Below, one piece after another: positions 1-64,000 of a DNA stretch of 64,000 nt. The notes under the pieces were generated by a model. That model was given only the letters and a program-made list of their open reading frames with translations. It was not told the DNA's origin and ran no database searches. The position numbers and the translations under genes are program-made. The stretch lies in contig NZ_OU342399.1 in assembly GCF_910589745.1 (NCBI RefSeq), positions 930,001 through 994,000 of the forward strand, given 5' to 3'. The stretch comes from Candidatus Arcticimaribacter forsetii. Lineage in GTDB: Bacteria; Bacteroidota; Bacteroidia; Flavobacteriales; Flavobacteriaceae. Position 1 is the stretch's first letter. Each line of letters starts with the position of its first letter.

Positions 1-303
1 CGATTACATTTTCTGTTTGAACCTCTTTGTCTTTGATGTTGAGAGTCATTTTTTGAAAATAGTCTTCACTTCCTTCACCAGCTTTGATTCCTCTTGCTTG
101 ATAAAATTCTTTAAGAAAGGTAACGGCTCTTTTTTGTCCCAACGCGCCAGTTTCTCTTCCTTGAAAGAAATCAGAGGCATACACATATAACAATTGTCTT
201 AAGTCTTCTGCTTCAATAGAGGTCGAATAGGCATCAGATTCCGTATTTTGAGCAAATGTTAAACTTGCACAAAAGAGGAATGTAAGTAAATAAAGTGATT
301 TCA
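1..303 (-). CDS. M28-family metallopeptidase, N-terminal fragment
   Basis: This is the first 101 codons of a gene that runs off the left edge of the window. The start is the ATG whose complement lies at 301-303. Residues 1-18 form a signal peptide ending in LTFAQ. Next comes a stretch typical of the N-terminus of secreted Bacteroidetes M28 aminopeptidases, with FFQGRETGALGQKRA followed by FLKEFYQARGI. The zinc-binding catalytic part is outside the window, so activity cannot be judged. The gene begins 19 bases after the DUF3050 gene on the same strand and is probably co-transcribed with it. Family call from the N-terminal motif only. Confidence 0.7.
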
Positions 304-322
304 TGTAGTTTGTTTTTTTTGA

Positions 323-1078
323 TTAAATTAAAGAAGCAATTCCGTTCCACAAAGAAATTCTATGGTTTAGTGCAGTTTTAGATGCTTCTAAAGCTTCGTC
401 CCATTTAACGGGGTCATCACCACACAATTCTTGGATCATTTTTAGAGCCATAGGTCCGTGTTCACCAGAGTCTACTTCAATATGACGCTCAAGATAATAA
501 ATCAAGTGGCTTAAATCTAGATTTGGTTCATTATTAATTGTTTTTACCATTTCGATAAACATGTCTGGAATTAAATCTTCCCGGCCGAAAGTAAAAACGG
601 CTGCAATAACGTGTGTTTTGTCAGATTCAATTACATCAAAAGTAAAAAGTAGAAAGTTTTTAATAAAATCAGGAAGATCAGCTGAGTTGATGTGATCTTG
701 GATGGTATCAAATTTTTCAATTTCATTCAAAAATTTTGATATGGATGAAGTCGAAGCACCTACTTGATCCATCGATTGCATATACATTTCAAAGTGAGAC
801 ATTGCAATACCATCTTTATTGATGTCAGTTTCTTCTCCCCAAACAATTTCGTTAATTAATCTTCCTGCAAAGGGCATTTTATTTGGAACCCAGGGTAGAG
901 AAGTGGTCGTGAGGTCCAATTGTAATTTTTTCACCAAAGACATGAAGTCCCAAACCGCATAAACATGGTGTTCCATGAAGATTTGAATGTCTTCTTTTCT
1001 ATCCATCATTTTGTATAATGGATGGTCAATTAATTGTAACTTTAGAGTCTCAATTTCATTTTCAATTCGGTCTATCAT
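323..1078 (-). CDS. DUF3050 family protein (haem-oxygenase-like fold)
   Basis: A 251-residue cytoplasmic protein with no signal peptide or membrane segment. The sequence fits the DUF3050 family: an early MEHHVYAVWDFM stretch with a His pair at residues 37-38, a central HFEMYMQSM, and a late YYLERHIEVDSGEHGP. Family knowledge places DUF3050 in the haem-oxygenase/TenA-like all-alpha superfamily. The conserved His/Glu residues hint at a metal or cofactor site, but no reaction is established. It is divergent from the LysE-type exporter and lies just upstream of the M28 peptidase on the same strand. Confidence 0.8.
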   Translation of the reverse strand: MIDRIENEIETLKLQLIDHPLYKMMDRKEDIQIFMEHHVYAVWDFMSLVKKLQLDLTTTSLPWVPNKMPFAGRLINEIVWGEETDINKDGIAMSHFEMYMQSMDQVGASTSSISKFLNEIEKFDTIQDHINSADLPDFIKNFLLFTFDVIESDKTHVIAAVFTFGREDLIPDMFIEMVKTINNEPNLDLSHLIYYLERHIEVDSGEHGPMALKMIQELCGDDPVKWDEALEASKTALNHRISLWNGIASLI

Positions 1079-1100
1079 TATGCTCTTAAATTATTTTATG

Positions 1101-1108
1101 CAAATATA
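1101..1108 (-). promoter_or_regulatory. -7 promoter box TATATTTG for the DUF3050 gene
   Basis: Read on the minus strand this is TATATTTG, a perfect match to the Bacteroidetes TAnnTTTG -7 box, 22 bases before the DUF3050 start. No clear TTTG -33 element was found at 19-21 bases upstream. Confidence 0.55.
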
Positions 1109-1155
1109 CTTTGAATCCTTTTATTTGAAAAAAAAATAAACCTAGTATTTAATAT

Positions 1156-1764
1156 ATGGAACTACTTTTTTCTTTTGTTGCTGCCTCTCTAGCATTAACA
1201 TTTGCTCCAGGTCCAGACATTTTGTTAGTCATAAGCGAGAGCGTTTCAAAGGGCTCTAGATCAGGTTTGTTGTTGTCGGCTGGTTTAGTGTGTGGGCTCC
1301 CGTTCCATACCCTAATTCTTGTGTTGGGCTGGGGACAGTTTATAACCGTCTATCCGAATCTAATTTCTATAATTAAAGTAATTGGTGCCTTGTATTTTGT
1401 ATACATTGCTTTTCAAATTTTTAGAAATCTAAATCAAGAATTAAAATTTCAAAAGATTGGCAAAAAAAAAGGACTTAATATTTTTATGAAAGGACTTTTG
1501 ATGAATTTGTTAAACCCTAAGGTTACTCTTTTTTTCTGGTTTTTTTTCCCAGCTTTTTTATTTGATAATACACTAACAGACGCTGAACAATACCTGATTC
1601 TAGGAACTCTTTTTATTCTTCAGGCTGCTCTTGTATTTACTTTTGTTTCCCTTACAGCTTCTAAACTATCCGAATTCTTTTTAAAAAATTCCAAGATACG
1701 TTATTGGCTTAATTTTTTACAAGGGATTCTTCTGGTTGGGATTGCAATTTATCTTTTGTTATAG
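1156..1764 (+). CDS. LysE/RhtB-family amino-acid exporter
   Basis: A 202-residue integral inner-membrane protein with about six hydrophobic segments. Near the N-terminus it carries FAPGPDILLVI, the family signature, and in the middle MNLLNPKVTLFFWFF, the second conserved Asn-Pro-Lys region. Length fits the family (about 200-210). LysE/RhtB proteins export amino acids or related small metabolites by proton antiport; the substrate cannot be read from the sequence. It precedes the HMG-CoA lyase gene by 21 bases, but that gene has its own promoter box in the gap, so co-transcription may be only partial. Confidence 0.88.
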   Translation: MELLFSFVAASLALTFAPGPDILLVISESVSKGSRSGLLLSAGLVCGLPFHTLILVLGWGQFITVYPNLISIIKVIGALYFVYIAFQIFRNLNQELKFQKIGKKKGLNIFMKGLLMNLLNPKVTLFFWFFFPAFLFDNTLTDAEQYLILGTLFILQAALVFTFVSLTASKLSEFFLKNSKIRYWLNFLQGILLVGIAIYLLL

Positions 1765-1773
1765 ACAAAAGTG

Positions 1774-1781
1774 TATCTTTG
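1774..1781 (+). promoter_or_regulatory. -7 promoter box TATCTTTG for HMG-CoA lyase
   Basis: A perfect TAnnTTTG box ends 4 bases before the ATG at 1786, so a transcript from it would be essentially leaderless. A TTTG lies 15 bases upstream (1755-1758), shorter than the usual 19-21 spacing. Confidence 0.5.
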
Positions 1782-1785
1782 AATT

Positions 1786-2640
1786 ATGAAAAATCTTGTA
1801 CTTGTTGAATGTCCTCGAGACGCTATGCAAGGTCATAAACATTGGATTCCGACCCCCTCAAAAATTAAATATATACAGTCATTGCTTTCTGTAGGGTTTG
1901 ATGTTTTGGATGTTGGAAGTTTTGTTTCTCCTAAAGCAATACCACAAATGAGTGATACTGCAGAAGTTCTTGAAGGGATCGATATTTCGAAAAGTAGTTC
2001 TAAATTATTGGTCATAGTAGCAAACTTAAGGGGAGCAGAAGAAGCGGTGAAACAAGAAAAAGTAACCTATTTAGGATTCCCACTTTCAGTTTCAGAGAAC
2101 TTTCAAATGCGAAACACACACAAGACAAGAAATCAAGCGGTTTTGTTAGTTGATGAATTAATTACGCTGTGTAAAAAAAATGGAAAGCAACTAGTAGTTT
2201 ATCTATCTATGGGTTTTGGAAATCCATATGGAGATCCTTGGTCTATAAAAATCTTAATGGATTGGATAGAACTTTTAGTGCAAAAAGGGATTAAAATTAT
2301 ATCACTATCGGACACCATTGGGACCGCAAAAACAAACGATATAGGTCAGATATTTAAAACCGCTTTGATTCAATATCCAGAGGTAGAAATAGGAGCACAT
2401 TTTCATACAAAACCTGAAAATGCTTTTTTGAAAATAAAAGCTGCTCATGATTCCGGTTGTTTTCGATTTGATACTGCCATAAAAGGTTTTGGAGGATGTC
2501 CTATGGCTAGCGATCATTTAACAGGAAATCTACCTACCGAAAAATTGATTTCTTATTTTAATAAGCAGAAAATTGATTTAAAAATCGATCCCATTAAGTT
2601 TGAATACTCCTATAACCAATCACTTAAAACTTTTATTTAA
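1786..2640 (+). CDS. mvaB: Hydroxymethylglutaryl-CoA lyase
   Basis: A 284-residue cytoplasmic TIM-barrel enzyme that cleaves HMG-CoA to acetyl-CoA and acetoacetate, the last step of leucine breakdown. Visible hallmarks are VECPRDAMQ with the catalytic Arg-Asp at residues 11-12, SFVSPKAIPQM, a metal-binding His-Phe-His at 205-207 (GAHFHTKP), and the active-site loop GFGGCPMA with Cys238. The tail is slightly shorter than mitochondrial-type enzymes but all catalytic elements are present. The ATG sits 4 bases after a -7 box. The stop codon overlaps the first operator of the downstream porin gene. No other leucine-degradation gene is in the window. Confidence 0.9.
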   Translation: MKNLVLVECPRDAMQGHKHWIPTPSKIKYIQSLLSVGFDVLDVGSFVSPKAIPQMSDTAEVLEGIDISKSSSKLLVIVANLRGAEEAVKQEKVTYLGFPLSVSENFQMRNTHKTRNQAVLLVDELITLCKKNGKQLVVYLSMGFGNPYGDPWSIKILMDWIELLVQKGIKIISLSDTIGTAKTNDIGQIFKTALIQYPEVEIGAHFHTKPENAFLKIKAAHDSGCFRFDTAIKGFGGCPMASDHLTGNLPTEKLISYFNKQKIDLKIDPIKFEYSYNQSLKTFI

Positions 2641-2655
2641 ATTTATTCTAAATAA
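2633..2655 (+). promoter_or_regulatory. Operator copy 1 (TTATTTAAA-N5-TCTAAATAA)
   Basis: A 23-bp inverted repeat with 9-bp half-sites (8 of 9 positions symmetric) and a 5-bp centre. It overlaps the HMG-CoA lyase stop codon and ends 2 bases before the TTTG -33 element of the porin promoter. Symmetry and spacing fit a dimeric repressor. A Fur- or DtxR-type metal sensor is a guess from the gene content. Confidence 0.7.
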
Positions 2656-2657
2656 GC

Positions 2658-2688
2658 TTTGTCTTTCAATTTCTGTAATATATATTTG
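2658..2688 (+). promoter_or_regulatory. Porin promoter (TTTG-N19-TATATTTG)
   Basis: TTTG at 2658-2661 and TATATTTG at 2681-2688, separated by 19 bases, match both elements of the Bacteroidetes housekeeping promoter. The promoter lies between operator copies 1 and 2. Confidence 0.75.
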
Positions 2689-2693
2689 CAGTC

Positions 2694-2716
2694 TTATTTT
2701 TAATGAATCTAAATAA
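2694..2716 (+). promoter_or_regulatory. Operator copy 2 (TTATTTTTA-N5-TCTAAATAA)
   Basis: Third-best copy of the 23-bp element: the right half-site is identical to the other two copies and the left half-site matches the ideal at 7 of 9 positions. It covers the expected transcription start and ends 5 bases before the porin ATG, where a bound protein would block transcription. Confidence 0.6.
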
Positions 2717-2721
2717 ACACA

Positions 2722-3897
2722 ATGAGAATTTTTCTTTCTTTCTTTGCTTTCTTGTTTTTTTCTTTTGTATCAGCACAACAAAATCAAATTATTAAGCTTG
2801 ATAGTGTTCCTACTTCTCAGGTTCAAATAAATGGCTATCAAAGAATTTTATCAAATCTATCTGCAATTCCACAGGGAGTTACTTTAGGGGGTTATGGAGA
2901 GATTTTATACAACCAGCCCGATAACTTAAATGGAGAGTTAGATGTTCAACGTTTGGTTCTTTTATTTGGATATAAATTTAATGAAAGAGTTCAGTTCGTA
3001 ACTGAAATTGAATTTGAACATGTTAAAGAGGTTTATGTAGAACAAGCATTTGTTAACTACAGCCTCAGTCCTGGTGTAAACTTACGTGCAGGTTTGATGT
3101 TGGTTCCGATGGGTATTATAAATGAATATCACGAGCCTACAACGTTTAATGGAGTTGAACGTCCAAGTTTAGATAATGCGATTGTTCCAACAACATGGAG
3201 AGAAATTGGAATAGGGGTTTCTGGGCGAATTGATTCTGCCGCATTGAGATATCAAGCCTATATTTTTAACGGTTTCTTATCTCATGATGGAACCGCTGGT
3301 GTGTTAAGTGGCAAAAAAGGTTTAAGAGGGGGACGTCAAAAGGGAGCTGAATCTACAGTTGATAAATTTAATTTTTCTTCAAAACTAGATTTTTATGGTA
3401 TTCCAGGTTTGCGTCTTGGGCTTTCAGGATATTTTGGTAGAACACAGGCGGTTGATGATCAAGCAGGAATTTTAGGGAGCACAGTTGGGGTTTCAATGTT
3501 AGGGTTTGATGCTCGATACCGAGTGGGTCAGTTTTCTGCTAGAACTCAAATCATTCAAGCAAACTTATCCGATACGGGAGAATATAATACTTTAACAGGA
3601 AAGGATCTTGGAAAAGAAATTTCTGGGTACTACTTAGAAGCGGCATACAATTTATTGCCCGCAGTTAATAAACAACGTTTAGAAGGTTTTGTTCGTTATG
3701 AAGACTTCGATACTCATTCTGCAACAGCTGGAGATTTAATAAGAAATCCTGCATTTCACAGAAAAGAATGGACGACTGGTTTATCTTACCATTTATCGCC
3801 TGGATCTGTCTTCAAGGCAGACTATCAATGGAAGTCTACAGGTATTTCAAACTCAACTTATGGTCAATTTAATATGGGTGTAGGGGTGTGGTTCTAA
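2722..3897 (+). CDS. Outer-membrane porin, beta-barrel
   Basis: A 391-residue protein with a clear signal peptide (residues 1-18, ending FVSAQQ). The rest alternates hydrophobic and polar residues with many Gly and aromatic positions and ends in a terminal aromatic (GVGVWF), as expected for a porin-type barrel. The early GGYGEILYN, the FVTEIEFEH segment and NEYHEP/TTWREIGIG are typical of Bacteroidetes porins related to the phosphate-selective O/P group; the substrate is not readable. It is transcribed from a promoter flanked by two operator copies, and the next gene carries a third, so it probably belongs to one regulon with the FMN protein. Confidence 0.75.
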   Translation: MRIFLSFFAFLFFSFVSAQQNQIIKLDSVPTSQVQINGYQRILSNLSAIPQGVTLGGYGEILYNQPDNLNGELDVQRLVLLFGYKFNERVQFVTEIEFEHVKEVYVEQAFVNYSLSPGVNLRAGLMLVPMGIINEYHEPTTFNGVERPSLDNAIVPTTWREIGIGVSGRIDSAALRYQAYIFNGFLSHDGTAGVLSGKKGLRGGRQKGAESTVDKFNFSSKLDFYGIPGLRLGLSGYFGRTQAVDDQAGILGSTVGVSMLGFDARYRVGQFSARTQIIQANLSDTGEYNTLTGKDLGKEISGYYLEAAYNLLPAVNKQRLEGFVRYEDFDTHSATAGDLIRNPAFHRKEWTTGLSYHLSPGSVFKADYQWKSTGISNSTYGQFNMGVGVWF

Positions 3898-3900
3898 AGT

Positions 3901-3923
3901 TTATTTAAACTTAATCTAAATAA
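3901..3923 (+). promoter_or_regulatory. Operator copy 3 (TTATTTAAA-N5-TCTAAATAA)
   Basis: Both half-sites are identical to operator copy 1, again with a 5-base centre. It ends 2 bases before the TTTG -33 element, the same geometry as copy 1, so the two promoters look built to answer to the same regulator. Confidence 0.7.
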
Positions 3924-3925
3924 AC

Positions 3926-3956
3926 TTTGTAGATTAAATATCCCGAATTATATTTG
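3926..3956 (+). promoter_or_regulatory. Promoter of the FMN-binding gene (TTTG-N19-TATATTTG)
   Basis: TTTG at 3926-3929 and TATATTTG at 3949-3956 with a 19-base spacer. The -7 box ends 5 bases before the chosen ATG at 3962, so the transcript should be leaderless or nearly so. Layout matches the porin promoter closely, including the shared CTTTGT and TATATTTGCAG strings. Confidence 0.75.
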
Positions 3957-3961
3957 CAGTG

Positions 3962-4501
3962 ATGATACGATTTTTAACCCTTTTAAGTTTGACTTCAACA
4001 TTTTTTATGAATGGATTGTTTTCTGTTGAAAACAGTACAGAAGTAGGAAGTGTTAGAAAAAAGGTTCGAAAAGAAATTAAGAAAACATTTGCTGTAGAAT
4101 CTTTTGATCTAGAAGAAAATACCTTTGAAATTCCCAATTGTAATTTTTTACAGAACAGTTCATTTTTAGAAATTCATACTCAAAACGACTTCCTTGGGTA
4201 TGCATTTATAGGAACAGCTCCAAGTAAAACAGATAGCTTTGAATATTTAGTTCTTCTAAATAAGGACTTGGTTATTATCAAGGCCAAAGTTCTTGTTTAT
4301 AGAGAAGATTATGGAGGGGAAATTGGAAGTAGAAGATGGTTATCACAATTTATTTCCAAAGACAGCTCTTCAAAGCTAAGTTATGGGGGGGAAATTGTAC
4401 CCATTTCTGGAGCTACGATTTCAGTTCGATCGATGACTTCCTCAATCAATCATTTTCTTCAATCTCTTAAAGGGTTCGAAGCCGAAACAGCTGCTCCTTA
4501 A
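3962..4501 (+). CDS. Secreted FMN-binding domain protein (RnfG/NqrC-like)
   Basis: A 179-residue protein with a hydrophobic export signal (about residues 1-20) and one FMN-binding domain. The covalent flavin-attachment motif SGATIS is at residues 149-154; ApbE-type transferases link FMN to the last Ser/Thr of this motif, here a Ser. The preceding YGGEIGSRRWLSQF and GGEIVPISGA regions fit the family fold. It is much shorter than RnfG or NqrC and stands alone, so a role as a periplasmic electron carrier is inferred. A GTG at 3959 would also fit but lies almost on the promoter; the ATG at 3962 keeps the signal peptide. Its stop overlaps the next start by 1 base. Confidence 0.8.
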   Translation: MIRFLTLLSLTSTFFMNGLFSVENSTEVGSVRKKVRKEIKKTFAVESFDLEENTFEIPNCNFLQNSSFLEIHTQNDFLGYAFIGTAPSKTDSFEYLVLLNKDLVIIKAKVLVYREDYGGEIGSRRWLSQFISKDSSSKLSYGGEIVPISGATISVRSMTSSINHFLQSLKGFEAETAAP

Positions 4502-4983
4502 TGTTTGATTACAATTATATTGCTCGTCTTCCAAAGCCGGTTAAGTTTTTTTTAGTTGCTTTTTTGGTTGCGTTGTCTGTGGGGTATTTTACTGGAATTA
4601 ATTTTGTAAGAGTAACCGAAAGTTCAACCCCTAAAGGAGTAGTAGAAAATTATAATGGAAACGAGGACGTCCCGGAGGCAACTACCATGAAATTCAAGAA
4701 AGGGAAACGTGAAATGCTCACCATTATCCACACCCATATTTTGTCGATATCCTTCATTTTTTTTCTTTTAGGTATTTTAGTTTGGGGAACAGATCAGTCT
4801 ATTTGGTTGAAATCATTTCTAACAATTGAACCTTTTATCTCCGTTTTAACAACTTTTGGAGGAATTTATATGCTTTGGCTCGGATATTCCTTCTTTTCAT
4901 ACGTAGTTATTTTTTCCGGAATATTAATGACATTGAGTTATATACTGGGTGTTTTAGTAGTTATGAAGGATCTTTTGAAATAA
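4501..4983 (+). CDS. Four-helix membrane protein, likely partner of the FMN protein
   Basis: A 160-residue inner-membrane protein of no family I recognise with certainty. Four hydrophobic helices are visible: about residues 15-35, 80-98, 112-132 and 136-155. A hydrophilic loop of roughly 40 residues after the first helix should face the periplasm. At the mouth of helix 2 lies IIHTHIL with His77 and His79, possible haem or metal ligands. The start codon overlaps the stop of the FMN protein (TAATG), implying translational coupling and matched amounts. The likely job is to pass electrons between the membrane and the FMN carrier; that is inference. Confidence 0.65.
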   Translation: MFDYNYIARLPKPVKFFLVAFLVALSVGYFTGINFVRVTESSTPKGVVENYNGNEDVPEATTMKFKKGKREMLTIIHTHILSISFIFFLLGILVWGTDQSIWLKSFLTIEPFISVLTTFGGIYMLWLGYSFFSYVVIFSGILMTLSYILGVLVVMKDLLK

Positions 4984-5021
4984 AACTGGGCGTTTATAGA
5001 CATTAAACGCTTAGAATTCCT

Positions 5022-5029
5022 TAATTTTG
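5022..5029 (+). promoter_or_regulatory. -7 promoter box TAATTTTG for guaB
   Basis: A TAnnTTTG box 27 bases before the guaB ATG. No convincing -33 TTTG at the expected distance. No purine riboswitch-like fold was seen in the 73-base gap. Confidence 0.45.
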
Positions 5030-5056
5030 CTCGCAACTAATTTCTAAATAGTTGCT

Positions 5057-6529
5057 ATGATTCAAGACAATCCAAAATTTGTAGAACAAGGCTTAACATA
5101 CGACGATGTACTTTTAGTCCCGGCGTATTCTGATGTTCTGCCACGTGATGTAAAAATCAATTCCTATTTTTCTAAAAACATCCCTTTGAATATTCCGATT
5201 GTATCTGCAGCAATGGATACAGTAACTGAAAGTAAAATGGCAATTGCTATGGCACGAGAAGGTGGGATTGGTGTTTTACACAAAAACATGACCATTGAAG
5301 AGCAAGCTTCTAAAGTTAGAATGGTGAAACGATCTGAGTCAGGTATGATTCTAGACCCTGTTATCCTTCCTCTCACAGCTTTGGTTGCGGATGCTAATGA
5401 AAACATGAAGAAATACAAAATTGGAGGAATTCCAATTGTAGATGCACAGGGGAAATTAAGCGGTATTGTAACGAACAGAGATTTGCGTTTCGAAAAAAAC
5501 GATCAAAGACCAATTACTGAGGTTATGACTTCTAAAAATCTTATCACGGTTAAAGAAGGCACCTCACTTTCCGATGCAGAAGAAATTTTGCAGAAACATA
5601 AAATTGAAAAACTACCTGTTATAGATAACGATCAAAACCTTGTAGGTTTGATTACGTTCCGAGATATAACGAAACATACTACAAAGCCTATAGCGAACAA
5701 AGATGAATTTGGGAGACTGCGAGTTGCAGCTGCTGTTGGTGTCACTGCAGATGCAGTTGAACGAACTTCAGCACTTGTTAAAGCAGGAGTAGATGCGATT
5801 GTTATCGATACAGCTCACGGACATACTAAAGGTGTAGCTTCTGTTTTAAAAGAGGTTAAAGCTAGTTTTCCGAAATTAGATGTAGTAGTAGGAAATATTG
5901 CAACAGGAGAAGCTGCTAAATATTTAGTTGATCTAGGAGCTGACGCTATTAAAGTAGGAATTGGGCCGGGTTCAATTTGTACAACTCGAATTATTGCGGG
6001 TGTGGGTTACCCTCAATTGTCTGCAGTATTACAGGTATCTAAAGCTATTAAAGGAAGCGGGGTTCCTATAATTGCCGACGGTGGAATTCGATACACAGGT
6101 GATATTCCAAAGGCAATTGCAGCTGGAGCTTCTTGTGTTATGCTAGGAAGCTTGTTAGCAGGAACAAAAGAATCCCCTGGAGAAACGATTATCTTTGAAG
6201 GTAGAAAGTTTAAATCTTACCGAGGAATGGGTTCTGTTGAAGCTATGAATAAAGGAAGTAAAGACCGCTACTTTCAAGATATTGAAGATGATATTAAAAA
6301 GCTAGTTCCTGAGGGTATTGTAGGACGTGTTCCTTATAAAGGGGAGCTTGTTGAAAGTATTCACCAATTCTTAGGCGGTTTAAAAGCTGGTATGGGATAT
6401 TGTGGAGCATCTGATGTAGAAATGCTCAAAGAGAAAGGAAAGTTTGTACAGCTTACTGCGTCTGGAATTAGAGAAAGTCATCCTCATAATATTCAGATTA
6501 CCAAAGAAGCACCAAACTACAGTCCATAG
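5057..6529 (+). CDS. guaB: IMP dehydrogenase
   Basis: A 490-residue enzyme of full family length that oxidises IMP to XMP with NAD, the committed step of GMP synthesis. The N-terminal GLTYDDVLLVPAYS, the paired CBS domains (about residues 95-205) inserted in the barrel, the catalytic loop GPGSICTTR with Cys308, and the flap sequence YRGMGS are all present. CBS domains bind adenine nucleotides in this family and tune activity. It is a single gene flanked by the FMN module upstream and a minus-strand small gene downstream. Confidence 0.97.
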   Translation: MIQDNPKFVEQGLTYDDVLLVPAYSDVLPRDVKINSYFSKNIPLNIPIVSAAMDTVTESKMAIAMAREGGIGVLHKNMTIEEQASKVRMVKRSESGMILDPVILPLTALVADANENMKKYKIGGIPIVDAQGKLSGIVTNRDLRFEKNDQRPITEVMTSKNLITVKEGTSLSDAEEILQKHKIEKLPVIDNDQNLVGLITFRDITKHTTKPIANKDEFGRLRVAAAVGVTADAVERTSALVKAGVDAIVIDTAHGHTKGVASVLKEVKASFPKLDVVVGNIATGEAAKYLVDLGADAIKVGIGPGSICTTRIIAGVGYPQLSAVLQVSKAIKGSGVPIIADGGIRYTGDIPKAIAAGASCVMLGSLLAGTKESPGETIIFEGRKFKSYRGMGSVEAMNKGSKDRYFQDIEDDIKKLVPEGIVGRVPYKGELVESIHQFLGGLKAGMGYCGASDVEMLKEKGKFVQLTASGIRESHPHNIQITKEAPNYSP

Positions 6530-6589
6530 GAACTTAGTAATTAATAGTAAATTTTAATCCAGGTAGGTTAAGGAGAATGAAAACCTATG

Positions 6590-6925
6590 CTAATTAGCTA
6601 TTAGCTTGTATGTTTTAACGATCGATTTAGTTTCTACTCGAACGATATACATATTACCAGACTCTAGTCGAATTGATTTTTTGAAATCTTCTAAAGACTC
6701 TGAATTATATCTTTCAATTTCATTCCCAATAATAGTGTAAATTTGAATGGTTCCAATTCCTGTCAGACCTTGAATTTGAAATGTACCGTTACGGTAAAAA
6801 AGTTTAACAGTCTCTTGCTCTGAGTCAAAACTTAGAGAATTTGAGTTTAAAGGGGAAGAGTTTGAGAACGCGTTCTGGGAAGCGAGGGATAAAATTAGAA
6901 GTAAAAAGAAAATACTATGTTTCAT
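6590..6925 (-). CDS. Tiny secreted protein resembling a type IX sorting domain
   Basis: A 111-residue protein with a signal peptide (about residues 1-21, ending NAFS). What follows is a short linker and then about 75 residues resembling the type A C-terminal sorting domain of type IX secretion cargo: FQIQG, IQIYTIIGNEI, a Gly-Asn-Met-Tyr-Ile-Val-Arg-Val core and a final KTYKLIAN. Such domains normally sit at the end of large secreted proteins; here there is no cargo in front. It could be a small surface protein, a decoy, or a remnant of a larger gene. It is alone on the minus strand, convergent with guaB and divergent from the next gene. Confidence 0.6.
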   Translation of the reverse strand: MKHSIFFLLLILSLASQNAFSNSSPLNSNSLSFDSEQETVKLFYRNGTFQIQGLTGIGTIQIYTIIGNEIERYNSESLEDFKKSIRLESGNMYIVRVETKSIVKTYKLIAN

Positions 6926-7098
6926 CCTGAAAATTATACATGCAAGTTAAATATATAGTTGTTAATAAAAAAATATTTATAAACAAATAAAATACTGATA
7001 AACAGTAACTTGATAAAGTTATTAAGATTTTGAATCAAAAAATCCATTCTAAAACACAATAAATTTCATTTTTTTCGTTCAAACAAAAAACAAGTATT

Positions 7099-7992
7099 AT
7101 GCACAAAGCTTTTCAACTTCACGATGTTTTAAAACATAATTTACTTGTGCTTATAAGTATCTTTACCCTGTTATTGTCAACATTAAGTTGTGAGCAATTT
7201 TACAAGGTTAATAATGATGCAGTTATTGCTAGAGCAGGTAATTCTTTTTTATACCATTCAGAGTTAGAAAATAACATAATCAACTTTAATACCGAAAGTG
7301 ATAGCATTATTCAAGCAGAAAATTATATCAACAACTGGGCACGAAAACAATTGCTTATAAACCAAGCTGTCATTAATCTCGATATTGAATCACAAGAAAA
7401 GTTAGATGAATTAGTTAGTTCATACCGATCTGATTTATGGAGTAGTGCTTACAAAGAATTTGTTGTAAAGTCGAGTATAGACACATTAATTAGTAAAAAA
7501 GAAATTGAACAGTATTATGAGAACAATCAAAATAATTTTCTTTTAAATGAAACCCTCTTGAAGATCAGGTACGTAGCTTTACCCTCAGAAAATATTGATA
7601 TTCTTGAAATTAAAGAAAAACTAATACGTTTCAATGAAGAGGATGTCAGATTCTTGGATTCACTTTCATTTCAGTTCAATTCTTATGAAATAAGAGATTC
7701 TGTATGGTTGTCAAAAAGAGATCTAATTAAAACCTTATCAGTTATTGAAGAAAATAACTTTGAAGAGTACTTAAAAAAATCACAATTTTTTCTCATTGAG
7801 GATTCATTAGAAGTATATTTGCTTTTTGTTGATGATTACTTGTTGCGAAACGAAATTGCACCACTTGTATCCATAGAAAATACGATACGAAAAATTGTAT
7901 TCAACAAAAGGAAATTAGATTTTATTAGACAATTTGATAAAGAAATATTACAAGATGCCATACGAACAAAGAAATTTGAACTTTACCGTTAA
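7099..7992 (+). CDS. SurA-like periplasmic chaperone lipoprotein without a clear parvulin domain
   Basis: A 297-residue protein with a lipoprotein signal: hydrophobic run then LSTLSC, giving lipid-modified Cys31. After it comes a SurA/PpiC-type chaperone pattern, with VIARAGNSFLYHSELE near the start of the mature part, then charged helices and ISKKEIEQYYENN, which usually leads into the parvulin domain. I see no convincing parvulin domain after that, so it probably binds unfolded outer-membrane proteins without isomerase activity. It overlaps the full SurA-like gene by 38 bases and must work in the same pathway. An ATG close to the upstream AT-rich region was taken as start. Confidence 0.65.
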   Translation: MHKAFQLHDVLKHNLLVLISIFTLLLSTLSCEQFYKVNNDAVIARAGNSFLYHSELENNIINFNTESDSIIQAENYINNWARKQLLINQAVINLDIESQEKLDELVSSYRSDLWSSAYKEFVVKSSIDTLISKKEIEQYYENNQNNFLLNETLLKIRYVALPSENIDILEIKEKLIRFNEEDVRFLDSLSFQFNSYEIRDSVWLSKRDLIKTLSVIEENNFEEYLKKSQFFLIEDSLEVYLLFVDDYLLRNEIAPLVSIENTIRKIVFNKRKLDFIRQFDKEILQDAIRTKKFELYR

Positions 7993-9361
7993 AAATTATT
8001 TACTCCTTCTTTTTGCTTTTACATTAAGTTTTAATATTTCAGCTCAAGGACCGTTAAACAACGATAAATCTAAACGGATTAAAATTGATGGTGTTTCTGC
8101 TGTAGTGGGAGATTACGTTATTCTTGATTCTGATATTGATAAAACACTAGTTGACATGAAATCTCAAGGAATTTCTACTGAAGGAATTGAGAGATGTCAA
8201 TTGTTAGGTAAGTTAATGGAAGATAAACTATATGCACATCATGCGGTACAAGACAGCCTTATTGTGAGTGATTCTGAGGTGTATAGTTATGTTGATCAAA
8301 GTATAGAATACTTTACAGAGCAATTAGGGAGTATCGAAAAAGTATTGGAGTTTTATAACAAGCCAGATGAATTTTCTTTTAGAGAGCAACTTTTTGAGAT
8401 TAATAAATTACAAAAACTAGCTTCTTTAATGCAATCGGAGATTGTATCTAAAATAGAAATAACACCGGAAGAGGTAAGAAGTTTTTTTGAGTCAATCCCA
8501 GAGGACGAACTTCCTGTGTTTGGAACTGAAATTGAATTAGCTCAAATAGTAATTGAACCTGCGGTTTCTGATGAAGAGACACAACGAGTTATTAATAGGC
8601 TTAAAGATTTTAAAAATGATGTTGAGGAGAAAGGTTTAAGCTTTGCTTCTAAAGCAATTTTATATTCTCAGGACCCAGGTTCAAGATCAACAGGGGGTAA
8701 ATATACATTACACCGAAAAAGACCTCGTATGGTAAAGGAGTTTAGAGATGCAGCCTTTGGCCTCGAAGAAGGACAGATTTCTCAACCCTTTAAATCTGAT
8801 TTTGGTTGGCATATCGTAACTGTAGATAAAATTAGAGGACAACAAGTAGATGTTCGACACATTCTTTTAACTCCTAAAGTTGATGTAGAACAATTAAATC
8901 AATCGCGAACAATTTTGGACTCACTACGAAAAAGAATAGTCGATAAAGAGATTACTTTTAGTGATGCGGCTTTTAATTTTTCTAGTGAAAAAGAAACACG
9001 AAATAGTGGTGGAACCTTAATAAATCCAGTAACCGGTGACACACGATTTGAACTTACTAAAATGGATCCAGATTTATATAATCAGGTAAGCAAGCTTAAA
9101 GAGGGTGAAATTTCTGTTCCTCTTCTTGATACAGACCGCTCCGGGTTGAAGAAATATAAAATCATTATGATTACCAACCGTTTTGAAGAGCATGTTGCTG
9201 ACTATTCTCAAGATTTTATTAGAATTAAAGAATTAGCGCTGAAAGATAAGCAGCTTAGAGCTATAGAGAAATGGACAAAAGAAAGAATAGAAGATACCTA
9301 CGTGAGTATTAGTAAAGATTATAAATCTTGCGAATTTACAAACAACTGGTCTAAAAAGTGA
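7955..9361 (+). CDS. SurA-like peptidyl-prolyl isomerase / outer-membrane chaperone
   Basis: A 468-residue periplasmic protein that escorts unfolded beta-barrels. The signal peptide covers about residues 1-30 (ends NISAQ). The N-terminal chaperone region begins IKIDGVSAVVGDYVILDSDID. Two parvulin domains follow, about residues 190-290 (SQDPGSRSTGGKY, FGWHIVTVD) and 295-405 (VRHILLTP, NSGGTL). The ATG at 7955 is preferred to the upstream TTG at 7934 because it gives a better signal peptide. It overlaps the preceding lipoprotein gene by 38 bases. With BamD further on, it belongs to outer-membrane assembly. Confidence 0.85.
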   Translation: MPYEQRNLNFTVKNYLLLLFAFTLSFNISAQGPLNNDKSKRIKIDGVSAVVGDYVILDSDIDKTLVDMKSQGISTEGIERCQLLGKLMEDKLYAHHAVQDSLIVSDSEVYSYVDQSIEYFTEQLGSIEKVLEFYNKPDEFSFREQLFEINKLQKLASLMQSEIVSKIEITPEEVRSFFESIPEDELPVFGTEIELAQIVIEPAVSDEETQRVINRLKDFKNDVEEKGLSFASKAILYSQDPGSRSTGGKYTLHRKRPRMVKEFRDAAFGLEEGQISQPFKSDFGWHIVTVDKIRGQQVDVRHILLTPKVDVEQLNQSRTILDSLRKRIVDKEITFSDAAFNFSSEKETRNSGGTLINPVTGDTRFELTKMDPDLYNQVSKLKEGEISVPLLDTDRSGLKKYKIIMITNRFEEHVADYSQDFIRIKELALKDKQLRAIEKWTKERIEDTYVSISKDYKSCEFTNNWSKK

Positions 9362-9364
9362 TTT

Positions 9365-9814
9365 TTATTGTTTGAAGTACTTCAATGGAACCCATAGCAT
9401 TCCAAAACATTCGCCATCTTCTTTATGAATGCTTTTGTGATGCATTTTATGTGCTCTTCTTAAGCCTTTTGCATACCTAGAATTAGTTTTTTTAAATATT
9501 TTAAATCGTTGATGGATGAATATATCATGAACGATAAAATAGCTCAATCCATAAGTAAAGATTCCTAGCGCCATTGGTAAACCTGCCCAAAACCCATATT
9601 CTCCCCATAAAATTACAAGAGACATGCTTACAATTGCATAAAATATAAAAAACAAGTCATTTCTTTCGAACCAGGAGTCATGATCTTTTTTGTGGTGATC
9701 TTTGTGTAAGCTCCATAAGAAACCGTGCATTATGTATTTATGAGAAAACCAAGCCATAAATTCCATAAATATGAATGTAAAAAGATAAATCAATATCCAA
9801 AATAAGGTTGTCAT
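9365..9814 (-). CDS. crtZ: Beta-carotene 3-hydroxylase
   Basis: A 149-residue membrane di-iron hydroxylase that turns beta-carotene into zeaxanthin. The four His clusters of the family are visible: HKYIMH (residues 25-30), HKDHH (37-41), HDIFIH and HKMHH followed by SIH. Several hydrophobic segments fit an inner-membrane location. It begins 1 base after the crtB stop on the same strand, so the two form an operon under the MerR-type regulator. Phytoene desaturase and lycopene cyclase genes, needed between these two steps, are not in the window. Confidence 0.93.
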   Translation of the reverse strand: MTTLFWILIYLFTFIFMEFMAWFSHKYIMHGFLWSLHKDHHKKDHDSWFERNDLFFIFYAIVSMSLVILWGEYGFWAGLPMALGIFTYGLSYFIVHDIFIHQRFKIFKKTNSRYAKGLRRAHKMHHKSIHKEDGECFGMLWVPLKYFKQ

Positions 9815-9815
9815 T

Positions 9816-10655
9816 CTAAAGTAAGTTTAATCGATAATTTAAGTAAGATTGAGCGAGAACACTTAATTTTTGATAATTAGGAACACGTACTCTGGATTCT
9901 TTTATATCGCAGGAAGGGATTTTCTTTAATTTTAGAAGCAATTGGTAGTAGTATTTATACGCAGTGTAAACTCCAAACTGAGCTTCTTTTGGTAGTTTCA
10001 GAATCCCTTTCATTCCAGCTTCAAAATCATTTTCTATTTCCTTGATAATTAGGTTTTTTGAAAGTTCATTGAAGTTTTTTAAATCCGTGCCCGGAAAATA
10101 AGAGCGTTCTAATCCTTCTTGATCTGCTTTAAGATCTCTTAAAAAATTTACCTTTTGAAATCCTGAACCCAGAGACATCGCAGATTCTTTAAGTTCATTA
10201 TATAGAGCTAGATTTCCTTTAACAAATACTTTCAAACACATTAAACCAACAACATCTGCTGAACCATAGATGTATTCTTTATAGTCTTCTTTTGTAAGGT
10301 ATTTTTTTTTATGTAAATCCCAGCGCATACTTTTCATAAAAGCTTTTACATGCTCTATATCCAGTTGGTAAGAATGGAAAGTGTTTTGAAAGGAATTTAA
10401 GATTGGATTTAAGCTTATTTTATGATCTAAGGCATGGTATAGATCATTTTCAAAGCGATCTAACAGTTCTTCTTTCTTATACAAATGAAAGCTATCAACA
10501 ATTTCGTCTGCAAAACGAACAAAACCATAGATGTTGTAAATATCTTTCCGTATAGAAACGTCTAACATTTTAGTAGCCAACGAAAACGAGGTACTGTAAG
10601 ATACAGTAACTAATTTACTGCATTCGTTTGATAAAATATCAAATATAGTTTTCAT
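9816..10655 (-). CDS. crtB: Phytoene synthase
   Basis: A 279-residue squalene/phytoene synthase that condenses two geranylgeranyl diphosphates to phytoene, the first carotenoid step. The two Mg-binding Asp motifs are visible as RFADEIVDSF (near residue 60) and NFLRDLKAD (near residue 165), with YIYGSADVVGLM and GFQKVNFLRDL typical of the family. An in-frame start 36 bases upstream is possible, but the ATG at 10655 gives the usual MKTIFDILSNECSK beginning. It lies 40 bases downstream of the MerR-type regulator and directly before crtZ. Confidence 0.92.
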   Translation of the reverse strand: MKTIFDILSNECSKLVTVSYSTSFSLATKMLDVSIRKDIYNIYGFVRFADEIVDSFHLYKKEELLDRFENDLYHALDHKISLNPILNSFQNTFHSYQLDIEHVKAFMKSMRWDLHKKKYLTKEDYKEYIYGSADVVGLMCLKVFVKGNLALYNELKESAMSLGSGFQKVNFLRDLKADQEGLERSYFPGTDLKNFNELSKNLIIKEIENDFEAGMKGILKLPKEAQFGVYTAYKYYYQLLLKLKKIPSCDIKESRVRVPNYQKLSVLAQSYLNYRLNLL

Positions 10656-10695
10656 TGTTTTCACTTCTTGTATTCTAACAAATTTATACAAAAAA

Positions 10696-11619
10696 TCATA
10701 GAATCTTGTCCCGATTCAAAAAATCAGCTTTAAATTTATGAAGCCCGGTAAATGTGTATACTTTGGTAGGTAATATTTCAAGCGTAATGTCTTTTGTTCT
10801 ATTTCCAAAGATTGAAAGTGTAGAATCGCTTTTTAGTAAAATTTGTTCATTGAAATCTTCAACAAACTCATTCATTTTATCTGGGTTTGGTTCAACTGTA
10901 CAAAAAGTCACAAAGTGAATTGTAGAATTAAAATTTAAAAAAGTTGATAAGCTATCACTAGGTAAAGACTGCCCTAAAAATATGGTCTTAAATCCTTTAG
11001 ACAAGATGAGTTGGTTTAGGAATAATAAACTTAATTCATGAATTTCATTTTCAGGCAAAAATAAAATAAAGCAAGGGTCGTCCGTTCTATTTTCTTTTTT
11101 TGCTTGAATAATATCTGTTTGAACGTGAATTTTTTGTTTAATTAAATTTGTAATGAAGTGCTCGTGTGAGGGGCTAATTGTATTGGTTTGCCATAAAATA
11201 CCAAGTTCCATCATCAGGGGAACGAAAACGTTCATATAAACAAATTCAAAATCCTTTTCCTTAATAAGTTCATCGAAAGTCAAATCAAAGAGTGAGGTAT
11301 CAAAATTGACCATGGCAAGTTTGAACGCATTAATTGAGGTTTGTTCTGATTTTGACTCCAAAGAAATTTGGCGAACTAGTTGTGAGATTTCATCAATATT
11401 AAGTTTAGCTATTTTAGAAATCTTAACACCATTACTGTATAGTAAAGTGATATTTAACAACTTACGAAGACTGTCTAAGGAATATCTTCGAATATTAGTA
11501 TCGGTTCTTTCCGGGGAAAGTAAGTTGTAACGCTTTTCCCAAATTCTTATGGTATGCGCTTTAATCCCTGAAATATGTTCCAGGTTTTTTATACTAAAAC
11601 TGCTCTTTATACGATCCAT
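10696..11619 (-). CDS. MerR-family regulator with cobalamin-binding domain (CarH/LitR-like)
   Basis: A 307-residue DNA-binding protein. Residues 8-75 form a MerR winged helix (IKAHTIRIWEKRYNLLSP). Residues 105-165 match the helical cap that holds the upper face of adenosylcobalamin, with the W-x9-EH motif exact: Trp143, Glu153, His154. The Rossmann-type B12 domain follows; the axial-ligand motif reads E192-x-H194-x-x-S197, with Ser where Gly is usual. Family knowledge: CarH proteins repress carotenoid genes in the dark and let go when light breaks the B12 bond. It heads an operon with crtB and crtZ. Light sensing is inferred; a B12-independent CarA-like mode is possible. Confidence 0.88.
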   Translation of the reverse strand: MDRIKSSFSIKNLEHISGIKAHTIRIWEKRYNLLSPERTDTNIRRYSLDSLRKLLNITLLYSNGVKISKIAKLNIDEISQLVRQISLESKSEQTSINAFKLAMVNFDTSLFDLTFDELIKEKDFEFVYMNVFVPLMMELGILWQTNTISPSHEHFITNLIKQKIHVQTDIIQAKKENRTDDPCFILFLPENEIHELSLLFLNQLILSKGFKTIFLGQSLPSDSLSTFLNFNSTIHFVTFCTVEPNPDKMNEFVEDFNEQILLKSDSTLSIFGNRTKDITLEILPTKVYTFTGLHKFKADFLNRDKIL

Positions 11620-11620
11620 T

Positions 11621-11649
11621 AGTTTAAACTTTATTAAAAAAGTTTAAAC
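11621..11649. repeat. Two AGTTTAAAC boxes at the start of the MerR gene, candidate autoregulatory operator
   Basis: AGTTTAAAC occurs at 11621-11629 and again at 11641-11649, exactly 20 bp apart (two helical turns). The first is part of a perfect 10-bp palindrome AGTTTAAACT. The pair covers the expected transcription start and sits immediately before the MerR start codon, a natural place for self-repression. Binding is inferred. Confidence 0.5.
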
Positions 11650-11656
11650 AAAAATA
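11649..11656 (-). promoter_or_regulatory. -7 promoter box TATTTTTG of the MerR-crtB-crtZ operon
   Basis: Read on the minus strand this is TATTTTTG, a TAnnTTTG match, 29 bases before the regulator start. It touches the upstream AGTTTAAAC box. Confidence 0.55.
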
Positions 11657-11701
11657 CGAAAATAAAAAGTAAAAGTATTAATAAATAAGGGAAACAACGA
11701 G

Positions 11702-11785
11702 TGCGCACGAGAAGACTCGAACTTCCACGGGAAAAATCCCACTAGCCCCTCAAGCTAGCGCGTCTACCAATTCCGCCACGTGCGC
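11702..11785 (-). tRNA. tRNA-Leu (anticodon GAG)
   Basis: An 84-nt class II tRNA. The acceptor stem pairs GCGCACG with CGTGCGC, with discriminator A. The anticodon stem pairs CTAGC with GCTAG around the loop TTGAGGG, giving anticodon GAG. The long variable arm and the T-loop GTTCGAGTC are visible. CCA is not encoded. It is the last of three tRNA genes on this strand, 5 bases after the first tRNA-Lys. Confidence 0.93.
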
Positions 11786-11790
11786 TGAAG

Positions 11791-11863
11791 TGATCTGGCT
11801 GGGGTTCGAACCCAGGACCCTCTCCTTAAAAGGGAGATGCTCTACCAGCTGAGCTACCAGATC
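11791..11863 (-). tRNA. tRNA-Lys (anticodon TTT), copy 1
   Basis: A 73-nt tRNA, 5' GATCTGG pairing with CCAGATC, anticodon stem TCTCC/GGAGA around CTTTTAA, giving anticodon TTT, and T-loop GGTTCGAACC. Identical to the neighbouring copy. CCA is not encoded. Confidence 0.95.
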
Positions 11864-11878
11864 TTAAAAGAATAATTG

Positions 11879-11951
11879 TGATCTGGCTGGGGTTCGAACC
11901 CAGGACCCTCTCCTTAAAAGGGAGATGCTCTACCAGCTGAGCTACCAGATC
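11879..11951 (-). tRNA. tRNA-Lys (anticodon TTT), copy 2
   Basis: Base-for-base identical to the copy at 11791-11863, separated from it by a 15-base AT-rich spacer. It is the promoter-proximal gene of the three-tRNA unit. Confidence 0.95.
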
Positions 11952-11971
11952 GTTTTAGTATTTTAAGGCTG

Positions 11972-11979
11972 CAAATATA
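11972..11979 (-). promoter_or_regulatory. -7 promoter box TATATTTG for the tRNA cluster
   Basis: On the minus strand TATATTTG lies 20 bases before the first tRNA-Lys. A TATG is at the -33 distance (19-base spacing), a 3 of 4 match to TTTG. Confidence 0.5.
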
Positions 11980-12019
11980 CGTGCAAATATTAATATTTCA
12001 TATTCTAAATCGCTAAATT

Positions 12020-12027
12020 TACATTTG
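12020..12027 (+). promoter_or_regulatory. -7 promoter box TACATTTG for aroK
   Basis: A TAnnTTTG match 17 bases before the aroK start codon, divergent from the tRNA promoter. Confidence 0.45.
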
Positions 12028-12044
12028 ATTTTTAAAATAAAATT

Positions 12045-12566
12045 TTGTTGGATACAATTATACTAATAGGCTATATGGGATGCGGTAAATCTAGAGTTGG
12101 GAAGGCGCTTTCTCAATCTGTTGATATTCCATATGTTGACCTTGATTCTTATATAGAAAAACAGGAGAAAATGTCTGTAAAATCCATTTTTGAACGTAAG
12201 GGTGAACTTTATTTTAGGAAAAAAGAGCGTACTTATTTAGAAAAACTTTTACTTCAGAAAGATCCTATTGTACTTTCTTTAGGAGGAGGAACTCCTTGTT
12301 ATTACGATTCTATGGATTTAATAACTAATTCAAATGCTCATAGTATATATTTAAAAGCATCCATAAAAACCCTCGCTGATCGATTATTTAAAGAACGAAA
12401 TAAACGACCTATGATAAGTCACATAAACAATGAAGAAGTTTTATTAGAATACATAGGGAAGCATTTATTCGAAAGATTACCTTTTTATAGCAAAGCTGAT
12501 CATTCGGTCTCGGTTGACTCAGATACTCCTGAGGAACTAGCTTTAAAAATCAAAAACTTATTTTAA
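12045..12566 (+). CDS. aroK: Shikimate kinase
   Basis: A 173-residue cytoplasmic kinase that phosphorylates shikimate in the aromatic amino-acid pathway. The ATP P-loop GYMGCGKS is at residues 9-16, the shikimate-binding DLD at about 33-35, FRKKERTYL and LGGGTPCY follow, and a lid region with RPM near residue 123. No ATG is available near the beginning; TTG at 12045 (or the next TTG) must be the start, since the P-loop follows within eight codons. It overlaps the convergent phosphoribosyltransferase by 9 bases. Confidence 0.93.
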   Translation: MLDTIILIGYMGCGKSRVGKALSQSVDIPYVDLDSYIEKQEKMSVKSIFERKGELYFRKKERTYLEKLLLQKDPIVLSLGGGTPCYYDSMDLITNSNAHSIYLKASIKTLADRLFKERNKRPMISHINNEEVLLEYIGKHLFERLPFYSKADHSVSVDSDTPEELALKIKNLF

Positions 12567-13061
12567 GAAAACTCCTTCTGATCCTTTATCTAGATTAACA
12601 GCAATATGCTCATTAATTGATGTTGATAATGAAATTCCTTTATAGTCTGCTTTTATTGGATAATTCTTGTGATTTCGATTTACTAAAACAGCTGTTTTTA
12701 ATTGTTTTAATGGAACCTCTAATAAATGTTTAGCTGCATATATTAAAGTACTTCCAGTGTTCAAAACATCATCAATTAAGACCACCGATTGACCTTTTAG
12801 GACTTCTACTTCTTCTGATGTTTTAATAGGTAAATGGGGGTCTTTCTTATTAATTTCTAATTGAATAAAATTTATTTCTAAATCTGTAATTTCTTTCAGT
12901 ACAGAAATTATATTCTTAGCAAATAAAACTCCGCTTTTTGAGATACCAACTACATAAAGTGTTTTATGATTAAAGTTTGCTTCGTAAATCTGATAAGCAA
13001 TTCTTCTTGTACTATGGTTTATGGTTAAGCCATCAACGATAAGGGTTGCATCTTTTGTCAT
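12558..13061 (-). CDS. PyrR-like phosphoribosyltransferase
   Basis: A 167-residue type I phosphoribosyltransferase. The PRPP-binding loop VVLIDDVLNTGSTL lies around residues 93-106, preceded by the flexible loop region and a GISKSGVLFA segment near residue 40 that fits the family. Closest by overall layout to PyrR (uracil phosphoribosyltransferase/pyrimidine attenuation protein), but no RNA-binding role can be claimed and no attenuator-like leader is visible at any gene here. It is convergent with aroK. Confidence 0.75.
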   Translation of the reverse strand: MTKDATLIVDGLTINHSTRRIAYQIYEANFNHKTLYVVGISKSGVLFAKNIISVLKEITDLEINFIQLEINKKDPHLPIKTSEEVEVLKGQSVVLIDDVLNTGSTLIYAAKHLLEVPLKQLKTAVLVNRNHKNYPIKADYKGISLSTSINEHIAVNLDKGSEGVFLK

Positions 13062-13176
13062 AGGATGTTGTTATTAAAGCAAATTCTTAGGTTAATACAA
13101 AGTTATAAAGTTTTAACCTCTTAAATCAACTTAACTTCAAAATCATTTTAAAAAAGGATTTTGGTTTATAATAATA

Positions 13177-13548
13177 CTAATTGGGGTCTTCAGTATAATC
13201 ATCTAATTCTCTTCGATCTTTTTTAGTTGGTCTACCTTCTCCTTTTTGTCTGTAATAGTCTTGTGCTAGATTCTGTAATTCATTTTGTTTAAAAGCATCT
13301 TTTGGTGTTGTGTTAACTCGATAAATATCTACAAGTTTTGCACCAACTCTGCTTTTAGGTATATCTAAAACTTCAAGAGATAAATTTATTTGATCTTTTC
13401 GAACTATTATCTTGTCAGTTGGATAAACTTCTCTGGAGGGTTTTACAATCTGGTCGTTTACTTTTACCTGTCCTTTTTTACAGGCTTTAGAAGCAATACT
13501 TCTCGATTTGAAGTAACGTACTGCCCATAAATATTGATCAATTCTCAT
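13177..13548 (-). CDS. hslR: S4-domain RNA-binding protein, Hsp15-like
   Basis: A 123-residue cytoplasmic protein. Residues 1-60 form an S4 RNA-binding domain (MRIDQYLWAVRYFKSRS, KGQVKVNDQIVKPS). The C-terminal part is basic (RPTKKDRRELDDY). Hsp15 in E. coli rescues free 50S subunits carrying nascent chains; the same role is likely. Length is close to the family norm (about 125-135). It stands alone between the phosphoribosyltransferase and the FKBP lipoprotein. Confidence 0.85.
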   Translation of the reverse strand: MRIDQYLWAVRYFKSRSIASKACKKGQVKVNDQIVKPSREVYPTDKIIVRKDQINLSLEVLDIPKSRVGAKLVDIYRVNTTPKDAFKQNELQNLAQDYYRQKGEGRPTKKDRRELDDYTEDPN

Positions 13549-13618
13549 TCTTTAAAACTACGTTAAATTTATTTCAAAAATAAAGTAAAATTGTATCTTG
13601 CGCACCAAAATAGACCCT

Positions 13619-14524
13619 ATGCTTCGTTATATCAAATTTTACATACCTATATTAGTGCTTATAATTTCGTTAAGCTCTTGTAATTCAGTTGATAATAATA
13701 TAAATGAACCTGTTGAGGTAAGAGATTATGCAGAACAGTTTTTAATAGATGATGCATTACTAGTGGAGTATTTAACAACCCACTTTTATAACTACGAAGA
13801 ATTCGAAGCAACTGGTGATAATGTTCCTATTGTTATAGATACCATTGCAGGGGATAATGCTGATAAAATTCCAATGATTGATCAGGTTCAACAAATCTCT
13901 GTGCCTGTTACAAACACTGACAATACAATAGTGAATCATACGTTGTATTATATTGTTGCTAAACAGGGGTCTCGGGTAGATGATAAGCCTACAATAGTTG
14001 ATTCTGAATATCTAACATATAAAGGAAATTTATTGGACGGAACCATTTTTGACCAACGACTTAGTAGTCCAATTTGGTTTGATAATACTGCTGTTATTAC
14101 TGGGTTTCGATATGGGTTGCAATTCTTTGCTCCAGGAACTTTTACACAAACGGATGATAATTTAACGGTCTTTCAAGATTATGGACAGGGTATGATCTTC
14201 CTGCCTTCTGGTATTGGTTATTATTCCACATCTCAAGGTCTTTCTTTACCTTCTTATTCTCCTCTTGTTTTTTCAGTTTCTGTTTACACAACCAAACAAA
14301 ATGACCACGATAATGATGGGGTTTTGTCTATTGACGAAGATCCTGACGGTGATGGAAACCCTTTAAATGACGATACAGATGGCGACGGTGTCTTCAATCT
14401 AAATGATTTTGATGACGATGGGGATGGAATCCTAACGGTGTTGGAGTTAGATGTAGATGGTGATGGTGTTATTGATGATAGTGATAACGACGGTATTCCA
14501 GATTATTTAGATTCTGATAGTTAG
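13619..14524 (+). CDS. FKBP-type prolyl isomerase lipoprotein with Asp-rich calcium-binding-like tail
   Basis: A 301-residue surface or periplasmic lipoprotein. The signal ends ISLSSC, giving the lipid-anchored Cys. Residues about 110-225 follow the FKBP pattern (EYLTYKGNLLDGTIFD, VITGFRYGLQFF, MIFLPSGIGYY, SPLVFSVSVY), like the flavobacterial GldI group. The last 75 residues are a run of DxDxDG repeats (DPDGDGNP, DTDGDGVF, DDDGDGIL, DVDGDGVIDD), resembling thrombospondin type-3 or EF-hand-like calcium loops. ATG at 13619 is chosen over the upstream TTG at 13598, which lies on a TATCTTGC promoter-like box. The tail is unusual for FKBP lipoproteins. Confidence 0.82.
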   Translation: MLRYIKFYIPILVLIISLSSCNSVDNNINEPVEVRDYAEQFLIDDALLVEYLTTHFYNYEEFEATGDNVPIVIDTIAGDNADKIPMIDQVQQISVPVTNTDNTIVNHTLYYIVAKQGSRVDDKPTIVDSEYLTYKGNLLDGTIFDQRLSSPIWFDNTAVITGFRYGLQFFAPGTFTQTDDNLTVFQDYGQGMIFLPSGIGYYSTSQGLSLPSYSPLVFSVSVYTTKQNDHDNDGVLSIDEDPDGDGNPLNDDTDGDGVFNLNDFDDDGDGILTVLELDVDGDGVIDDSDNDGIPDYLDSDS

Positions 14525-14673
14525 AATTTTAATTCTTTTTTAAATATTCTCTTCCCAAAAATCCAGACAAACAAATGTTTGTTATTGGAAAGACCTTTCA
14601 AATGGAATTAGGAGAAAAAATAAAATAAAACAGTGTTAGTGCCACTTAAATCTAATGATTAGGTCGACTTGAC

Positions 14674-15288
14674 TTAATCTTTCGATCTGCTTTTTAATTC
14701 ATAGGACGCACTAACAATAAATTGGTTTGGACGTGCATCAATTCTACCTGGCTCAATATCAACTCCATTAACACCAAGGATTTTAATGTCGTTGTCTGTA
14801 AATCCACGTTCATATCTAACTCCTAAACCAAATCTTCCCAAGTTCAAACGGGTTCCTATTTGCAAACCAACAGTGAAATTTTCTTCGACTTCAGTGAGTT
14901 CAATTCCTTCAACATCTTCATTAAGTATATACTGAAAACTAGGACCTGCAAAAACGCTTAAGGGACCAAGAATTTTATAACCTAATAAAACAGGAGCTTC
15001 TATTTTACTAATTCCAATATCTGTGTTTTGAACACCACTATTGATTTTTGTAAATTGAATTTCAGGACGTAAATAAAATAAGAGTAAATCTATTTTGCTG
15101 TAAATTCCAATATGATACCCAGTTTGAGATCCAGCTGACAGATTTGTTTCAGAAAACTCAGTGTAATTAACATCTCCTAAAGAGTCATAATTTAACCCTG
15201 CTTTAACACCAAACTCAAATTGAGCATAGTTTAAAGAGGATATAAATAAAGCAATTAAGGTAAAACTTTTAGTTAATTTCTTAGTCAT
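14674..15288 (-). CDS. Small outer-membrane beta-barrel protein (PorT-like fold)
   Basis: A 204-residue protein with a signal peptide (about residues 1-21, ending SLNYAQ). It begins FEFGVKAGLNYDSLGDV, typical of the small Bacteroidetes OMP beta-barrel group, then alternates strands (GYHIGIYSKI, YLRPEIQF, LSVFAGPSFQY) and ends FIVSASYELKSRSKD. No enzymatic role can be read. It starts 6 bases after the transketolase C-terminal subunit gene on the same strand and is probably co-transcribed with it, although the functions look unrelated. Confidence 0.8.
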   Translation of the reverse strand: MTKKLTKSFTLIALFISSLNYAQFEFGVKAGLNYDSLGDVNYTEFSETNLSAGSQTGYHIGIYSKIDLLLFYLRPEIQFTKINSGVQNTDIGISKIEAPVLLGYKILGPLSVFAGPSFQYILNEDVEGIELTEVEENFTVGLQIGTRLNLGRFGLGVRYERGFTDNDIKILGVNGVDIEPGRIDARPNQFIVSASYELKSRSKD

Positions 15289-15294
15289 ATTCTT

Positions 15295-16248
15295 TTATTT
15301 ACGTTTTATAACTTTTTGAGTAGCCGATACAATAGCATCTTTGTTTAAACCGTACTTTTCCATTAACTGAGCAGGTGTACCAGATTCCCCGAAGGTATCT
15401 TGAGTTGCTATAAACTCTTGAGGTACAGGGTGGTTTAATGAAAGTACTCGTGCAACACTTTCTCCTAAACCTCCTAAATAGTTATGTTCCTCAGCTGTAA
15501 CAACACAACCCGTTTTGGCAACAGATTTTAAAATAATTTCATCATCAAGAGGTTTGATGGTGTGAATATTAATAACTTCAGCTTTAATTCCCTGATCATT
15601 AAGTATTTTGGCAGCTTCAAGGGCTTCCCAAACTAAGTGTCCAGTAGCCACAATAGTAACATCAGAACCTTCTTGTAACAAAATTCCTTTTCCTACCTCA
15701 AACTTCTGATCTACAGGTGTAAAATTAGCTACAGAAGGTCTTCCGAATCTAAGGTAAACAGGTCCTTCGAAATCAGCAATTGCAATTGTAGCTGCTTTAG
15801 TTTGGTTGTAATCACATGTATTGATAACCGTCATTCCAGGAAGCATTTTCATTAATCCAATGTCTTCTAGTATTTGGTGCGTTGCACCATCTTCCCCGAG
15901 AGTAACACCTGCGTGAGATGCACATATTTTTACGTTTTTATCTGAGTATGCAATTGATTGACGAATTTGATCATATACTCTTCCAGTAGAAAAGTTTGCA
16001 AACGTTCCTGTAAATGGAATTTTACCTCCAATTGTTAAGCCAGCTGCAATTCCAATCATATTAGCTTCCGCAATACCTATTTGAAAAAAACGTTCTGGAT
16101 TTTCTTCAATAAACTGATCCATTTTTAGGGATCCTATCAAGTCTGCACACAAGGCAACTACATTTGGATTTGTTCTTCCTAGCTCTGTAAGACCAGCACC
16201 GAAACCTGATCGTGTATCTTTAGAACCTTGATTTATATATTCTATCAT
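15295..16248 (-). CDS. Transketolase, C-terminal subunit
   Basis: A 317-residue protein matching the pyrimidine-binding and C-terminal domains of transketolase. Visible are STRSGFGAGL-like opening (TRSGFGAGLTELG), the Glu-containing GIAEANMIGIAAG, ASHAGVTLGEDGATHQ, and LRFGRPSV. It works with the N-terminal subunit encoded just upstream to move two-carbon units in the pentose phosphate pathway, using thiamine diphosphate at the subunit interface. Split transketolases are common in Bacteroidetes. The gene follows the N-terminal subunit by 30 bases. Confidence 0.93.
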   Translation of the reverse strand: MIEYINQGSKDTRSGFGAGLTELGRTNPNVVALCADLIGSLKMDQFIEENPERFFQIGIAEANMIGIAAGLTIGGKIPFTGTFANFSTGRVYDQIRQSIAYSDKNVKICASHAGVTLGEDGATHQILEDIGLMKMLPGMTVINTCDYNQTKAATIAIADFEGPVYLRFGRPSVANFTPVDQKFEVGKGILLQEGSDVTIVATGHLVWEALEAAKILNDQGIKAEVINIHTIKPLDDEIILKSVAKTGCVVTAEEHNYLGGLGESVARVLSLNHPVPQEFIATQDTFGESGTPAQLMEKYGLNKDAIVSATQKVIKRK

Positions 16249-16278
16249 AATGTTTTTTATTTCTGTTGTTGCAGCTTT

Positions 16279-17124
16279 TTAATAATCTCCTAAAGTTTCT
16301 GGATTCTGGGCTAGAGCACTTTCTAATTGTTCATCATTTGGCGCTTTTCCATGCCATGCGTGTGTATTCATCATAAAGTCAACACCATTACCCATTTCTG
16401 TTTTTAAAAGAATGCAAATCGGTTTTCCTTTTCCAGTCTTAGATTTTGCTTCTTTAAGAGCGGCAGTAATTTGAGATAAATCATTACCATCTTCTACAGT
16501 AAGTACATCCCAACCGAATGAAATGAATTTAGCAGAAAGATCTCCCATTGGCATAACAACATCGGTTGGGCCATCGATTTGTTTTTCATTTAAATCAATT
16601 GTAGCAATAATGTTGTCTACTTTTTTTCCGGCAGCATACATTATAGCTTCCCAATTTTGACCCTCTTGGAGTTCGCCGTCACCAAGAAGCGTGTAAACTA
16701 AATGACTGTCTTTATTGAGTTTTTTTGCTTGTGCAGCTCCAAGAGCTACAGAAAGACCCTGGCCAAGAGAACCAGAAGCCATTCGGATCCCAGGAAGACC
16801 TTCATGAGTTGTTGGATGCCCTTGTAATCTTGAATTTATTAATCTAAACGTATTTAATTCCTCAACTGGAAAATAACCTCTATGAGCTAAAACACTATAA
16901 AAAACAGGAGAAATGTGACCGTTAGAAAGGAAGAATACATCTTCATTTATCCCGTCCATATCAAACCCTTCTTTAAGGTCCATTACTTCGTTATAAAGAC
17001 AAACTAAAAATTCTGTACAGCCTAAAGAACCTCCAGGATGACCTGAATTTACTTTATGTACCATTCTAAGGATGTCTCTTCGTACTTGAGAAACAATTTG
17101 TTCTAATGAGTATTGTGTTTGCAT
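16279..17124 (-). CDS. Transketolase, N-terminal subunit
   Basis: A 281-residue protein carrying the diphosphate-binding domain of transketolase. The thiamine diphosphate motif begins GDGELQEGQNWEA and runs to TIDLNEKQIDG; the early HKVNSGHPGGSLG and HGKAPNDEQ near the end are also family marks. It is the first gene of the split transketolase operon. Divergent from tgt across a 157-base gap. Confidence 0.93.
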   Translation of the reverse strand: MQTQYSLEQIVSQVRRDILRMVHKVNSGHPGGSLGCTEFLVCLYNEVMDLKEGFDMDGINEDVFFLSNGHISPVFYSVLAHRGYFPVEELNTFRLINSRLQGHPTTHEGLPGIRMASGSLGQGLSVALGAAQAKKLNKDSHLVYTLLGDGELQEGQNWEAIMYAAGKKVDNIIATIDLNEKQIDGPTDVVMPMGDLSAKFISFGWDVLTVEDGNDLSQITAALKEAKSKTGKGKPICILLKTEMGNGVDFMMNTHAWHGKAPNDEQLESALAQNPETLGDY

Positions 17125-17257
17125 GAATTCAAATGATATTTAATGCAAAAATACATCTTTGTGAACCATCAACAAACATAAATCGAATACTTATTAACGT
17201 CTTCTTTAACATTTTACTAAAATTTAATTTGAAGGCCCTTGATAGGGGCAAGTTCGT

Positions 17258-17265
17258 TATCTTTG
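17258..17265 (+). promoter_or_regulatory. -7 promoter box TATCTTTG for tgt
   Basis: A TAnnTTTG match 16 bases before the tgt ATG. A TTG occurs 16 bases upstream, shorter than the usual spacing. Confidence 0.5.
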
Positions 17266-17281
17266 GCAATATTTTTTATTT

Positions 17282-18412
17282 ATGAAATTTGAACGTATTG
17301 CAAGTGATCCAAACAGTAAAGCTCGAGCGGGTTCTATCACCACAGATCATGGTGTAGTTGAGACTCCTATTTTTATGCCTGTTGGAACTGCTGCTACAGT
17401 AAAAGGTGTACATCAAAGAGACCTAGAACAAGAAATTAATCCAGACATTATACTCGGAAACACCTATCATTTGTATTTAAGACCTCAAACCGATATCATA
17501 GAAAAGGCAGGAGGATTACATAAATTCATGAATTGGAAGCGCCCCATTCTTACAGATTCAGGAGGATATCAAGTTTATTCACTTTCTGCAAATAGAAAAA
17601 TCAAAGAAGAAGGAGTAAAGTTTAAATCGCATGTAGATGGTTCTTATCATTTTTTTACTCCTGAAAATGTAATTGATATTCAAAGAAAAATAGGTGCAGA
17701 TATAATAATGGCCTTTGATGAATGCACTCCTTATCCCTGTGATTATCGTTATGCAAAAAGATCAATGCATATGACACATAGATGGCTAGAGCGTTGTTTA
17801 ATTCAAAATGAAAAAAGTCCTTTTTTGTATGATTACACTCAAACCTTTTTCCCAATTGTCCAGGGGAGTACTTATAAAGATTTAAGACTTCAGTCTGCTG
17901 AATATATTGCAAGTAAGGGAGCTGAAGGTAACGCTATTGGGGGACTTTCTGTGGGTGAGCCTGCCGAAGAAATGTATGCAATGACCGAAGTTGTTTGTAG
18001 TGTATTACCAGAAGACAAGCCTAGATATTTAATGGGTGTTGGAACTCCTATTAACTTATTAGAAAATGTAGCCCTAGGTGTGGATATGTTTGATTGTGTT
18101 ATGCCAACTCGAAACGCTAGAAATGGGATGTTGTTTACAGCAGAGGGTACAATAAATATTAAAAACAAAAAATGGGAAGACGATTTTTCAATGATCGATC
18201 CTGCTGGTTATACTTTTGTTGATACAGATTATTCAAAAGCGTATCTTAGACACCTCTTTAAAGTAAATGAAATGCTTGGAAAGCAAATTGCTACAATACA
18301 TAATTTAGGGTTCTATTTATGGTTGATGCGAGAAGCTAGAAAACGAATAATTGCTGGAGATTTTTATAGTTGGAAAGAAAAAATGGTTAAAAACATGGAT
18401 AAACGTCTATAG
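17282..18412 (+). CDS. tgt: tRNA-guanine(34) transglycosylase (zinc cysteines absent)
   Basis: A 376-residue TIM-barrel enzyme that swaps guanine for the queuosine precursor at position 34 of Asp, Asn, His and Tyr tRNAs. Catalytic and binding segments are present: NTYHLYLRPQ, ILTDSGGYQVYSL with the active-site Asp, GGLSVGEP, and MFDCVMPTRNARNG. The usual C-terminal zinc site Cys-x-Cys-x2-Cys is missing: the aligned stretch reads DPAGYTFVDTDYS, with Gly, Thr and Asp at the three Cys positions, while the fourth ligand His (TIHNLGFY) is kept. I believe this loss is general in Bacteroidetes Tgt. The permease gene follows after 2 bases. Confidence 0.95.
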   Translation: MKFERIASDPNSKARAGSITTDHGVVETPIFMPVGTAATVKGVHQRDLEQEINPDIILGNTYHLYLRPQTDIIEKAGGLHKFMNWKRPILTDSGGYQVYSLSANRKIKEEGVKFKSHVDGSYHFFTPENVIDIQRKIGADIIMAFDECTPYPCDYRYAKRSMHMTHRWLERCLIQNEKSPFLYDYTQTFFPIVQGSTYKDLRLQSAEYIASKGAEGNAIGGLSVGEPAEEMYAMTEVVCSVLPEDKPRYLMGVGTPINLLENVALGVDMFDCVMPTRNARNGMLFTAEGTINIKNKKWEDDFSMIDPAGYTFVDTDYSKAYLRHLFKVNEMLGKQIATIHNLGFYLWLMREARKRIIAGDFYSWKEKMVKNMDKRL

Positions 18413-18414
18413 CT

Positions 18415-19494
18415 TTGTTAAAAAAAATTGACCTCTATATAATTAAACGCTACATAGGAACATTCTCTGTTATGTTACTCCTATTCATTCCTATTGGAAT
18501 AATGGTAGATGTCTCTGAGAAAATTGACAAGTTTAAAGAAAAAGAAGTCCCCCTTGAAGCAATTATAGATTACTATTTAGATTTTACTTGGTATTTTGGG
18601 AATCTGCTATATCCTGTTTTTTTATTTTTATCCATCATCTGGTTTACTTCCAAACTGGCTAATAATTCAGAAGTTATAGCCATTTTGAGTTCAGGAGTAT
18701 CTTTTTATAGATATTTAAGACCTTTTTTAATTGCAGCTGCAGCAATCTCTACAACTGCGTTCCTAGCAGGAATGTTTATAGTCCCTCAGGCAAGCAAAGG
18801 GTTTAAAGAATTTAAGCATAAATACATCAGCAGAAAAAAAGATGATCGAACAACCTCTAATCTTTACAAACAGATTAATGACAATGAATATGTTTATGTA
18901 AGTAGTTATAACCCAAAAAGAAAAAGAGGGAATAATTTTACTTTAGAACATTTTGAAGGAGAGCAATTAAAATTTAAAATCTTTGCTCAGACGATTCGTT
19001 GGATCGATAAAGATTCTAATTTTAGGCTTATAAATTACAGAAAAAGAACCATAAACGAGATGGGTGAAGTATTTGAACAAGAAAACCGAAAAGACACCCT
19101 CTTTGATTTTGAAATTCAAGACTTAGCACCCTTAAATTATTTAGCGGAAACACTGCCTTTAGGGGAACTAAACGATTTCATAGCAGAGGAAGAGCGAAGC
19201 GGATCTCCACTGATAGATCTACATCTTTTAGCCAGACATAAGCGTTACAGTATCCCACTTTCTGTTTTTGTACTTACAATAATTGCCGTTGCTGTTTCTT
19301 CATTTAAAAGAAGAGGAGGAATGGGGGTTAATCTTGCTTTTGGAATTATAACCGGTTTTACTTTTATATTTTTTGACAAAATATTTGGAGTTATGGTTGA
19401 TAAAACTGACATGTCACCCGCAATTGGAGCCTGGCTCCCTCTTGGTCTATTTGGAATTCTTGCAATTGTATTACTAAGTTATGCTAAGCGTTAG
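18415..19494 (+). CDS. LptF/LptG-family lipopolysaccharide export permease
   Basis: A 359-residue inner-membrane protein that, with LptB, pulls lipopolysaccharide from the inner membrane toward the outer membrane. It has the family layout: LKKIDLYIIKRYIGTF at the N-terminus, three helices, a large periplasmic beta-jellyroll (about residues 130-265), and three more helices at the C-terminus. Whether it is F or G cannot be decided. The start is TTG at 18415, two bases after the tgt stop; no ATG gives the conserved N-terminus. It overlaps the next gene by 14 bases. Confidence 0.85.
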   Translation: MLKKIDLYIIKRYIGTFSVMLLLFIPIGIMVDVSEKIDKFKEKEVPLEAIIDYYLDFTWYFGNLLYPVFLFLSIIWFTSKLANNSEVIAILSSGVSFYRYLRPFLIAAAAISTTAFLAGMFIVPQASKGFKEFKHKYISRKKDDRTTSNLYKQINDNEYVYVSSYNPKRKRGNNFTLEHFEGEQLKFKIFAQTIRWIDKDSNFRLINYRKRTINEMGEVFEQENRKDTLFDFEIQDLAPLNYLAETLPLGELNDFIAEEERSGSPLIDLHLLARHKRYSIPLSVFVLTIIAVAVSSFKRRGGMGVNLAFGIITGFTFIFFDKIFGVMVDKTDMSPAIGAWLPLGLFGILAIVLLSYAKR

Positions 19495-20380
19495 ATCAAA
19501 AAGTCTCATCCACTTACACTTTTTAATTTTTATTTGGGGATTTACTTCCATACTAGGAGCATTAATTCAAAAAAGTTCATTTGAAATTGTTTTGTTCAGA
19601 GTTATTATAGCCTCTTTAATTATAGGTTTATATTTCATTTTTTTTAAACCACGTTATTTTCTAGTTAAACCCAAGGCACTCCTTAGTTTTCTCTTAGGCG
19701 GATTGCTTATTTCTATTCATTGGATTTTATTTTTTTATGCCATAAAAATTTCATCCGTTTCAATAACCCTCTCTGTTTTGTCATCAGCATCTTTAATGAC
19801 TTCTTTTTTGGAGCCCATTTTTTACAAAAGAAAAATAAGAGGGTATGAAGTGTTTTTTGGAGCACTGGTAATTCTTGGGCTGGGTTTGATATTTAGAGCG
19901 GAAAGAGACTCGTCTTTAGGGATATACATTGCTCTTTTGTCTACATTATTATCGGTTTTGTTTACGCTGCTCAATGGAAAATTAATAGAAAATAATGAAG
20001 CAGCTTCAATCTCATTTTATCAGCTAGTAATGGGTAGTCTAGCTTTGCTCTTATGGCTTGTTTTTTCAATGGAAATCCCAGAAAATATATTTGTATGGAA
20101 TGGATATGATGCTTTATGGATGTTTCTACTAGCTTCAATTTGTACAGCCTATGCTTTTATTGCCTCTGTAGAAATTATGAAAGAGCTGACCCCTTACACA
20201 ATAATGATTTCATTAAATATGGAACCTATTTATGCTATTCTTTTTTCAATTTATATCTTTGGCGAAAAAGAAATAATGAGTTTTAATTTTTACATTGGTG
20301 TAATTATTATACTCACCTCAGTAATAGGAAATGGTATTTATAAGGCACGCAAATCAAAAAAAACTAGCTCCAATTACTAA
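19481..20380 (+). CDS. EamA/DMT-superfamily transporter
   Basis: A 299-residue inner-membrane protein with about ten hydrophobic helices arranged as two EamA repeats ([15 protein letters not shown] near the start of the first; [18 protein letters not shown] in the second). It ends with a Lys-rich cytoplasmic tail. DMT transporters move amino acids, nucleosides or other metabolites; the substrate is unknown. The start overlaps the LptF/G gene by 14 bases, which suggests one operon tgt-lptF/G-eamA. Confidence 0.85.
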
Positions 20381-20412
20381 AAATTTATACTTTAGCTCTC
20401 AATTTAATTATT

Positions 20413-21366
20413 ATGGAATATTTAGACTTTGAACTACCTGTAAAAGATATTATCGATCAACTAGATAAATGCAAAATTATAGGAAATGAAAGCCAAATAG
20501 ATGTAACTGACACTTGTGATCAGTTAGAGAAAAAATTAATAGAAACAAAGAAAGATATTTACGAAAACTTAACTGCTTGGCAGCGAGTTCAATTATCAAG
20601 ACACCCTTCTAGACCCTACACATTAGACTACATTAAAGCGATTTGCGGGGATACTTTTTTAGAATTACATGGCGATCGAAACGTTAAAGACGATAAAGCT
20701 ATGATTGGAGGTCTTGGAAAAATTGGTAATCAATCTTTCATGTTTATAGGTACTCAAAAAGGATATAATACAACAACCCGAAAATATAGGAACTTCGGAA
20801 TGGCAAATCCAGAAGGTTATCGTAAAGCATTACGCTTAATGAAATCCGCAGAAAAATTCGGCATTCCAATTGTTACCTTTGTAGATACACCGGGAGCCTA
20901 TCCTGGACTTGAAGCAGAAGAACGCGGCCAAGGAGAAGCAATTGCTCGTAATATTTTTGAAATGCTCTCCATTAAAGTACCTGTTATAACGATTATAATA
21001 GGAGAAGGAGCTTCTGGTGGAGCTCTAGGAATTGGAGTGGGTGATCGTGTTTTTATGCTCGAAAACACTTGGTATTCTGTAATATCTCCTGAATCTTGCT
21101 CATCAATTTTATGGAGAAGTTGGGAGTACAAAGAAAAAGCTGCTGATTCCCTCAAGCTTACAGCTACAGACATGAAAAAGTCAAAACTCATCGATAAAAT
21201 CATAAAAGAACCACTTGGTGGAGCTCATTATGATCGTGAAAAAACATTTAAATCTGTGGAAAATGAGATTCTTAAAGCTTTCAAGGCATTAGATTTAATG
21301 GATGCTTCCGAGTTGGTAAATACCAGAAGAGCAAAGTTCATTGAAATGGGTGTTTTTGACGGATAA
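20413..21366 (+). CDS. accA: Acetyl-CoA carboxylase carboxyltransferase subunit alpha
   Basis: A 317-residue subunit of the enzyme that makes malonyl-CoA for fatty-acid synthesis. Full family length, with [37 protein letters not shown] and the oxyanion-hole region [15 protein letters not shown]. It pairs with AccD, which is not in this window. Single gene with a weak TACTTTAG promoter-like box upstream. Confidence 0.96.
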
Positions 21367-21480
21367 ATTTCTGTTATTAACAATTTAAAATAGTTATAAA
21401 CTACCTTTTGTTTATACTTGGGTTATATCTATAAGGTTTATTTTAATTGACTTTTATCTAAATATTTTTACTTTCGATTA

Positions 21481-22995
21481 ATGGAAAACAGAAAGCCAAT
21501 TATTGCTCCAGCCGTATCTGCTGGGAGCCTTGTTAATTTAGAACGCGGTAAAATTCCCCCACAAGCTGTCGATTTGGAAGAGGCGGTAATTGGAGCAATG
21601 CTTATTGATAAAAAAGGGGTTGACGAGGTGATTGATATCCTTCAACCGGAAGCTTTTTATAAAGAAGCTAATCAACATATTTTTACTGCAATTCATGCAC
21701 TCTTTGAAACTTCTGAACCAATAGATTTACTTACGGTTTCAGCACAACTTCGTAAAATGGGGTTGCTCGAAAAAGTAGGGGGTGATTTTTATCTTGTTCA
21801 GTTATCCAAAAAAGTATCTACCTCTGCCCATATTGAGTTCCATGCTCGAATCATCTTACAAAAATTCATCCAAAGGAGTTTGATTAAAATTTCAAATGAA
21901 ATTATTGAAGATGCCTTCAAAGAATCCATAGATGTTTTTGACTTATTAGATGTTGCAGAATCAAAACTTTATGATGTTACACAAGGAAACATAAAGAAAT
22001 CCTCTGAAACAGCTCAAAATCTTGTTATACAAGCTAAAAAACGGATCGAAGAAATTGCAAAGCGGGATGGTCTAAGTGGAGTTGCCACAGGATTTGAAAA
22101 GTTAGATGCATTAACATCTGGCTGGCAGCCTTCAGATTTAATCATTATTGCAGCTCGACCTGGTATGGGTAAAACAGCTTTAACACTCTCTATGGCAAGA
22201 AATATCGCCGTAACTAAACAAACACCTGTTGCTTTCTTTTCCTTAGAGATGTCTTCCGTACAGCTAATAACAAGGCTTATTTCATCGGAGACTGGTTTGT
22301 CCTCAGAAAAATTAAGAACTGGTAAATTAGCAAGTCACGAATGGGAACAACTAAATGTTAAGGTTGGAGACTTAGAAAGAGCCCCGTTGTTTATAGATGA
22401 CACTCCTTCCTTGTCAATTTTTGATTTAAGAGCAAAAGCGAGACGTTTGTCTTCTCAGCACGGTATTAAACTAATTGTAGTAGATTACCTTCAGTTAATG
22501 ACTGCAGGAACTTCAAATAAATCAGGTAATAGGGAACAAGAAATTTCAACAATTTCAAGAAACTTAAAAGCTTTGGCAAAGGAATTGAATATTCCAGTTA
22601 TTGCTCTTTCACAGCTCTCTCGTGCTGTAGAAACTAGGGGAGGGACTAAGCGACCGTTGCTTTCAGATCTTCGTGAATCTGGTGCAATTGAGCAGGATGC
22701 AGATATTGTTTCTTTTATTTACAGACCTGAATATTATGGGATTGATGAATGGGATGATGATGAAAGAACACCTTCTGAGGGGCAGGCAGAATTTATTGTT
22801 GCAAAGCACCGTAACGGAGGTTTAGATAATATTCGATTAAAATTTATTGGTAATCTAGGTAAGTTCGATAATTTAGAAAGTTTCGATTCACCTTTTGAAT
22901 TTCAATCTAAAATGAATGAATCACCTATAAACCCAAGTTCACTTCCAAACCTAAATGATGCTTTTGGGGATGGCGACGATGATATGCCTTTTTAA
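21481..22995 (+). CDS. dnaB: Replicative DNA helicase
   Basis: A 504-residue hexameric helicase. The N-terminal domain (about residues 25-130, PPQAVDLEEAVIGAML) binds primase; the RecA-like motor has Walker A ARPGMGKTA and Walker B LIVVDYLQLM, followed by ALSQLSRAVE and DLRESGAIEQDAD. There is no intein interruption. The gene ends at a strong hairpin shared with the convergent rplT. Confidence 0.97.
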   Translation: MENRKPIIAPAVSAGSLVNLERGKIPPQAVDLEEAVIGAMLIDKKGVDEVIDILQPEAFYKEANQHIFTAIHALFETSEPIDLLTVSAQLRKMGLLEKVGGDFYLVQLSKKVSTSAHIEFHARIILQKFIQRSLIKISNEIIEDAFKESIDVFDLLDVAESKLYDVTQGNIKKSSETAQNLVIQAKKRIEEIAKRDGLSGVATGFEKLDALTSGWQPSDLIIIAARPGMGKTALTLSMARNIAVTKQTPVAFFSLEMSSVQLITRLISSETGLSSEKLRTGKLASHEWEQLNVKVGDLERAPLFIDDTPSLSIFDLRAKARRLSSQHGIKLIVVDYLQLMTAGTSNKSGNREQEISTISRNLKALAKELNIPVIALSQLSRAVETRGGTKRPLLSDLRESGAIEQDADIVSFIYRPEYYGIDEWDDDERTPSEGQAEFIVAKHRNGGLDNIRLKFIGNLGKFDNLESFDSPFEFQSKMNESPINPSSLPNLNDAFGDGDDDMPF

Positions 22996-23012
22996 AATTA
23001 TTTAGAATAAAA

Positions 23013-23046
23013 CAAAAAAAAATCAGCCATTGGCTGATTTTTTTTT
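23013..23046. terminator. Bidirectional terminator between dnaB and rplT
   Basis: Hairpin AATCAGCCA / TGGCTGATT (23021-23039) with a run of A before and a run of T after, so it can stop transcription from both sides. It serves dnaB (plus) and the thrS-infC-rpmI-rplT operon (minus). Confidence 0.85.
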
Positions 23047-23065
23047 GAGTACTAATTGTGAGTGT

Positions 23066-23410
23066 TTATTTTATTTTGTCAACAACAGCTTTGAAAGCAT
23101 CAGGATGATTCATAGCTAAATCTGCCAACACCTTACGGTTTAGCTCGATTTCATTAGCTTTTACTGCTCCCATAAACTGACTGTAAGACAATCCGTGAAG
23201 ACGTGCTGCAGCATTTATACGAGTAATCCAAAGTGATCTGAAGTTTCTCTTGTTTGTTTTTCTATCACGGTAAGCATAAAGCATTGCTTTATCTACTGCG
23301 TTTTTGGCAACCGTCCATACATTTTTACGGCGACCGAAGTATCCTTTTGCTTGTTTAAGGACTTTTTTTCTGCGTGCTCTTTTGGCAACTGCGTTTACTG
23401 ATCTTGGCAT
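23066..23410 (-). CDS. rplT: Ribosomal protein bL20
   Basis: A 114-residue large-subunit protein that binds 23S rRNA early in assembly. The opening [19 protein letters not shown], then GYFGRRKN and [17 protein letters not shown], are diagnostic. It is the last gene of the thrS-infC-rpmI-rplT operon. In other bacteria bL20 represses its own operon by binding mRNA; a hairpin-rich 98-base gap before this gene could serve that role. Confidence 0.97.
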
Positions 23411-23523
23411 ATTTTTTTCTGTTTTGTTAAAGGCGGTAGAATGAACTACACTTTTTTATTTAGTGCCCATAACAGGGTTAACATTTGTTTGAACCTAAGA
23501 GAACTACGTTATTGTAAGCGTAG
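23411..23523 (-). promoter_or_regulatory. Hairpin-rich rpmI-rplT gap, possible bL20 control site
   Basis: The RNA of this gap can form a hairpin CTACG/CGTAG (arms at 23519-23523 and 23504-23508) that encloses the rpmI stop codon, and a second CCC/GGG hairpin near 23467-23478. Position fits a bL20-responsive element, but I see no proof of the bL20 binding fold. Confidence 0.35.
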
Positions 23524-23706
23524 TTGCGTCTTGATACTTTTTACATCGCTTTCATGAACTAATCCTGAATGAGTCAATTTAAGCTTTCGCTTTTTAGACT
23601 TCTTCGTTAAGATATGGCTCTTAAACGCATGCTTTCTTTTGATTTTACCAGTTCCTGTAAGCTTGAAACGCTTTTTGGCACTGGATTTTGTTTTCATTTT
23701 AGGCAT
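23509..23706 (-). CDS. rpmI: Ribosomal protein bL35
   Basis: A 65-residue, strongly basic protein of the large subunit, full length for the family. [18 protein letters not shown] and the [19 protein letters not shown] stretch are typical. It sits 25 bases after infC and its stop codon is inside a predicted hairpin. Confidence 0.96.
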
Positions 23707-23731
23707 TCTATAAATATTAAATTAGTACTCT

Positions 23732-24286
23732 TTATTTTTTCTTTGGGCTAATGAACATGGTCATTCTTTTTCCTTCTAACTTAGGAAGTTGTTCAACTTT
23801 CCCTAAATCTTCAAGATCTTGAGCTAAACGTAACAAAAGAATCTGACCTTGTTCTTTAAAAACAATTGATCTTCCTTTAAAGAATACAAACGCTTTAAGC
23901 TTAGCACCTTCTGTTAAGAACTTAATAGCGTGTTTTTTCTTAAACTCATAATCATGCTCGTCGGTCTGAGGACCAAAACGAATTTCTTTAATGATTACTT
24001 TTGTTGCTTTAGATTTTAGCGCTTTGTCTCTTTTCTTTTGTTCGTATAAAAATTTCTTGTATTCAAGAATTTTACACACAGGAGGGGTTGCATTAGGAGA
24101 TATTTCAACTAAGTCTAATTCAAGCTCACGTGCAAGCGCAAGTGCTTTTGGTAAGCTATAAACTCCAATTTCCACATTATCTCCAACCAAGCGAATTTCT
24201 TGTGCGGTAATTTTTTGGTTGATCTTATGGGGATCTACTTTAATTACACGTCCTGGACGATTGGTCCTTTTTCTCCGTATTGCTAT
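23732..24286 (-). CDS. infC: Translation initiation factor IF-3, predicted AUA start
   Basis: Encodes 184 residues if translation starts at ATA (complement of 24284-24286). This gives [18 protein letters not shown] then [23 protein letters not shown], the conserved N-domain of IF-3. No ATG, GTG or TTG exists in frame between the upstream stop and the conserved region; the first TTG (24190) would remove the N-domain start. IF-3 keeps the initiator tRNA and rejects poor start codons, and infC genes elsewhere use AUU, which gives self-regulation. A purine-rich AGAAAG lies just upstream. It follows thrS by 16 bases and precedes rpmI. Confidence 0.9.
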
Positions 24287-24302
24287 GACTTTCTATTTTT
24301 AA

Positions 24303-26249
24303 TTAAACTTCAAACTTTGAAACAGTCTTATCTATTTCAATTTTTATATTTTTTATGAAGGTAGCAATGCTAATGCTGCCTATATCTCCTTGTTTACGTT
24401 CCCGTACAGAAACGGTTCCCTCTGCTGCTTCTTTTTCTCCTACAATCAGCATGTATGGGAACTTGCTCAATTGTGCGTCTCTAATTTTCTTTCCAATAGT
24501 TTCATTTCTATTGTCCACGAGGGCGCGAATTTCGTGATTTTCCAGCTCATTTGAAACTTTTTCAGCGTATTTTTCATATTTCTCACTAACAGACAGTATA
24601 ATTACCTGTTCTGGAGTTAACCACAGAGGGAAATTTCCACTAGTGTGTTCTAATAAAATTGCTACAAAGCGTTCTAAACTTCCAAAAGGAGCTCTGTGTA
24701 TCATTACAGGTCTGTGTAGCTCATTATCACTTCCTTTATAAGTAAGTTCAAAGCGTTCCGGTAAGTTATAATCTACTTGAATCGTTCCTAGTTGCCATTT
24801 TCTTCCCAACGCATCCTTAACCATGAAATCGAGTTTTGGTCCGTAAAAAGCGGCTTCTCCATATTCAATTATATAATTAAGTTCTTTTTCTTTAGCTGCA
24901 TTTATTATTGCGTTTTCTGCTAGATCCCAATTTTTATCAGATCCAATATATTTTTCTGCATTATTTGGATCTCTTAAAGAAACCTGTGCTGTAAAGTCTT
25001 CAAATCCTAATGAGCCAAACACATAAAGTACTAAATCGATAACTTTTTTAAATTCTTCGTCTAATTGATTTGGCATACAGAAGATATGAGCATCATCTTG
25101 CGTAAAACCACGAACTCTTGTAAGTCCATGTAACTCTCCACTTTGTTCATACCTATATACGGTACCAAATTCAGCATAACGCTTAGGAAGGTCTTTATAG
25201 CTCCACTGACGCGCATTATAAATCTCACAATGATGTGGACAGTTCATCGGTTTAAGTAAAAAAGATTCTCCTTCATGTGGTGTTTCAATGGGTTGAAAGC
25301 TATCGGCGCCGTATTTTTCGTAGTGTCCCGAAGTCATGTAAAGTTCTTTACTTCCTATATGAGGAGAAATAACTTGTTCGTAACCCGCTTTCTTTTGTGC
25401 GGCTTTTAAAAAGTTTTCAAGACGTTCTCTTAATGCGGTTCCTTTAGGTAACCATAAAGGCAACCCTTGACCTACTTTTTGTGAAAAAGTAAATAAATCT
25501 AGTTCTTTTCCTAGCTTTCTGTGATCTCTTTTTTTAGCTTCTTTTAAAAGTTCAAGGTAGGCTGTAAGTTCTTTTTGTTTTGGAAAGGATATTCCGTAAA
25601 TTCTAGTTAGTTGAGGGTTGTTTTCATCTCCCCTCCAATAGGCACCAGCAACACTTAATAGTTTAATTGCTTTGATAAAACCAGTATGGGGTAGGTGTCC
25701 TCCTCTACATAAATCTGTAAAATCTGAGTGATCACAGAATGTAATCGTTCCGTCTTCAAGGTTTTCAATTAATTCTACCTTAAACGGATTGTTTTCTTTT
25801 TTATAAAATTCTAATGCCTCTGCTTTTGAAGAATCACGCATTTTGAATTCGAACTTTTGTCGAGCAAATGTTAAAAATTGTTCTTCTAACTTTTTAAGAT
25901 CATTTTCAGAGAAAGATTCCCCTCCAAAATCTACATCATAATAAAAACCATTTTCAATAGCAGGGCCAATGGTTAATTTAGCATCAGGATAAAGTTCTAG
26001 AACAGACTGAGCTAAAACATGCGCAGAAGAATGCCAGAATGCTGCTTTACCTTCTTCGTTATTCCAGGTATACAAGGTTAAATTCCCACTTGACTTAAGA
26101 ACTGTCGAAGCCTCAACTATGGTGTCATTAAATTTTGCTGAAAGAACATTTCTAGCTAATCCTTCACTTATATCTTTTGCTACATCTAAGACAGTTAGTT
26201 CATTTTCGAATTCACGAACAGATCCATCTGGAAGAGTAATTGCGATCAT
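24303..26249 (-). CDS. thrS: Threonyl-tRNA synthetase
   Basis: A 648-residue class II synthetase. Domains in order: TGS (residues 1-60, [13 protein letters not shown]), editing domain with [10 protein letters not shown] near residue 75 and [10 protein letters not shown], catalytic core with zinc ligand in [10 protein letters not shown] and motif 3 [11 protein letters not shown], and the anticodon-binding domain from about residue 545. The ATG at 26249 is chosen over an upstream in-frame start because it begins the TGS domain directly. It leads the thrS-infC-rpmI-rplT operon. The leader from the predicted promoter is only about 15 bases, so no T-box is possible. Confidence 0.96.
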
Positions 26250-26267
26250 ATTATAAATTATAAGGTG

Positions 26268-26299
26268 TAAAGATAATATCTTGAAACAAGGCAAGCAAT
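26268..26299 (-). promoter_or_regulatory. Promoter of the thrS operon (ATTG-N20-TATCTTTA)
   Basis: On the minus strand ATTG (26299-26296) and TATCTTTA (26275-26268) are 20 bases apart, each one base off the TTTG and TAnnTTTG consensus. The start codon follows 18 bases after the -7 box. Confidence 0.5.
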
Positions 26300-26310
26300 A
26301 ACCTGTCTCA

Positions 26311-26544
26311 TTAATCCTGTTTTTTTTTATTATCGTCTAAAAGTCCATCTACTAAAGAGCTAAGTCCTTTAAAACCAAATACTATTGCTAGCGTTAACAA
26401 TATTAAACCAACAATTAATACGGGCCAATACATTGGATGTCCTTCGTTTTTAAAAGCCTGATACACAATAACAGGACCCATAAAACAAAACAAAATCCCC
26501 CAGAATACTTTTTTGAACCCATTTGAAATTTTTTCTTTATTCAT
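26311..26544 (-). CDS. Small two-helix membrane protein, DUF6095 family
   Basis: A 77-residue protein with two hydrophobic helices (about residues 12-30 and 38-60) and a charged C-terminal tail rich in Asp and Lys. It resembles the small flavobacterial DUF6095 family ([18 protein letters not shown] is the recognisable part). No function is known. It overlaps the 3' end of murQ by 8 bases on the same strand, so the two are translated from one transcript. Confidence 0.7.
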
Positions 26545-27355
26545 TTGAATTGTATTTATCGATTGATTTACGGATGCTTTTGTTTTCTGAAATTAGGTTA
26601 ATAGCTTCTTCTTCTGAGATGGATAAATGCTCTTTAAGTATTCCAACAGCTCTTTGTTTTAATTTTTTGTTGTTCATCTGCATGTCGACCATTTTATTAT
26701 TCCTAATGTGTCCTAATCTAATCATGGTTGCGGTTGTAATCATGTTTAGAATTAGCTTTTGAGCTGTACCAGCTTTCATTCTTGAACTTCCTGTTACAAA
26801 TTCAGGTCCTACAATAACTTCTATTGATAAATCTGATACAGCAGATAAAGGACTGTTTGGATTACAACAAATACTACCGGTTGGAATTTTATTTTCTTGT
26901 GCTTTTTTTAAAGCACCTATTACATAGGGTGTGGTTCCTGAGGCAGCTATACCAACGACAATATCTTTAGAGGATATTCCATATTCTTTTAAATCATCCC
27001 ATCCTTGATTTTTGTTGTCTTCTGCATTTTCCACAGCTTTATATACGGCTGTTTTTCCTCCTGCAATTATACCCACAACTTGATTTGGATCGCTTCCAAA
27101 AGTTGGAGGGCATTCAGAAGCATCTAAGATTCCAAGTCTTCCACTTGTTCCTGCTCCAATATAAAATAATCTTCCTCCTTTTTCAAGCTGTGAAACAACA
27201 GATTTAATTAGTTTTTCAATTTCAGGTAAAACTAAATTAACAGCACCGATTACTTTTTGGTCTTCCTGATGAATCCCAATTAGTAACTCCCGTACAGATT
27301 TATCTTCTAAATTATTATGAAGTGAATCTTGCTCTGTTATTCTTTTAAAAGTCAT
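26537..27355 (-). CDS. murQ: N-acetylmuramic acid 6-phosphate etherase
   Basis: A 272-residue cytoplasmic enzyme that removes lactate from MurNAc-6-phosphate during cell-wall recycling. SIS-domain features are clear: FYIGAGTSGRLGILDASECPPTFG near residues 80-105 (the Glu and flanking residues bind sugar phosphate), GIAASGTTPYVIGAL and FVTGSSRMKAGTAQK. Length is slightly below the usual 295-305, lost at the C-terminus. It is followed on the same strand by the DUF6095 gene. Confidence 0.95.
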   Translation of the reverse strand: MTFKRITEQDSLHNNLEDKSVRELLIGIHQEDQKVIGAVNLVLPEIEKLIKSVVSQLEKGGRLFYIGAGTSGRLGILDASECPPTFGSDPNQVVGIIAGGKTAVYKAVENAEDNKNQGWDDLKEYGISSKDIVVGIAASGTTPYVIGALKKAQENKIPTGSICCNPNSPLSAVSDLSIEVIVGPEFVTGSSRMKAGTAQKLILNMITTATMIRLGHIRNNKMVDMQMNNKKLKQRAVGILKEHLSISEEEAINLISENKSIRKSIDKYNSNE

Positions 27356-27390
27356 TATTCAAAGTAGGGGATAATTTCAAAACAAAGCAA

Positions 27391-27420
27391 AAAAAAACTC
27401 CACTATTGTGAAGTTTTTTA
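27391..27420 (-). terminator. Terminator after icd
   Basis: Read on the minus strand: AAACTTCAC, loop AATA, GTGGAGTTT, one internal mismatch, followed by a run of T. It lies 8 bases past the icd stop and before murQ. Confidence 0.75.
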
Positions 27421-27427
27421 TGTTCAA

Positions 27428-28654
27428 TTAAGAAAGTTTCTTGTCAAGATTTTCTTTAAGAGCTCCTAAAAAGCCTTGGGTAGTTAGATAGTCTGAATCT
27501 TTCATATCATCTCCGTGAATCAAAATAGCTAAATCTTTAGTCATTTTCCCACTTTCAACTGTTTCAACACAAACTTGTTCTAATGCCGTACAGAAATCGA
27601 TAAGTTCTTGATTTTTATCCAGTTTACCTCTGTGTGCTAATCCGCGAGTCCAAGCAAAAATTGAAGCAATCGGGTTCGTAGAAGTTTCTTTTCCTTTTTG
27701 GTGTTGTCTGTAGTGACGAGTTACGGTTCCGTGAGCTGCTTCCGCTTCCATTGTAATTCCGTCAGGAGTAACTAGGGTAGAAGTCATTAGTCCTAAAGAA
27801 CCAAATCCTTGAGCAACAGTATCTGATTGTACATCACCATCGTAATTTTTACAAGCCCAAACAAAACCACCGTTCCATTTCATACAAGCAGCAACCATAT
27901 CATCGATTAATCTGTGCTCATAAGTTATTCCAGCTGCATCGAAACGGTCTTTAAATTCATTTTCAAATACTTCTTGGAAGATATCTTTGAAACGACCGTC
28001 GTAAGCTTTCATGATTGTATTTTTTGTTGACAAGTATAAAGGCCATCCTTTGTCCAAAGCACGAGTCATACAAGAACGAGCAAAACCATAAATAGAACTA
28101 TCTATGTTATACATACTCATAGCAACCCCACTTTCTTGGAAATCATATACTTCCCAAGTTTGAGCATCCTCTCCGTTCTCCGGAGTAAACGTCATAGTAA
28201 GTTTACCTTTACCTTTAATTACAGTGTCTGTAGCTTTGTATTGGTCTCCAAAGGCGTGTCTTCCGATGCAGATAGGTTTAGTCCACCCTTGAACGTAACG
28301 AGGTACGTTGCTCATGATGATAGGTTCTCTGAATACAGTACCTCCAACAATATTACGGATGGTTCCGTTTGGAGAGCGATACATTCTATTAAGATCAAAT
28401 TCAACTACACGATCTTCGTCAGGTGTAATTGTAGCACATTTGATTCCAACATTGTGTTTTTTTATTGCTTCTGCTGCGTCAACAGTAATTTGATCATTTG
28501 TTTCATCACGTTTTTCGATACCAAGATCATAATATAGTAATTCAACATCTAGGTAAGGAAGAATTAGTTGTTCTTTAATAAACTTCCAAATGATACGAGT
28601 CATTTCATCCCCATCAATTTCAACTACGGGATTAGCAACTTTAATTTTTGACAT
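27428..28654 (-). CDS. icd: NADP-dependent isocitrate dehydrogenase (eukaryote-like type)
   Basis: A 408-residue TCA-cycle enzyme converting isocitrate to 2-oxoglutarate and NADPH. The sequence matches the homodimeric type found in mitochondria and Bacteroidetes rather than the E. coli type: [34 protein letters not shown] with the substrate Ser, LIDDMVA and [12 protein letters not shown]. Length fits that group (about 410). It is a single gene with a terminator after it and a long palindrome just upstream of the start, so it is probably controlled by a dimeric regulator. Confidence 0.96.
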
Positions 28655-28672
28655 GTGTTTGTTTTTGAATTA

Positions 28673-28699
28673 TAATTTAAATGAATATCATTTAAATTA
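28673..28699. promoter_or_regulatory. 27-bp palindrome upstream of icd, candidate operator
   Basis: Perfect 12-bp arms TAATTTAAATGA and TCATTTAAATTA around a 3-base centre ATA. It ends 18 bases before the icd start. Length and perfection exceed chance expectation for AT-rich spacer DNA and fit a dimeric transcription factor; the factor is unknown. Confidence 0.6.
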
Positions 28700-28720
28700 C
28701 AGAGTTTAACTTAAGTTCAT

Positions 28721-28751
28721 AAAAAAGGTCGCTTCAGCGACCTTTAATTTT
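28721..28751 (-). terminator. Terminator after rplS
   Basis: Perfect hairpin AAAGGTCGC TTCA GCGACCTTT (centre 28727-28742) followed on the minus strand by a run of T. It sits directly after the rplS stop. Confidence 0.85.
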
Positions 28752-29105
28752 TTATTTGTATTGACGCTCCTTGATACGGGCCTTCTTACCTCTAAGCTCT
28801 CTAAAGTAATAAATACGAGCTCTACGTACTGTTCCACGTTTGTTAACTTCAATTTTCTGAAGTGCTGGAAGATTGATTGGGAAGATTCGTTCTACACCAA
28901 TTTCACCAGACATTTTTCTAATTGTAAATGTTTTAGATAATCCAGTTCCTTTAATTTGGATAACAACTCCTCTGTAAAACTGAGTTCTAACTTTTTCGCC
29001 TTCACGGATTTCGTAGTAGATTGTGATCGTGTCTCCAGCCGAAAATTCAGGAAATTCTTTCTTTTCGATGAATTGATCCTGAACTAATTTAATTAATGAT
29101 TCCAT
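28752..29105 (-). CDS. rplS: Ribosomal protein bL19
   Basis: A 117-residue protein at the interface of the two ribosomal subunits. FSAGDTITIYYEIREGEK, QFYRGVVIQIKG and the C-terminal RRARIYYFRELRGKKARIKE are typical. It is a single gene with its own promoter, a structured leader and a terminator, separate from trmD on the same strand. Confidence 0.97.
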   Translation of the reverse strand: MESLIKLVQDQFIEKKEFPEFSAGDTITIYYEIREGEKVRTQFYRGVVIQIKGTGLSKTFTIRKMSGEIGVERIFPINLPALQKIEVNKRGTVRRARIYYFRELRGKKARIKERQYK

Positions 29106-29178
29106 TAAGTATACTTTATAATTTTAACAAGCAACATGCACGATTCTCGTCAGAGGTTACATTGCGAGTGCAAAAATA
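29106..29178 (-). promoter_or_regulatory. rplS promoter box and structured leader
   Basis: On the minus strand the -7 box TATTTTTG is at 29178-29171. The roughly 60-base leader can pair GCA-CTCG with CGAG-x5-TGC (within about 29130-29172). Self-regulating leaders are known for several ribosomal proteins, and a flavobacterial bL19 leader has been proposed as far as I recall; I cannot compare it here. Confidence 0.4.
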
Positions 29179-29295
29179 CCAATTTTTTTTAATTTTTATT
29201 TCATTTTTTCAAAAAAATAAAAAGTACTTATTTGAGCCTAATTTTATTCCATGATAAAATAGGATTTATTGCATTGTAGCTAGTTTTTTCTTGTG

Positions 29296-29973
29296 TTATT
29301 CCTCTAATAAATCGGGACGTAATCTCTGTGTACGTTCAAAAGCTTGTTCCTCTCTCCATAATTCTACAGCAGGAGTATTCCCTGATGTTAAAATCGAAGG
29401 TACTTCCCAGTCTTTGTATTTTGCTGGTCGCGTATAAATTGGTGGAGCTAGAAGATTATCTTGATAACTATCACTTAATGCAGATGATTCGTTTCCTAAA
29501 ACTCCAGGAATAAGACGTATTATGCTATCACAGAAAACTGCAGCAGCTAATTCACCCCCTGATAAAACAAAATCACCAATAGAAATTTCTCTAGTAATAA
29601 AATGATCCCTTACCCGCTGATCTACACCTTTGTAGTGCCCACAAAGTATAATGATGTTTCCTTTTAGAGAGCATTCATTCGCAATTTTCTGATTTAACTG
29701 CTCTCCATCGGGAGTCATGTATATTATTTCATCGTAAGTCCGTTCTGTTTTAAGCTTGGAAATACACTTATCAATCGGTTCGATCATCATAACCATTCCA
29801 GCACCACCTCCAAAGGGTGCATCATCTACTTGTTTGTGCTTAGAGTTTGTAAAGTCTCTTGGGTCATGAAATACAACTTCGACTTTTTCTGCATCAATAG
29901 CTCGTTTAACAATAGAAGCTTCAAAGGGACTTCTTAATAGTTGAGGGAATAATGTGATTATATCAATACGCAT
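29296..29973 (-). CDS. trmD: tRNA (guanine37-N1)-methyltransferase
   Basis: A 225-residue SPOUT-family enzyme that methylates G37 of tRNAs reading CNN codons, preventing frameshifts. [39 protein letters not shown] and the knotted [14 protein letters not shown] are diagnostic. An ATG three codons upstream (29982) is also possible; the one at 29973 gives the usual family start. It is upstream of rplS on the same strand but separated by a 190-base gap that holds the rplS promoter and otherwise AT-rich DNA. Confidence 0.96.
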
Positions 29974-30046
29974 CTTAATCATTTAAGATACAAAGATGCA
30001 GTTTTTTCGAATTAATCATATTGATTTTCATGTATTAAATAACCTC

Positions 30047-31426
30047 TTAAGGATAACGTTGCCTAAATGAAATACGCTCCTTATCACCCTCAGGGCTTAA
30101 ATACTCCATGCTTTTGAGATTGTCTAAATCAAACTGTCTTAAATCTTCTATTGAATTTAAGTTTTTGTCATTTATTCTCAAAAGTGTAGCATTCGGTTCA
30201 ATTTCATACAGATAATCTCCAGAATCAATAACCTTTAAACCAAATTTTATATTAAGGTTACTTTTTTCTTCGACAGAAAGATTTTCAAGGGTCATTCTAA
30301 GAAAGTTAGCTTGGTTTATTACCTCAAGAGTAACCTCAGTTTTTTTTGCTTTCCCATCTCTAAAATATTCTACTATTACTACCTCTCCTGGACGCTTACT
30401 TTCAATGTAACCTGTTAAGTCAGAAAAAGTTTTTATTTCAATACCGTCAATTTTAGTTATGATATCTTTTTCAACTAAACCAGCTTTTTCAGCTCCCATT
30501 CCTTTTTGTACGTCTATTATATAGACTCCTTCGGGGAGTTTTAAATTTTCTTGTTCAACTAGATCAGGAGTAACAGGAGTTCCATAAATTCCAATAAGGC
30601 CTTTTTTAACACTTCCATATTCTATTAAATCTTCAAATACCTTAAGAGCTATGTTGCTTGGAATAGCAAAAGAATACCCCTCAAATCCACCGCTAATTGA
30701 TGTGATTGCAGTGTTTATCCCAATTAGTTCACCCTTCATATTTACAAGAGCACCTCCGCTATTCCCCATGTTTACCGCAGCATCTGTTTGAATGAATGAT
30801 TGGTTTTTGGAGTCTCTTTCGTTTAGGTCTCTAGATTTAGCGCTGACAATCCCTGCGGTAACAGTAGAATTTAAATTAAAAGGATTTCCGATGGCTAATA
30901 CCCATTCTCCGATTTGTATTTCATTTGAATCACCAAAGTATAAATACTCAAGTTCTTTGTCCGTATCTATTTTGAGAACGGCTATATCTGTAACAGGATC
31001 AGTAGCAATTAGAGTTGCTATATATCTTTTATTGTCGTTCGTGGTTACTTCTAAAGTTGTAGCATTTTCAATAACATGATTGTTTGTCATTACGTAGCCA
31101 TCTGGTGAAACAATCACACCGGATCCGGTTCCAATTCTTGATTTTTTTTGATTTCCAAGAATTAAATCCATGTAACTCCCACTTGTTCTTGAATTTGAGA
31201 TACTCTTAATATGTACAACAGCACCGATGCTTTTATTTGCTGGTTCAACAAAATTAAAAGGTTCCGTGTTTGAAACAAACGAATTCCTTGAGTAGTTTAC
31301 AGGAGTTACGGATATTTCTTGTTCTAACTTTCTATTAGGGGTGGTCTCGTAAAATGAAATGAATAACATTAAAGATAACCCTGAACTAATCAATGATACT
31401 AAAGAGATTTTTAAAATTGTTTTCAT
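30047..31426 (-). CDS. HtrA/DegP-family periplasmic serine protease
   Basis: A 459-residue envelope protease for damaged proteins. An N-terminal signal or anchor helix (about residues 5-26) is followed by a trypsin-like domain with His117 (TNNHVIEN), Asp147 (DPVTDIAV) and Ser223 (GNSGGAL), all intact, then a PDZ domain (about residues 275-360, GVYIIDVQKGMGAEKAGL) and a weaker second PDZ-like segment. Length fits DegP/DegQ of Bacteroidetes. It is divergent from dapF and has a TAGTTTTG promoter box upstream. Confidence 0.92.
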   Translation of the reverse strand: MKTILKISLVSLISSGLSLMLFISFYETTPNRKLEQEISVTPVNYSRNSFVSNTEPFNFVEPANKSIGAVVHIKSISNSRTSGSYMDLILGNQKKSRIGTGSGVIVSPDGYVMTNNHVIENATTLEVTTNDNKRYIATLIATDPVTDIAVLKIDTDKELEYLYFGDSNEIQIGEWVLAIGNPFNLNSTVTAGIVSAKSRDLNERDSKNQSFIQTDAAVNMGNSGGALVNMKGELIGINTAITSISGGFEGYSFAIPSNIALKVFEDLIEYGSVKKGLIGIYGTPVTPDLVEQENLKLPEGVYIIDVQKGMGAEKAGLVEKDIITKIDGIEIKTFSDLTGYIESKRPGEVVIVEYFRDGKAKKTEVTLEVINQANFLRMTLENLSVEEKSNLNIKFGLKVIDSGDYLYEIEPNATLLRINDKNLNSIEDLRQFDLDNLKSMEYLSPEGDKERISFRQRYP

Positions 31427-31443
31427 AATATTTTATTTTTAAT

Positions 31444-31451
31444 CAAAACTA
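31444..31451 (-). promoter_or_regulatory. -7 promoter box TAGTTTTG for the HtrA protease
   Basis: A TAnnTTTG match on the minus strand, 17 bases before the start codon. No -33 TTTG at the usual distance. Confidence 0.45.
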
Positions 31452-31521
31452 TAAAACAGAACTTTATCTTTTTATTGGTTTAACGTCCTTTTAACACGGC
31501 TGTCTAACAAAAAATATTATG

Positions 31522-31529
31522 TAAATTTG
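31522..31529 (+). promoter_or_regulatory. -7 promoter box TAAATTTG for dapF
   Basis: A TAnnTTTG match ending 7 bases before the dapF ATG, so the leader would be very short. Confidence 0.5.
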
Positions 31530-31536
31530 CAACTCT

Positions 31537-32316
31537 ATGAAACAAATTTTTTACAAATATCAGGGTACGGGGAACGATTTTATTTTAATAGATAACAGAT
31601 CAAAAACCTTTCCTGATAATAACAGAGTTTTAGTATCTAAACTTTGTAATAGACGTTTTGGTATTGGTGCAGACGGTTTAATTTTACTAGAAGAATCATC
31701 GAATTCTGATTTTAAAATGGTTTATTTTAACTCAGACGGTTCAGAATCTACACTCTGTGGGAATGGTGCTAGGTGCACCGTAGCTTTTGCTGCGCAGCTT
31801 GGAATAATAACTTCTAAAACAAAATTTGAAGCTATTGATGGTCTTCATTTAGCATCCATTAAAGATGAAATTGTTTCCCTAGAAATGCATGATGTCCAAG
31901 AAATTCAAACTTTTGATTCCCATTCATTTTTAGATACAGGATCTCCACATCATGTTGAAATAGTTCAAAACCTAAAATCAGTTGATGTTTTTACTAAAGG
32001 ACGAGAAATAAGAACTGGAGCTCCCTATTACGAAGCCGGTTCTAATGTTAACTTTGTTGAGCAAACAGATCCGGATCAATTTGCAATTAGAACCTACGAA
32101 AGAGGAGTTGAGGATGAAACACTTTCTTGTGGAACTGGAGCAACAGCCGTTGCAATTGCAATGCATAAAAATAAAAAAACTTCTTCTAATAAAATAAAAA
32201 TTAAAGTTGTTGGAGGTGTGCTAGAAGTTTCGTTTGATGTAAGTAAATCTGGATATTCAAATATAATCTTATCTGGACCTGCGGAGCTTGTTTATTCAGG
32301 AACTCTTAATTTGTAG
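31537..32316 (+). CDS. dapF: Diaminopimelate epimerase
   Basis: A 259-residue enzyme converting LL- to meso-diaminopimelate for lysine and peptidoglycan. The two catalytic Cys are in STLCGNGARC and TLSCGTGATA. YQGTGNDFILID at the start and GSPHHVEIV are also typical. It leads an operon with a GNAT acetyltransferase and mltG (gap of 2 bases, then an 8-base overlap), which ties it to cell-wall work. dapA lies 10 kb away. Confidence 0.96.
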   Translation: MKQIFYKYQGTGNDFILIDNRSKTFPDNNRVLVSKLCNRRFGIGADGLILLEESSNSDFKMVYFNSDGSESTLCGNGARCTVAFAAQLGIITSKTKFEAIDGLHLASIKDEIVSLEMHDVQEIQTFDSHSFLDTGSPHHVEIVQNLKSVDVFTKGREIRTGAPYYEAGSNVNFVEQTDPDQFAIRTYERGVEDETLSCGTGATAVAIAMHKNKKTSSNKIKIKVVGGVLEVSFDVSKSGYSNIILSGPAELVYSGTLNL

Positions 32317-32318
32317 TT

Positions 32319-32831
32319 GTGAATCGTGAATTCAGTTTAAGGAACCTAGAGCTTTCTGATTTAGATTTTTTAGAATCAATTGAAAACGATTCTTCTTTAT
32401 GGAAATATTCTAATACCATAAAACCTTTTTCAATAATTGAATTGAAAGATTTTATAAGCAATTGTAATCAAGAACTAGATGTAGCTGGACAAAAACGTTT
32501 TCTTCTAGAAGATAAAGATTCAAACAAATTGGGATTCTTTGATTTGTTTGATTATGACAAGAAAAATGCTCGTGCTGCTATTGGTCTAGTAATTTCAAAA
32601 GAATATAGAGGCAGAGGTTTTTCTAAAATAGGCCTACAGTTATTAGAAAATATTGCGCTTAAAGATTATTGTTTACATCAGCTTTATGCTGGGGTCGGCA
32701 CTGAAAATATAAAAAGTCGTAACTTGTTTATTTCTTTAGGTTTTATAGAAACAGGAGTTAAAAAAGATTGGAATTATTATGATAACAAGTTTCATGATGA
32801 AATTATTTTTCAAAAGATATTAGATGTATAG
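32319..32831 (+). CDS. GNAT-family N-acetyltransferase
   Basis: A 170-residue protein with the RimJ/RimL-type GNAT layout: FSLRNLELSDLDFLESIE at the start, a central IGLVISKEYRGRGFSKIGL acetyl-CoA loop, and VGTENIKSRNLFISLGF near the C-terminus. The start is GTG, 2 bases after the dapF stop. The substrate is unknown; position between dapF and mltG hints at a cell-envelope role but does not prove it. Confidence 0.85.
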   Translation: MNREFSLRNLELSDLDFLESIENDSSLWKYSNTIKPFSIIELKDFISNCNQELDVAGQKRFLLEDKDSNKLGFFDLFDYDKKNARAAIGLVISKEYRGRGFSKIGLQLLENIALKDYCLHQLYAGVGTENIKSRNLFISLGFIETGVKKDWNYYDNKFHDEIIFQKILDV

Positions 32832-33867
32832 AAAAAAAATTATTAATGTAATTCTTTTAATAGGAATGTGTGCTGGGGTGTACTTCACCTATTCTTTTTA
32901 CAAGGTGTTTTTTATGCCAAATACCGCATTTTCAAATTCTGAGGCCTATGTTTTTATTAAAAATAATACTAGTTTTCAAGAATTGCTTTTCGAACTAGAG
33001 CCTTTACTGGTCTCTGTTAAGGATTTTGAAACAGCAGCAATCAAAAAAGGGTATGATAAGCATATTAAAGGAGGAAAGTATGTTCTTACTAAAGACTTAA
33101 ATAACCATGAAATAGTAAATTTTCTGCGAGTTAAGAACACCCCTGTAAAATTGGTTTTTAACAATCAAGAACGTTTGGAGGATTTAGCAGGTCGGGTAGC
33201 TAAACAAATAGATGCAGATAGCTTATCACTGATAAACGCATTTAGAGATTCTTTATTCTTAAAAACAAATGGTTTCACAAAACAAAATGCTTTGGCTATG
33301 TACTTGCCAAATTCTTATCAAGTATTTTGGAATACAACTCCAGAAAATTTTAGAGCTAGAATGTTAAAAGAGTATCAGCGCTTTTGGAATACTGAGCGTC
33401 TAGATCTAGCAAAAAAAATAAATTTAACCCCACAAGAAGTTAGTTCATTAGCGGCGATTGTTCAAAAAGAAACCGCAAAAGTTGATGAAAGAAAGAAAGT
33501 AGCAGCTGTTTATCTAAACCGATTAAAAAAGCGAATGCGACTTGAAGCAGATCCAACGGTTATTTATGCTCTTAAAGATAAATTTCAAAATTTCGATACG
33601 TTGATTCGTAGAGTTTTAAAAAAGGATTTAAAAATAAAATCTCCTTACAATACTTATAAAAATAGGGGAGTGCCTCCAGGTCCAATTTCAATGCCTGATA
33701 TCAATTCACTAGAAGCTGTTTTAGCGGCAGAAAAACATGATTATTTATATTTTGTTGCAAATCCGAATAAACCGGGTTATCACACCTTTTCTAAAACATA
33801 CATTCAGCATCTAAGAAATAGTAGAGTGTATCATCGATGGATAAACAAGCAAAAGTTATATCGATAA
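32824..33867 (+). CDS. mltG: Endolytic murein transglycosylase
   Basis: A 347-residue protein anchored by one N-terminal helix (about residues 7-27). It cuts growing glycan strands and sets their length. The periplasmic YceG domain carries the catalytic Glu in IVQKETAKVDERKK, followed by RLKKRMRLEADPTVIYAL and the late PYNTYKNRGVPPGPI. It overlaps the GNAT gene by 8 bases upstream and the convergent methylase by 12 bases. Confidence 0.94.
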   Translation: MYRKKIINVILLIGMCAGVYFTYSFYKVFFMPNTAFSNSEAYVFIKNNTSFQELLFELEPLLVSVKDFETAAIKKGYDKHIKGGKYVLTKDLNNHEIVNFLRVKNTPVKLVFNNQERLEDLAGRVAKQIDADSLSLINAFRDSLFLKTNGFTKQNALAMYLPNSYQVFWNTTPENFRARMLKEYQRFWNTERLDLAKKINLTPQEVSSLAAIVQKETAKVDERKKVAAVYLNRLKKRMRLEADPTVIYALKDKFQNFDTLIRRVLKKDLKIKSPYNTYKNRGVPPGPISMPDINSLEAVLAAEKHDYLYFVANPNKPGYHTFSKTYIQHLRNSRVYHRWINKQKLYR

Positions 33868-34599
33868 CGGATCCTTATGGATGATAAAGATTGCTGGGCG
33901 CTTGTGAAAAGTAAGGTTCAACTTTTTCCATTCTTTGACAGATAATGTTTTTATGAATTGGGTAGGCAAAGTTAAATCACAAGCAACACAAACTTCCGTG
34001 TTTCTATCCAGCGATTTCAAGAGATCTTGAAGCATTTGATCATTTCTATAAGGTGTTTCTATGAACAGCTGAGACTGATTAAAATCAAAAGATTTTTTTT
34101 CTAGCTTTTTAATCTCTTTTTGTCTTTTGGCTTTATCAATTGGGAGATAACCATTGAAAGCAAAGTTTTGTCCATTCAGTCCGGAACCCATTATCGCAAG
34201 TAAAATAGAAGATGGTCCAACAAGTGGATGTATGGTTATTTTTTTTCGGTGTGCCATTTTAACGATTTCTGCACCCGGATCGGCAACACCAGGACATCCT
34301 GCGTCAGAAATAACTCCTATTGTAATTCCTTCTTCAATGGGGTCTAAATAAGTTAAAATCTCTTCTGGAAGTGTAAATTTATTTAAAGGAAACAGCTTGA
34401 GGGTACTTTGGTTTTTTTTGGGACTAATTCTTTTTATGAAAGCTCTTGCGTCTTTTTCATTTTCAACAATAAAGTGAGTCAACTCTTCAATTACCTTCCT
34501 TACTGTTAATGGAAGGACCTCCATTGGAGCATTCTGACCAAGAGGAGAGGGTATTAAATATAAAACTCCTTTTTCTTTATCTTGATTTTTCAGCTCCAT
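33856..34599 (-). CDS. RsmI-like SAM-dependent methyltransferase
   Basis: A 247-residue protein of the tetrapyrrole methylase superfamily, related to the 16S rRNA methylase RsmI. The opening reads LYLIPSPLGQ where RsmI usually has a TPIGN motif, then VISDAGCPGVADPGAE (SAM pocket), LVGPSSILLAIMGSGLNGQNFAFNGYLP and FIETPYRND. Bacteroidetes usually carry this shorter divergent copy besides a true RsmI, so the substrate may differ. It overlaps the phosphatase gene by 10 bases on the same strand. Confidence 0.8.
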   Translation of the reverse strand: MELKNQDKEKGVLYLIPSPLGQNAPMEVLPLTVRKVIEELTHFIVENEKDARAFIKRISPKKNQSTLKLFPLNKFTLPEEILTYLDPIEEGITIGVISDAGCPGVADPGAEIVKMAHRKKITIHPLVGPSSILLAIMGSGLNGQNFAFNGYLPIDKAKRQKEIKKLEKKSFDFNQSQLFIETPYRNDQMLQDLLKSLDRNTEVCVACDLTLPTQFIKTLSVKEWKKLNLTFHKRPAIFIIHKDPLSI

Positions 34600-35030
34600 G
34601 ATTCGAGTATTTTTTTACAAGCTTTTTCGATTTTGAAATAAATAATTTCAAACCCGTGTTCCCCTCCGTAATAAGGGTCTTCTACTTCTTCATTACCTAA
34701 TAAAAGTTGTACTTTATTTCGGTCAGTTTCTGTTTTAGCTAGTTTTAAAACATTTTCAAAATTTTGATGATCCATTACAAAAATATGATCGAAGTTTTTA
34801 AAATCAGAATATACAAACTGTCTCGCTTTTTGATTTGAAATATCCAGTCCATGATTCGCTGCAGTTTTTATACTTCTTGGATCTGGAGCATTACCAGAAT
34901 GGTAGTTAGCGGTTCCTGCAGAATCTACTTTGATAGATAAATCTTTGCTGTAATATTCGAAAACACCATGAGCTATAGGCGATCGGCAAATGTTCCCTAG
35001 GCATACCATAAGTACATTTCCTTTTTCCAT
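34590..35030 (-). CDS. Low-molecular-weight protein-tyrosine phosphatase
   Basis: A 146-residue cytoplasmic phosphatase. The active-site loop is CLGNICRSPIA (Cys-x5-Arg) at residues 10-20 and the general-acid Asp is in VEDPYYGG. Full family length. Bacterial members often act on tyrosine kinases that control polysaccharide export; no such kinase is in the window. It follows dnaA by 13 bases and overlaps the methylase gene, so dnaA, this gene and the methylase may form one operon. Confidence 0.92.
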   Translation of the reverse strand: MEKGNVLMVCLGNICRSPIAHGVFEYYSKDLSIKVDSAGTANYHSGNAPDPRSIKTAANHGLDISNQKARQFVYSDFKNFDHIFVMDHQNFENVLKLAKTETDRNKVQLLLGNEEVEDPYYGGEHGFEIIYFKIEKACKKILESWS

Positions 35031-35043
35031 TAAAAAGTAAATT

Positions 35044-36471
35044 TTACAACGTTAACTTCTGATTCAGATCCTCAACGTATTTTCTGAATTGCTTGTCAGT
35101 GAACGTAAGGTTATCAACAGTTTTACATGCATGAAGAACTGTAGCATGATCCCGTTTACCAATTTGGCTACCAATACTTGCTAATGAAGCTTTGGTATAT
35201 TTTTTAGCAAAATACATAGCAAGTTGTCTCGCCTGAACAATGTGTCGTTTTCTAGTTTTTGATTGAAGTGTTTCTACATCCATCTGGAAGTATTCTGAAA
35301 CAACTTTTTGTATATAATCAATTGATACTTCACGCTTGGTATTCTTAACAAACTTCTCAACGATTTCTTTAGCTAGTTCTAAAGTAATTTCAACTTTGTT
35401 GAATGATGATTGAGCAATCAAAGAAATAATTGCACCTTCTAATTCACGAATATTTGATTTTATGTTCTTTGCAACATATTCAATTATAGGCTCTTCGATA
35501 ACAACTCCATCTCGGTAAAGTTTGTTTTTTAATATCGAAATTCGAGTTTCAAAATCTGGTTGTTGTAATTCAGCAGACAATCCCCATTTAAATCTAGAAA
35601 GCAAACGCTGTTCTATATCTTGCATGTCAACTGGAGCTTTATCTGAGGTGAGAATTACTTGCTTTCCGTTTTGGTGTAAGTGATTGAATATATGGAAGAA
35701 TACATCTTGAGTCCCCGTTTTTCCTGATAAGAATTGAACGTCATCAATAATGAGTACGTCAATGATTTGATAGAAATGAATGAAATCATTTCTAGTATTT
35801 TTCTTAACAGATTCTATGTATTGCTGAGTGAATTTTTCAGCAGAGATATATAAAACGGTTTTGTCGGTGTATTTCTCCTTTATTTGTACACCAATTGCGT
35901 GTGCTAAGTGTGTTTTTCCTAAACCTACATTTCCAAAAATTAAAAGTGGATTAAACGATGTTCCTCCAGGTTTGTTAGCTACTGCATAACCGGCTGACCG
36001 TGCTAATCTATTAGAATCACCTTCAAGAAAATTTTGAAAATTATAATTGGGATTTAATTGAGATTCAATTTGTAGATTTCTAATACCAGGAATAACAAAA
36101 GGATTCTTTAATTCTGTATTAAGCGAGCTTAAGGGTGCTTCTACATTTTGAGCTAAAACTCTTGATTGTTGAGAACTTGGAATACTTTCAGTGAAAGGTT
36201 GCTTGCTGCCAAGCGTATTTTCCATTTTAATGATATAAACCAAACGGGCATCTTCTCCAAGTTCTTGGGTGAGTGCTATTTTAAGTAGTTTTACATAATG
36301 CTCTTCCAGCCATTCATAAAAGAATTTACTTGGGACCTGTATGCTAAGTGCAGTGTCGGTCAGTTTAATTGGAACGATTGGTTCGAACCAAGTTTTGTAA
36401 GCTTGTGGTTGTATATTGTCTTGGATGAATTCAAGACATTTTCCCCAGGAAGATGCTGCTGTTTTTTGCAT
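35044..36471 (-). CDS. dnaA: Chromosomal replication initiator protein
   Basis: A 475-residue initiator. Domain I (about residues 1-85, WGKCLEFIQDNIQPQAYKTWF) mediates oligomerisation, domain II is a variable linker, domain III has Walker A GNVGLGKTHLA and Walker B LIIDDVQFL, and domain IV has the DNA-binding signature GKRDHATVLHACKTV. All are intact. Upstream it is divergent from a thioesterase gene across a 166-base gap with two arms of a long inverted repeat. No cluster of DnaA boxes was seen, so the replication origin need not be here. Confidence 0.97.
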   Translation of the reverse strand: MQKTAASSWGKCLEFIQDNIQPQAYKTWFEPIVPIKLTDTALSIQVPSKFFYEWLEEHYVKLLKIALTQELGEDARLVYIIKMENTLGSKQPFTESIPSSQQSRVLAQNVEAPLSSLNTELKNPFVIPGIRNLQIESQLNPNYNFQNFLEGDSNRLARSAGYAVANKPGGTSFNPLLIFGNVGLGKTHLAHAIGVQIKEKYTDKTVLYISAEKFTQQYIESVKKNTRNDFIHFYQIIDVLIIDDVQFLSGKTGTQDVFFHIFNHLHQNGKQVILTSDKAPVDMQDIEQRLLSRFKWGLSAELQQPDFETRISILKNKLYRDGVVIEEPIIEYVAKNIKSNIRELEGAIISLIAQSSFNKVEITLELAKEIVEKFVKNTKREVSIDYIQKVVSEYFQMDVETLQSKTRKRHIVQARQLAMYFAKKYTKASLASIGSQIGKRDHATVLHACKTVDNLTFTDKQFRKYVEDLNQKLTL

Positions 36472-36489
36472 TAATGGTTTTGTAAATAA

Positions 36490-36619
36490 TTTTTTTGATG
36501 AAGCAACAATATGTATTGCTTACGCACCACAAATATTAGCACTTTTTTTTTAATAAAAAAGTCAATTTACTATTGGTTTTGAAGTTTTTTTTTCGGAGAT
36601 TATTGCTTCATCAAAAAAA
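36490..36619. repeat. Long inverted repeat symmetrically placed in the dnaA divergent region
   Basis: TTTTTTTGATGAAGCAA at 36490-36506 is the exact reverse complement of 36603-36619; allowing one mismatch the arms extend to 21 bases. Each arm lies exactly 18 bases from its gene start (dnaA at 36471, thioesterase at 36638), so both leaders carry the same ATTRTTGCTTCATC string followed by A residues. It could be a shared operator or leader element. Confidence 0.7.
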
Positions 36620-36637
36620 ACGTTTATTATATACAAT

Positions 36638-37039
36638 ATGTTAGAATATGCATCCAAACCTTTACTAGTTAGATATGGAGAAACAGACCAAATGGGTATT
36701 GTGCACCACAGTAATTATTTTAGGTACTTTGAAGTCGCTAGATTAGAGTGGCTTACTGCTCTTGGTGTATCTTATGCTTTAATGGAAAAAGAAGGTGTAA
36801 TTATGCCTGTTATTGATGCCAAAATAAGCTATAAAACTCCTGCACTTTTTGATGATAAATTAATAATAAATATTTTTTTAAGTGAAACTCCAAGGGTAAA
36901 AATCAAATTTACATACGAAGTAAAAAATCAAAAAAATGAGCTTATTTGTACAGGAGAAACAACTTTAGCATTTTTAAATTCAGTTTCTCGTAAACCGATT
37001 CGTTGCCCAGAGAGTTTTATTTCAATTTTTGAGTCTTAA
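36638..37039 (+). CDS. Acyl-CoA thioesterase (YbgC/FadM type)
   Basis: A 133-residue hotdog-fold enzyme. VRYGETDQMGIVHHSNYFRYFEVARLEWL-type opening is split here as GETDQMGIVHHSNY with the catalytic Asp and the following FEVARLEWL helix. It hydrolyses acyl-CoA thioesters; the acyl chain is unknown. Full length for the family. It is divergent from dnaA and overlaps the convergent ribD by 23 bases. Confidence 0.9.
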   Translation: MLEYASKPLLVRYGETDQMGIVHHSNYFRYFEVARLEWLTALGVSYALMEKEGVIMPVIDAKISYKTPALFDDKLIINIFLSETPRVKIKFTYEVKNQKNELICTGETTLAFLNSVSRKPIRCPESFISIFES

Positions 37040-38075
37040 AATAATATTGAACAATATCATTTTTAATGAGTTCAGTTTTTTGGGGCATGTATTCAAATTT
37101 TGGTTTGCTTACCCCTTTATGCAACTGTTTTGGGGATACAAATATTCTAGCTTCATCCCACAATCCATAATCTATAAACCCTTGAAGTGTTTTTGTTCCT
37201 CCTTCTATAATAATTGACTGTATTTCTTTTTTATATAATAGCTGGCAGATTTTAGTATATATATTTTTGTAATCTATAACAACGGCCTGGCGTAAATTTC
37301 TTTTGTTGTTGGAGCTCAGTACTATGGTTTCATATTTATCAATTAAAACTTCAGAATTTAAAGGTATTTTTTCATTTGGATCTAGTACCAGTCTCAAAGG
37401 AGAATTTCCACTAACTTTTCTTGTGGTTAGACTTGGATTATCATCAATAATTGTTTGTATTCCTACCAAAATACTCTGCTCTTGTGATCTCCAAATATGA
37501 TTCTTAGTTTGAGAACTTTCGTTTGTGAGCCAGAACGGAGCAGTTTTAGATCGATTTTCTTTTAAAGGTGCAATAAATCCATCTTTAGTTTCAGCCCATT
37601 TTAATATTATATAAGGCCTTTTTTTTAAATGAAAAGTAAAAAAACGTTTGTTCAGAAATGTAGCTTCTTCTTCTAAAACTCCCACGATAACTTCAACTCC
37701 AGCTTTTTTCAATTTTTCAATTCCGGTACCATTAACAAGATCAAAAGGATCTTGACAACCAATAACAACTTTAGGTATTTTATGTTTAATAATTAAATCG
37801 CTGCATGGGGGAGTGGAACCATAGTGGTTACAAGGTTCTAAGTTTACATATAAGGTACACTCCTTTAAAATAGATTTGTCTTTTATAGAATGGATAGCAT
37901 TGACTTCTGCATGAGGAGCACCTTTTTTTTGATGCCATCCTTCGCCAATAATCGTTCCTTTATAGACAATTACACTCCCAACTAAAGGGTTAGGATAAGT
38001 TAGACCTAGACCTTTCATTGCTAAATCGATACATCGTTGCATGAATTTTATATGAATCTGGTCTTTTTTATTCAT
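37017..38075 (-). CDS. ribD: Riboflavin biosynthesis deaminase/reductase
   Basis: A 352-residue bifunctional enzyme for the second and third steps of riboflavin synthesis. The N-terminal deaminase has zinc ligands in GAPHAEVNAI and NLEPCNHYGSTPPC; the C-terminal reductase begins around residue 155 (RPYIILKWAETKDGFIA) and includes GGTKTLQGFI. Both halves are intact. It provides flavin precursors of the kind needed by the FMN-binding protein at 3.9 kb, but there is no direct link. No FMN riboswitch was seen upstream. Confidence 0.95.
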   Translation of the reverse strand: MNKKDQIHIKFMQRCIDLAMKGLGLTYPNPLVGSVIVYKGTIIGEGWHQKKGAPHAEVNAIHSIKDKSILKECTLYVNLEPCNHYGSTPPCSDLIIKHKIPKVVIGCQDPFDLVNGTGIEKLKKAGVEVIVGVLEEEATFLNKRFFTFHLKKRPYIILKWAETKDGFIAPLKENRSKTAPFWLTNESSQTKNHIWRSQEQSILVGIQTIIDDNPSLTTRKVSGNSPLRLVLDPNEKIPLNSEVLIDKYETIVLSSNNKRNLRQAVVIDYKNIYTKICQLLYKKEIQSIIIEGGTKTLQGFIDYGLWDEARIFVSPKQLHKGVSKPKFEYMPQKTELIKNDIVQYYFKTQKLK

Positions 38076-38130
38076 GATAACAGGTCAAATAGTATTAATT
38101 TTATAAAGTATAAAAATACTAAAGAATTAA

Positions 38131-38616
38131 ATGAAGCAAGCTATCATTAGAGAAGTTTTAGAAAAAGATAATCTAGCTTTAGCAAATGTTATCCGCGAAG
38201 TATTGATTGATCTTGGGGTTCCTAAAGTTGGAACAGCTTACGAAGATCCCGAATTAGATCATATGTATCAGTGTTATCTTCAAGAAAAATCTTCTTATTT
38301 TGTTCTTGAGAACCAAGGTGAAGTTCTTGGTGGTTCAGGAATAGCTCCTTTAAAAGGAGGGGATCCTTCAGTTTGTGAATTACAAAAAATGTATTTTTTA
38401 TCCAAAGCCAGAGGTCATGGATTGGGTGATAAAATGATAGATTATTGCTTGAGTTTTGCAAAAGAACAAGGTTTTAAACTTTGTTATATTGAAACGCTCC
38501 CTTATATGGAAGCAGCTCAAAAGTTATATGTGAAAAAAGGGTTTCAATACATTAAAAAACCAATGGGATCCACGGGTCATACTTCTTGTAATGTTTGGCT
38601 AACTAAAGACCTTTAA
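38131..38616 (+). CDS. GNAT-family N-acetyltransferase
   Basis: A 161-residue GNAT protein: the N-terminal NLALANVIREVLIDLGVPKVG, central GGSGIAPLKGGDPSVCELQKMYFL, acetyl-CoA loop ARGHGLGDKMI and late AAQKLYVKKGF. Close in style to putative amino-group acetyltransferases of Bacteroidetes; substrate unknown. Its stop is followed directly by the prmC start (no gap), so the two are co-translated. Confidence 0.87.
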   Translation: MKQAIIREVLEKDNLALANVIREVLIDLGVPKVGTAYEDPELDHMYQCYLQEKSSYFVLENQGEVLGGSGIAPLKGGDPSVCELQKMYFLSKARGHGLGDKMIDYCLSFAKEQGFKLCYIETLPYMEAAQKLYVKKGFQYIKKPMGSTGHTSCNVWLTKDL

Positions 38617-41462
<2,846 letters not shown>

Positions 41463-41555
41463 ATTTAACAGATTAGTGTTTTTTTAAACAAATTCAATAA
41501 TTAATTATTTTGGTTGAATGGTTTTGGTATTTTTGTTTATTAAATTTTTTAAACT

Positions 41556-42065
41556 TTGATTCGTAATTTTTGGCGCAATTTTATTTTTGAAAGGGAGCTG
41601 GATAAAAATTTATCCATGAAGTCTCTAGACAAGGAATTTAAAATTAAAAGCGTTGCGATTTTAGTTGATCCAAAATTAGAAGTTGAAGCTCGTTTTTTTA
41701 TGGATTTAGCAGCTGATCTTAATTTGCCAAAGGTTAAAATGAATTTAATGTTATTAAACAAAACCATTGAAATAGTGGACGAGCATCCTCAAACACTAAA
41801 TTTAACTGAATTAAATTATTGGAGCAGTTTTAAAGGAGATTTATTAAATTTTTGTCAGTCAGAATATGATCTTTTGATTAATTATTACAACAAAAGCAAT
41901 TCTATTTATTCATTGATAAGTACCAGAACCAAAGCCAAAATGAGTGTTGGTTTTGTTGGTGTAGATTCAAGAATTAATGATATTATATTTGACTTTGACC
42001 CAAAGGATAAGCATACTTTTAAAAAAGAATTGCTTAAGTATATGACAATTTTAAACAAGATATAA
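41556..42065 (+). CDS. DUF6913 domain protein of unknown function
   Basis: A 169-residue cytoplasmic protein with no signal or membrane helix. Recognisable family stretches are KSVAILVDPKLEVEA, YDLLINYYNKSN, KAKMSVGFVGVDSRINDIIFD and the C-terminal KKELLKYMTILNKI. The family (DUF6913) is conserved in flavobacteria, commonly beside dapA, as here (next start follows at once). The start is TTG at 41556, 20 bases after a TATTTTTG box (41528-41535); an ATG at 41616 would shorten it by 20 residues. Confidence 0.65.
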   Translation: MIRNFWRNFIFERELDKNLSMKSLDKEFKIKSVAILVDPKLEVEARFFMDLAADLNLPKVKMNLMLLNKTIEIVDEHPQTLNLTELNYWSSFKGDLLNFCQSEYDLLINYYNKSNSIYSLISTRTKAKMSVGFVGVDSRINDIIFDFDPKDKHTFKKELLKYMTILNKI

Positions 42066-42944
42066 GTGGAGTTTTTAAAAGGTTCTGGAGTTGCTATGAT
42101 TACTCCGTTTGATTCCAGTGGGAATATAGATTTTGATGCATTAACACGTATAGTTAATCATATAATCTCCGGTGGGATCGATTATATAGTAGTTATGGGA
42201 ACTACTGCTGAAACTGCAACCCTGACTAAAGAGGAGCGAGCGCAAATAGTTTCCAAAATTATTGAAGTTAATGGCAATCGTGTTCCTTTAGTTTTGGGAC
42301 TCGGAAGTAATAATACTGCAGAACTTATTTCAACAATAAAACAAACCGATTTATCTTCATTCAAGGCCTTATTGTCAGTATGTCCTTATTATACAAGACC
42401 AAGTCAAGAAGGTTTATACCAACACTTTAAGCTTGTTTCTGAAGCATCTGAAATCCCTGTTCTTTTATATAATGTACCTTCAAGAGCAGGAGTGTCCATA
42501 TCGAACGAAACAACAGTTCGACTTGCAAACGATTGTTCAAATATTGTAGGAACAAAAGATGCTACAGGAGACTTAGATTCTGTTATTTCTTTAATTGACC
42601 AAGTTCCAAATGGTTTTCATGTGATTTCTGGAGATGATGCTCTTGCACTTCCAATAGTACTTGCTGGAGGATCTGGAGTCATATCGGTAATCGGTGGCGC
42701 ATTATCCACTAAGGTTGCCCAAATGATTCGTTTAGGTTTAGAAAACAAAGAAGATCAAGCTCTTGTGTATCACAATCAAATTCTAGATATGATTGATTTG
42801 ATTTTTCGTGAAGGAAATCCAACCGGAATCAAAAAACTCTCTCAAATTATAGGTTTATGTGAGCCAAATGTTCGTTTGCCTTTGGTTTCTGCAACCGAGG
42901 AGCTAGCCTCAGAAATAAAGGATAATTTAGCTGGTCTAAACTAG
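42066..42944 (+). CDS. dapA: 4-hydroxy-tetrahydrodipicolinate synthase
   Basis: A 292-residue TIM-barrel enzyme joining pyruvate and aspartate semialdehyde in the lysine/diaminopimelate pathway. The Schiff-base Lys is Lys164 in GTKDATGDL; VMGTTAETATL (family GTTGE-like loop, here with Ala after Thr) and YNVPSRAGVSI with the catalytic Tyr are present. The start is GTG, immediately after the DUF6913 stop. Confidence 0.95.
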   Translation: MEFLKGSGVAMITPFDSSGNIDFDALTRIVNHIISGGIDYIVVMGTTAETATLTKEERAQIVSKIIEVNGNRVPLVLGLGSNNTAELISTIKQTDLSSFKALLSVCPYYTRPSQEGLYQHFKLVSEASEIPVLLYNVPSRAGVSISNETTVRLANDCSNIVGTKDATGDLDSVISLIDQVPNGFHVISGDDALALPIVLAGGSGVISVIGGALSTKVAQMIRLGLENKEDQALVYHNQILDMIDLIFREGNPTGIKKLSQIIGLCEPNVRLPLVSATEELASEIKDNLAGLN

Positions 42945-43035
42945 ACCCTGAAGTTAAAATTTTGGTAAAATAGTACCCTCAATTTTATTTACAACTTACC
43001 TTTGAATTTTAATTTTCACATTGATTATATTTTAG

Positions 43036-43043
43036 TAGTTTTG
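43036..43043 (+). promoter_or_regulatory. -7 promoter box TAGTTTTG for the bamD operon
   Basis: A TAnnTTTG match that ends 4 bases before the bamD ATG, implying a leaderless or near-leaderless transcript. Confidence 0.5.
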
Positions 43044-43047
43044 CATC

Positions 43048-43875
43048 ATGATTTTAAAAACCTTCAAATCTTTAGTAGTCTTATTGTTACTGATTTCACT
43101 AGCTAGTTGTAGCGATTATCAAAAACTACTTAATAATCCCGATATAAATCTTAAATATAAAGGAGCTGAAGCATATTACAATGCTGGAGAATACAAAAAA
43201 GCAAATCGAGTTTTAGAACAAATTGTCCCTTCTTATAGAGGTAAACCTCAGGCTCAAAGGATTATATTTTTCTACGCCAATAGTTTTTTTCAAATTAGGG
43301 ATTACAATTTAGCAGCCTATCAGTTTGAAAGTTTTGTAAAAGCTTATCCGAAAAGTGATCGACTTCAAGAAGCATATTTTATGGCTGCAAAATCATATTA
43401 TATGCTTTCTCCGAGATCCAGCTTAGACCAGCAGGATACTTATACTGCAATTGATAAGCTTCAGGTTTTTTTAGACAATTACCCAAACTCAGAGTTTAGC
43501 GAGGAAGCAAATACACTCATTGCAGAACTTCAGGTTAAGCTTGAAAAAAAGTTTTTCGAAATTTCTAAAAAATATCATACTATTAGGGACTACAAAGCTG
43601 CTTTAAATGCTTTTGACAACTTCATAAGCGACTTCCCAGGAACTCAATACAAAGAAGAAGCATTGTATTATAAGTTCCTTTCTAGCTATGAGTTAGCAAT
43701 AAATAGTATCTTTGCCAAAAAAGAAGATCGACTTACCGATGCAGAAGAGCTCGGACGTACTCTTTTAAGTTATTTTCCGGAGTCGTTATTTCTGGATGAT
43801 ATTGATAAAAAATTAAAAACCATTAAAAAGGAATTGAACACCTTTGACCAATCAACAACAACAAATACAAAATAG
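43048..43875 (+). CDS. bamD: Outer-membrane assembly lipoprotein BamD
   Basis: A 275-residue lipoprotein of the BAM complex that inserts beta-barrels. The signal ends ISLASC, giving the lipid-anchored Cys. The rest is a series of TPR-like helices (AEAYYNAGEYKKANRVLE, LAAYQFESFVKAYPKSD, DYKAALNAFDNFISDFPG). Length fits the Bacteroidetes family. It starts an operon with rpoZ, coaBC and porD. Confidence 0.93.
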   Translation: MILKTFKSLVVLLLLISLASCSDYQKLLNNPDINLKYKGAEAYYNAGEYKKANRVLEQIVPSYRGKPQAQRIIFFYANSFFQIRDYNLAAYQFESFVKAYPKSDRLQEAYFMAAKSYYMLSPRSSLDQQDTYTAIDKLQVFLDNYPNSEFSEEANTLIAELQVKLEKKFFEISKKYHTIRDYKAALNAFDNFISDFPGTQYKEEALYYKFLSSYELAINSIFAKKEDRLTDAEELGRTLLSYFPESLFLDDIDKKLKTIKKELNTFDQSTTTNTK

Positions 43876-43880
43876 CAAGG

Positions 43881-44201
43881 ATGACAAAGTATAGAGAATC
43901 AAAAGCTCCAATCAGTACAACAACTTATGACAAGAATAAAGTTGAGGGAGAAACAAAGAACATCTACGAAGCATTATCTATTATTGCAAAGCGTTCCATG
44001 CAAATCAACTTAGATATTAAAAAAGAACTGCATGAAAAATTAGAAGAATTTGCAACTCACAATGATAGTTTAGAAGAGATCTTTGAAAACAAAGAGCAAA
44101 TCGAAGTTTCTAAATTTTATGAAAGTCTTCCTAAGCCACACGCACTTGCAGTAGAAGAATGGTTACAAAATAGAGTATACCATCGAAAAACTGAAGAGTA
44201 G
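43881..44201 (+). CDS. rpoZ: RNA polymerase omega subunit (Bacteroidetes type)
   Basis: A 106-residue protein. The core reads GETKNIYEALSIIAKRSMQI then a helical region and LPKPHALAVEEWLQNRVYHRK, as in Bacteroidetes omega subunits, which are longer than the E. coli form. It helps assemble RNA polymerase. It sits 5 bases after bamD and 5 before coaBC. Confidence 0.88.
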   Translation: MTKYRESKAPISTTTYDKNKVEGETKNIYEALSIIAKRSMQINLDIKKELHEKLEEFATHNDSLEEIFENKEQIEVSKFYESLPKPHALAVEEWLQNRVYHRKTEE

Positions 44202-44206
44202 AGGAT

Positions 44207-45424
44207 ATGTCCTTCTTCCATGGTAAAAGGATCCTACTAGGTGTTTCAGGTGGAATAGCTGCTTACAAAACACCGGAGCTTGTTCGAGCTTTTATCAAAC
44301 AAGGTGCAGAGGTACGGGTCATTATGACTCCTTCTTCTAAAGATTTTGTAACTCCACTTTCTTTAGCAACTGTATCTAACAATCCAGTTTATTCTTCATT
44401 TATTGCTGTGGATCAAGACAATCCTTTATGGAATAATCATGTTGAAATGGCTTTATGGGCAGATTTTATGCTCATCGCTCCTGCTACTTCAAACACCATT
44501 TCTTCAATGGTACACGCTCGTTGTACCAATTTACTACTAGCAGCTTATCTGTCGTCTCAATGCAAAGTTTTTGTCGCTCCTGCGATGGATTTAGATATGT
44601 ATTCGCATCCCGGTAATCAAAAAAACTTAGATACTCTTGTTGAATATGGAGTAGAAGTACTTCCAACAGGCGAAGGATTCTTAGCTAGTGGCTTACAGGG
44701 TAAGGGACGCATGCTAGAGCCGCTAGAAATTGTCTCTTTGATAGAAAAAAGTATCTCTAAAAATTTACCATTAAGTTTAAAGAAAGTGGTAATTACTGCT
44801 GGTCCAACTCATGAGGCTATTGATCCGGTTCGATTCATAGGAAATAGTTCTTCCGGTAAAATGGGATTTGAATTAGCAAAAAGAGCAGCAAATTTAGGAG
44901 CTGAGGTAGTGTTAATAAGCGGGCCTACTTCTCAAAAAGTAGAACATCATAATATTCAGATCGAGCATGTGGTTTCTGCAGATCAAATGTTCGAGTTGTC
45001 AAAAAGTCATTTTCCTTCTGCTTCAATATTCATAGCTTCTGCTGCTGTTGCAGATTTCAAACCGGATCATAGTGCAACTCAAAAAATAAAAAAAGGCGAA
45101 AATTTTAATAAAATAAATCTAGTTCCAACTCCTGATATATTGGCTCATCTTGGGTCTATCAAAGAGAATCAATTTTTAGTCGGATTTGCTCTTGAAACAG
45201 AAAATGAAATTGATAACGCAAAGAAAAAATTAAAACATAAAAACTTAAATGCTATTGTTCTTAATTCTTTAAACGATCCTAACGCAGGATTTGGTGGCGA
45301 TCAAAATAAAATCACTTATATTCAACCCAATACAGCTCCTATTTCGTTTGAATTGAAATCTAAACAAGCGGTAGCTGTCGATATTTTTGATCAAATAATC
45401 GTTTCTTATGAAAAATCTTCTTAG
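44207..45424 (+). CDS. coaBC: Phosphopantothenoylcysteine decarboxylase/synthetase
   Basis: A 405-residue bifunctional enzyme for two steps of coenzyme A synthesis. The CoaC half has GVSGGIAAYKTPELVR (flavin site), catalytic His in the NNHVEMALWADF segment and MDLDMYSHP; the CoaB half begins near residue 190 with VITAGPTHEAIDPVRFIGN and includes ASAAVADFKP and LVGFALETEN. Complete. It overlaps porD by 17 bases. coaE, the last CoA step, lies 4.4 kb further on. Confidence 0.95.
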   Translation: MSFFHGKRILLGVSGGIAAYKTPELVRAFIKQGAEVRVIMTPSSKDFVTPLSLATVSNNPVYSSFIAVDQDNPLWNNHVEMALWADFMLIAPATSNTISSMVHARCTNLLLAAYLSSQCKVFVAPAMDLDMYSHPGNQKNLDTLVEYGVEVLPTGEGFLASGLQGKGRMLEPLEIVSLIEKSISKNLPLSLKKVVITAGPTHEAIDPVRFIGNSSSGKMGFELAKRAANLGAEVVLISGPTSQKVEHHNIQIEHVVSADQMFELSKSHFPSASIFIASAAVADFKPDHSATQKIKKGENFNKINLVPTPDILAHLGSIKENQFLVGFALETENEIDNAKKKLKHKNLNAIVLNSLNDPNAGFGGDQNKITYIQPNTAPISFELKSKQAVAVDIFDQIIVSYEKSS

Positions 45425-46298
45425 CCTATTTTTATTTTCTTTTATTTTTTCAGCAGGAAATGCTCAAGAGATTAATTTTCAATTGAGTGTAAATTCAGAT
45501 CTCGTTAATCAAACAAATCAGCAGGTATTCAAAACTCTTGAAGTTAGTATAAATGAATTCATGAACAATAAAGCTTGGACGAATCAAAATCGTTTAAATG
45601 AGGAGAGGTTGGATTGTAGCATGGTTCTTAATTTAACTGCTTATAATGGATCTCAGTTTCAAGGAACACTTCAAGTTCAAATACAACGCCCCGTGTTTAA
45701 TACCAATTTCAAAACCCCGATATTAAGTCACTTAGACAAGGACATAAATTTCACTTATCAGGAATTTCAACCACTTTTTTATAATACTTCAACCTACGAA
45801 TCTAATCTAGTATCATTATTAAGCTTTTATGCTTTTTTGAGTTTAGGAATGGAAGCAGATACATTTAAATTGAATGGGGGCAATCCGTTTTATGCAACTG
45901 CACAACAGATTTTAAACTTAACGAGTCAAAATCAAAGTAAAGGATGGAATCAAGCAGATGGAAATAGAAGTCGTTACTGGCTTATAGAAACGCTTCGTTC
46001 TAACACCTTTAAAGAGTATCGAACGGTAATGTATGAATATCACCGAAAAGGATTGGATTTAATGACAGAAAATCCGGGTCAAGCAAAGCAGAATATAATC
46101 AACTCTATAGCCAGCTTAAACCGCTTGTATTCACGTCGACCAAATTCATTTTTAAATCAAATATTTTTTGATGCAAAATCAGATGAAATCGTTGATATTT
46201 TTTCGGATGGCCCTGAGGTAGATTTTCAAAGTTCTTTGAATCTTCTGAATAAAATAGCCCCTTTTTTTGGACCTAAATGGAAGCGCATTAAATACTAA
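45408..46298 (+). CDS. porD: Type IX secretion system protein PorD (DUF4835)
   Basis: A 296-residue periplasmic or outer-membrane protein with a signal peptide (about residues 1-19, ending GNAQ). Matches the DUF4835/PorD family: EINFQLSVNSDL after the signal, QVFKTLEVSINEFMNN, QIQRPVFNTNF, and a late MYEYHRKGLDLMTENP. PorD is needed for type IX secretion and gliding in Bacteroidetes; its biochemical role is not settled. Its presence with a sorting-domain-like protein at 6.6 kb indicates the organism has this system. It overlaps coaBC. Confidence 0.9.
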   Translation: MKNLLSLFLFSFIFSAGNAQEINFQLSVNSDLVNQTNQQVFKTLEVSINEFMNNKAWTNQNRLNEERLDCSMVLNLTAYNGSQFQGTLQVQIQRPVFNTNFKTPILSHLDKDINFTYQEFQPLFYNTSTYESNLVSLLSFYAFLSLGMEADTFKLNGGNPFYATAQQILNLTSQNQSKGWNQADGNRSRYWLIETLRSNTFKEYRTVMYEYHRKGLDLMTENPGQAKQNIINSIASLNRLYSRRPNSFLNQIFFDAKSDEIVDIFSDGPEVDFQSSLNLLNKIAPFFGPKWKRIKY

Positions 46299-46306
46299 TC
46301 AATTTC

Positions 46307-46338
46307 TTTGAAATTAGCTTCGTTGTCGATTATCTTTG
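46307..46338 (+). promoter_or_regulatory. recN promoter (TTTG-N20-TATCTTTG)
   Basis: TTTG at 46307-46310 and TATCTTTG at 46331-46338, 20 bases apart, match both Bacteroidetes elements. The recN start follows 22 bases after the -7 box. Confidence 0.75.
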
Positions 46339-46360
46339 AAATTAATAAATCTATAAAGTA

Positions 46361-48013
46361 GTGCTAACAGGACTAATCATTAAAAATTTCGCTCTGATTG
46401 ATCATTTAGAAGTAAACTTCTCAAATGGAATGACTAGCATTACTGGAGAAACAGGGGCGGGGAAGTCTATTCTCCTGGGCGGATTAGGTCTAGTATTGGG
46501 AAACAGGGCAGATTTGAGCACATTGAAGAACACAGAAGAAAAATGTTTCGTAGAAGCAACTTTTTCTATTCAAGATTATGAGCTAAAAGAATTATTCGAA
46601 GAACTTGATCTAGATTATGAATCAATAACCTTAATTCGAAGAGAAATTTTACCCTCAGGAAAATCTAGAGCTTTTGTAAACGATACTCCTGTTAATTTAT
46701 CTTCCCTTCAGAGACTAGGGCAAGAACTTATTGATGTTCATTCTCAACATCAAACACTTTCTTTGACCCAATCAGATTATCAGCTAGAGGTTTTAGATGC
46801 TTTAGCATCGAATCAAAGCCTATTAGAAACCTATCGAACTAAGTTGTCTATTTTTAAGACAATAGATGACAAATTAAAAAAACTATTAGCTCTTCAATCC
46901 GAGCAAAAACAAGATTTAGACTATTCTACATTCCTTTTAGAAGAATTAATAGAAGCCAATTTGGAACCTGGTATGTTAATTCCACTTGAGGAAGAAGAAC
47001 AAGAATTAATTCATGCTGAAGAAATAGGAATGAATTTAGTTAAATCAACTCAAATCATAAGTGCTGAACAAATTGGTGTAGAAGAACAGTTGAATGAAAT
47101 TCGTTCTGCACTTCAGAAAGTATCTTCAGTTTCAGAAAAATACAATTCCCTTTTTGAGCGAATTGAGAGTATGAAAATAGAACTTCAAGATTTAAATCAA
47201 GACATTCAAGTACAAGCTGAACAAATTGAAGCAAATCCTTCTCGATTGGAGCAAATTAAGCAAATGCTTCAAAAGATATATGATCTTCAGGGAAAGCATC
47301 ACTGCCAAACGGTTGAGGAGTTAATAGCGATTCGGGAATCATTGGATCAGAAAGTTCAGTCTACTGCTACACTAGGCGAGGATTTGATTCAATTGAAAGA
47401 ACAAAGGGACGTTTTACTTCATGAACTCGAAGAGCTTGCAAGTCAGTTAACAGAAAAAAGAAAAACAACAATTCCTTCTTTAAGAGAAGAACTCGAGTCT
47501 TTATTATCTATCCTAGGAATGCCAAATGCTCGATTCAAAATAGATTTACAGCCAAGTGACCGATTACTTTCTCATGGGAAAGACAATTTACTCTTCGAAT
47601 TTGCAGCGAACAAAGGCTCTAATTTCGGTCCATTAAAAAAGGTAGCTTCAGGAGGAGAATTATCTCGAATTATGCTTTCAATTAAAGCAATATTATCTCG
47701 ATTCAAAACATTACCAACTATAATTTTTGATGAAATTGACACTGGAGTATCTGGTGAAGTTTCGTATAAAATTGGAGGAGTAATGCACGAAATGAGTCAA
47801 TATATGCAGGTAATCACAATTTCACATTTACCACAAGTAGCAGCTAAAGGAGCTCACCATTTTAAAGTTTATAAAGAAACAAAGGATCAAAGTACTTATA
47901 CACAACTTAAGAAGTTACAAACAGAAGATCGTATTCTTGAAATTGCTCAGATGCTGGGTGGGGAAGAAATTTCTGAAACAGCAATTCTACACGCAAAAGA
48001 ATTATTGAATTAA
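46361..48013 (+). CDS. recN: DNA repair ATPase RecN
   Basis: A 550-residue SMC-like protein that helps repair double-strand breaks. Walker A GETGAGKSILLGGLG is near residue 29, a coiled coil spans about residues 160-365, and the C-terminal half has FGPLKKVASGGELSRIML (signature) and IIFDEIDTGVSGE (Walker B). Full length. Start is GTG. It has its own promoter upstream. Confidence 0.96.
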   Translation: MLTGLIIKNFALIDHLEVNFSNGMTSITGETGAGKSILLGGLGLVLGNRADLSTLKNTEEKCFVEATFSIQDYELKELFEELDLDYESITLIRREILPSGKSRAFVNDTPVNLSSLQRLGQELIDVHSQHQTLSLTQSDYQLEVLDALASNQSLLETYRTKLSIFKTIDDKLKKLLALQSEQKQDLDYSTFLLEELIEANLEPGMLIPLEEEEQELIHAEEIGMNLVKSTQIISAEQIGVEEQLNEIRSALQKVSSVSEKYNSLFERIESMKIELQDLNQDIQVQAEQIEANPSRLEQIKQMLQKIYDLQGKHHCQTVEELIAIRESLDQKVQSTATLGEDLIQLKEQRDVLLHELEELASQLTEKRKTTIPSLREELESLLSILGMPNARFKIDLQPSDRLLSHGKDNLLFEFAANKGSNFGPLKKVASGGELSRIMLSIKAILSRFKTLPTIIFDEIDTGVSGEVSYKIGGVMHEMSQYMQVITISHLPQVAAKGAHHFKVYKETKDQSTYTQLKKLQTEDRILEIAQMLGGEEISETAILHAKELLN

Positions 48014-48015
48014 CG

Positions 48016-48023
48016 TATCTTTG
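48016..48023 (+). promoter_or_regulatory. -7 promoter box TATCTTTG for fabI
   Basis: A TAnnTTTG box 26 bases before the fabI ATG, just after the recN stop. Confidence 0.5.
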
Positions 48024-48049
48024 TTATTTATTAATTTAATTATTTACAT

Positions 48050-48865
48050 ATGTCTCATCAACTTTTAGCTGGGAAAAGAGGAATTATTTTTGGAGCACTA
48101 GACAGTCAATCGATTGCATGGAAAACTGCAGAAAGCGTTCACGAACAAGGAGGTCAAATTGTTTTAACAAATGCACCCGTTGCGTTACGAATGGGAACCA
48201 TTAACGAACTGGCGACTAAAGTAAATGCACCTGTAATACCAGCAGATGCAACATCAATAGAAGATTTAGAAAATCTAATAGACCAAGCTGTTGAGCATCT
48301 AGGAGGTCCTTTAGATTTTGTTTTACATTCAATTGGTATGTCTGTAAACGTAAGAAAAGGTAAACACTACACGGACCTTAACCATGATTGGATGACAAAA
48401 GGATGGGATGTTTCTGCCGTTTCTTTTCATAAATTGCTTCAAACCCTTTATAAGAAAGACGCAATGAAGGCAGGAGGTAGTATTGTAGCCTTAACTTATA
48501 TTGCAGCACAACGTACATTCCCTAATTATAACGATATGGCGGACAATAAGGCGTATTTAGAATCCATCGCAAGAAGTTTTGGATACTTTATGGGGAAAGA
48601 TAAACAAGTACGTGTCAATACAATTTCTCAATCACCTACATTAACTACAGCCGGACAAGGGGTAGAAGGATTAGATGGTTTTTTAAATTATGCTGAAAAA
48701 ATGTCTCCCCTTGGAAATGCTTCTGCAAAAGAATGTGCAGACTACACGGTTATGATGTTTTCTGATTTCACACGAAAAGTAACGCTTCAGAATTTATTTC
48801 ATGATGGAGGATTTTCAAATACGGGTGTAAGTCAAGATATCATTGATATGCTTCAAAAAGAATAG
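48050..48865 (+). CDS. fabI: Enoyl-ACP reductase (FabI type)
   Basis: A 271-residue SDR enzyme for the last reduction of each fatty-acid elongation cycle. The N-terminal GKRGIIFGALDSQSIAWKTA nucleotide site and the YNDMADNK active site (Tyr-x6-Lys) fit FabI, as does FVLHSIGMS. Complete. With accA elsewhere in the window it belongs to fatty-acid synthesis. The YbbR-like gene follows 10 bases after. Confidence 0.94.
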   Translation: MSHQLLAGKRGIIFGALDSQSIAWKTAESVHEQGGQIVLTNAPVALRMGTINELATKVNAPVIPADATSIEDLENLIDQAVEHLGGPLDFVLHSIGMSVNVRKGKHYTDLNHDWMTKGWDVSAVSFHKLLQTLYKKDAMKAGGSIVALTYIAAQRTFPNYNDMADNKAYLESIARSFGYFMGKDKQVRVNTISQSPTLTTAGQGVEGLDGFLNYAEKMSPLGNASAKECADYTVMMFSDFTRKVTLQNLFHDGGFSNTGVSQDIIDMLQKE

Positions 48866-48875
48866 TAAGATTATT

Positions 48876-49844
48876 ATGGAACAGCGTTTCCCTTTTCTCC
48901 ACTCTTTACAAGATTTTTCTATGGGAAGAGGGAAGTCACGTTCATTTTTAATATTCTTGGGGCTTTCTTTTTTCTTTTGGATCATCACTAAATTTTCAAA
49001 TCAGTATACAGAAGCCCTTAATTTTGAAATTGGAATAGATGACCTACCAGCAGAGGTCATTCCTTTGTCAAAAGATACTTCAGAGGTTCAAGTTACTTTA
49101 TCCGCTTCCGGTTTTCAATTGATTTTTTTTAAGATTTTTATTGGAAAGCTAATGGTAAATGCGGATAAGGGTAATTTTGAAAATGGAATAGCTACAATTC
49201 CATTGGACTTTAGTATCAACGAAATTCAAAATCAATTATTTGGTGAAACAGAAATAAGATCTTTTTTCCCAAATACAATTAGCTTTGATTACTCTAGGCT
49301 TGACACGAAACGAATTCCGGTTAAACTCCCCTTAGAACTTGATGTGGTTGCAGGTTTTGGTGTTTCAGAGACTCCCCTAATAAATCCAGATAGTATCAGT
49401 GTAATTGGATCTTCAAAAATCCTAGACACCCTCAAAGCTGTTTATCTAAATCCAATTTCGTTCAGTAAAGTAACAGAGTCTTTTGAGAATGAGTTTGAAT
49501 TATTCAATCCAGATTCATCACAACTAGAATTTTCGGAATCCCTTGTTAATCTCAAAGTGGTTATTGATAGATTTTCAGAAAAAACATTGAATGTTCCTAT
49601 TCGTATTACTAATGTTCCTGATTCAATCACATTGAAGTTATTTCCAAGCTCAATAAAAATTACGTTTTCAGCTAGTTTGACTGATATTAAATACATTAAT
49701 CCTTCAGACTTTGTGTTTACTTGTGATTATAATTCAATTAAAAAAGGGGTAGAGGGATTACCAATATATTTCAAAGAACAACCAGAACACATCCAAAATA
49801 TACGTTGGTCTCCAAAACAAGTAGAATATTTAATCCGTAAATAA
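48876..49844 (+). CDS. YbbR-like domain membrane protein
   Basis: A 322-residue protein with one N-terminal helix (about residues 18-37, SFLIFLGLSFFFWIITKFS) and an extracytoplasmic part with YbbR-type repeats: a TKRIPVKLPLELDVVAGFGV segment with PDSISVIGSSKILDTLKAVY, and a second KTLNVPIRITNVPDS segment. In Firmicutes YbbR (CdaR) controls the diadenylate cyclase CdaA; there is no cyclase gene here, so the role is open. ATG at 48876 is chosen; an upstream TTG lies inside fabI. It precedes coaE by 1 base. Confidence 0.8.
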   Translation: MEQRFPFLHSLQDFSMGRGKSRSFLIFLGLSFFFWIITKFSNQYTEALNFEIGIDDLPAEVIPLSKDTSEVQVTLSASGFQLIFFKIFIGKLMVNADKGNFENGIATIPLDFSINEIQNQLFGETEIRSFFPNTISFDYSRLDTKRIPVKLPLELDVVAGFGVSETPLINPDSISVIGSSKILDTLKAVYLNPISFSKVTESFENEFELFNPDSSQLEFSESLVNLKVVIDRFSEKTLNVPIRITNVPDSITLKLFPSSIKITFSASLTDIKYINPSDFVFTCDYNSIKKGVEGLPIYFKEQPEHIQNIRWSPKQVEYLIRK

Positions 49845-49845
49845 T

Positions 49846-50424
49846 ATGCCAAAAATAATCGGACTTACGGGTGGCATAGGAAGTGGGAAAACTAAAGTAA
49901 CTGCTCGTTTTTTAGAACTAGGAATCCCTTGTTATATAGCAGATGATGAAGCGAAGAAGCTGATGAATACCAGCACTGCAATTCGAGACGCGGTTATTAA
50001 TGAGTTTGGAGAAGCTTCTTATGAAAATAATGAACTCAATACGACTTTTTTAGCAGCTATTGTTTTCAATGATTCCAATAAACTATCGAAGCTAAATGCT
50101 ATTGTTCATCCAGAAGTTGCAAAAGATTTTGAAGCTTGGGTTGCTATCCAAAAGACTCCCTATGTAATTAAAGAAGCGGCAATCTTATTTGAAAATGGAG
50201 GTTTTGAAAAATGCAATGAAACCATACTTATAACTGCGCCCAAAGACATCCGAATGAAGCGAGTTTTAGCCCGAGATAGGAGTAGTGTAGAGGCAATAGA
50301 ACAACGAATGTCTAAGCAGTGGAGTGATGATAAAAAGAAACCTCTTGCTAGTTATGTAATAGAAAACATTGATTGGGAAAAAACTCTAATCCAAATCGAT
50401 GCAATTCATAAAAAGTTAATTTAA
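49846..50424 (+). CDS. coaE: Dephospho-CoA kinase
   Basis: A 192-residue P-loop kinase that adds the 3'-phosphate to finish coenzyme A. GLTGGIGSGKT at residues 6-16, YIADDEAKKLM, and the late RDRSSVEAIEQRMSKQWSDDKK lid region are typical. Full length. It starts 1 base after the YbbR-like gene. Confidence 0.96.
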   Translation: MPKIIGLTGGIGSGKTKVTARFLELGIPCYIADDEAKKLMNTSTAIRDAVINEFGEASYENNELNTTFLAAIVFNDSNKLSKLNAIVHPEVAKDFEAWVAIQKTPYVIKEAAILFENGGFEKCNETILITAPKDIRMKRVLARDRSSVEAIEQRMSKQWSDDKKKPLASYVIENIDWEKTLIQIDAIHKKLI

Positions 50425-50432
50425 ATTAAATA

Positions 50433-50471
50433 TCACGCGTGAATTAACAATGTTTTAGCATCTTGTTAATT
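50433..50471. promoter_or_regulatory. Inverted repeats upstream of the two-component operon
   Basis: TCACGCGTGA (50433-50442) is a perfect 10-bp palindrome, GC-rich for this AT-rich gap. It is joined by AATTAACAA (50442-50450) and its exact reverse complement TTGTTAATT (50463-50471), 12 bases apart. They lie 41-79 bases before the kinase start, a fit for autoregulation by the paired response regulator. Inference only. Confidence 0.5.
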
Positions 50472-50511
50472 ATTTATTAGTGAAATTTGTACCCATATTT
50501 GTTGTCAGTTT

Positions 50512-52110
50512 ATGAAGAAAAAACATTTTTTATCCTTAGTTGCATTCATGATATTATCCCTATCGGGAGTTATATTCATTCAAGGATACTGGATAAATAC
50601 TTCTTTAAGTAATATAGAAGAGGAGTTCTCGTTAACAGTCCGACAAGCCCTTAGTTCTGTTGCAGAAGAAGTTCAAGAACGAGAATTACGATATTATTTT
50701 GATCGATTTGAAACTGTTATAGATTCTGCGGGCTCTCCAGAAACCTCTGAATTCAGAGATGTATTTTTATTTTATGACAATGATGCACCCTCTAATTTGT
50801 CTGCTCTTCATGCTTTTGGAATCTTAAAGGAAGATTATAATATTCCCTCGAACAGTAATTTTAGTAATAGTTTAAATCCTAATTCAAAAATATCAGACTT
50901 TAAAGGGGTACGAACGACTACCATTCTAAAAGAAAATTTTGATCGTGAAAATCGTGTTTCGTTAACGATTGAAAAACTTAAAGATTTTGAACGAATCAAT
51001 GCTTTCGATAGAGCAACTTACAAGGCTTTTTTCTCCAATATTGCAAATACGTTCCCCATACACAAAAGATTAAATTCATATGAGTTAGAAGTAATTCTTC
51101 GTCGTGCTCTTATAGACAGAGACATCATTACACCCTTTGAATTTGGAGTTTTTAGTGATGGTTTAGCCACGAAGGTTACTTCAAATAATTATTCTGAATC
51201 TCAAAAAGGACCCAATTATTCAGTTCCTTTATTTTTACAGAACGAAGGTGTAAATACCTATGATCTAATTGTTTCTTTTCCAAAAAAGAATGTGTATTTA
51301 AGATCTTCTATTATTGGAATAACCTCTCTTTCTTTTGTTTTAACCTTACTTATAATTGTGGTTTGTGCATATTCTATTTATGAAATTGTTCAACAAAAGA
51401 AAATCTCAGAAATCAAATCTGACTTCATAAACAATATGTCGCATGAATTTAAAACACCCATTGCAACTATAAATTTAGCCATTGATGCTTTGCAGAATAA
51501 GGTGGTTAAAGAAGATGAAGAAAAGGTAGATCGTTATTTAAAAATGCTGAGAGAAGAAAACAAGCGCATGCAAGATCAGGTTGAAAATGTCTTGATGATT
51601 TCTCAGTTAGAACGAGGGACTACCCCCTTGGATTTACAGTCCTATGCTATGAATCCAATCGTAAGTGAGGCCATCAGTCATGTTGCTTTAATTGTGAAAA
51701 GTAAAAATGGAATCATTAAAAGTGAACTTAATGCGGCAAAGCAAAGTGTGGTAGTCGATAAAAATCATTTTATGAATGTTTTTGTCAATCTATTAGATAA
51801 TGCAATTAAGTATTCCTCTGAGTCTCCTTTGATTTATGTCAATACATATAACGAATCAAATTTTTGGGTTTTTGAAATAAAAGACCATGGAATTGGTATG
51901 GACCAAGAAACTTTGAAGTTAATTTTTAAGAAATTTTATCGCCGTCAAGGAGGTAATATCCATAATATTAAAGGACATGGATTGGGGTTGTCTTATGTAA
52001 AAAAAATTATAGAATTACATAACGGCACGATTCATGTAAGTAGTTTAATAGATGAAGGCACAATTTTTAAAATACGATTGCCAATATCTAAGTCTAAAAT
52101 AAATATATAG
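50512..52110 (+). CDS. Sensor histidine kinase (RprX-like)
   Basis: A 532-residue membrane kinase. A first helix (about residues 7-26), a large periplasmic sensor region (about 27-262) of no clear known fold, a second helix (263-287), then the HisKA box with phospho-acceptor His311 (NNMSHEFKTPIA) and the ATPase domain (NLLDNAIKYSS, DHGIGM, GHGLGLSYVKKII). The gene pairs with the response regulator 2 bases downstream. The set resembles RprXY of Bacteroidetes, linked to envelope stress, but the signal is unknown. Confidence 0.9.
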   Translation: MKKKHFLSLVAFMILSLSGVIFIQGYWINTSLSNIEEEFSLTVRQALSSVAEEVQERELRYYFDRFETVIDSAGSPETSEFRDVFLFYDNDAPSNLSALHAFGILKEDYNIPSNSNFSNSLNPNSKISDFKGVRTTTILKENFDRENRVSLTIEKLKDFERINAFDRATYKAFFSNIANTFPIHKRLNSYELEVILRRALIDRDIITPFEFGVFSDGLATKVTSNNYSESQKGPNYSVPLFLQNEGVNTYDLIVSFPKKNVYLRSSIIGITSLSFVLTLLIIVVCAYSIYEIVQQKKISEIKSDFINNMSHEFKTPIATINLAIDALQNKVVKEDEEKVDRYLKMLREENKRMQDQVENVLMISQLERGTTPLDLQSYAMNPIVSEAISHVALIVKSKNGIIKSELNAAKQSVVVDKNHFMNVFVNLLDNAIKYSSESPLIYVNTYNESNFWVFEIKDHGIGMDQETLKLIFKKFYRRQGGNIHNIKGHGLGLSYVKKIIELHNGTIHVSSLIDEGTIFKIRLPISKSKINI

Positions 52111-52112
52111 CA

Positions 52113-52826
52113 ATGAAATTAGAAAGTAAGAAGATATTATTAGTTGAGGATGACCCTAATTTTGGAAATATTCTAAAAGAGTATTTATCTATGAATGGGT
52201 ATGAAGTGACATTAGCTAAAAATGGAATTGAAGGTTTTGAGAAATTCAAAAAAGACCTATTTGACTTATGTTTGTTAGACGTAATGATGCCATATAAAGA
52301 TGGCTTTACTCTCGCTAAAGAAATTCGTGAAAAAAACGATCTAATTCCGCTGATCTTCTTAACTGCTAAAACGTTAAAAGAAGATGTTTTAAAAGGGTTT
52401 AAAATCGGAGCTGATGACTATATATCAAAACCGTTTGATTCCGAGGTTTTACTGGCTAAAATTAAGTCCATACTCTCTAGAAGAGTAGCTCAACCTTCAA
52501 TTGAATCTGAAGAAATTGATTTCAAGATCGGAGCCTTTACTTTTAATTCTAAGCTTAGAATGTTGCATTTTGAAGATCAAGAACCGATTAAGTTATCTCC
52601 AAAGGAAAATCAATTATTACGTTTGTTAGCGTTGCATGTTAATGATCTTTTGTCTCGTGAAACTGCATTAAATAAGATATGGCACGACGATAATTACTTT
52701 ACCTCTAGAAGTATGGATGTGTACATCGCAAAACTCAGAAAATACTTACGACTGGATCCCAATGTCGAAATTTTGAACATCCATGGAGAAGGATTTCGTT
52801 TGGTTGTAAATGTAGCTTCAGAATAA
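52113..52826 (+). CDS. OmpR-type response regulator (RprY-like)
   Basis: A 237-residue regulator. The receiver domain (residues 7-120) has the acidic pair EDDP, the phospho-acceptor Asp56 (LLDVMMPYKDG), a conserved Thr in LTAKT and Lys in ISKPFD. The C-terminal winged helix (about residues 145-235) includes LSPKENQLLRLLALH and RSMDVYIAKLRKYL. It is co-transcribed with the kinase and its stop abuts the convergent xerD. Confidence 0.93.
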   Translation: MKLESKKILLVEDDPNFGNILKEYLSMNGYEVTLAKNGIEGFEKFKKDLFDLCLLDVMMPYKDGFTLAKEIREKNDLIPLIFLTAKTLKEDVLKGFKIGADDYISKPFDSEVLLAKIKSILSRRVAQPSIESEEIDFKIGAFTFNSKLRMLHFEDQEPIKLSPKENQLLRLLALHVNDLLSRETALNKIWHDDNYFTSRSMDVYIAKLRKYLRLDPNVEILNIHGEGFRLVVNVASE

Positions 52827-53720
52827 CTATTTATTATTTCTAGGATGAAACTCCTCCAGCACTTCACTTAAGTGTTGTGTGTCTAAGTGCATATAAACTT
52901 CAGTAGTTGTAATACTTTCATGACCCATTAAAGTTTGAATGGTTCTAAGATCTGCGCCATTTTCCAACAGGTGAGTTGCAAATGAATGTCTAAAGGTGTG
53001 CGGGCTAATTTTCTTATTAATCCCGACGGTTTTAGCGAGTTGTCGAACGATTGTAAAAATCATAGCACGGGTTAGTTTTTTCCCATTTCTATTTAAAAAT
53101 AAAGTATCTCGATCCTCTTTTGCTATTTTATTCAATATCCGAATATCTGCGAGGTAGATACGGATGAATTTTTTAGCAAAAGCCCCCATAGGAACCAGTC
53201 TTTGCTTATTTCCCTTTCCAGTAATGAGCATCATGTTTTCATCAAAATACACATCTGAAATCTTTAAACCTACCAGTTCACTTACCCGTAACCCGCTACC
53301 GTAAAGGGTTTCTAATATTGCTCGATTCCTGTGACCTTGTGCATGACTGAGGTCTATGCCCTCTAATAATTTCTCAATTTCATTGATTGTTAAAACTTCT
53401 GGAAGTTTTCTTCCTAATTTTGGACTTTCGATTAAATCGATGGGAGAAGATTCAATGTAATTTTCAAATATTAGAAAATTAAAAAAACTCTTCAGACCCG
53501 AAATCCTTCGAGCTTGGGACCTCGAACCTAAATTCTCCTCGTATAAAAACTGCTGAACATTTTCTTTAGAGCAATTTAAAGGGGTGCTTTTCTTGTTGTC
53601 AGAAAAATACTTAATGAGCGCCATTACATCCAAACAATAGCTGCTGATCGAGTTTTCTGATAAGCCGCGTTCAATTTTAAGAAACTGTTTGTATTCTATT
53701 AATGCCTCATTCCATTGCAT
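52827..53720 (-). CDS. xerD: Tyrosine recombinase XerD
   Basis: A 297-residue site-specific recombinase that resolves chromosome dimers at dif. The N-terminal SAM-like core-binding domain is followed by the catalytic residues in order: Arg in GSGLRVSEL, Lys in GKGNKQRLVP, His-x2-Arg in SPHTFRHSFATHL, His in LMGHESI, and the nucleophile Tyr in TTEVYMHL. All intact and of full length, with no sign of phage linkage. Confidence 0.92.
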   Translation of the reverse strand: MQWNEALIEYKQFLKIERGLSENSISSYCLDVMALIKYFSDNKKSTPLNCSKENVQQFLYEENLGSRSQARRISGLKSFFNFLIFENYIESSPIDLIESPKLGRKLPEVLTINEIEKLLEGIDLSHAQGHRNRAILETLYGSGLRVSELVGLKISDVYFDENMMLITGKGNKQRLVPMGAFAKKFIRIYLADIRILNKIAKEDRDTLFLNRNGKKLTRAMIFTIVRQLAKTVGINKKISPHTFRHSFATHLLENGADLRTIQTLMGHESITTTEVYMHLDTQHLSEVLEEFHPRNNK

Positions 53721-53724
53721 GGTT

Positions 53725-53732
53725 CAAAATTA
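53725..53732 (-). promoter_or_regulatory. -7 promoter box TAATTTTG for xerD
   Basis: On the minus strand a TAnnTTTG box ends 4 bases before the xerD start, another near-leaderless arrangement. Confidence 0.45.
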
Positions 53733-53773
53733 AGCTTTTTAGGGTTTATTTTTTCTGTTCTTTAGATAGTAAA

Positions 53774-53803
53774 TTGATTCTAAAAAAAGTTTGACTATTT
53801 TTG
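53774..53803 (+). promoter_or_regulatory. aroQ promoter (TTG-N19-TATTTTTG)
   Basis: TTG at 53774-53776 and TATTTTTG at 53796-53803, 19 bases apart. The start codon follows 15 bases after the -7 box. Confidence 0.6.
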
Positions 53804-53818
53804 TTTAAAATTCAACCT

Positions 53819-54235
53819 ATGAAAATTAGCATAATCAACGGTCCAAACCTAAACCTTCTGGGTCAACGCGAACCAGGTATCTATGGTAGTCAGACATTTG
53901 AAACATTTTTTGCTGAATTGCAATCTAAATTTCCAGAAGTTGAATTAGATTATTTTCAATCCAACATAGAAGGGGAGTTAATCGATCAACTTCATAAAGT
54001 AGGCTTTTCGTCGGATGGAATTATTTTAAATGCTGCCGCATACACTCATACTTCAGTAGGACTAGGAGATGCAATTAAAGCAATTGACACCTCAGTTATA
54101 GAAGTCCACATTTCCAATACGTTTGCACGAGAAGATTTTAGACACACCTCTTATATAACTCCAAACGCAAAAGGACTAATTCTAGGCTTTGGCATGGATT
54201 CTTACCGACTGGCAATCGAAAGTTTTATAAAGTAG
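53819..54235 (+). CDS. aroQ: 3-dehydroquinate dehydratase, type II
   Basis: A 138-residue enzyme of the shikimate pathway. INGPNLNLLGQREPGIYG at residues 5-22 carries the catalytic Arg and Tyr; NAAAYTHTSVGL and HISNTFAREDFRHTS with the catalytic His follow. ATG at 53819 is used; an upstream in-frame TTG overlaps the promoter. It serves the same pathway as aroK at 12 kb. Confidence 0.95.
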   Translation: MKISIINGPNLNLLGQREPGIYGSQTFETFFAELQSKFPEVELDYFQSNIEGELIDQLHKVGFSSDGIILNAAAYTHTSVGLGDAIKAIDTSVIEVHISNTFAREDFRHTSYITPNAKGLILGFGMDSYRLAIESFIK

Positions 54236-54247
54236 TCTGCTTTAACT

Positions 54248-54475
54248 CTATAGAGCTTCAAACTCTTGTTTTTTTTGCTCAAACCATTCTTGCATGGCTG
54301 CAGCATCTTTCATTAAATCTTGCATCACCGACATGGCTTCTACATGCGCTGGATCTTTTTTTAGGAACATTTCTTTTCCATGTGCTTTACTTTGTTTTAC
54401 TATATCCTCAAAAGAAGTTCCTTTAAATACCGTAGAGCAGGCTCCTCCTAATTCTTTGCAAGTCATTGATTTCAT
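54248..54475 (-). CDS. DUF1059 small protein
   Basis: A 75-residue cytoplasmic protein of the DUF1059 family. MKSMTCKELGGACS with two Cys, then FKGTSFEDIVKQSKAHGKEMF and QEWFEQKKQEFEAL match the family closely. Function unknown. It follows the GNAT gene by 19 bases on the same strand and may be co-transcribed. Confidence 0.85.
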   Translation of the reverse strand: MKSMTCKELGGACSTVFKGTSFEDIVKQSKAHGKEMFLKKDPAHVEAMSVMQDLMKDAAAMQEWFEQKKQEFEAL

Positions 54476-54494
54476 GTGTGATGGGTTTTAATTT

Positions 54495-54959
54495 TTATTT
54501 CAATCTCATTTTTAATAAATCGGGTTTAAAACCAATTTTTTTATAAGCAGACAAGGCACTTTCGTTCTCTGCATAAACGTCTAACTGTACTTCGGTTATA
54601 TTTTGCTTCTTGGCCCACTCGATTAGTTCTTTACAGAGTATTCCATTCAATCCCTCCCCTCGGTGAGATGGTGCTACATACATGAATCCCAAATAAGCAT
54701 AAAATTCAGGGTTTTTGTAGGGAGGTGATTTTTTTATTAATGCATAGCCAGAGGCAACAATTTTGTTTTTAATAAGAAGAACTAACAATTGGGCATCTGT
54801 TCGTGCAATTAGATCTTTAAGATCGTAATAAGAAATCGGATCCTTTTTTAAATTAGAAGCAAAAGGTCTTTCATAAGCGATAACCCCTTGCTCAAATTCT
54901 TTTAACGTTTCGATATCAGTAATTTGAGCTGCTCTAATCTCAAAATGATCTTCAGTCAT
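54495..54959 (-). CDS. GNAT-family N-acetyltransferase
   Basis: A 154-residue GNAT protein: FEIRAAQITDIETLKEFEQG at the start, a YLGFMYVAPSHRGEGLNGIL acetyl-CoA loop around residue 93-112, and LDVYAENESALSAYKKIGF near the end. Substrate unknown. It leads the small unit with the DUF1059 gene. Confidence 0.9.
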   Translation of the reverse strand: MTEDHFEIRAAQITDIETLKEFEQGVIAYERPFASNLKKDPISYYDLKDLIARTDAQLLVLLIKNKIVASGYALIKKSPPYKNPEFYAYLGFMYVAPSHRGEGLNGILCKELIEWAKKQNITEVQLDVYAENESALSAYKKIGFKPDLLKMRLK

Positions 54960-55065
54960 AAAAAGTAATTTTCGTTTAAAGAATAATAAATATAGTTATT
55001 TAATGCGGTTATAATTAGCGCTCTATAGTATTATAAGTAAATATTATTCTTTTACTACTCATGTT

Positions 55066-55087
55066 AATAGTATTACTATTATATTTG
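55066..55087 (+). promoter_or_regulatory. Promoter box and candidate operator of the TetR gene
   Basis: AATAGTA-T-TACTATT (55066-55080) is a perfect 15-bp palindrome that touches the -7 box TATATTTG (55080-55087). A looser repeat AGTAAA/TTTACT lies at 55036-55056. The site is where a TetR dimer would block its own promoter. Inference. Confidence 0.55.
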
Positions 55088-55098
55088 CTTATAAGTTT

Positions 55099-55776
55099 AT
55101 GGAACAATTGCATTTACAAATCATGATAAGCCCGGAGCTTTACACTAAAAACCCTGATTCTTCTGATCTGGGAAAGAAAATAGTGTCTAAAAGCATCTCG
55201 ATGATAGATGATTTGGGTTTTGAAAATTTTACTTTTAAAAAGTTAGGAATCGAAATTGGTTCTAATGAGAGTTCTATTTATAGATATTTTGAGAGTAAAC
55301 ATGCATTGTTAATTTATTTGATCAACTGGTATTGGAGCTGGATCGAATACAAAATTGTATTTGCTACTTTAAACATCAATTCACCGATTGAAAAATTAGA
55401 AAAAGCAATAAAAATCCTAACAGAAGAGGTTGTTGAGGATAATTCATTCTCTTACATCAATGAGGTTATCCTAACAAAGATTATAATTTCGGAGTCTTCT
55501 AAAGCTTATCATACAAAAGAAGTCGATAAAGAAAATGAAAAAGGATTTTACAAAACCTACAAAAATGTTGTAGAACGGGTTTCTAGCCTAGTTTTAGAAA
55601 TAAACCCAACATTCGAATATCCTCATATGTTAGTCTCTACCGTAATCGAAGGGGCACATCACCAACGTTATTTTTCAAAGCACTTACCTTCTCTAACAGA
55701 TTTTGAAGAAGGTAAAAATAACATAGCTTGTTTTTACAACGATTTAGTATTTAAACTCATTAAAACCGATGCATAG
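55099..55776 (+). CDS. TetR/AcrR-family transcriptional regulator
   Basis: A 225-residue repressor-type protein. The N-terminal helix-turn-helix (about residues 25-70) includes DDLGFENFTFKKLGIEIG and NESSIYRYFESKHALLIYL, a clear TetR signature. The ligand-binding part (residues 75-220) is family-typical in length but unlike any I can name. The gene begins an array with a small anchored protein (8-base overlap), SulP, carbonic anhydrase and an outer-membrane protein, so it probably controls inorganic-carbon uptake or a related stress response. Confidence 0.88.
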   Translation: MEQLHLQIMISPELYTKNPDSSDLGKKIVSKSISMIDDLGFENFTFKKLGIEIGSNESSIYRYFESKHALLIYLINWYWSWIEYKIVFATLNINSPIEKLEKAIKILTEEVVEDNSFSYINEVILTKIIISESSKAYHTKEVDKENEKGFYKTYKNVVERVSSLVLEINPTFEYPHMLVSTVIEGAHHQRYFSKHLPSLTDFEEGKNNIACFYNDLVFKLIKTDA

Positions 55777-56095
55777 AATTAATAATATTTCTTTATCGGC
55801 ACTTTTTATATTTTCCATAGTATTTGGATCTATGGTTATTCGACCTATAGTTGAATCTTTGGAACTTTTTCAGAATTCAGACCATACTTGGGTTGAGTAT
55901 GCTTTAGACGAAAACTCAAGTGAACAAGAAAACTCAGATGAGAAAGACGCTGAGAATGAAAACGAAGAAATCTATTTCTTGAATGTAATGAGTTCTATGA
56001 ATTTATATACCCACAAACAAAACACCTTCATAGAGCAACACGCATTTTTTGACATCGTTCTCAAAACGTATTTTCCGCCTCCGGAAATAAGTTAG
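55769..56095 (+). CDS. Small anchored acidic protein of unknown function
   Basis: A 108-residue protein I cannot assign. An N-terminal hydrophobic segment (about residues 8-26) is an uncleaved anchor or signal peptide. Residues 44-68 are very acidic, with many Glu, Asp and Asn (SSEQENSDEKDAENENEE). The C-terminus ends VLKTYFPPPEIS; Pro-rich endings of this kind occur in small exported Bacteroidetes proteins beside transporters. It overlaps the TetR gene by 8 bases and is translationally coupled to it, 109 bases before sulP. Confidence 0.6.
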   Translation: MHRINNISLSALFIFSIVFGSMVIRPIVESLELFQNSDHTWVEYALDENSSEQENSDEKDAENENEEIYFLNVMSSMNLYTHKQNTFIEQHAFFDIVLKTYFPPPEIS

Positions 56096-56162
56096 ACTTC
56101 CACGAAATTATAATCTACTGGCTTGTTCCCTGTAGTTTATTATGTACGTATTTTTTCAAATT

Positions 56163-56186
56163 TAATTTTGCCAAAAGCAATTGGCA
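56163..56186 (+). promoter_or_regulatory. sulP promoter box and overlapping inverted repeat
   Basis: A -7 box TAATTTTG (56163-56170) is followed by TGCCAA (56169-56174) and TTGGCA (56181-56186), a 6+6+6 inverted repeat at the expected transcription start. It could bind a regulator or form a 5' hairpin. Confidence 0.5.
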
Positions 56187-56204
56187 TTTAATCTATTTTA
56201 ATTA

Positions 56205-57797
56205 ATGAATAATTCAAATCCTTTTAAAAATTTCAAAAACGATATTCCAGCTAGTATCGTTGTATTTTTTGTTGCAATTCCCTTATGTTTAGGAATTGCA
56301 TTAGCTAGTGGAGCACCGCTATTTTCCGGACTTATTTCGGGTATAATAGGGGGTGTGGTTGTTGGAGCATTAAGTGGCTCTCAAGTCGGTGTTAGTGGAC
56401 CTGCAGCTGGTTTAGCTGCGATTGTACTTACTGCGATTGGTACTCTTGGTGGTTTTGAGAACTTCTTACTTGCGGTTGTACTTGGTGGTGCTATCCAAGT
56501 TTTATTCGGAGTACTCAAGGCCGGTGTTATCGGTTATTACTTTCCTTCTTCTGTAATTAAAGGAATGCTAACTGGTATTGGAATCATAATCATCCTCAAA
56601 CAAATTCCTCACTTCTTTGGTTATAAAGCCAATCTTGAAGGAAACTTTGCTTTTTTCCATATCGATGGTGAAAACACATTTTCTGAAATCTTAAATTCTA
56701 TAAATTACATTAGCCCAGGCGCTACGCTAATCGCATTAATTGCAATGGGAATTTTGTTGTTATGGAGTAATGTATTGGTGAATAAAGGAAAGATATTCCA
56801 ACTAATTCAAGGTCCTTTAGTTGCCGTTCTTGGAGGTATCATATACTATGTAGCTACAAAAAACAGTGCTACTTGGAGTGTTTCTTCAGATTTGCTAGTA
56901 AGTGTTCCAGTACCGGAAGATGCTGCATCATTTTTTGGTCAATTCAGCTTTCCTAATTTTGGTGAAATAGCCAATCCACAGATTTGGATCACAGCCTTTA
57001 CAATTGCCTTAGTTGCTAGTTTAGAAACCTTACTATGTGTAGAAGCTACTGATAAGATCGATCCATTAAAACGAGTTACCCCAACAAACAGAGAATTATT
57101 AGCTCAGGGAACTGGAAATATACTTTCTGGTTTAATCGGAGGGTTACCCGTAACACAGGTTATTGTAAGAAGTTCAGCGAACATTCAGTCAGGAGGAAAA
57201 ACTAAAATGGCTGCAATTATTCACGGTCTATTACTTCTAGTGTCTGTAATCATGATTCCTACTTTATTAAATAAAATACCACTTTCTGTATTAGCGGCTA
57301 TCTTATTTATTGTAGGATACAAACTGGCAAAGCCTGCTTTATTCAAAGAAATGTATCTTTTAGGGTGGAAGCAGTTTACTCCATTCGTAGTGACCGTTTT
57401 AGGGATCATTTTCACAGACCTTTTAATAGGTATTGCTCTTGGTCTTTCTGTTGGAATTGTTGTAATTCTAATTAAGAGTTTCCAAAATTCTCATTTCTTA
57501 CACATCGAAGACCACAGCGATGGAGTTCACAAAATTAAAATGACTCTTGCAGAAGAAGTAACCTTCTTCAATAAAGGAGCAATTTTAAAAGAACTAGACA
57601 GTTTGCCAAATGAAAGTATTTTAGATTTAGATGTAAGAAAAACTCGTTATTTAGATAACGATATCATCGAAATTCTAGAGGATTTCTCTGAAAAAGCAAA
57701 AAACAGAAATATAAAGATTAATTTAATTTCGGAACGTGGTGTTCAAGAGAACCCAGATAGTTTCATTCAATTTTTTCAATTGAACCCAAAACAATAA
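56205..57797 (+). CDS. SulP-family inorganic anion (probably bicarbonate) transporter
   Basis: A 530-residue membrane protein. FKNDIPASIVVFFVAIPLCLGIALASGAPLF-type SulP opening is visible as PASIVVFFVAIPLCLG at residues 15-30; about 10-14 helices follow, including SQVGVSGPAAGL and LIGGLPVTQVIVRSSANIQSGG. A C-terminal STAS domain (about residues 440-530, EEVTFFNKGAILKEL) is present. SulP proteins carry sulfate, bicarbonate or other anions; the carbonic anhydrase 22 bases downstream makes bicarbonate the likely substrate. It is in the TetR-linked cluster. Confidence 0.9.
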   Translation: MNNSNPFKNFKNDIPASIVVFFVAIPLCLGIALASGAPLFSGLISGIIGGVVVGALSGSQVGVSGPAAGLAAIVLTAIGTLGGFENFLLAVVLGGAIQVLFGVLKAGVIGYYFPSSVIKGMLTGIGIIIILKQIPHFFGYKANLEGNFAFFHIDGENTFSEILNSINYISPGATLIALIAMGILLLWSNVLVNKGKIFQLIQGPLVAVLGGIIYYVATKNSATWSVSSDLLVSVPVPEDAASFFGQFSFPNFGEIANPQIWITAFTIALVASLETLLCVEATDKIDPLKRVTPTNRELLAQGTGNILSGLIGGLPVTQVIVRSSANIQSGGKTKMAAIIHGLLLLVSVIMIPTLLNKIPLSVLAAILFIVGYKLAKPALFKEMYLLGWKQFTPFVVTVLGIIFTDLLIGIALGLSVGIVVILIKSFQNSHFLHIEDHSDGVHKIKMTLAEEVTFFNKGAILKELDSLPNESILDLDVRKTRYLDNDIIEILEDFSEKAKNRNIKINLISERGVQENPDSFIQFFQLNPKQ

Positions 57798-57818
57798 TAA
57801 CTTTTTACATAAATAATT

Positions 57819-58448
57819 ATGAATGCACAAACAAAAGAATCACAAGATTTAATGACCCCTCAATCTTCATTAGATGCCTTAATTGCAGGAAATGAAAGAT
57901 TTGTAAGCGGAACACAGGTAAACAGAAATTTAAACACACAGGTAGAACAAACAAGCGGGGGACAATATCCATTCGCAACCGTTTTACACTGTATAGATTC
58001 ACGTGTATCTGCGGAACACATTTTTGACCAAGGAATTGGAGATTTGTTTAGTATTAGAATCGCGGGGAACTTTGTAAACGAAGACATCCTAGGGAGTATG
58101 GAGTTTGCTTGTAAACTAGCAGGAACTAAAGTTCTTGTAGTTCTTGGCCATACTGCTTGTGGAGCTGTAAAAGGAGCTTGTGACCATGCTCGTTTAGGAA
58201 ACCTTACCGCTTTAATTAACAAATTAGAGCCAGCAGTAGACGCTGTAGAATCTCCAGCGGACGCGGACCTTCGTAACTCTTCAAACATCGATTTCGTAAA
58301 CGATGTAGCGGCTAAAAACGTGGAGATGACGATCGATAATATTCGCAGCAGAAGTTCAATACTTGCAGAGATGGAAACAAAGGGTGAAATCAAAATCGTT
58401 GGAGGGATGTATGACATCGCTACAGGGAAAGTTTCTTACTATGAATAA
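57819..58448 (+). CDS. Beta-class carbonic anhydrase
   Basis: A 209-residue zinc enzyme that interconverts CO2 and bicarbonate. Zinc ligands are Cys58 (in HCIDSRV, with the Asp60-Arg62 dyad), His111 and Cys114 (GHTACGAVKGA). The rest fits the plant-like beta class. No signal peptide is evident, so it acts in the cytoplasm. It follows sulP by 21 bases and its end overlaps the next gene by 8 bases. Confidence 0.95.
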   Translation: MNAQTKESQDLMTPQSSLDALIAGNERFVSGTQVNRNLNTQVEQTSGGQYPFATVLHCIDSRVSAEHIFDQGIGDLFSIRIAGNFVNEDILGSMEFACKLAGTKVLVVLGHTACGAVKGACDHARLGNLTALINKLEPAVDAVESPADADLRNSSNIDFVNDVAAKNVEMTIDNIRSRSSILAEMETKGEIKIVGGMYDIATGKVSYYE

Positions 58449-59112
58449 AAACATCTTCCTCACGGCAGCATTAGCATTCTTGCTAATGTTGCCTAATTTA
58501 GCTAAAGCCCAAGAAAGCGACCTGGGGAACTGGCTTATTTATATTGGAAGTAAAAAGTTAAATAGTAAATGGAATCTGCACAACGAGATTCAGTACAGAA
58601 ACTATGATGCTATTGGCGATCTTGAGCAGTTGTTGTTACGAACAGGAATTGGGTATAACCTTTCTGAGAATAATAATAACCTCTTGTTAGGGTATGGATT
58701 TATCAAATCCGAAAACTACGCTCAAAATGGTTTGGATAAGATTACGGTAAACGAACATCGTATCTTCCAGCAGTTTACTTCTAAACAAAAAGTAGGTAGG
58801 TTATCGTTAACCCATCGTTATCGTTTTGAACAACGTTTCGTTGAAGAGGAATTTAAAGCTCGATTTCGTTATTTCTTAGCCTTTAAATTACCGTTTAAAG
58901 GGACAGAAGAAACACCGTCTAAATATTATTTATCTGCTTATAACGAAATCTTCTTAAACACTAAATCCTCTGTTTTTGACCGCAATCGTGTGTATGGCGG
59001 AATCGGATATCAATTGAATAAAAACGTTCGCTTAGAAGCAGGGTATATGAACCAGTTTTTTGAATCGAGTGGGAGGGATCAGGTCAACTTAATAACCTTT
59101 GTAAACTTCTAA
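58441..59112 (+). CDS. DUF2490 outer-membrane protein
   Basis: A 223-residue protein with a signal peptide (residues 1-23, ending NLAKAQ). The mature part alternates short strands (NWLIYIGSKKLNSKWNLHNEIQYRNY, LLLRTGIGYNLS, RYRFEQRFVEEEFKARFRYFLAF with the last segment of aromatic/basic residues) and ends YMNQF...VNLITFVNF, in keeping with a DUF2490 beta-barrel. It may be a pore for small ions, but no function is known. ATG at 58441 is used; an upstream in-frame ATG would lie inside the carbonic anhydrase gene and lacks a signal peptide. Confidence 0.8.
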   Translation: MNKNIFLTAALAFLLMLPNLAKAQESDLGNWLIYIGSKKLNSKWNLHNEIQYRNYDAIGDLEQLLLRTGIGYNLSENNNNLLLGYGFIKSENYAQNGLDKITVNEHRIFQQFTSKQKVGRLSLTHRYRFEQRFVEEEFKARFRYFLAFKLPFKGTEETPSKYYLSAYNEIFLNTKSSVFDRNRVYGGIGYQLNKNVRLEAGYMNQFFESSGRDQVNLITFVNF

Positions 59113-59130
59113 TCAATACATTCACAAAAT

Positions 59131-59157
59131 AAAAAGCAGCCAAAGGCTGCTTTTTTT
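59131..59157 (+). terminator. Terminator of the SulP-carbonic anhydrase cluster
   Basis: Hairpin AAAAAGCAGCC, loop AAA, GGCTGCTTTTT, then more T. It follows the DUF2490 gene by 18 bases and can act in both directions. Confidence 0.9.
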
Positions 59158-59213
59158 ATTCCTACTTAGGTTAATAGTAAAATTCACCTGGGATTACGAA
59201 TATTAAAATCGGT

Positions 59214-60788
59214 TCATTTTCTTGTAAACGTAATTGTTTGTAAAGCTCTAGCAGCAATCTTAACTGGGTAAGATTCGTTAGCTAAACCAAGTTCTAGCTC
59301 AAGCACTTCCTCTGTTTTATTATATACCACTACCGCAATGGAATTATCGGGATTCAGGGCGGCTGTATAAATAAGACCCGCTGCCTGCTCTCCGCTGATA
59401 TCAATTCTATGGGCTCCCGGGCGAATGAACTTACTAAAATGACTTAGTAAATAGTACAACGGCGTATAGATAACCTCGTCCGTAACAGGATTAATTAGCA
59501 CCGGCGCACTGTTGAAGTTTTCGTAGGGATTGGGTTTTCCTTCGTTGCTTAGAATCATACACCACTCAACATACCCCTGAGCTCCGTGGTTTATGTCCGT
59601 AATGATATCATAAGCATAGGTATCAAAAGGGATAAAAACTCCAGCATAATCCGTGCTTTCTCTCCAATACTGCCCCACAGGATCATCAGCGTCAATGTCA
59701 ATACTCGATTCCGTGTGGATCATTCCTTTACTGGGCCAGCTTGTTCTTAAAACATCCAAATCCGCTGCAAACCAATTATTTTCATCCAGTTCTGAATTTG
59801 CATACCAATGAAACGCAGTCCCCCAAGCGTATTTAGCCGCTTCAGGATCGTTATAAGTAGCAGCAACGTAGTTGTTCATGGTAGACTTATTGTGGTCGTA
59901 AATTAAAATACGCAGACCCTCGTTTAGGTCTTCAAGATTTATATGACCATCTCGGACAAACTGTGGCCCTAAGTGATCTCTTAAAAACACGCGTCCCTGT
60001 TCGGGAGTAAATCCATTGCTATCCCATCGTGCGTCATGTGCGTGTAGGGGTTCGTTTTGGGGGGTAATTCCCCAGAGATCAATTCCTTGTTCCTTGTAAG
60101 CAGTCACATATTTAGAAAGGTATTTTGCCCAAACTCCATAATATTCCGGGCGTATGGATCCGTTGGTCATTAAGGCGGTTTCTCCCGACTTCATCCAGGA
60201 AGGTGGACTCCATGGAGAAGCAATGATTTTAAAATCAGCTCCGTCCACTGCAGCAGCTTCTAGCATCATGGGAATCATATCGTATTCTGGGGTAACCAGT
60301 TCAATGCCACGCACCTGATCATTTTCATCTCCTGTAAACCCTTTAAGATCTTCGTTAATACTAAAAGAAGCTAAACTGCGGTCACCTGCATCAACATAGG
60401 TATAGTGGTTGTTTGCATAGTCGCTGCTGTTGATGTGCGTTCGCGTAAGCGAAAAACCAGCCCCCAGCGTTGGGCTAAAAAGACGCTCCAGGACCTCCTT
60501 CCGAAGTTTTACAGGAATTGTAGCCAAATTCCAAGCCGAAGACTCCGTAAACGAAGCACCAAAACCGATGTATTCTTGAAACTTTTGATCTGGGTTTATC
60601 GCTAAACTTAAGGTTTTTAAATTGTTTTCAGTAGGCTCGGAGGCAACCCATTGTAGGTTATCCCCAGCTGCTGATGTCTGGTAAGCTGTAACTTTATAAG
60701 AGTTCTTTTGGTCGGCGCAAGAGGAGTATAGGAGGGAAACAAGGAATATCTGAAGCAGCGTTCCTTTTAATTTTAAAGGTCTAAGCAT
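59214..60788 (-). CDS. Glycoside hydrolase family 30 lipoprotein
   Basis: A 524-residue secreted enzyme. The signal ends LLYSSC, a lipobox. The (beta/alpha)8 barrel has the acid/base Glu246 in TPQNEPL and nucleophile Glu360 in IHTESSI; a C-terminal beta-sandwich (from about residue 445) ends the protein. GH30 enzymes cleave beta-glucosides, beta-xylans or glucosylceramide; the sequence (GFGASFTESSAWNLA, SPWSPPSWMK) fits the glucosylceramidase/beta-1,6-glucanase groups. The gene looks richer in G and C than its neighbours and is alone, with no SusC/SusD pair, so substrate and transfer history are open. Confidence 0.9.
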   Translation of the reverse strand: MLRPLKLKGTLLQIFLVSLLYSSCADQKNSYKVTAYQTSAAGDNLQWVASEPTENNLKTLSLAINPDQKFQEYIGFGASFTESSAWNLATIPVKLRKEVLERLFSPTLGAGFSLTRTHINSSDYANNHYTYVDAGDRSLASFSINEDLKGFTGDENDQVRGIELVTPEYDMIPMMLEAAAVDGADFKIIASPWSPPSWMKSGETALMTNGSIRPEYYGVWAKYLSKYVTAYKEQGIDLWGITPQNEPLHAHDARWDSNGFTPEQGRVFLRDHLGPQFVRDGHINLEDLNEGLRILIYDHNKSTMNNYVAATYNDPEAAKYAWGTAFHWYANSELDENNWFAADLDVLRTSWPSKGMIHTESSIDIDADDPVGQYWRESTDYAGVFIPFDTYAYDIITDINHGAQGYVEWCMILSNEGKPNPYENFNSAPVLINPVTDEVIYTPLYYLLSHFSKFIRPGAHRIDISGEQAAGLIYTAALNPDNSIAVVVYNKTEEVLELELGLANESYPVKIAARALQTITFTRK

Positions 60789-60895
60789 TGATTGGTATGT
60801 TATGATTAAATCGAATGAACCAAAGTTAGGTAATTTATAGGATGGAGCGGTAAGTAGATGCTGATATAACGGTACCGCTTCGGATTGTTTCGGTT

Positions 60896-61219
60896 TTATT
60901 TTTTATTAAAAAAACCCTGCAGCCCGTTGATCCCTTTCAAGCATCCATTAAAAAGTAAACCCGCTACCAGTCCCAACAAAAAACCAGCTGCTCCCAATAA
61001 CAGAGGCATTCCAATAAGTGCCCCAAAAGCTAGGAGGGTACCGTAACTCAATCCGGGAGTTCCATAAGTTCCCGAAGAAAGAAATTCCATACTCACCAAC
61101 GCATCAATTAAGAAGCCCCCAACGGAATAGAACAGTCCACATAAAAAGCCAATAAGCACTCCCAAGACTGCTAGAAATTTAGCTGAGGAGATCGGGCTTA
61201 TTGTTTTTCTATTGGACAT
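60896..61219 (-). CDS. Small multi-helix membrane protein of unknown function
   Basis: A 107-residue protein with two or three hydrophobic segments rich in Gly, Ala and Leu (FLAVLGVLIGFLCGLFY, LLAFGALIGMPLLLGAAGFLLGLVAGLLF). It starts 5 bases after the 165-residue membrane protein gene and probably works with it. I do not recognise a family. Confidence 0.6.
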   Translation of the reverse strand: MSNRKTISPISSAKFLAVLGVLIGFLCGLFYSVGGFLIDALVSMEFLSSGTYGTPGLSYGTLLAFGALIGMPLLLGAAGFLLGLVAGLLFNGCLKGINGLQGFFNKK

Positions 61220-61224
61220 CTAGG

Positions 61225-61722
61225 TTATTGATTTATGGACTTCAATTCTTTATGGTAGTTTTCGATGCGTGCATGCGCCGTTCCGTCTACTAATAAAAGA
61301 ATGATCAAGAAGGTAATGGACGTAATGCCAATTGCTCGCCAAGTAGGGGTGTTTAAAAATAGGATCAGTAAAGCAGCTGCGATAATCATAATCGGAATAA
61401 CCCTAAACACCCCTGTATACTCTTTTAAGGTCGCCTCTGTTCGTTCGATCTCGGATTGATAAAAAGTGGTGGCATCTGCGGTATGTGCTTTTGCAAATTG
61501 GGTGATTCTCATTTTGTTGTTATAAAATAAGCCCACCCCAATGATTAGGAGAAGTAAACCCGCTACGGCGGTCGGAATTATATAGGCTTTGGCTAAATCG
61601 GTTTTGCCCATTTGCCAAAACCCAATGCTCGCACTAAAGAATGCTAATGCAAAGTATAGGAAGAAACGGGTCGAAAATACTTCCGCTTTTGCCCATTCGG
61701 TCGCTAGTTTTAAAAGTTCCAT
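61225..61722 (-). CDS. Four-helix membrane protein of unknown function
   Basis: A 165-residue protein with four hydrophobic helices: two around residues 18-60 and two around 105-145, with a charged segment between (FAKAHTADATTFYQSEIERTEATLKEYTG). The C-terminal tail is polar. No family is recognised. Base composition is slightly richer in GC than the plus-strand neighbours. Forms an operon with the 107-residue protein. The function is open. Confidence 0.65.
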   Translation of the reverse strand: MELLKLATEWAKAEVFSTRFFLYFALAFFSASIGFWQMGKTDLAKAYIIPTAVAGLLLLIIGVGLFYNNKMRITQFAKAHTADATTFYQSEIERTEATLKEYTGVFRVIPIMIIAAALLILFLNTPTWRAIGITSITFLIILLLVDGTAHARIENYHKELKSINQ

Positions 61723-62018
61723 GCTTGATTCTAGTTTATATTTTTAATTGTTCGTAAAAATATATTTTTTTTCAACACCCTGGGGATTGAGTATTTGGGG
61801 TTTTAGGAGAGATTAACATTCATGTTTCTTGTGAATGTTCAAAGGCAAGGGGTAGGGTTGTTGTAGTGTTTAGTGTTGAGGTTTTGTTTTACGTGTTTGT
61901 TCAAGATTAGTAGCGGATTTAGGTACGGTTTTTCGTCCGACAGGAACGGATAATTAGGCGGCCAATTTTTGCAAGAAGCCGTTTCAATGAGTTGATCTAC
62001 CTAAAGAGATTGTGATTT
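61723..62018. other. 296-base gap with several inverted repeats
   Basis: No gene was seen. AACATTCA (61815-61822) and TGAATGTT (61832-61839) form an 8+9+8 inverted repeat. A larger fold is framed by TTTAGGTA (61918-61925) and TACCTAAA (61998-62005), with smaller GGCC/GCCG-type complements between them. The part from 61900 to 61990 is richer in GC than the surroundings. Function unknown; possibly a degenerate repeat or cassette end. Confidence 0.4.
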
Positions 62019-62576
62019 TTATTTTAAATCATCAGAAAAATGACCCTTGTGTTTCCCTTTTGAAAATTTCTCTTTGTTGAATTCATTTGATTTCCCTTTA
62101 GGAATGGATAGGCTTTCCCATTGGCTCGCTTGAATCATTCTTCCGATATAGACTAATTGACCAATATGATAAGAATAATGCGCTAATTGTCGGTTTATAG
62201 CTTCAACTATTGAGTGTTCCTGATTTCTTATGTAAATTTTTGTTTCAAAGTTATCCTCCGTAACCGAGTCTAACGCATCAAACAAACATTGCCATCCCTC
62301 ATTCCATTTTTCGAGTAGTTCGTGTTTTGACTTTATAACCGCTTCAAATTCCGACTCTCTATTCCGCCATTCTTTTTCTCCGTCGGAGGTTAAAAAATTA
62401 GTCCAACGTGATTTCATATTCCCCCAAAGGTGATTTACAATGATTGCAATAGAATTTGATTCTTCGTTGTATTCCCAGAACAGGTCTTTTTCATTAAGTT
62501 GAAGGAATGTTTTTTCTCCTACAGTTTTATAATATTCGAATTGCTTTTTTATACTATTTAGATATTCATTTTTCAT
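62019..62576 (-). CDS. DinB-superfamily protein (DUF1572)
   Basis: A 185-residue cytoplasmic protein with the four-helix DinB/YfiT pattern. The conserved stretches are SNSIAIIVNHLWGNMKSRWTNF (with the first metal-binding His), a WNEGWQCLFDAL segment and QLAHYSYHIGQLVYIGR (second His pair). It fits DUF1572, a group with metal-binding His residues and no settled reaction; thiol transfer is a common guess. It stands alone, in an accessory region. Confidence 0.82.
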   Translation of the reverse strand: MKNEYLNSIKKQFEYYKTVGEKTFLQLNEKDLFWEYNEESNSIAIIVNHLWGNMKSRWTNFLTSDGEKEWRNRESEFEAVIKSKHELLEKWNEGWQCLFDALDSVTEDNFETKIYIRNQEHSIVEAINRQLAHYSYHIGQLVYIGRMIQASQWESLSIPKGKSNEFNKEKFSKGKHKGHFSDDLK

Positions 62577-62725
62577 TCAGCGTTGAGTTTTAGTTGTTAC
62601 GTAAGAGTTGTATTTAGCCAGCCGTTAAGCGGCTATGATTTTATATTGATTTTAACAGATACGGAGATCTCAAGTGAGGGGTGCGAACCATTTCATGTTC
62701 TAATGTGTTGCTGACTTTTGCCATG
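62577..62725. other. 149-base gap, no gene, one short hairpin
   Basis: Contains AGCCG-TTAAG-CGGCT around 62622-62636, which could form a small hairpin without a T run. Nothing else recognisable. Confidence 0.35.
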
Positions 62726-63943
62726 CTATAGCTCCTCTAGTAATTTTCTTGCTTCATCAATTTGAAGAGATACCAGGTAATAGAATACCTGGTCGAGTAC
62801 TTGATTTTCATATTGCTTCCCTTTGTGTTCTTTGCGTTTTTGGTATAGCTTTACTGCCAATTCTAAATCTTCTTTACGATATTCAACTCCGAACCATTCT
62901 TGTAGTATCTCTAATCTTTGATATTCAAACTCTAATGAGGGTTCGATTATAGTTCCTTCACCCCAATCATTCCAGGTTGGAATTTGTAAGAAATCCAAAT
63001 CATTCTCAGTTGCAATTTCAAGAACATCTCTTAGTCTTTCTCCATTCCTTGGGTCTTTGGTTTCAAAACCATCTCCCCAACCGCCTTCTGTGTAATAATC
63101 TTCGAATCCAGGCATCGCTTCCCCAATACATAAATCATAACGTTCATTACAATAGCTATAAAATCCATTTAAATTTTCCACTTTATTTGCCCAGGCAAAC
63201 TCTCCTTTTGCGATATCTTCTAAATTGTTGTTCTCAATATCATAATTTAAAGTAGACAAGGCATATTCGTCTGATATTACAGATCTCCATTCTTGGGAGG
63301 TCATCCCACTTTGTGGGCCAAAGGTCAGAACCAACGGTAGGTTGTTATAATGAACATAATTCTGATCTGAGAAAAAATGCTCTGCCATATAATCAAAATG
63401 ATTTTGGGTTAAATCCACCACAGTTCCAAGTCCGTTTTCTGATGCAATTCTCGCAGCATTGTCTTCATAAACGATAACATAATCTAAACCCGCTTTTTTG
63501 AGCCACGGGATTATCTCTTTGGTATGCTCATGAAGCAGGTTCCAATCATAGAAATCGGTATTACTTAGGTAATCTATCATAACGCCATCGAGTCCTGTTA
63601 ACTTCATGATTGTTACTGCATACTCACAATAATCTGGCTCTCCGTTATCATAGGCCCCAATTAAAGGAGTATAATGTGATGCCACGCTACCCGTTTCTGG
63701 ATTGATATTAGACATTGTCCAATGGGAGCCCCAACCCTCGAAGTTGCTGTTTCCATATTCACTGAATTCAGGGGATTCAAACCAAGGCATATAGTGCGCA
63801 AATGTTGGAAGATTATTTGATTTTGAAACTACAACGGGATCAAATGGCTGCACCTCAAATAATCTTGGCTCTTGGTCTTCAGCACTACAAGAAATAAGTA
63901 GTATTGCTGCAACTATATGTAAAACTAATTTTGTTAAGCTCAT
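62726..63943 (-). CDS. Glycoside hydrolase family 71/99-like lipoprotein
   Basis: A 405-residue secreted protein. The signal ends LLISC, a lipobox. The barrel begins THE AHYMPWFES-type motif (LPTFAHYMPWFES), has GLDGVMIDYLSNTDFYDW, and the late IPTWNDWGEGTIIEP (Trp324-Gly330 WNDWGEG), a signature of the GH71/GH99-like group. Such enzymes act on alpha-mannans or alpha-glucans. The C-terminal region (from about residue 355) is helical. No SusC/SusD pair is near. The 57 bases up to the window edge hold no further gene that can be seen. Confidence 0.85.
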   Translation of the reverse strand: MSLTKLVLHIVAAILLISCSAEDQEPRLFEVQPFDPVVVSKSNNLPTFAHYMPWFESPEFSEYGNSNFEGWGSHWTMSNINPETGSVASHYTPLIGAYDNGEPDYCEYAVTIMKLTGLDGVMIDYLSNTDFYDWNLLHEHTKEIIPWLKKAGLDYVIVYEDNAARIASENGLGTVVDLTQNHFDYMAEHFFSDQNYVHYNNLPLVLTFGPQSGMTSQEWRSVISDEYALSTLNYDIENNNLEDIAKGEFAWANKVENLNGFYSYCNERYDLCIGEAMPGFEDYYTEGGWGDGFETKDPRNGERLRDVLEIATENDLDFLQIPTWNDWGEGTIIEPSLEFEYQRLEILQEWFGVEYRKEDLELAVKLYQKRKEHKGKQYENQVLDQVFYYLVSLQIDEARKLLEEL

Positions 63944-64000
63944 CCTATTTGTTTCATATCGAGTAGGTAAGGGGAGCTTTAGCCCGAATCCCTCATGGAA

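Follow-up and report, generated by a model that had tools for sequence, protein, structure and literature searches.

Three adjacent genes in the 64-kb window, that is, the whole stretch of DNA analysed here, which belongs to a 2.03-Mb genome, encode an outer-membrane porin, an exported FMN-binding protein and a small four-helix membrane protein. We propose that, taken as a whole, this trio serves as an iron-starvation ferric reductase chain of the envelope, a reading to which we assign a probability of about 0.5. Its components carry different weights. There is little doubt that the three genes form one functional unit, and control of the module by iron through Fur is predicted from its operators with the same high confidence; scarcely less firm is the predicted covalent attachment of FMN to Thr152 of the flavoprotein. 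What we infer beyond this is which substrate is reduced, which donor supplies the electrons and how they pass through the trio. No description of such a trio was found in the open-access papers searched.

The initial annotation had described a porin, a secreted protein with an FMN motif and a four-helix membrane protein, and all three were found where it had placed them (Table 1). In a Pfam scan the porin scores 32.3 bits for PF07396, whose cut-off is 20.9, and it shares 55–81% identity with its counterparts in eight related loci. The proposed translational coupling of the last two genes is likewise borne out, as the stop codon of the FMN gene (TAA, 4499–4501) shares one base with the start codon of the membrane gene (ATG, 4501–4503). 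Elsewhere near the module, a DUF3050 protein encoded at window positions 323–1078 has a weak match to the haem-oxygenase-like family PF14518.

Table 1. Genes, promoters and predicted Fur boxes of the module (window coordinates).
Feature	Position	Strand	Basis
Fur box 1, TTATTTAAATTTATTCTAAATAA, immediately before the porin promoter's -33 element	2633..2655	+	17/18 palindrome positions
Porin promoter: TTTG 2658-2661, 19 bp, TATATTTG 2681-2688	2658..2688	+	sequence
Fur box 2, downstream of the -7 element and ahead of the porin ATG	2694..2716	+	16/18 positions
Porin, outer membrane, Porin_O_P superfamily, 391 aa	2722..3897	+	PF07396 match; identity to related loci
Fur box 3, TTATTTAAACTTAATCTAAATAA, 5' of the FMN-protein promoter	3901..3923	+	17/18 positions
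FMN-gene promoter: TTTG 3926-3929, 19 bp, TATATTTG 3949-3956	3926..3956	+	sequence
Exported protein of the FMN_bind family, 179 aa; predicted flavinylation at Thr152 of ISGAT	3962..4501	+	PF04205, fold, invariant GAT
Four-helix inner-membrane protein, 160 aa	4501..4983	+	helix prediction, invariant residues

The operator of the module is a 23-bp palindrome, TTATTTAGA-N5-TCTAAATAA. Sites matching at least 16 of its 18 palindrome positions are expected 0.05 times in 64 kb under a first-order Markov model; three were observed, all in the module, and the 64-kb window holds no further copy at this threshold outside it. Two promoters had been claimed to carry the same operator, and the copies at 2633 and 3901, each with 17 of 18 positions, uphold this; the third copy, Fur box 2, was missing from that earlier list. 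The porin promoter sits between boxes 1 and 2, and the FMN promoter comes after box 3. Both promoters, with their 19-bp spacers, fit the flavobacterial type with TTTG at -33 and TAnnTTTG at -7 (as cited in PMC5609570), and the transcript of the FMN gene would begin at or beside the ATG, making it nearly leaderless. Where the sequence upstream could be read, almost every flavobacterial locus has box 1 (L083, whose contig begins within the porin, was left out of the box comparison), and families of the order that are further removed also have a box upstream of the porin. The paired boxes around the porin promoter are kept in most Flavobacteriaceae loci; box 3 is kept in L001 and L002 and degenerate in L004, L006, L066, L067 and L070.

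The palindrome core of the module boxes, ATTTAGA-N5-TCTAAAT, is that of the Fur box published for another flavobacterium, Riemerella anatipestifer, as ATTTAGAATTATTCTAAAT; there, binding of Fur to promoters carrying the box was demonstrated by EMSA (PMC5609570). The same box is found in the window's genome upstream of feoA-feoB, sufA-sufB and nqrA, upstream of an alternative complex III cytochrome gene, and at a divergent hemA / AraC-hemH pair. Since feoA, sufA, hemA, nqrA and complex III all carry it, the shared signal is most probably iron, in line with the initial proposal that the module answers to a single signal. In four relatives, whose genes were named by sequence inspection unless scanned, boxes occur upstream of FeoB loci, hemA, nqrA, complex III and a TonB receptor, as well as upstream of succinate-dehydrogenase-like and nitrate-reductase-like genes, and the module boxes rank among the best of each genome. 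Fur-like boxes 5' of nitrate-reductase-like and succinate-dehydrogenase-like genes were noted in L192 (G379) and L193 (G028), which suggests iron control of iron-rich respiratory enzymes. The genome encodes two Fur-family proteins, the gene of one adjoining a purA-like gene. It also has one DtxR-family gene, but the box is the published Fur box, and DtxR was set aside as the regulator. The box is identified by its sequence, and the direction of control would be repression at high iron. Presence of the box is in itself insufficient to assign repression, because the iron-using complexes (nqr, complex III, suf) share it; repression is nevertheless likely here because the boxes are placed around the porin promoter.

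Joint conservation of the three genes had been set beforehand as one of the refutation tests of the module, and they are conserved together far beyond the flavobacteria. Across the window and three sampled sets, which span several Bacteroidota lineages, 46 loci (the window counted) have a membrane gene that is both confidently identified and unbroken, and 44 of them preserve the order of the trio; some species may appear twice in this total, as named loci and sampled genomes may overlap. The genome samples were even draws, orthologues in distant loci were called with profiles made from the trio itself, and several neighbour genes were named by sequence inspection. Among named Flavobacteriaceae, eight of nine loci carry the trio in order, and the ninth (L009) is a deletion relic in which box 1 and some 51 codons from the 3' end of the membrane gene are left. 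The survey of the order found the membrane protein in 20 of 393 genomes, and 17 of the 18 intact loci that it added show the porin-FMN-membrane order; in the exception, G335 (L068), the membrane gene has imelysin, HTTM and TonB-receptor genes as neighbours, while the FMN gene is elsewhere, after a DUF6607-like gene. At the level of the phylum, 43 of 394 genomes match, and the trio is present in 18 of the 20 loci read, the exceptions being L114, where DUF6607 replaces the porin, and L133, a weak match. The neighbourhood survey for ApbE that the initial annotation had called for was also rewarding: in other lineages apbE belongs to the same cluster, namely in 11 of the 20 phylum-set loci, eight times downstream of the membrane gene and three times upstream of the porin (Pfam-confirmed). 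The window's genome has two apbE copies, neither beside the module.

Some neighbours of the trio have iron-related roles. Ferritin is encoded near it in L008, L066 and L114 and a Dps-like ferritin in L077, and a solute-binding protein is next door in L119 and, by sequence, also in L121 and L124. Four f10 genomes (L136, L137, L138, L140) have the porin and FMN genes followed by a TonB-dependent receptor, without the membrane gene; the latter therefore appears replaceable or dispensable, and electron input can differ. As separate observations, a DUF6607 or DUF6607-like gene stands directly 5' of the FMN gene, with the porin absent, in L141 and L114, where a TonB receptor or ferritin is close to the pair, and DUF6607 may have an iron-related role in the envelope. 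In two relics from different genera, both upstream of guaB (L009:4400-4620 and L084 (G359):3880-4130), the module is lost and the first Fur box is fused to what remains of the membrane gene, roughly its final 35-51 codons; the retained stretch may contain the guaB promoter.

The FMN protein has a signal-like N-terminus that lacks a lipobox Cys, and its ISGAT motif occupies residues 148–152. PF04205 matches the window's protein with 22.1 bits at a cut-off of 22, borderline taken alone, and also matches nine of nine relatives, the best at 3.7e-8. A structural model (pLDDT 74) aligns with 9eri_G at a Z-score of 13.0 and 3.6 Å over 148 residues, and the best 16 matches of this structure comparison are all RnfG or NqrC, with Z-scores of 10–13. 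Across 46 sequences, residues E115, G118, Q129, G150, A151 and T152 are invariant, and S149 is found in 42.

In the model of the membrane protein (pLDDT 78.5), helices span residues 12–39, 69–95, 101–126 and 132–158, and helix 2 carries H77 and H79 close to its outer end. Seven residues, G53, H77, H79, F87, E110, P111 and F119, are invariant in 46 sequences. By the positive-inside rule, both termini would be cytoplasmic and the His-x-His pair would lie near the periplasmic face, towards the FMN protein. No known cofactor site is seen in the protein. Its only two invariant histidines are spaced two residues apart along the same helix, so that within a monomer they cannot jointly ligate a single haem, which speaks against the proposed role in electron transfer. 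Judged from sequence comparison, the protein is a new family. It belongs to no Pfam or NCBIfam family, and PDB sequence searches returned no relative of it (and nothing useful for the porin); Foldseek gave only matches with E >2, and the best VIA match is to 3t6g, an unrelated soluble protein made of helices, whose Z of 9.2 is in the range that helical bundles are expected to give. It has no sequence match to DUF4405, PepSY, MsrQ or FezC, and PepSY, MsrQ and DUF4405 are absent among the Pfam matches, up to E 10, of 14 + 13 members of the family. DUF2871 (PF11070) was considered and rejected: it matches 4 of 14 members weakly (best E 0.00054) and the window's protein not at all, the profile comparison is not significant (P 0.04–0.1), and the PF11070 matches in the phylum are other genes. 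DUF2871-like proteins do lay out helix 1, loop and the HxH of helix 2 as here, in a low-confidence alignment; unlike the trio's protein, these four-helix proteins are found near nitric-oxide-reductase-like genes. Such PF11070-like proteins with a helix-2 HxH, adjoining nitric-oxide-reductase-like genes, were seen in distant Bacteroidota (L148-L151, L154, L156-L158, L167).

We interpret the module as follows. When iron is sufficient, Fur-Fe2+ would occupy the boxes around the porin promoter and before the FMN-gene promoter, and low iron would end this repression. The porin would then admit ferric iron or small ferric complexes to the periplasm. ApbE, to which the motif, the fold and the gene linkage all point, would link FMN to Thr152 of the exported flavoprotein, and the four-helix protein would hand it electrons from the membrane pool, probably from quinol, with the invariant His-x-His and Glu-Pro sites presumably assisting the transfer to FMN. 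Reduced FMN would turn Fe(III) into Fe(II), which FeoAB, encoded in the same genome and under the same box, could import. The suggestion in the initial annotation of an iron- or metal-linked reductase module with a pore thus finds support in the Fur box and the conserved porin linkage, reductase activity being its presumptive part.

The same genes can be read in other ways. The periplasmic flavin protein could be an iron-sparing carrier that substitutes for a haem or Fe-S carrier at low iron, as flavodoxin does for ferredoxin, and feeds periplasmic reductases, for example in methionine sulfoxide repair, with the porin as a co-induced general pore. Fur boxes are indeed common to haem- and Fe-S-containing respiratory complexes, and msrB-like genes, recognized by sequence inspection, follow porin-FMN in several f10 genomes. 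Such a carrier would hardly account for the porin as the most constant partner, retained where the membrane protein is lost, and the ferritin, TonB-receptor and solute-binding neighbours favour iron handling; we regard this reading as unlikely.

If the four-helix protein were instead an inner-membrane channel or carrier for Fe(II), with the FMN protein reducing iron at its mouth, its metal sites would be the His-x-His on the outer side and Glu110 on the inner side. H77, H79 and E110, all invariant, are residues of the kind that bind metals, and they sit on adjacent helices at depths that differ (judged from helix limits only); the module is also under predicted iron control. However, FeoAB is already in the genome under the same box, and the FMN protein would be left without an electron donor, which makes a channel distinctly improbable. 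The tightness of the porin-FMN pair, kept even without the membrane gene, raises the further thought that the FMN protein binds inside the porin or beneath it and conveys electrons over the outer membrane to extracellular ferric minerals or chelates. Pairwise family distances correlate (r 0.88–0.91, 44 loci), though common descent alone could explain this. Sixteen-strand porins are narrower than MtrB-type barrels, and a porin barrel of ~390 residues should be too narrow for a domain of the size of the FMN protein; a conduit of this kind is a long shot. The ferric reductase chain is the reading we prefer.

Flavinylated extracytosolic electron transfer is known, and P19 and PepSY clusters have been proposed to tie it to the assimilation of iron (PMC8238504). 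The trio shares with ApbE-flavinylated FMN_bind proteins (RnfG, NqrC, PplA and the clusters of PMC8238504) the SGAT motif, the FMN_bind domain, the fold and export, and its loci in other lineages share with those systems an apbE gene in the cluster; it differs in its partners, a porin and an unclassified four-helix protein, and the words "porin" and "Bacteroidetes" are absent from the main text of PMC8238504. P19/FTR1 clusters with an FMN-binding gene, a proposed assimilatory reductase, have a similar tie to iron assimilation, whereas the trio has a porin and the new membrane protein, and neither P19 nor FTR1 was found among the Pfam-scanned neighbours in the window. PepSY, MsrQ, DUF4405 and FezC are membrane cytochromes of flavinylation systems (PMC10979944). 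PepSY-like, MsrQ-like and DUF4405 proteins (PMC8238504, PMC10979944) resemble the trio's in being small membrane proteins with conserved His and an exported flavinylated partner, but the protein described here is built of four helices, one of which bears both of its invariant His. With Porin_O_P proteins of the OprO/OprP type the trio porin has a PF07396 match in common; it is not, however, beside phosphate genes, and phosphate uptake was rejected as its main role because a phosphate-linked PF07396 paralogue, the genome's other protein of this family, lies elsewhere beside a PHO4 transporter.

With the trio, the known flavinylation systems would gain a porin-linked class that includes one new protein family. 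A bolder extension, in which a Fur-controlled flavin electron route runs through the envelope of Bacteroidota across the phylum, served by small membrane proteins of a new, quinol-to-flavin class and by a porin that takes part in the passage of electrons or iron instead of being a passive pore, is tentative and on balance doubtful. The reduction of ferric iron by Bacteroidota, which count among the most common bacteria in the sea and in the gut, is poorly known. The trio brings to this question three genes conserved as a unit under a defined regulator, together with a flavin site that can be tested and a new family of membrane proteins in which seven residues are invariant.
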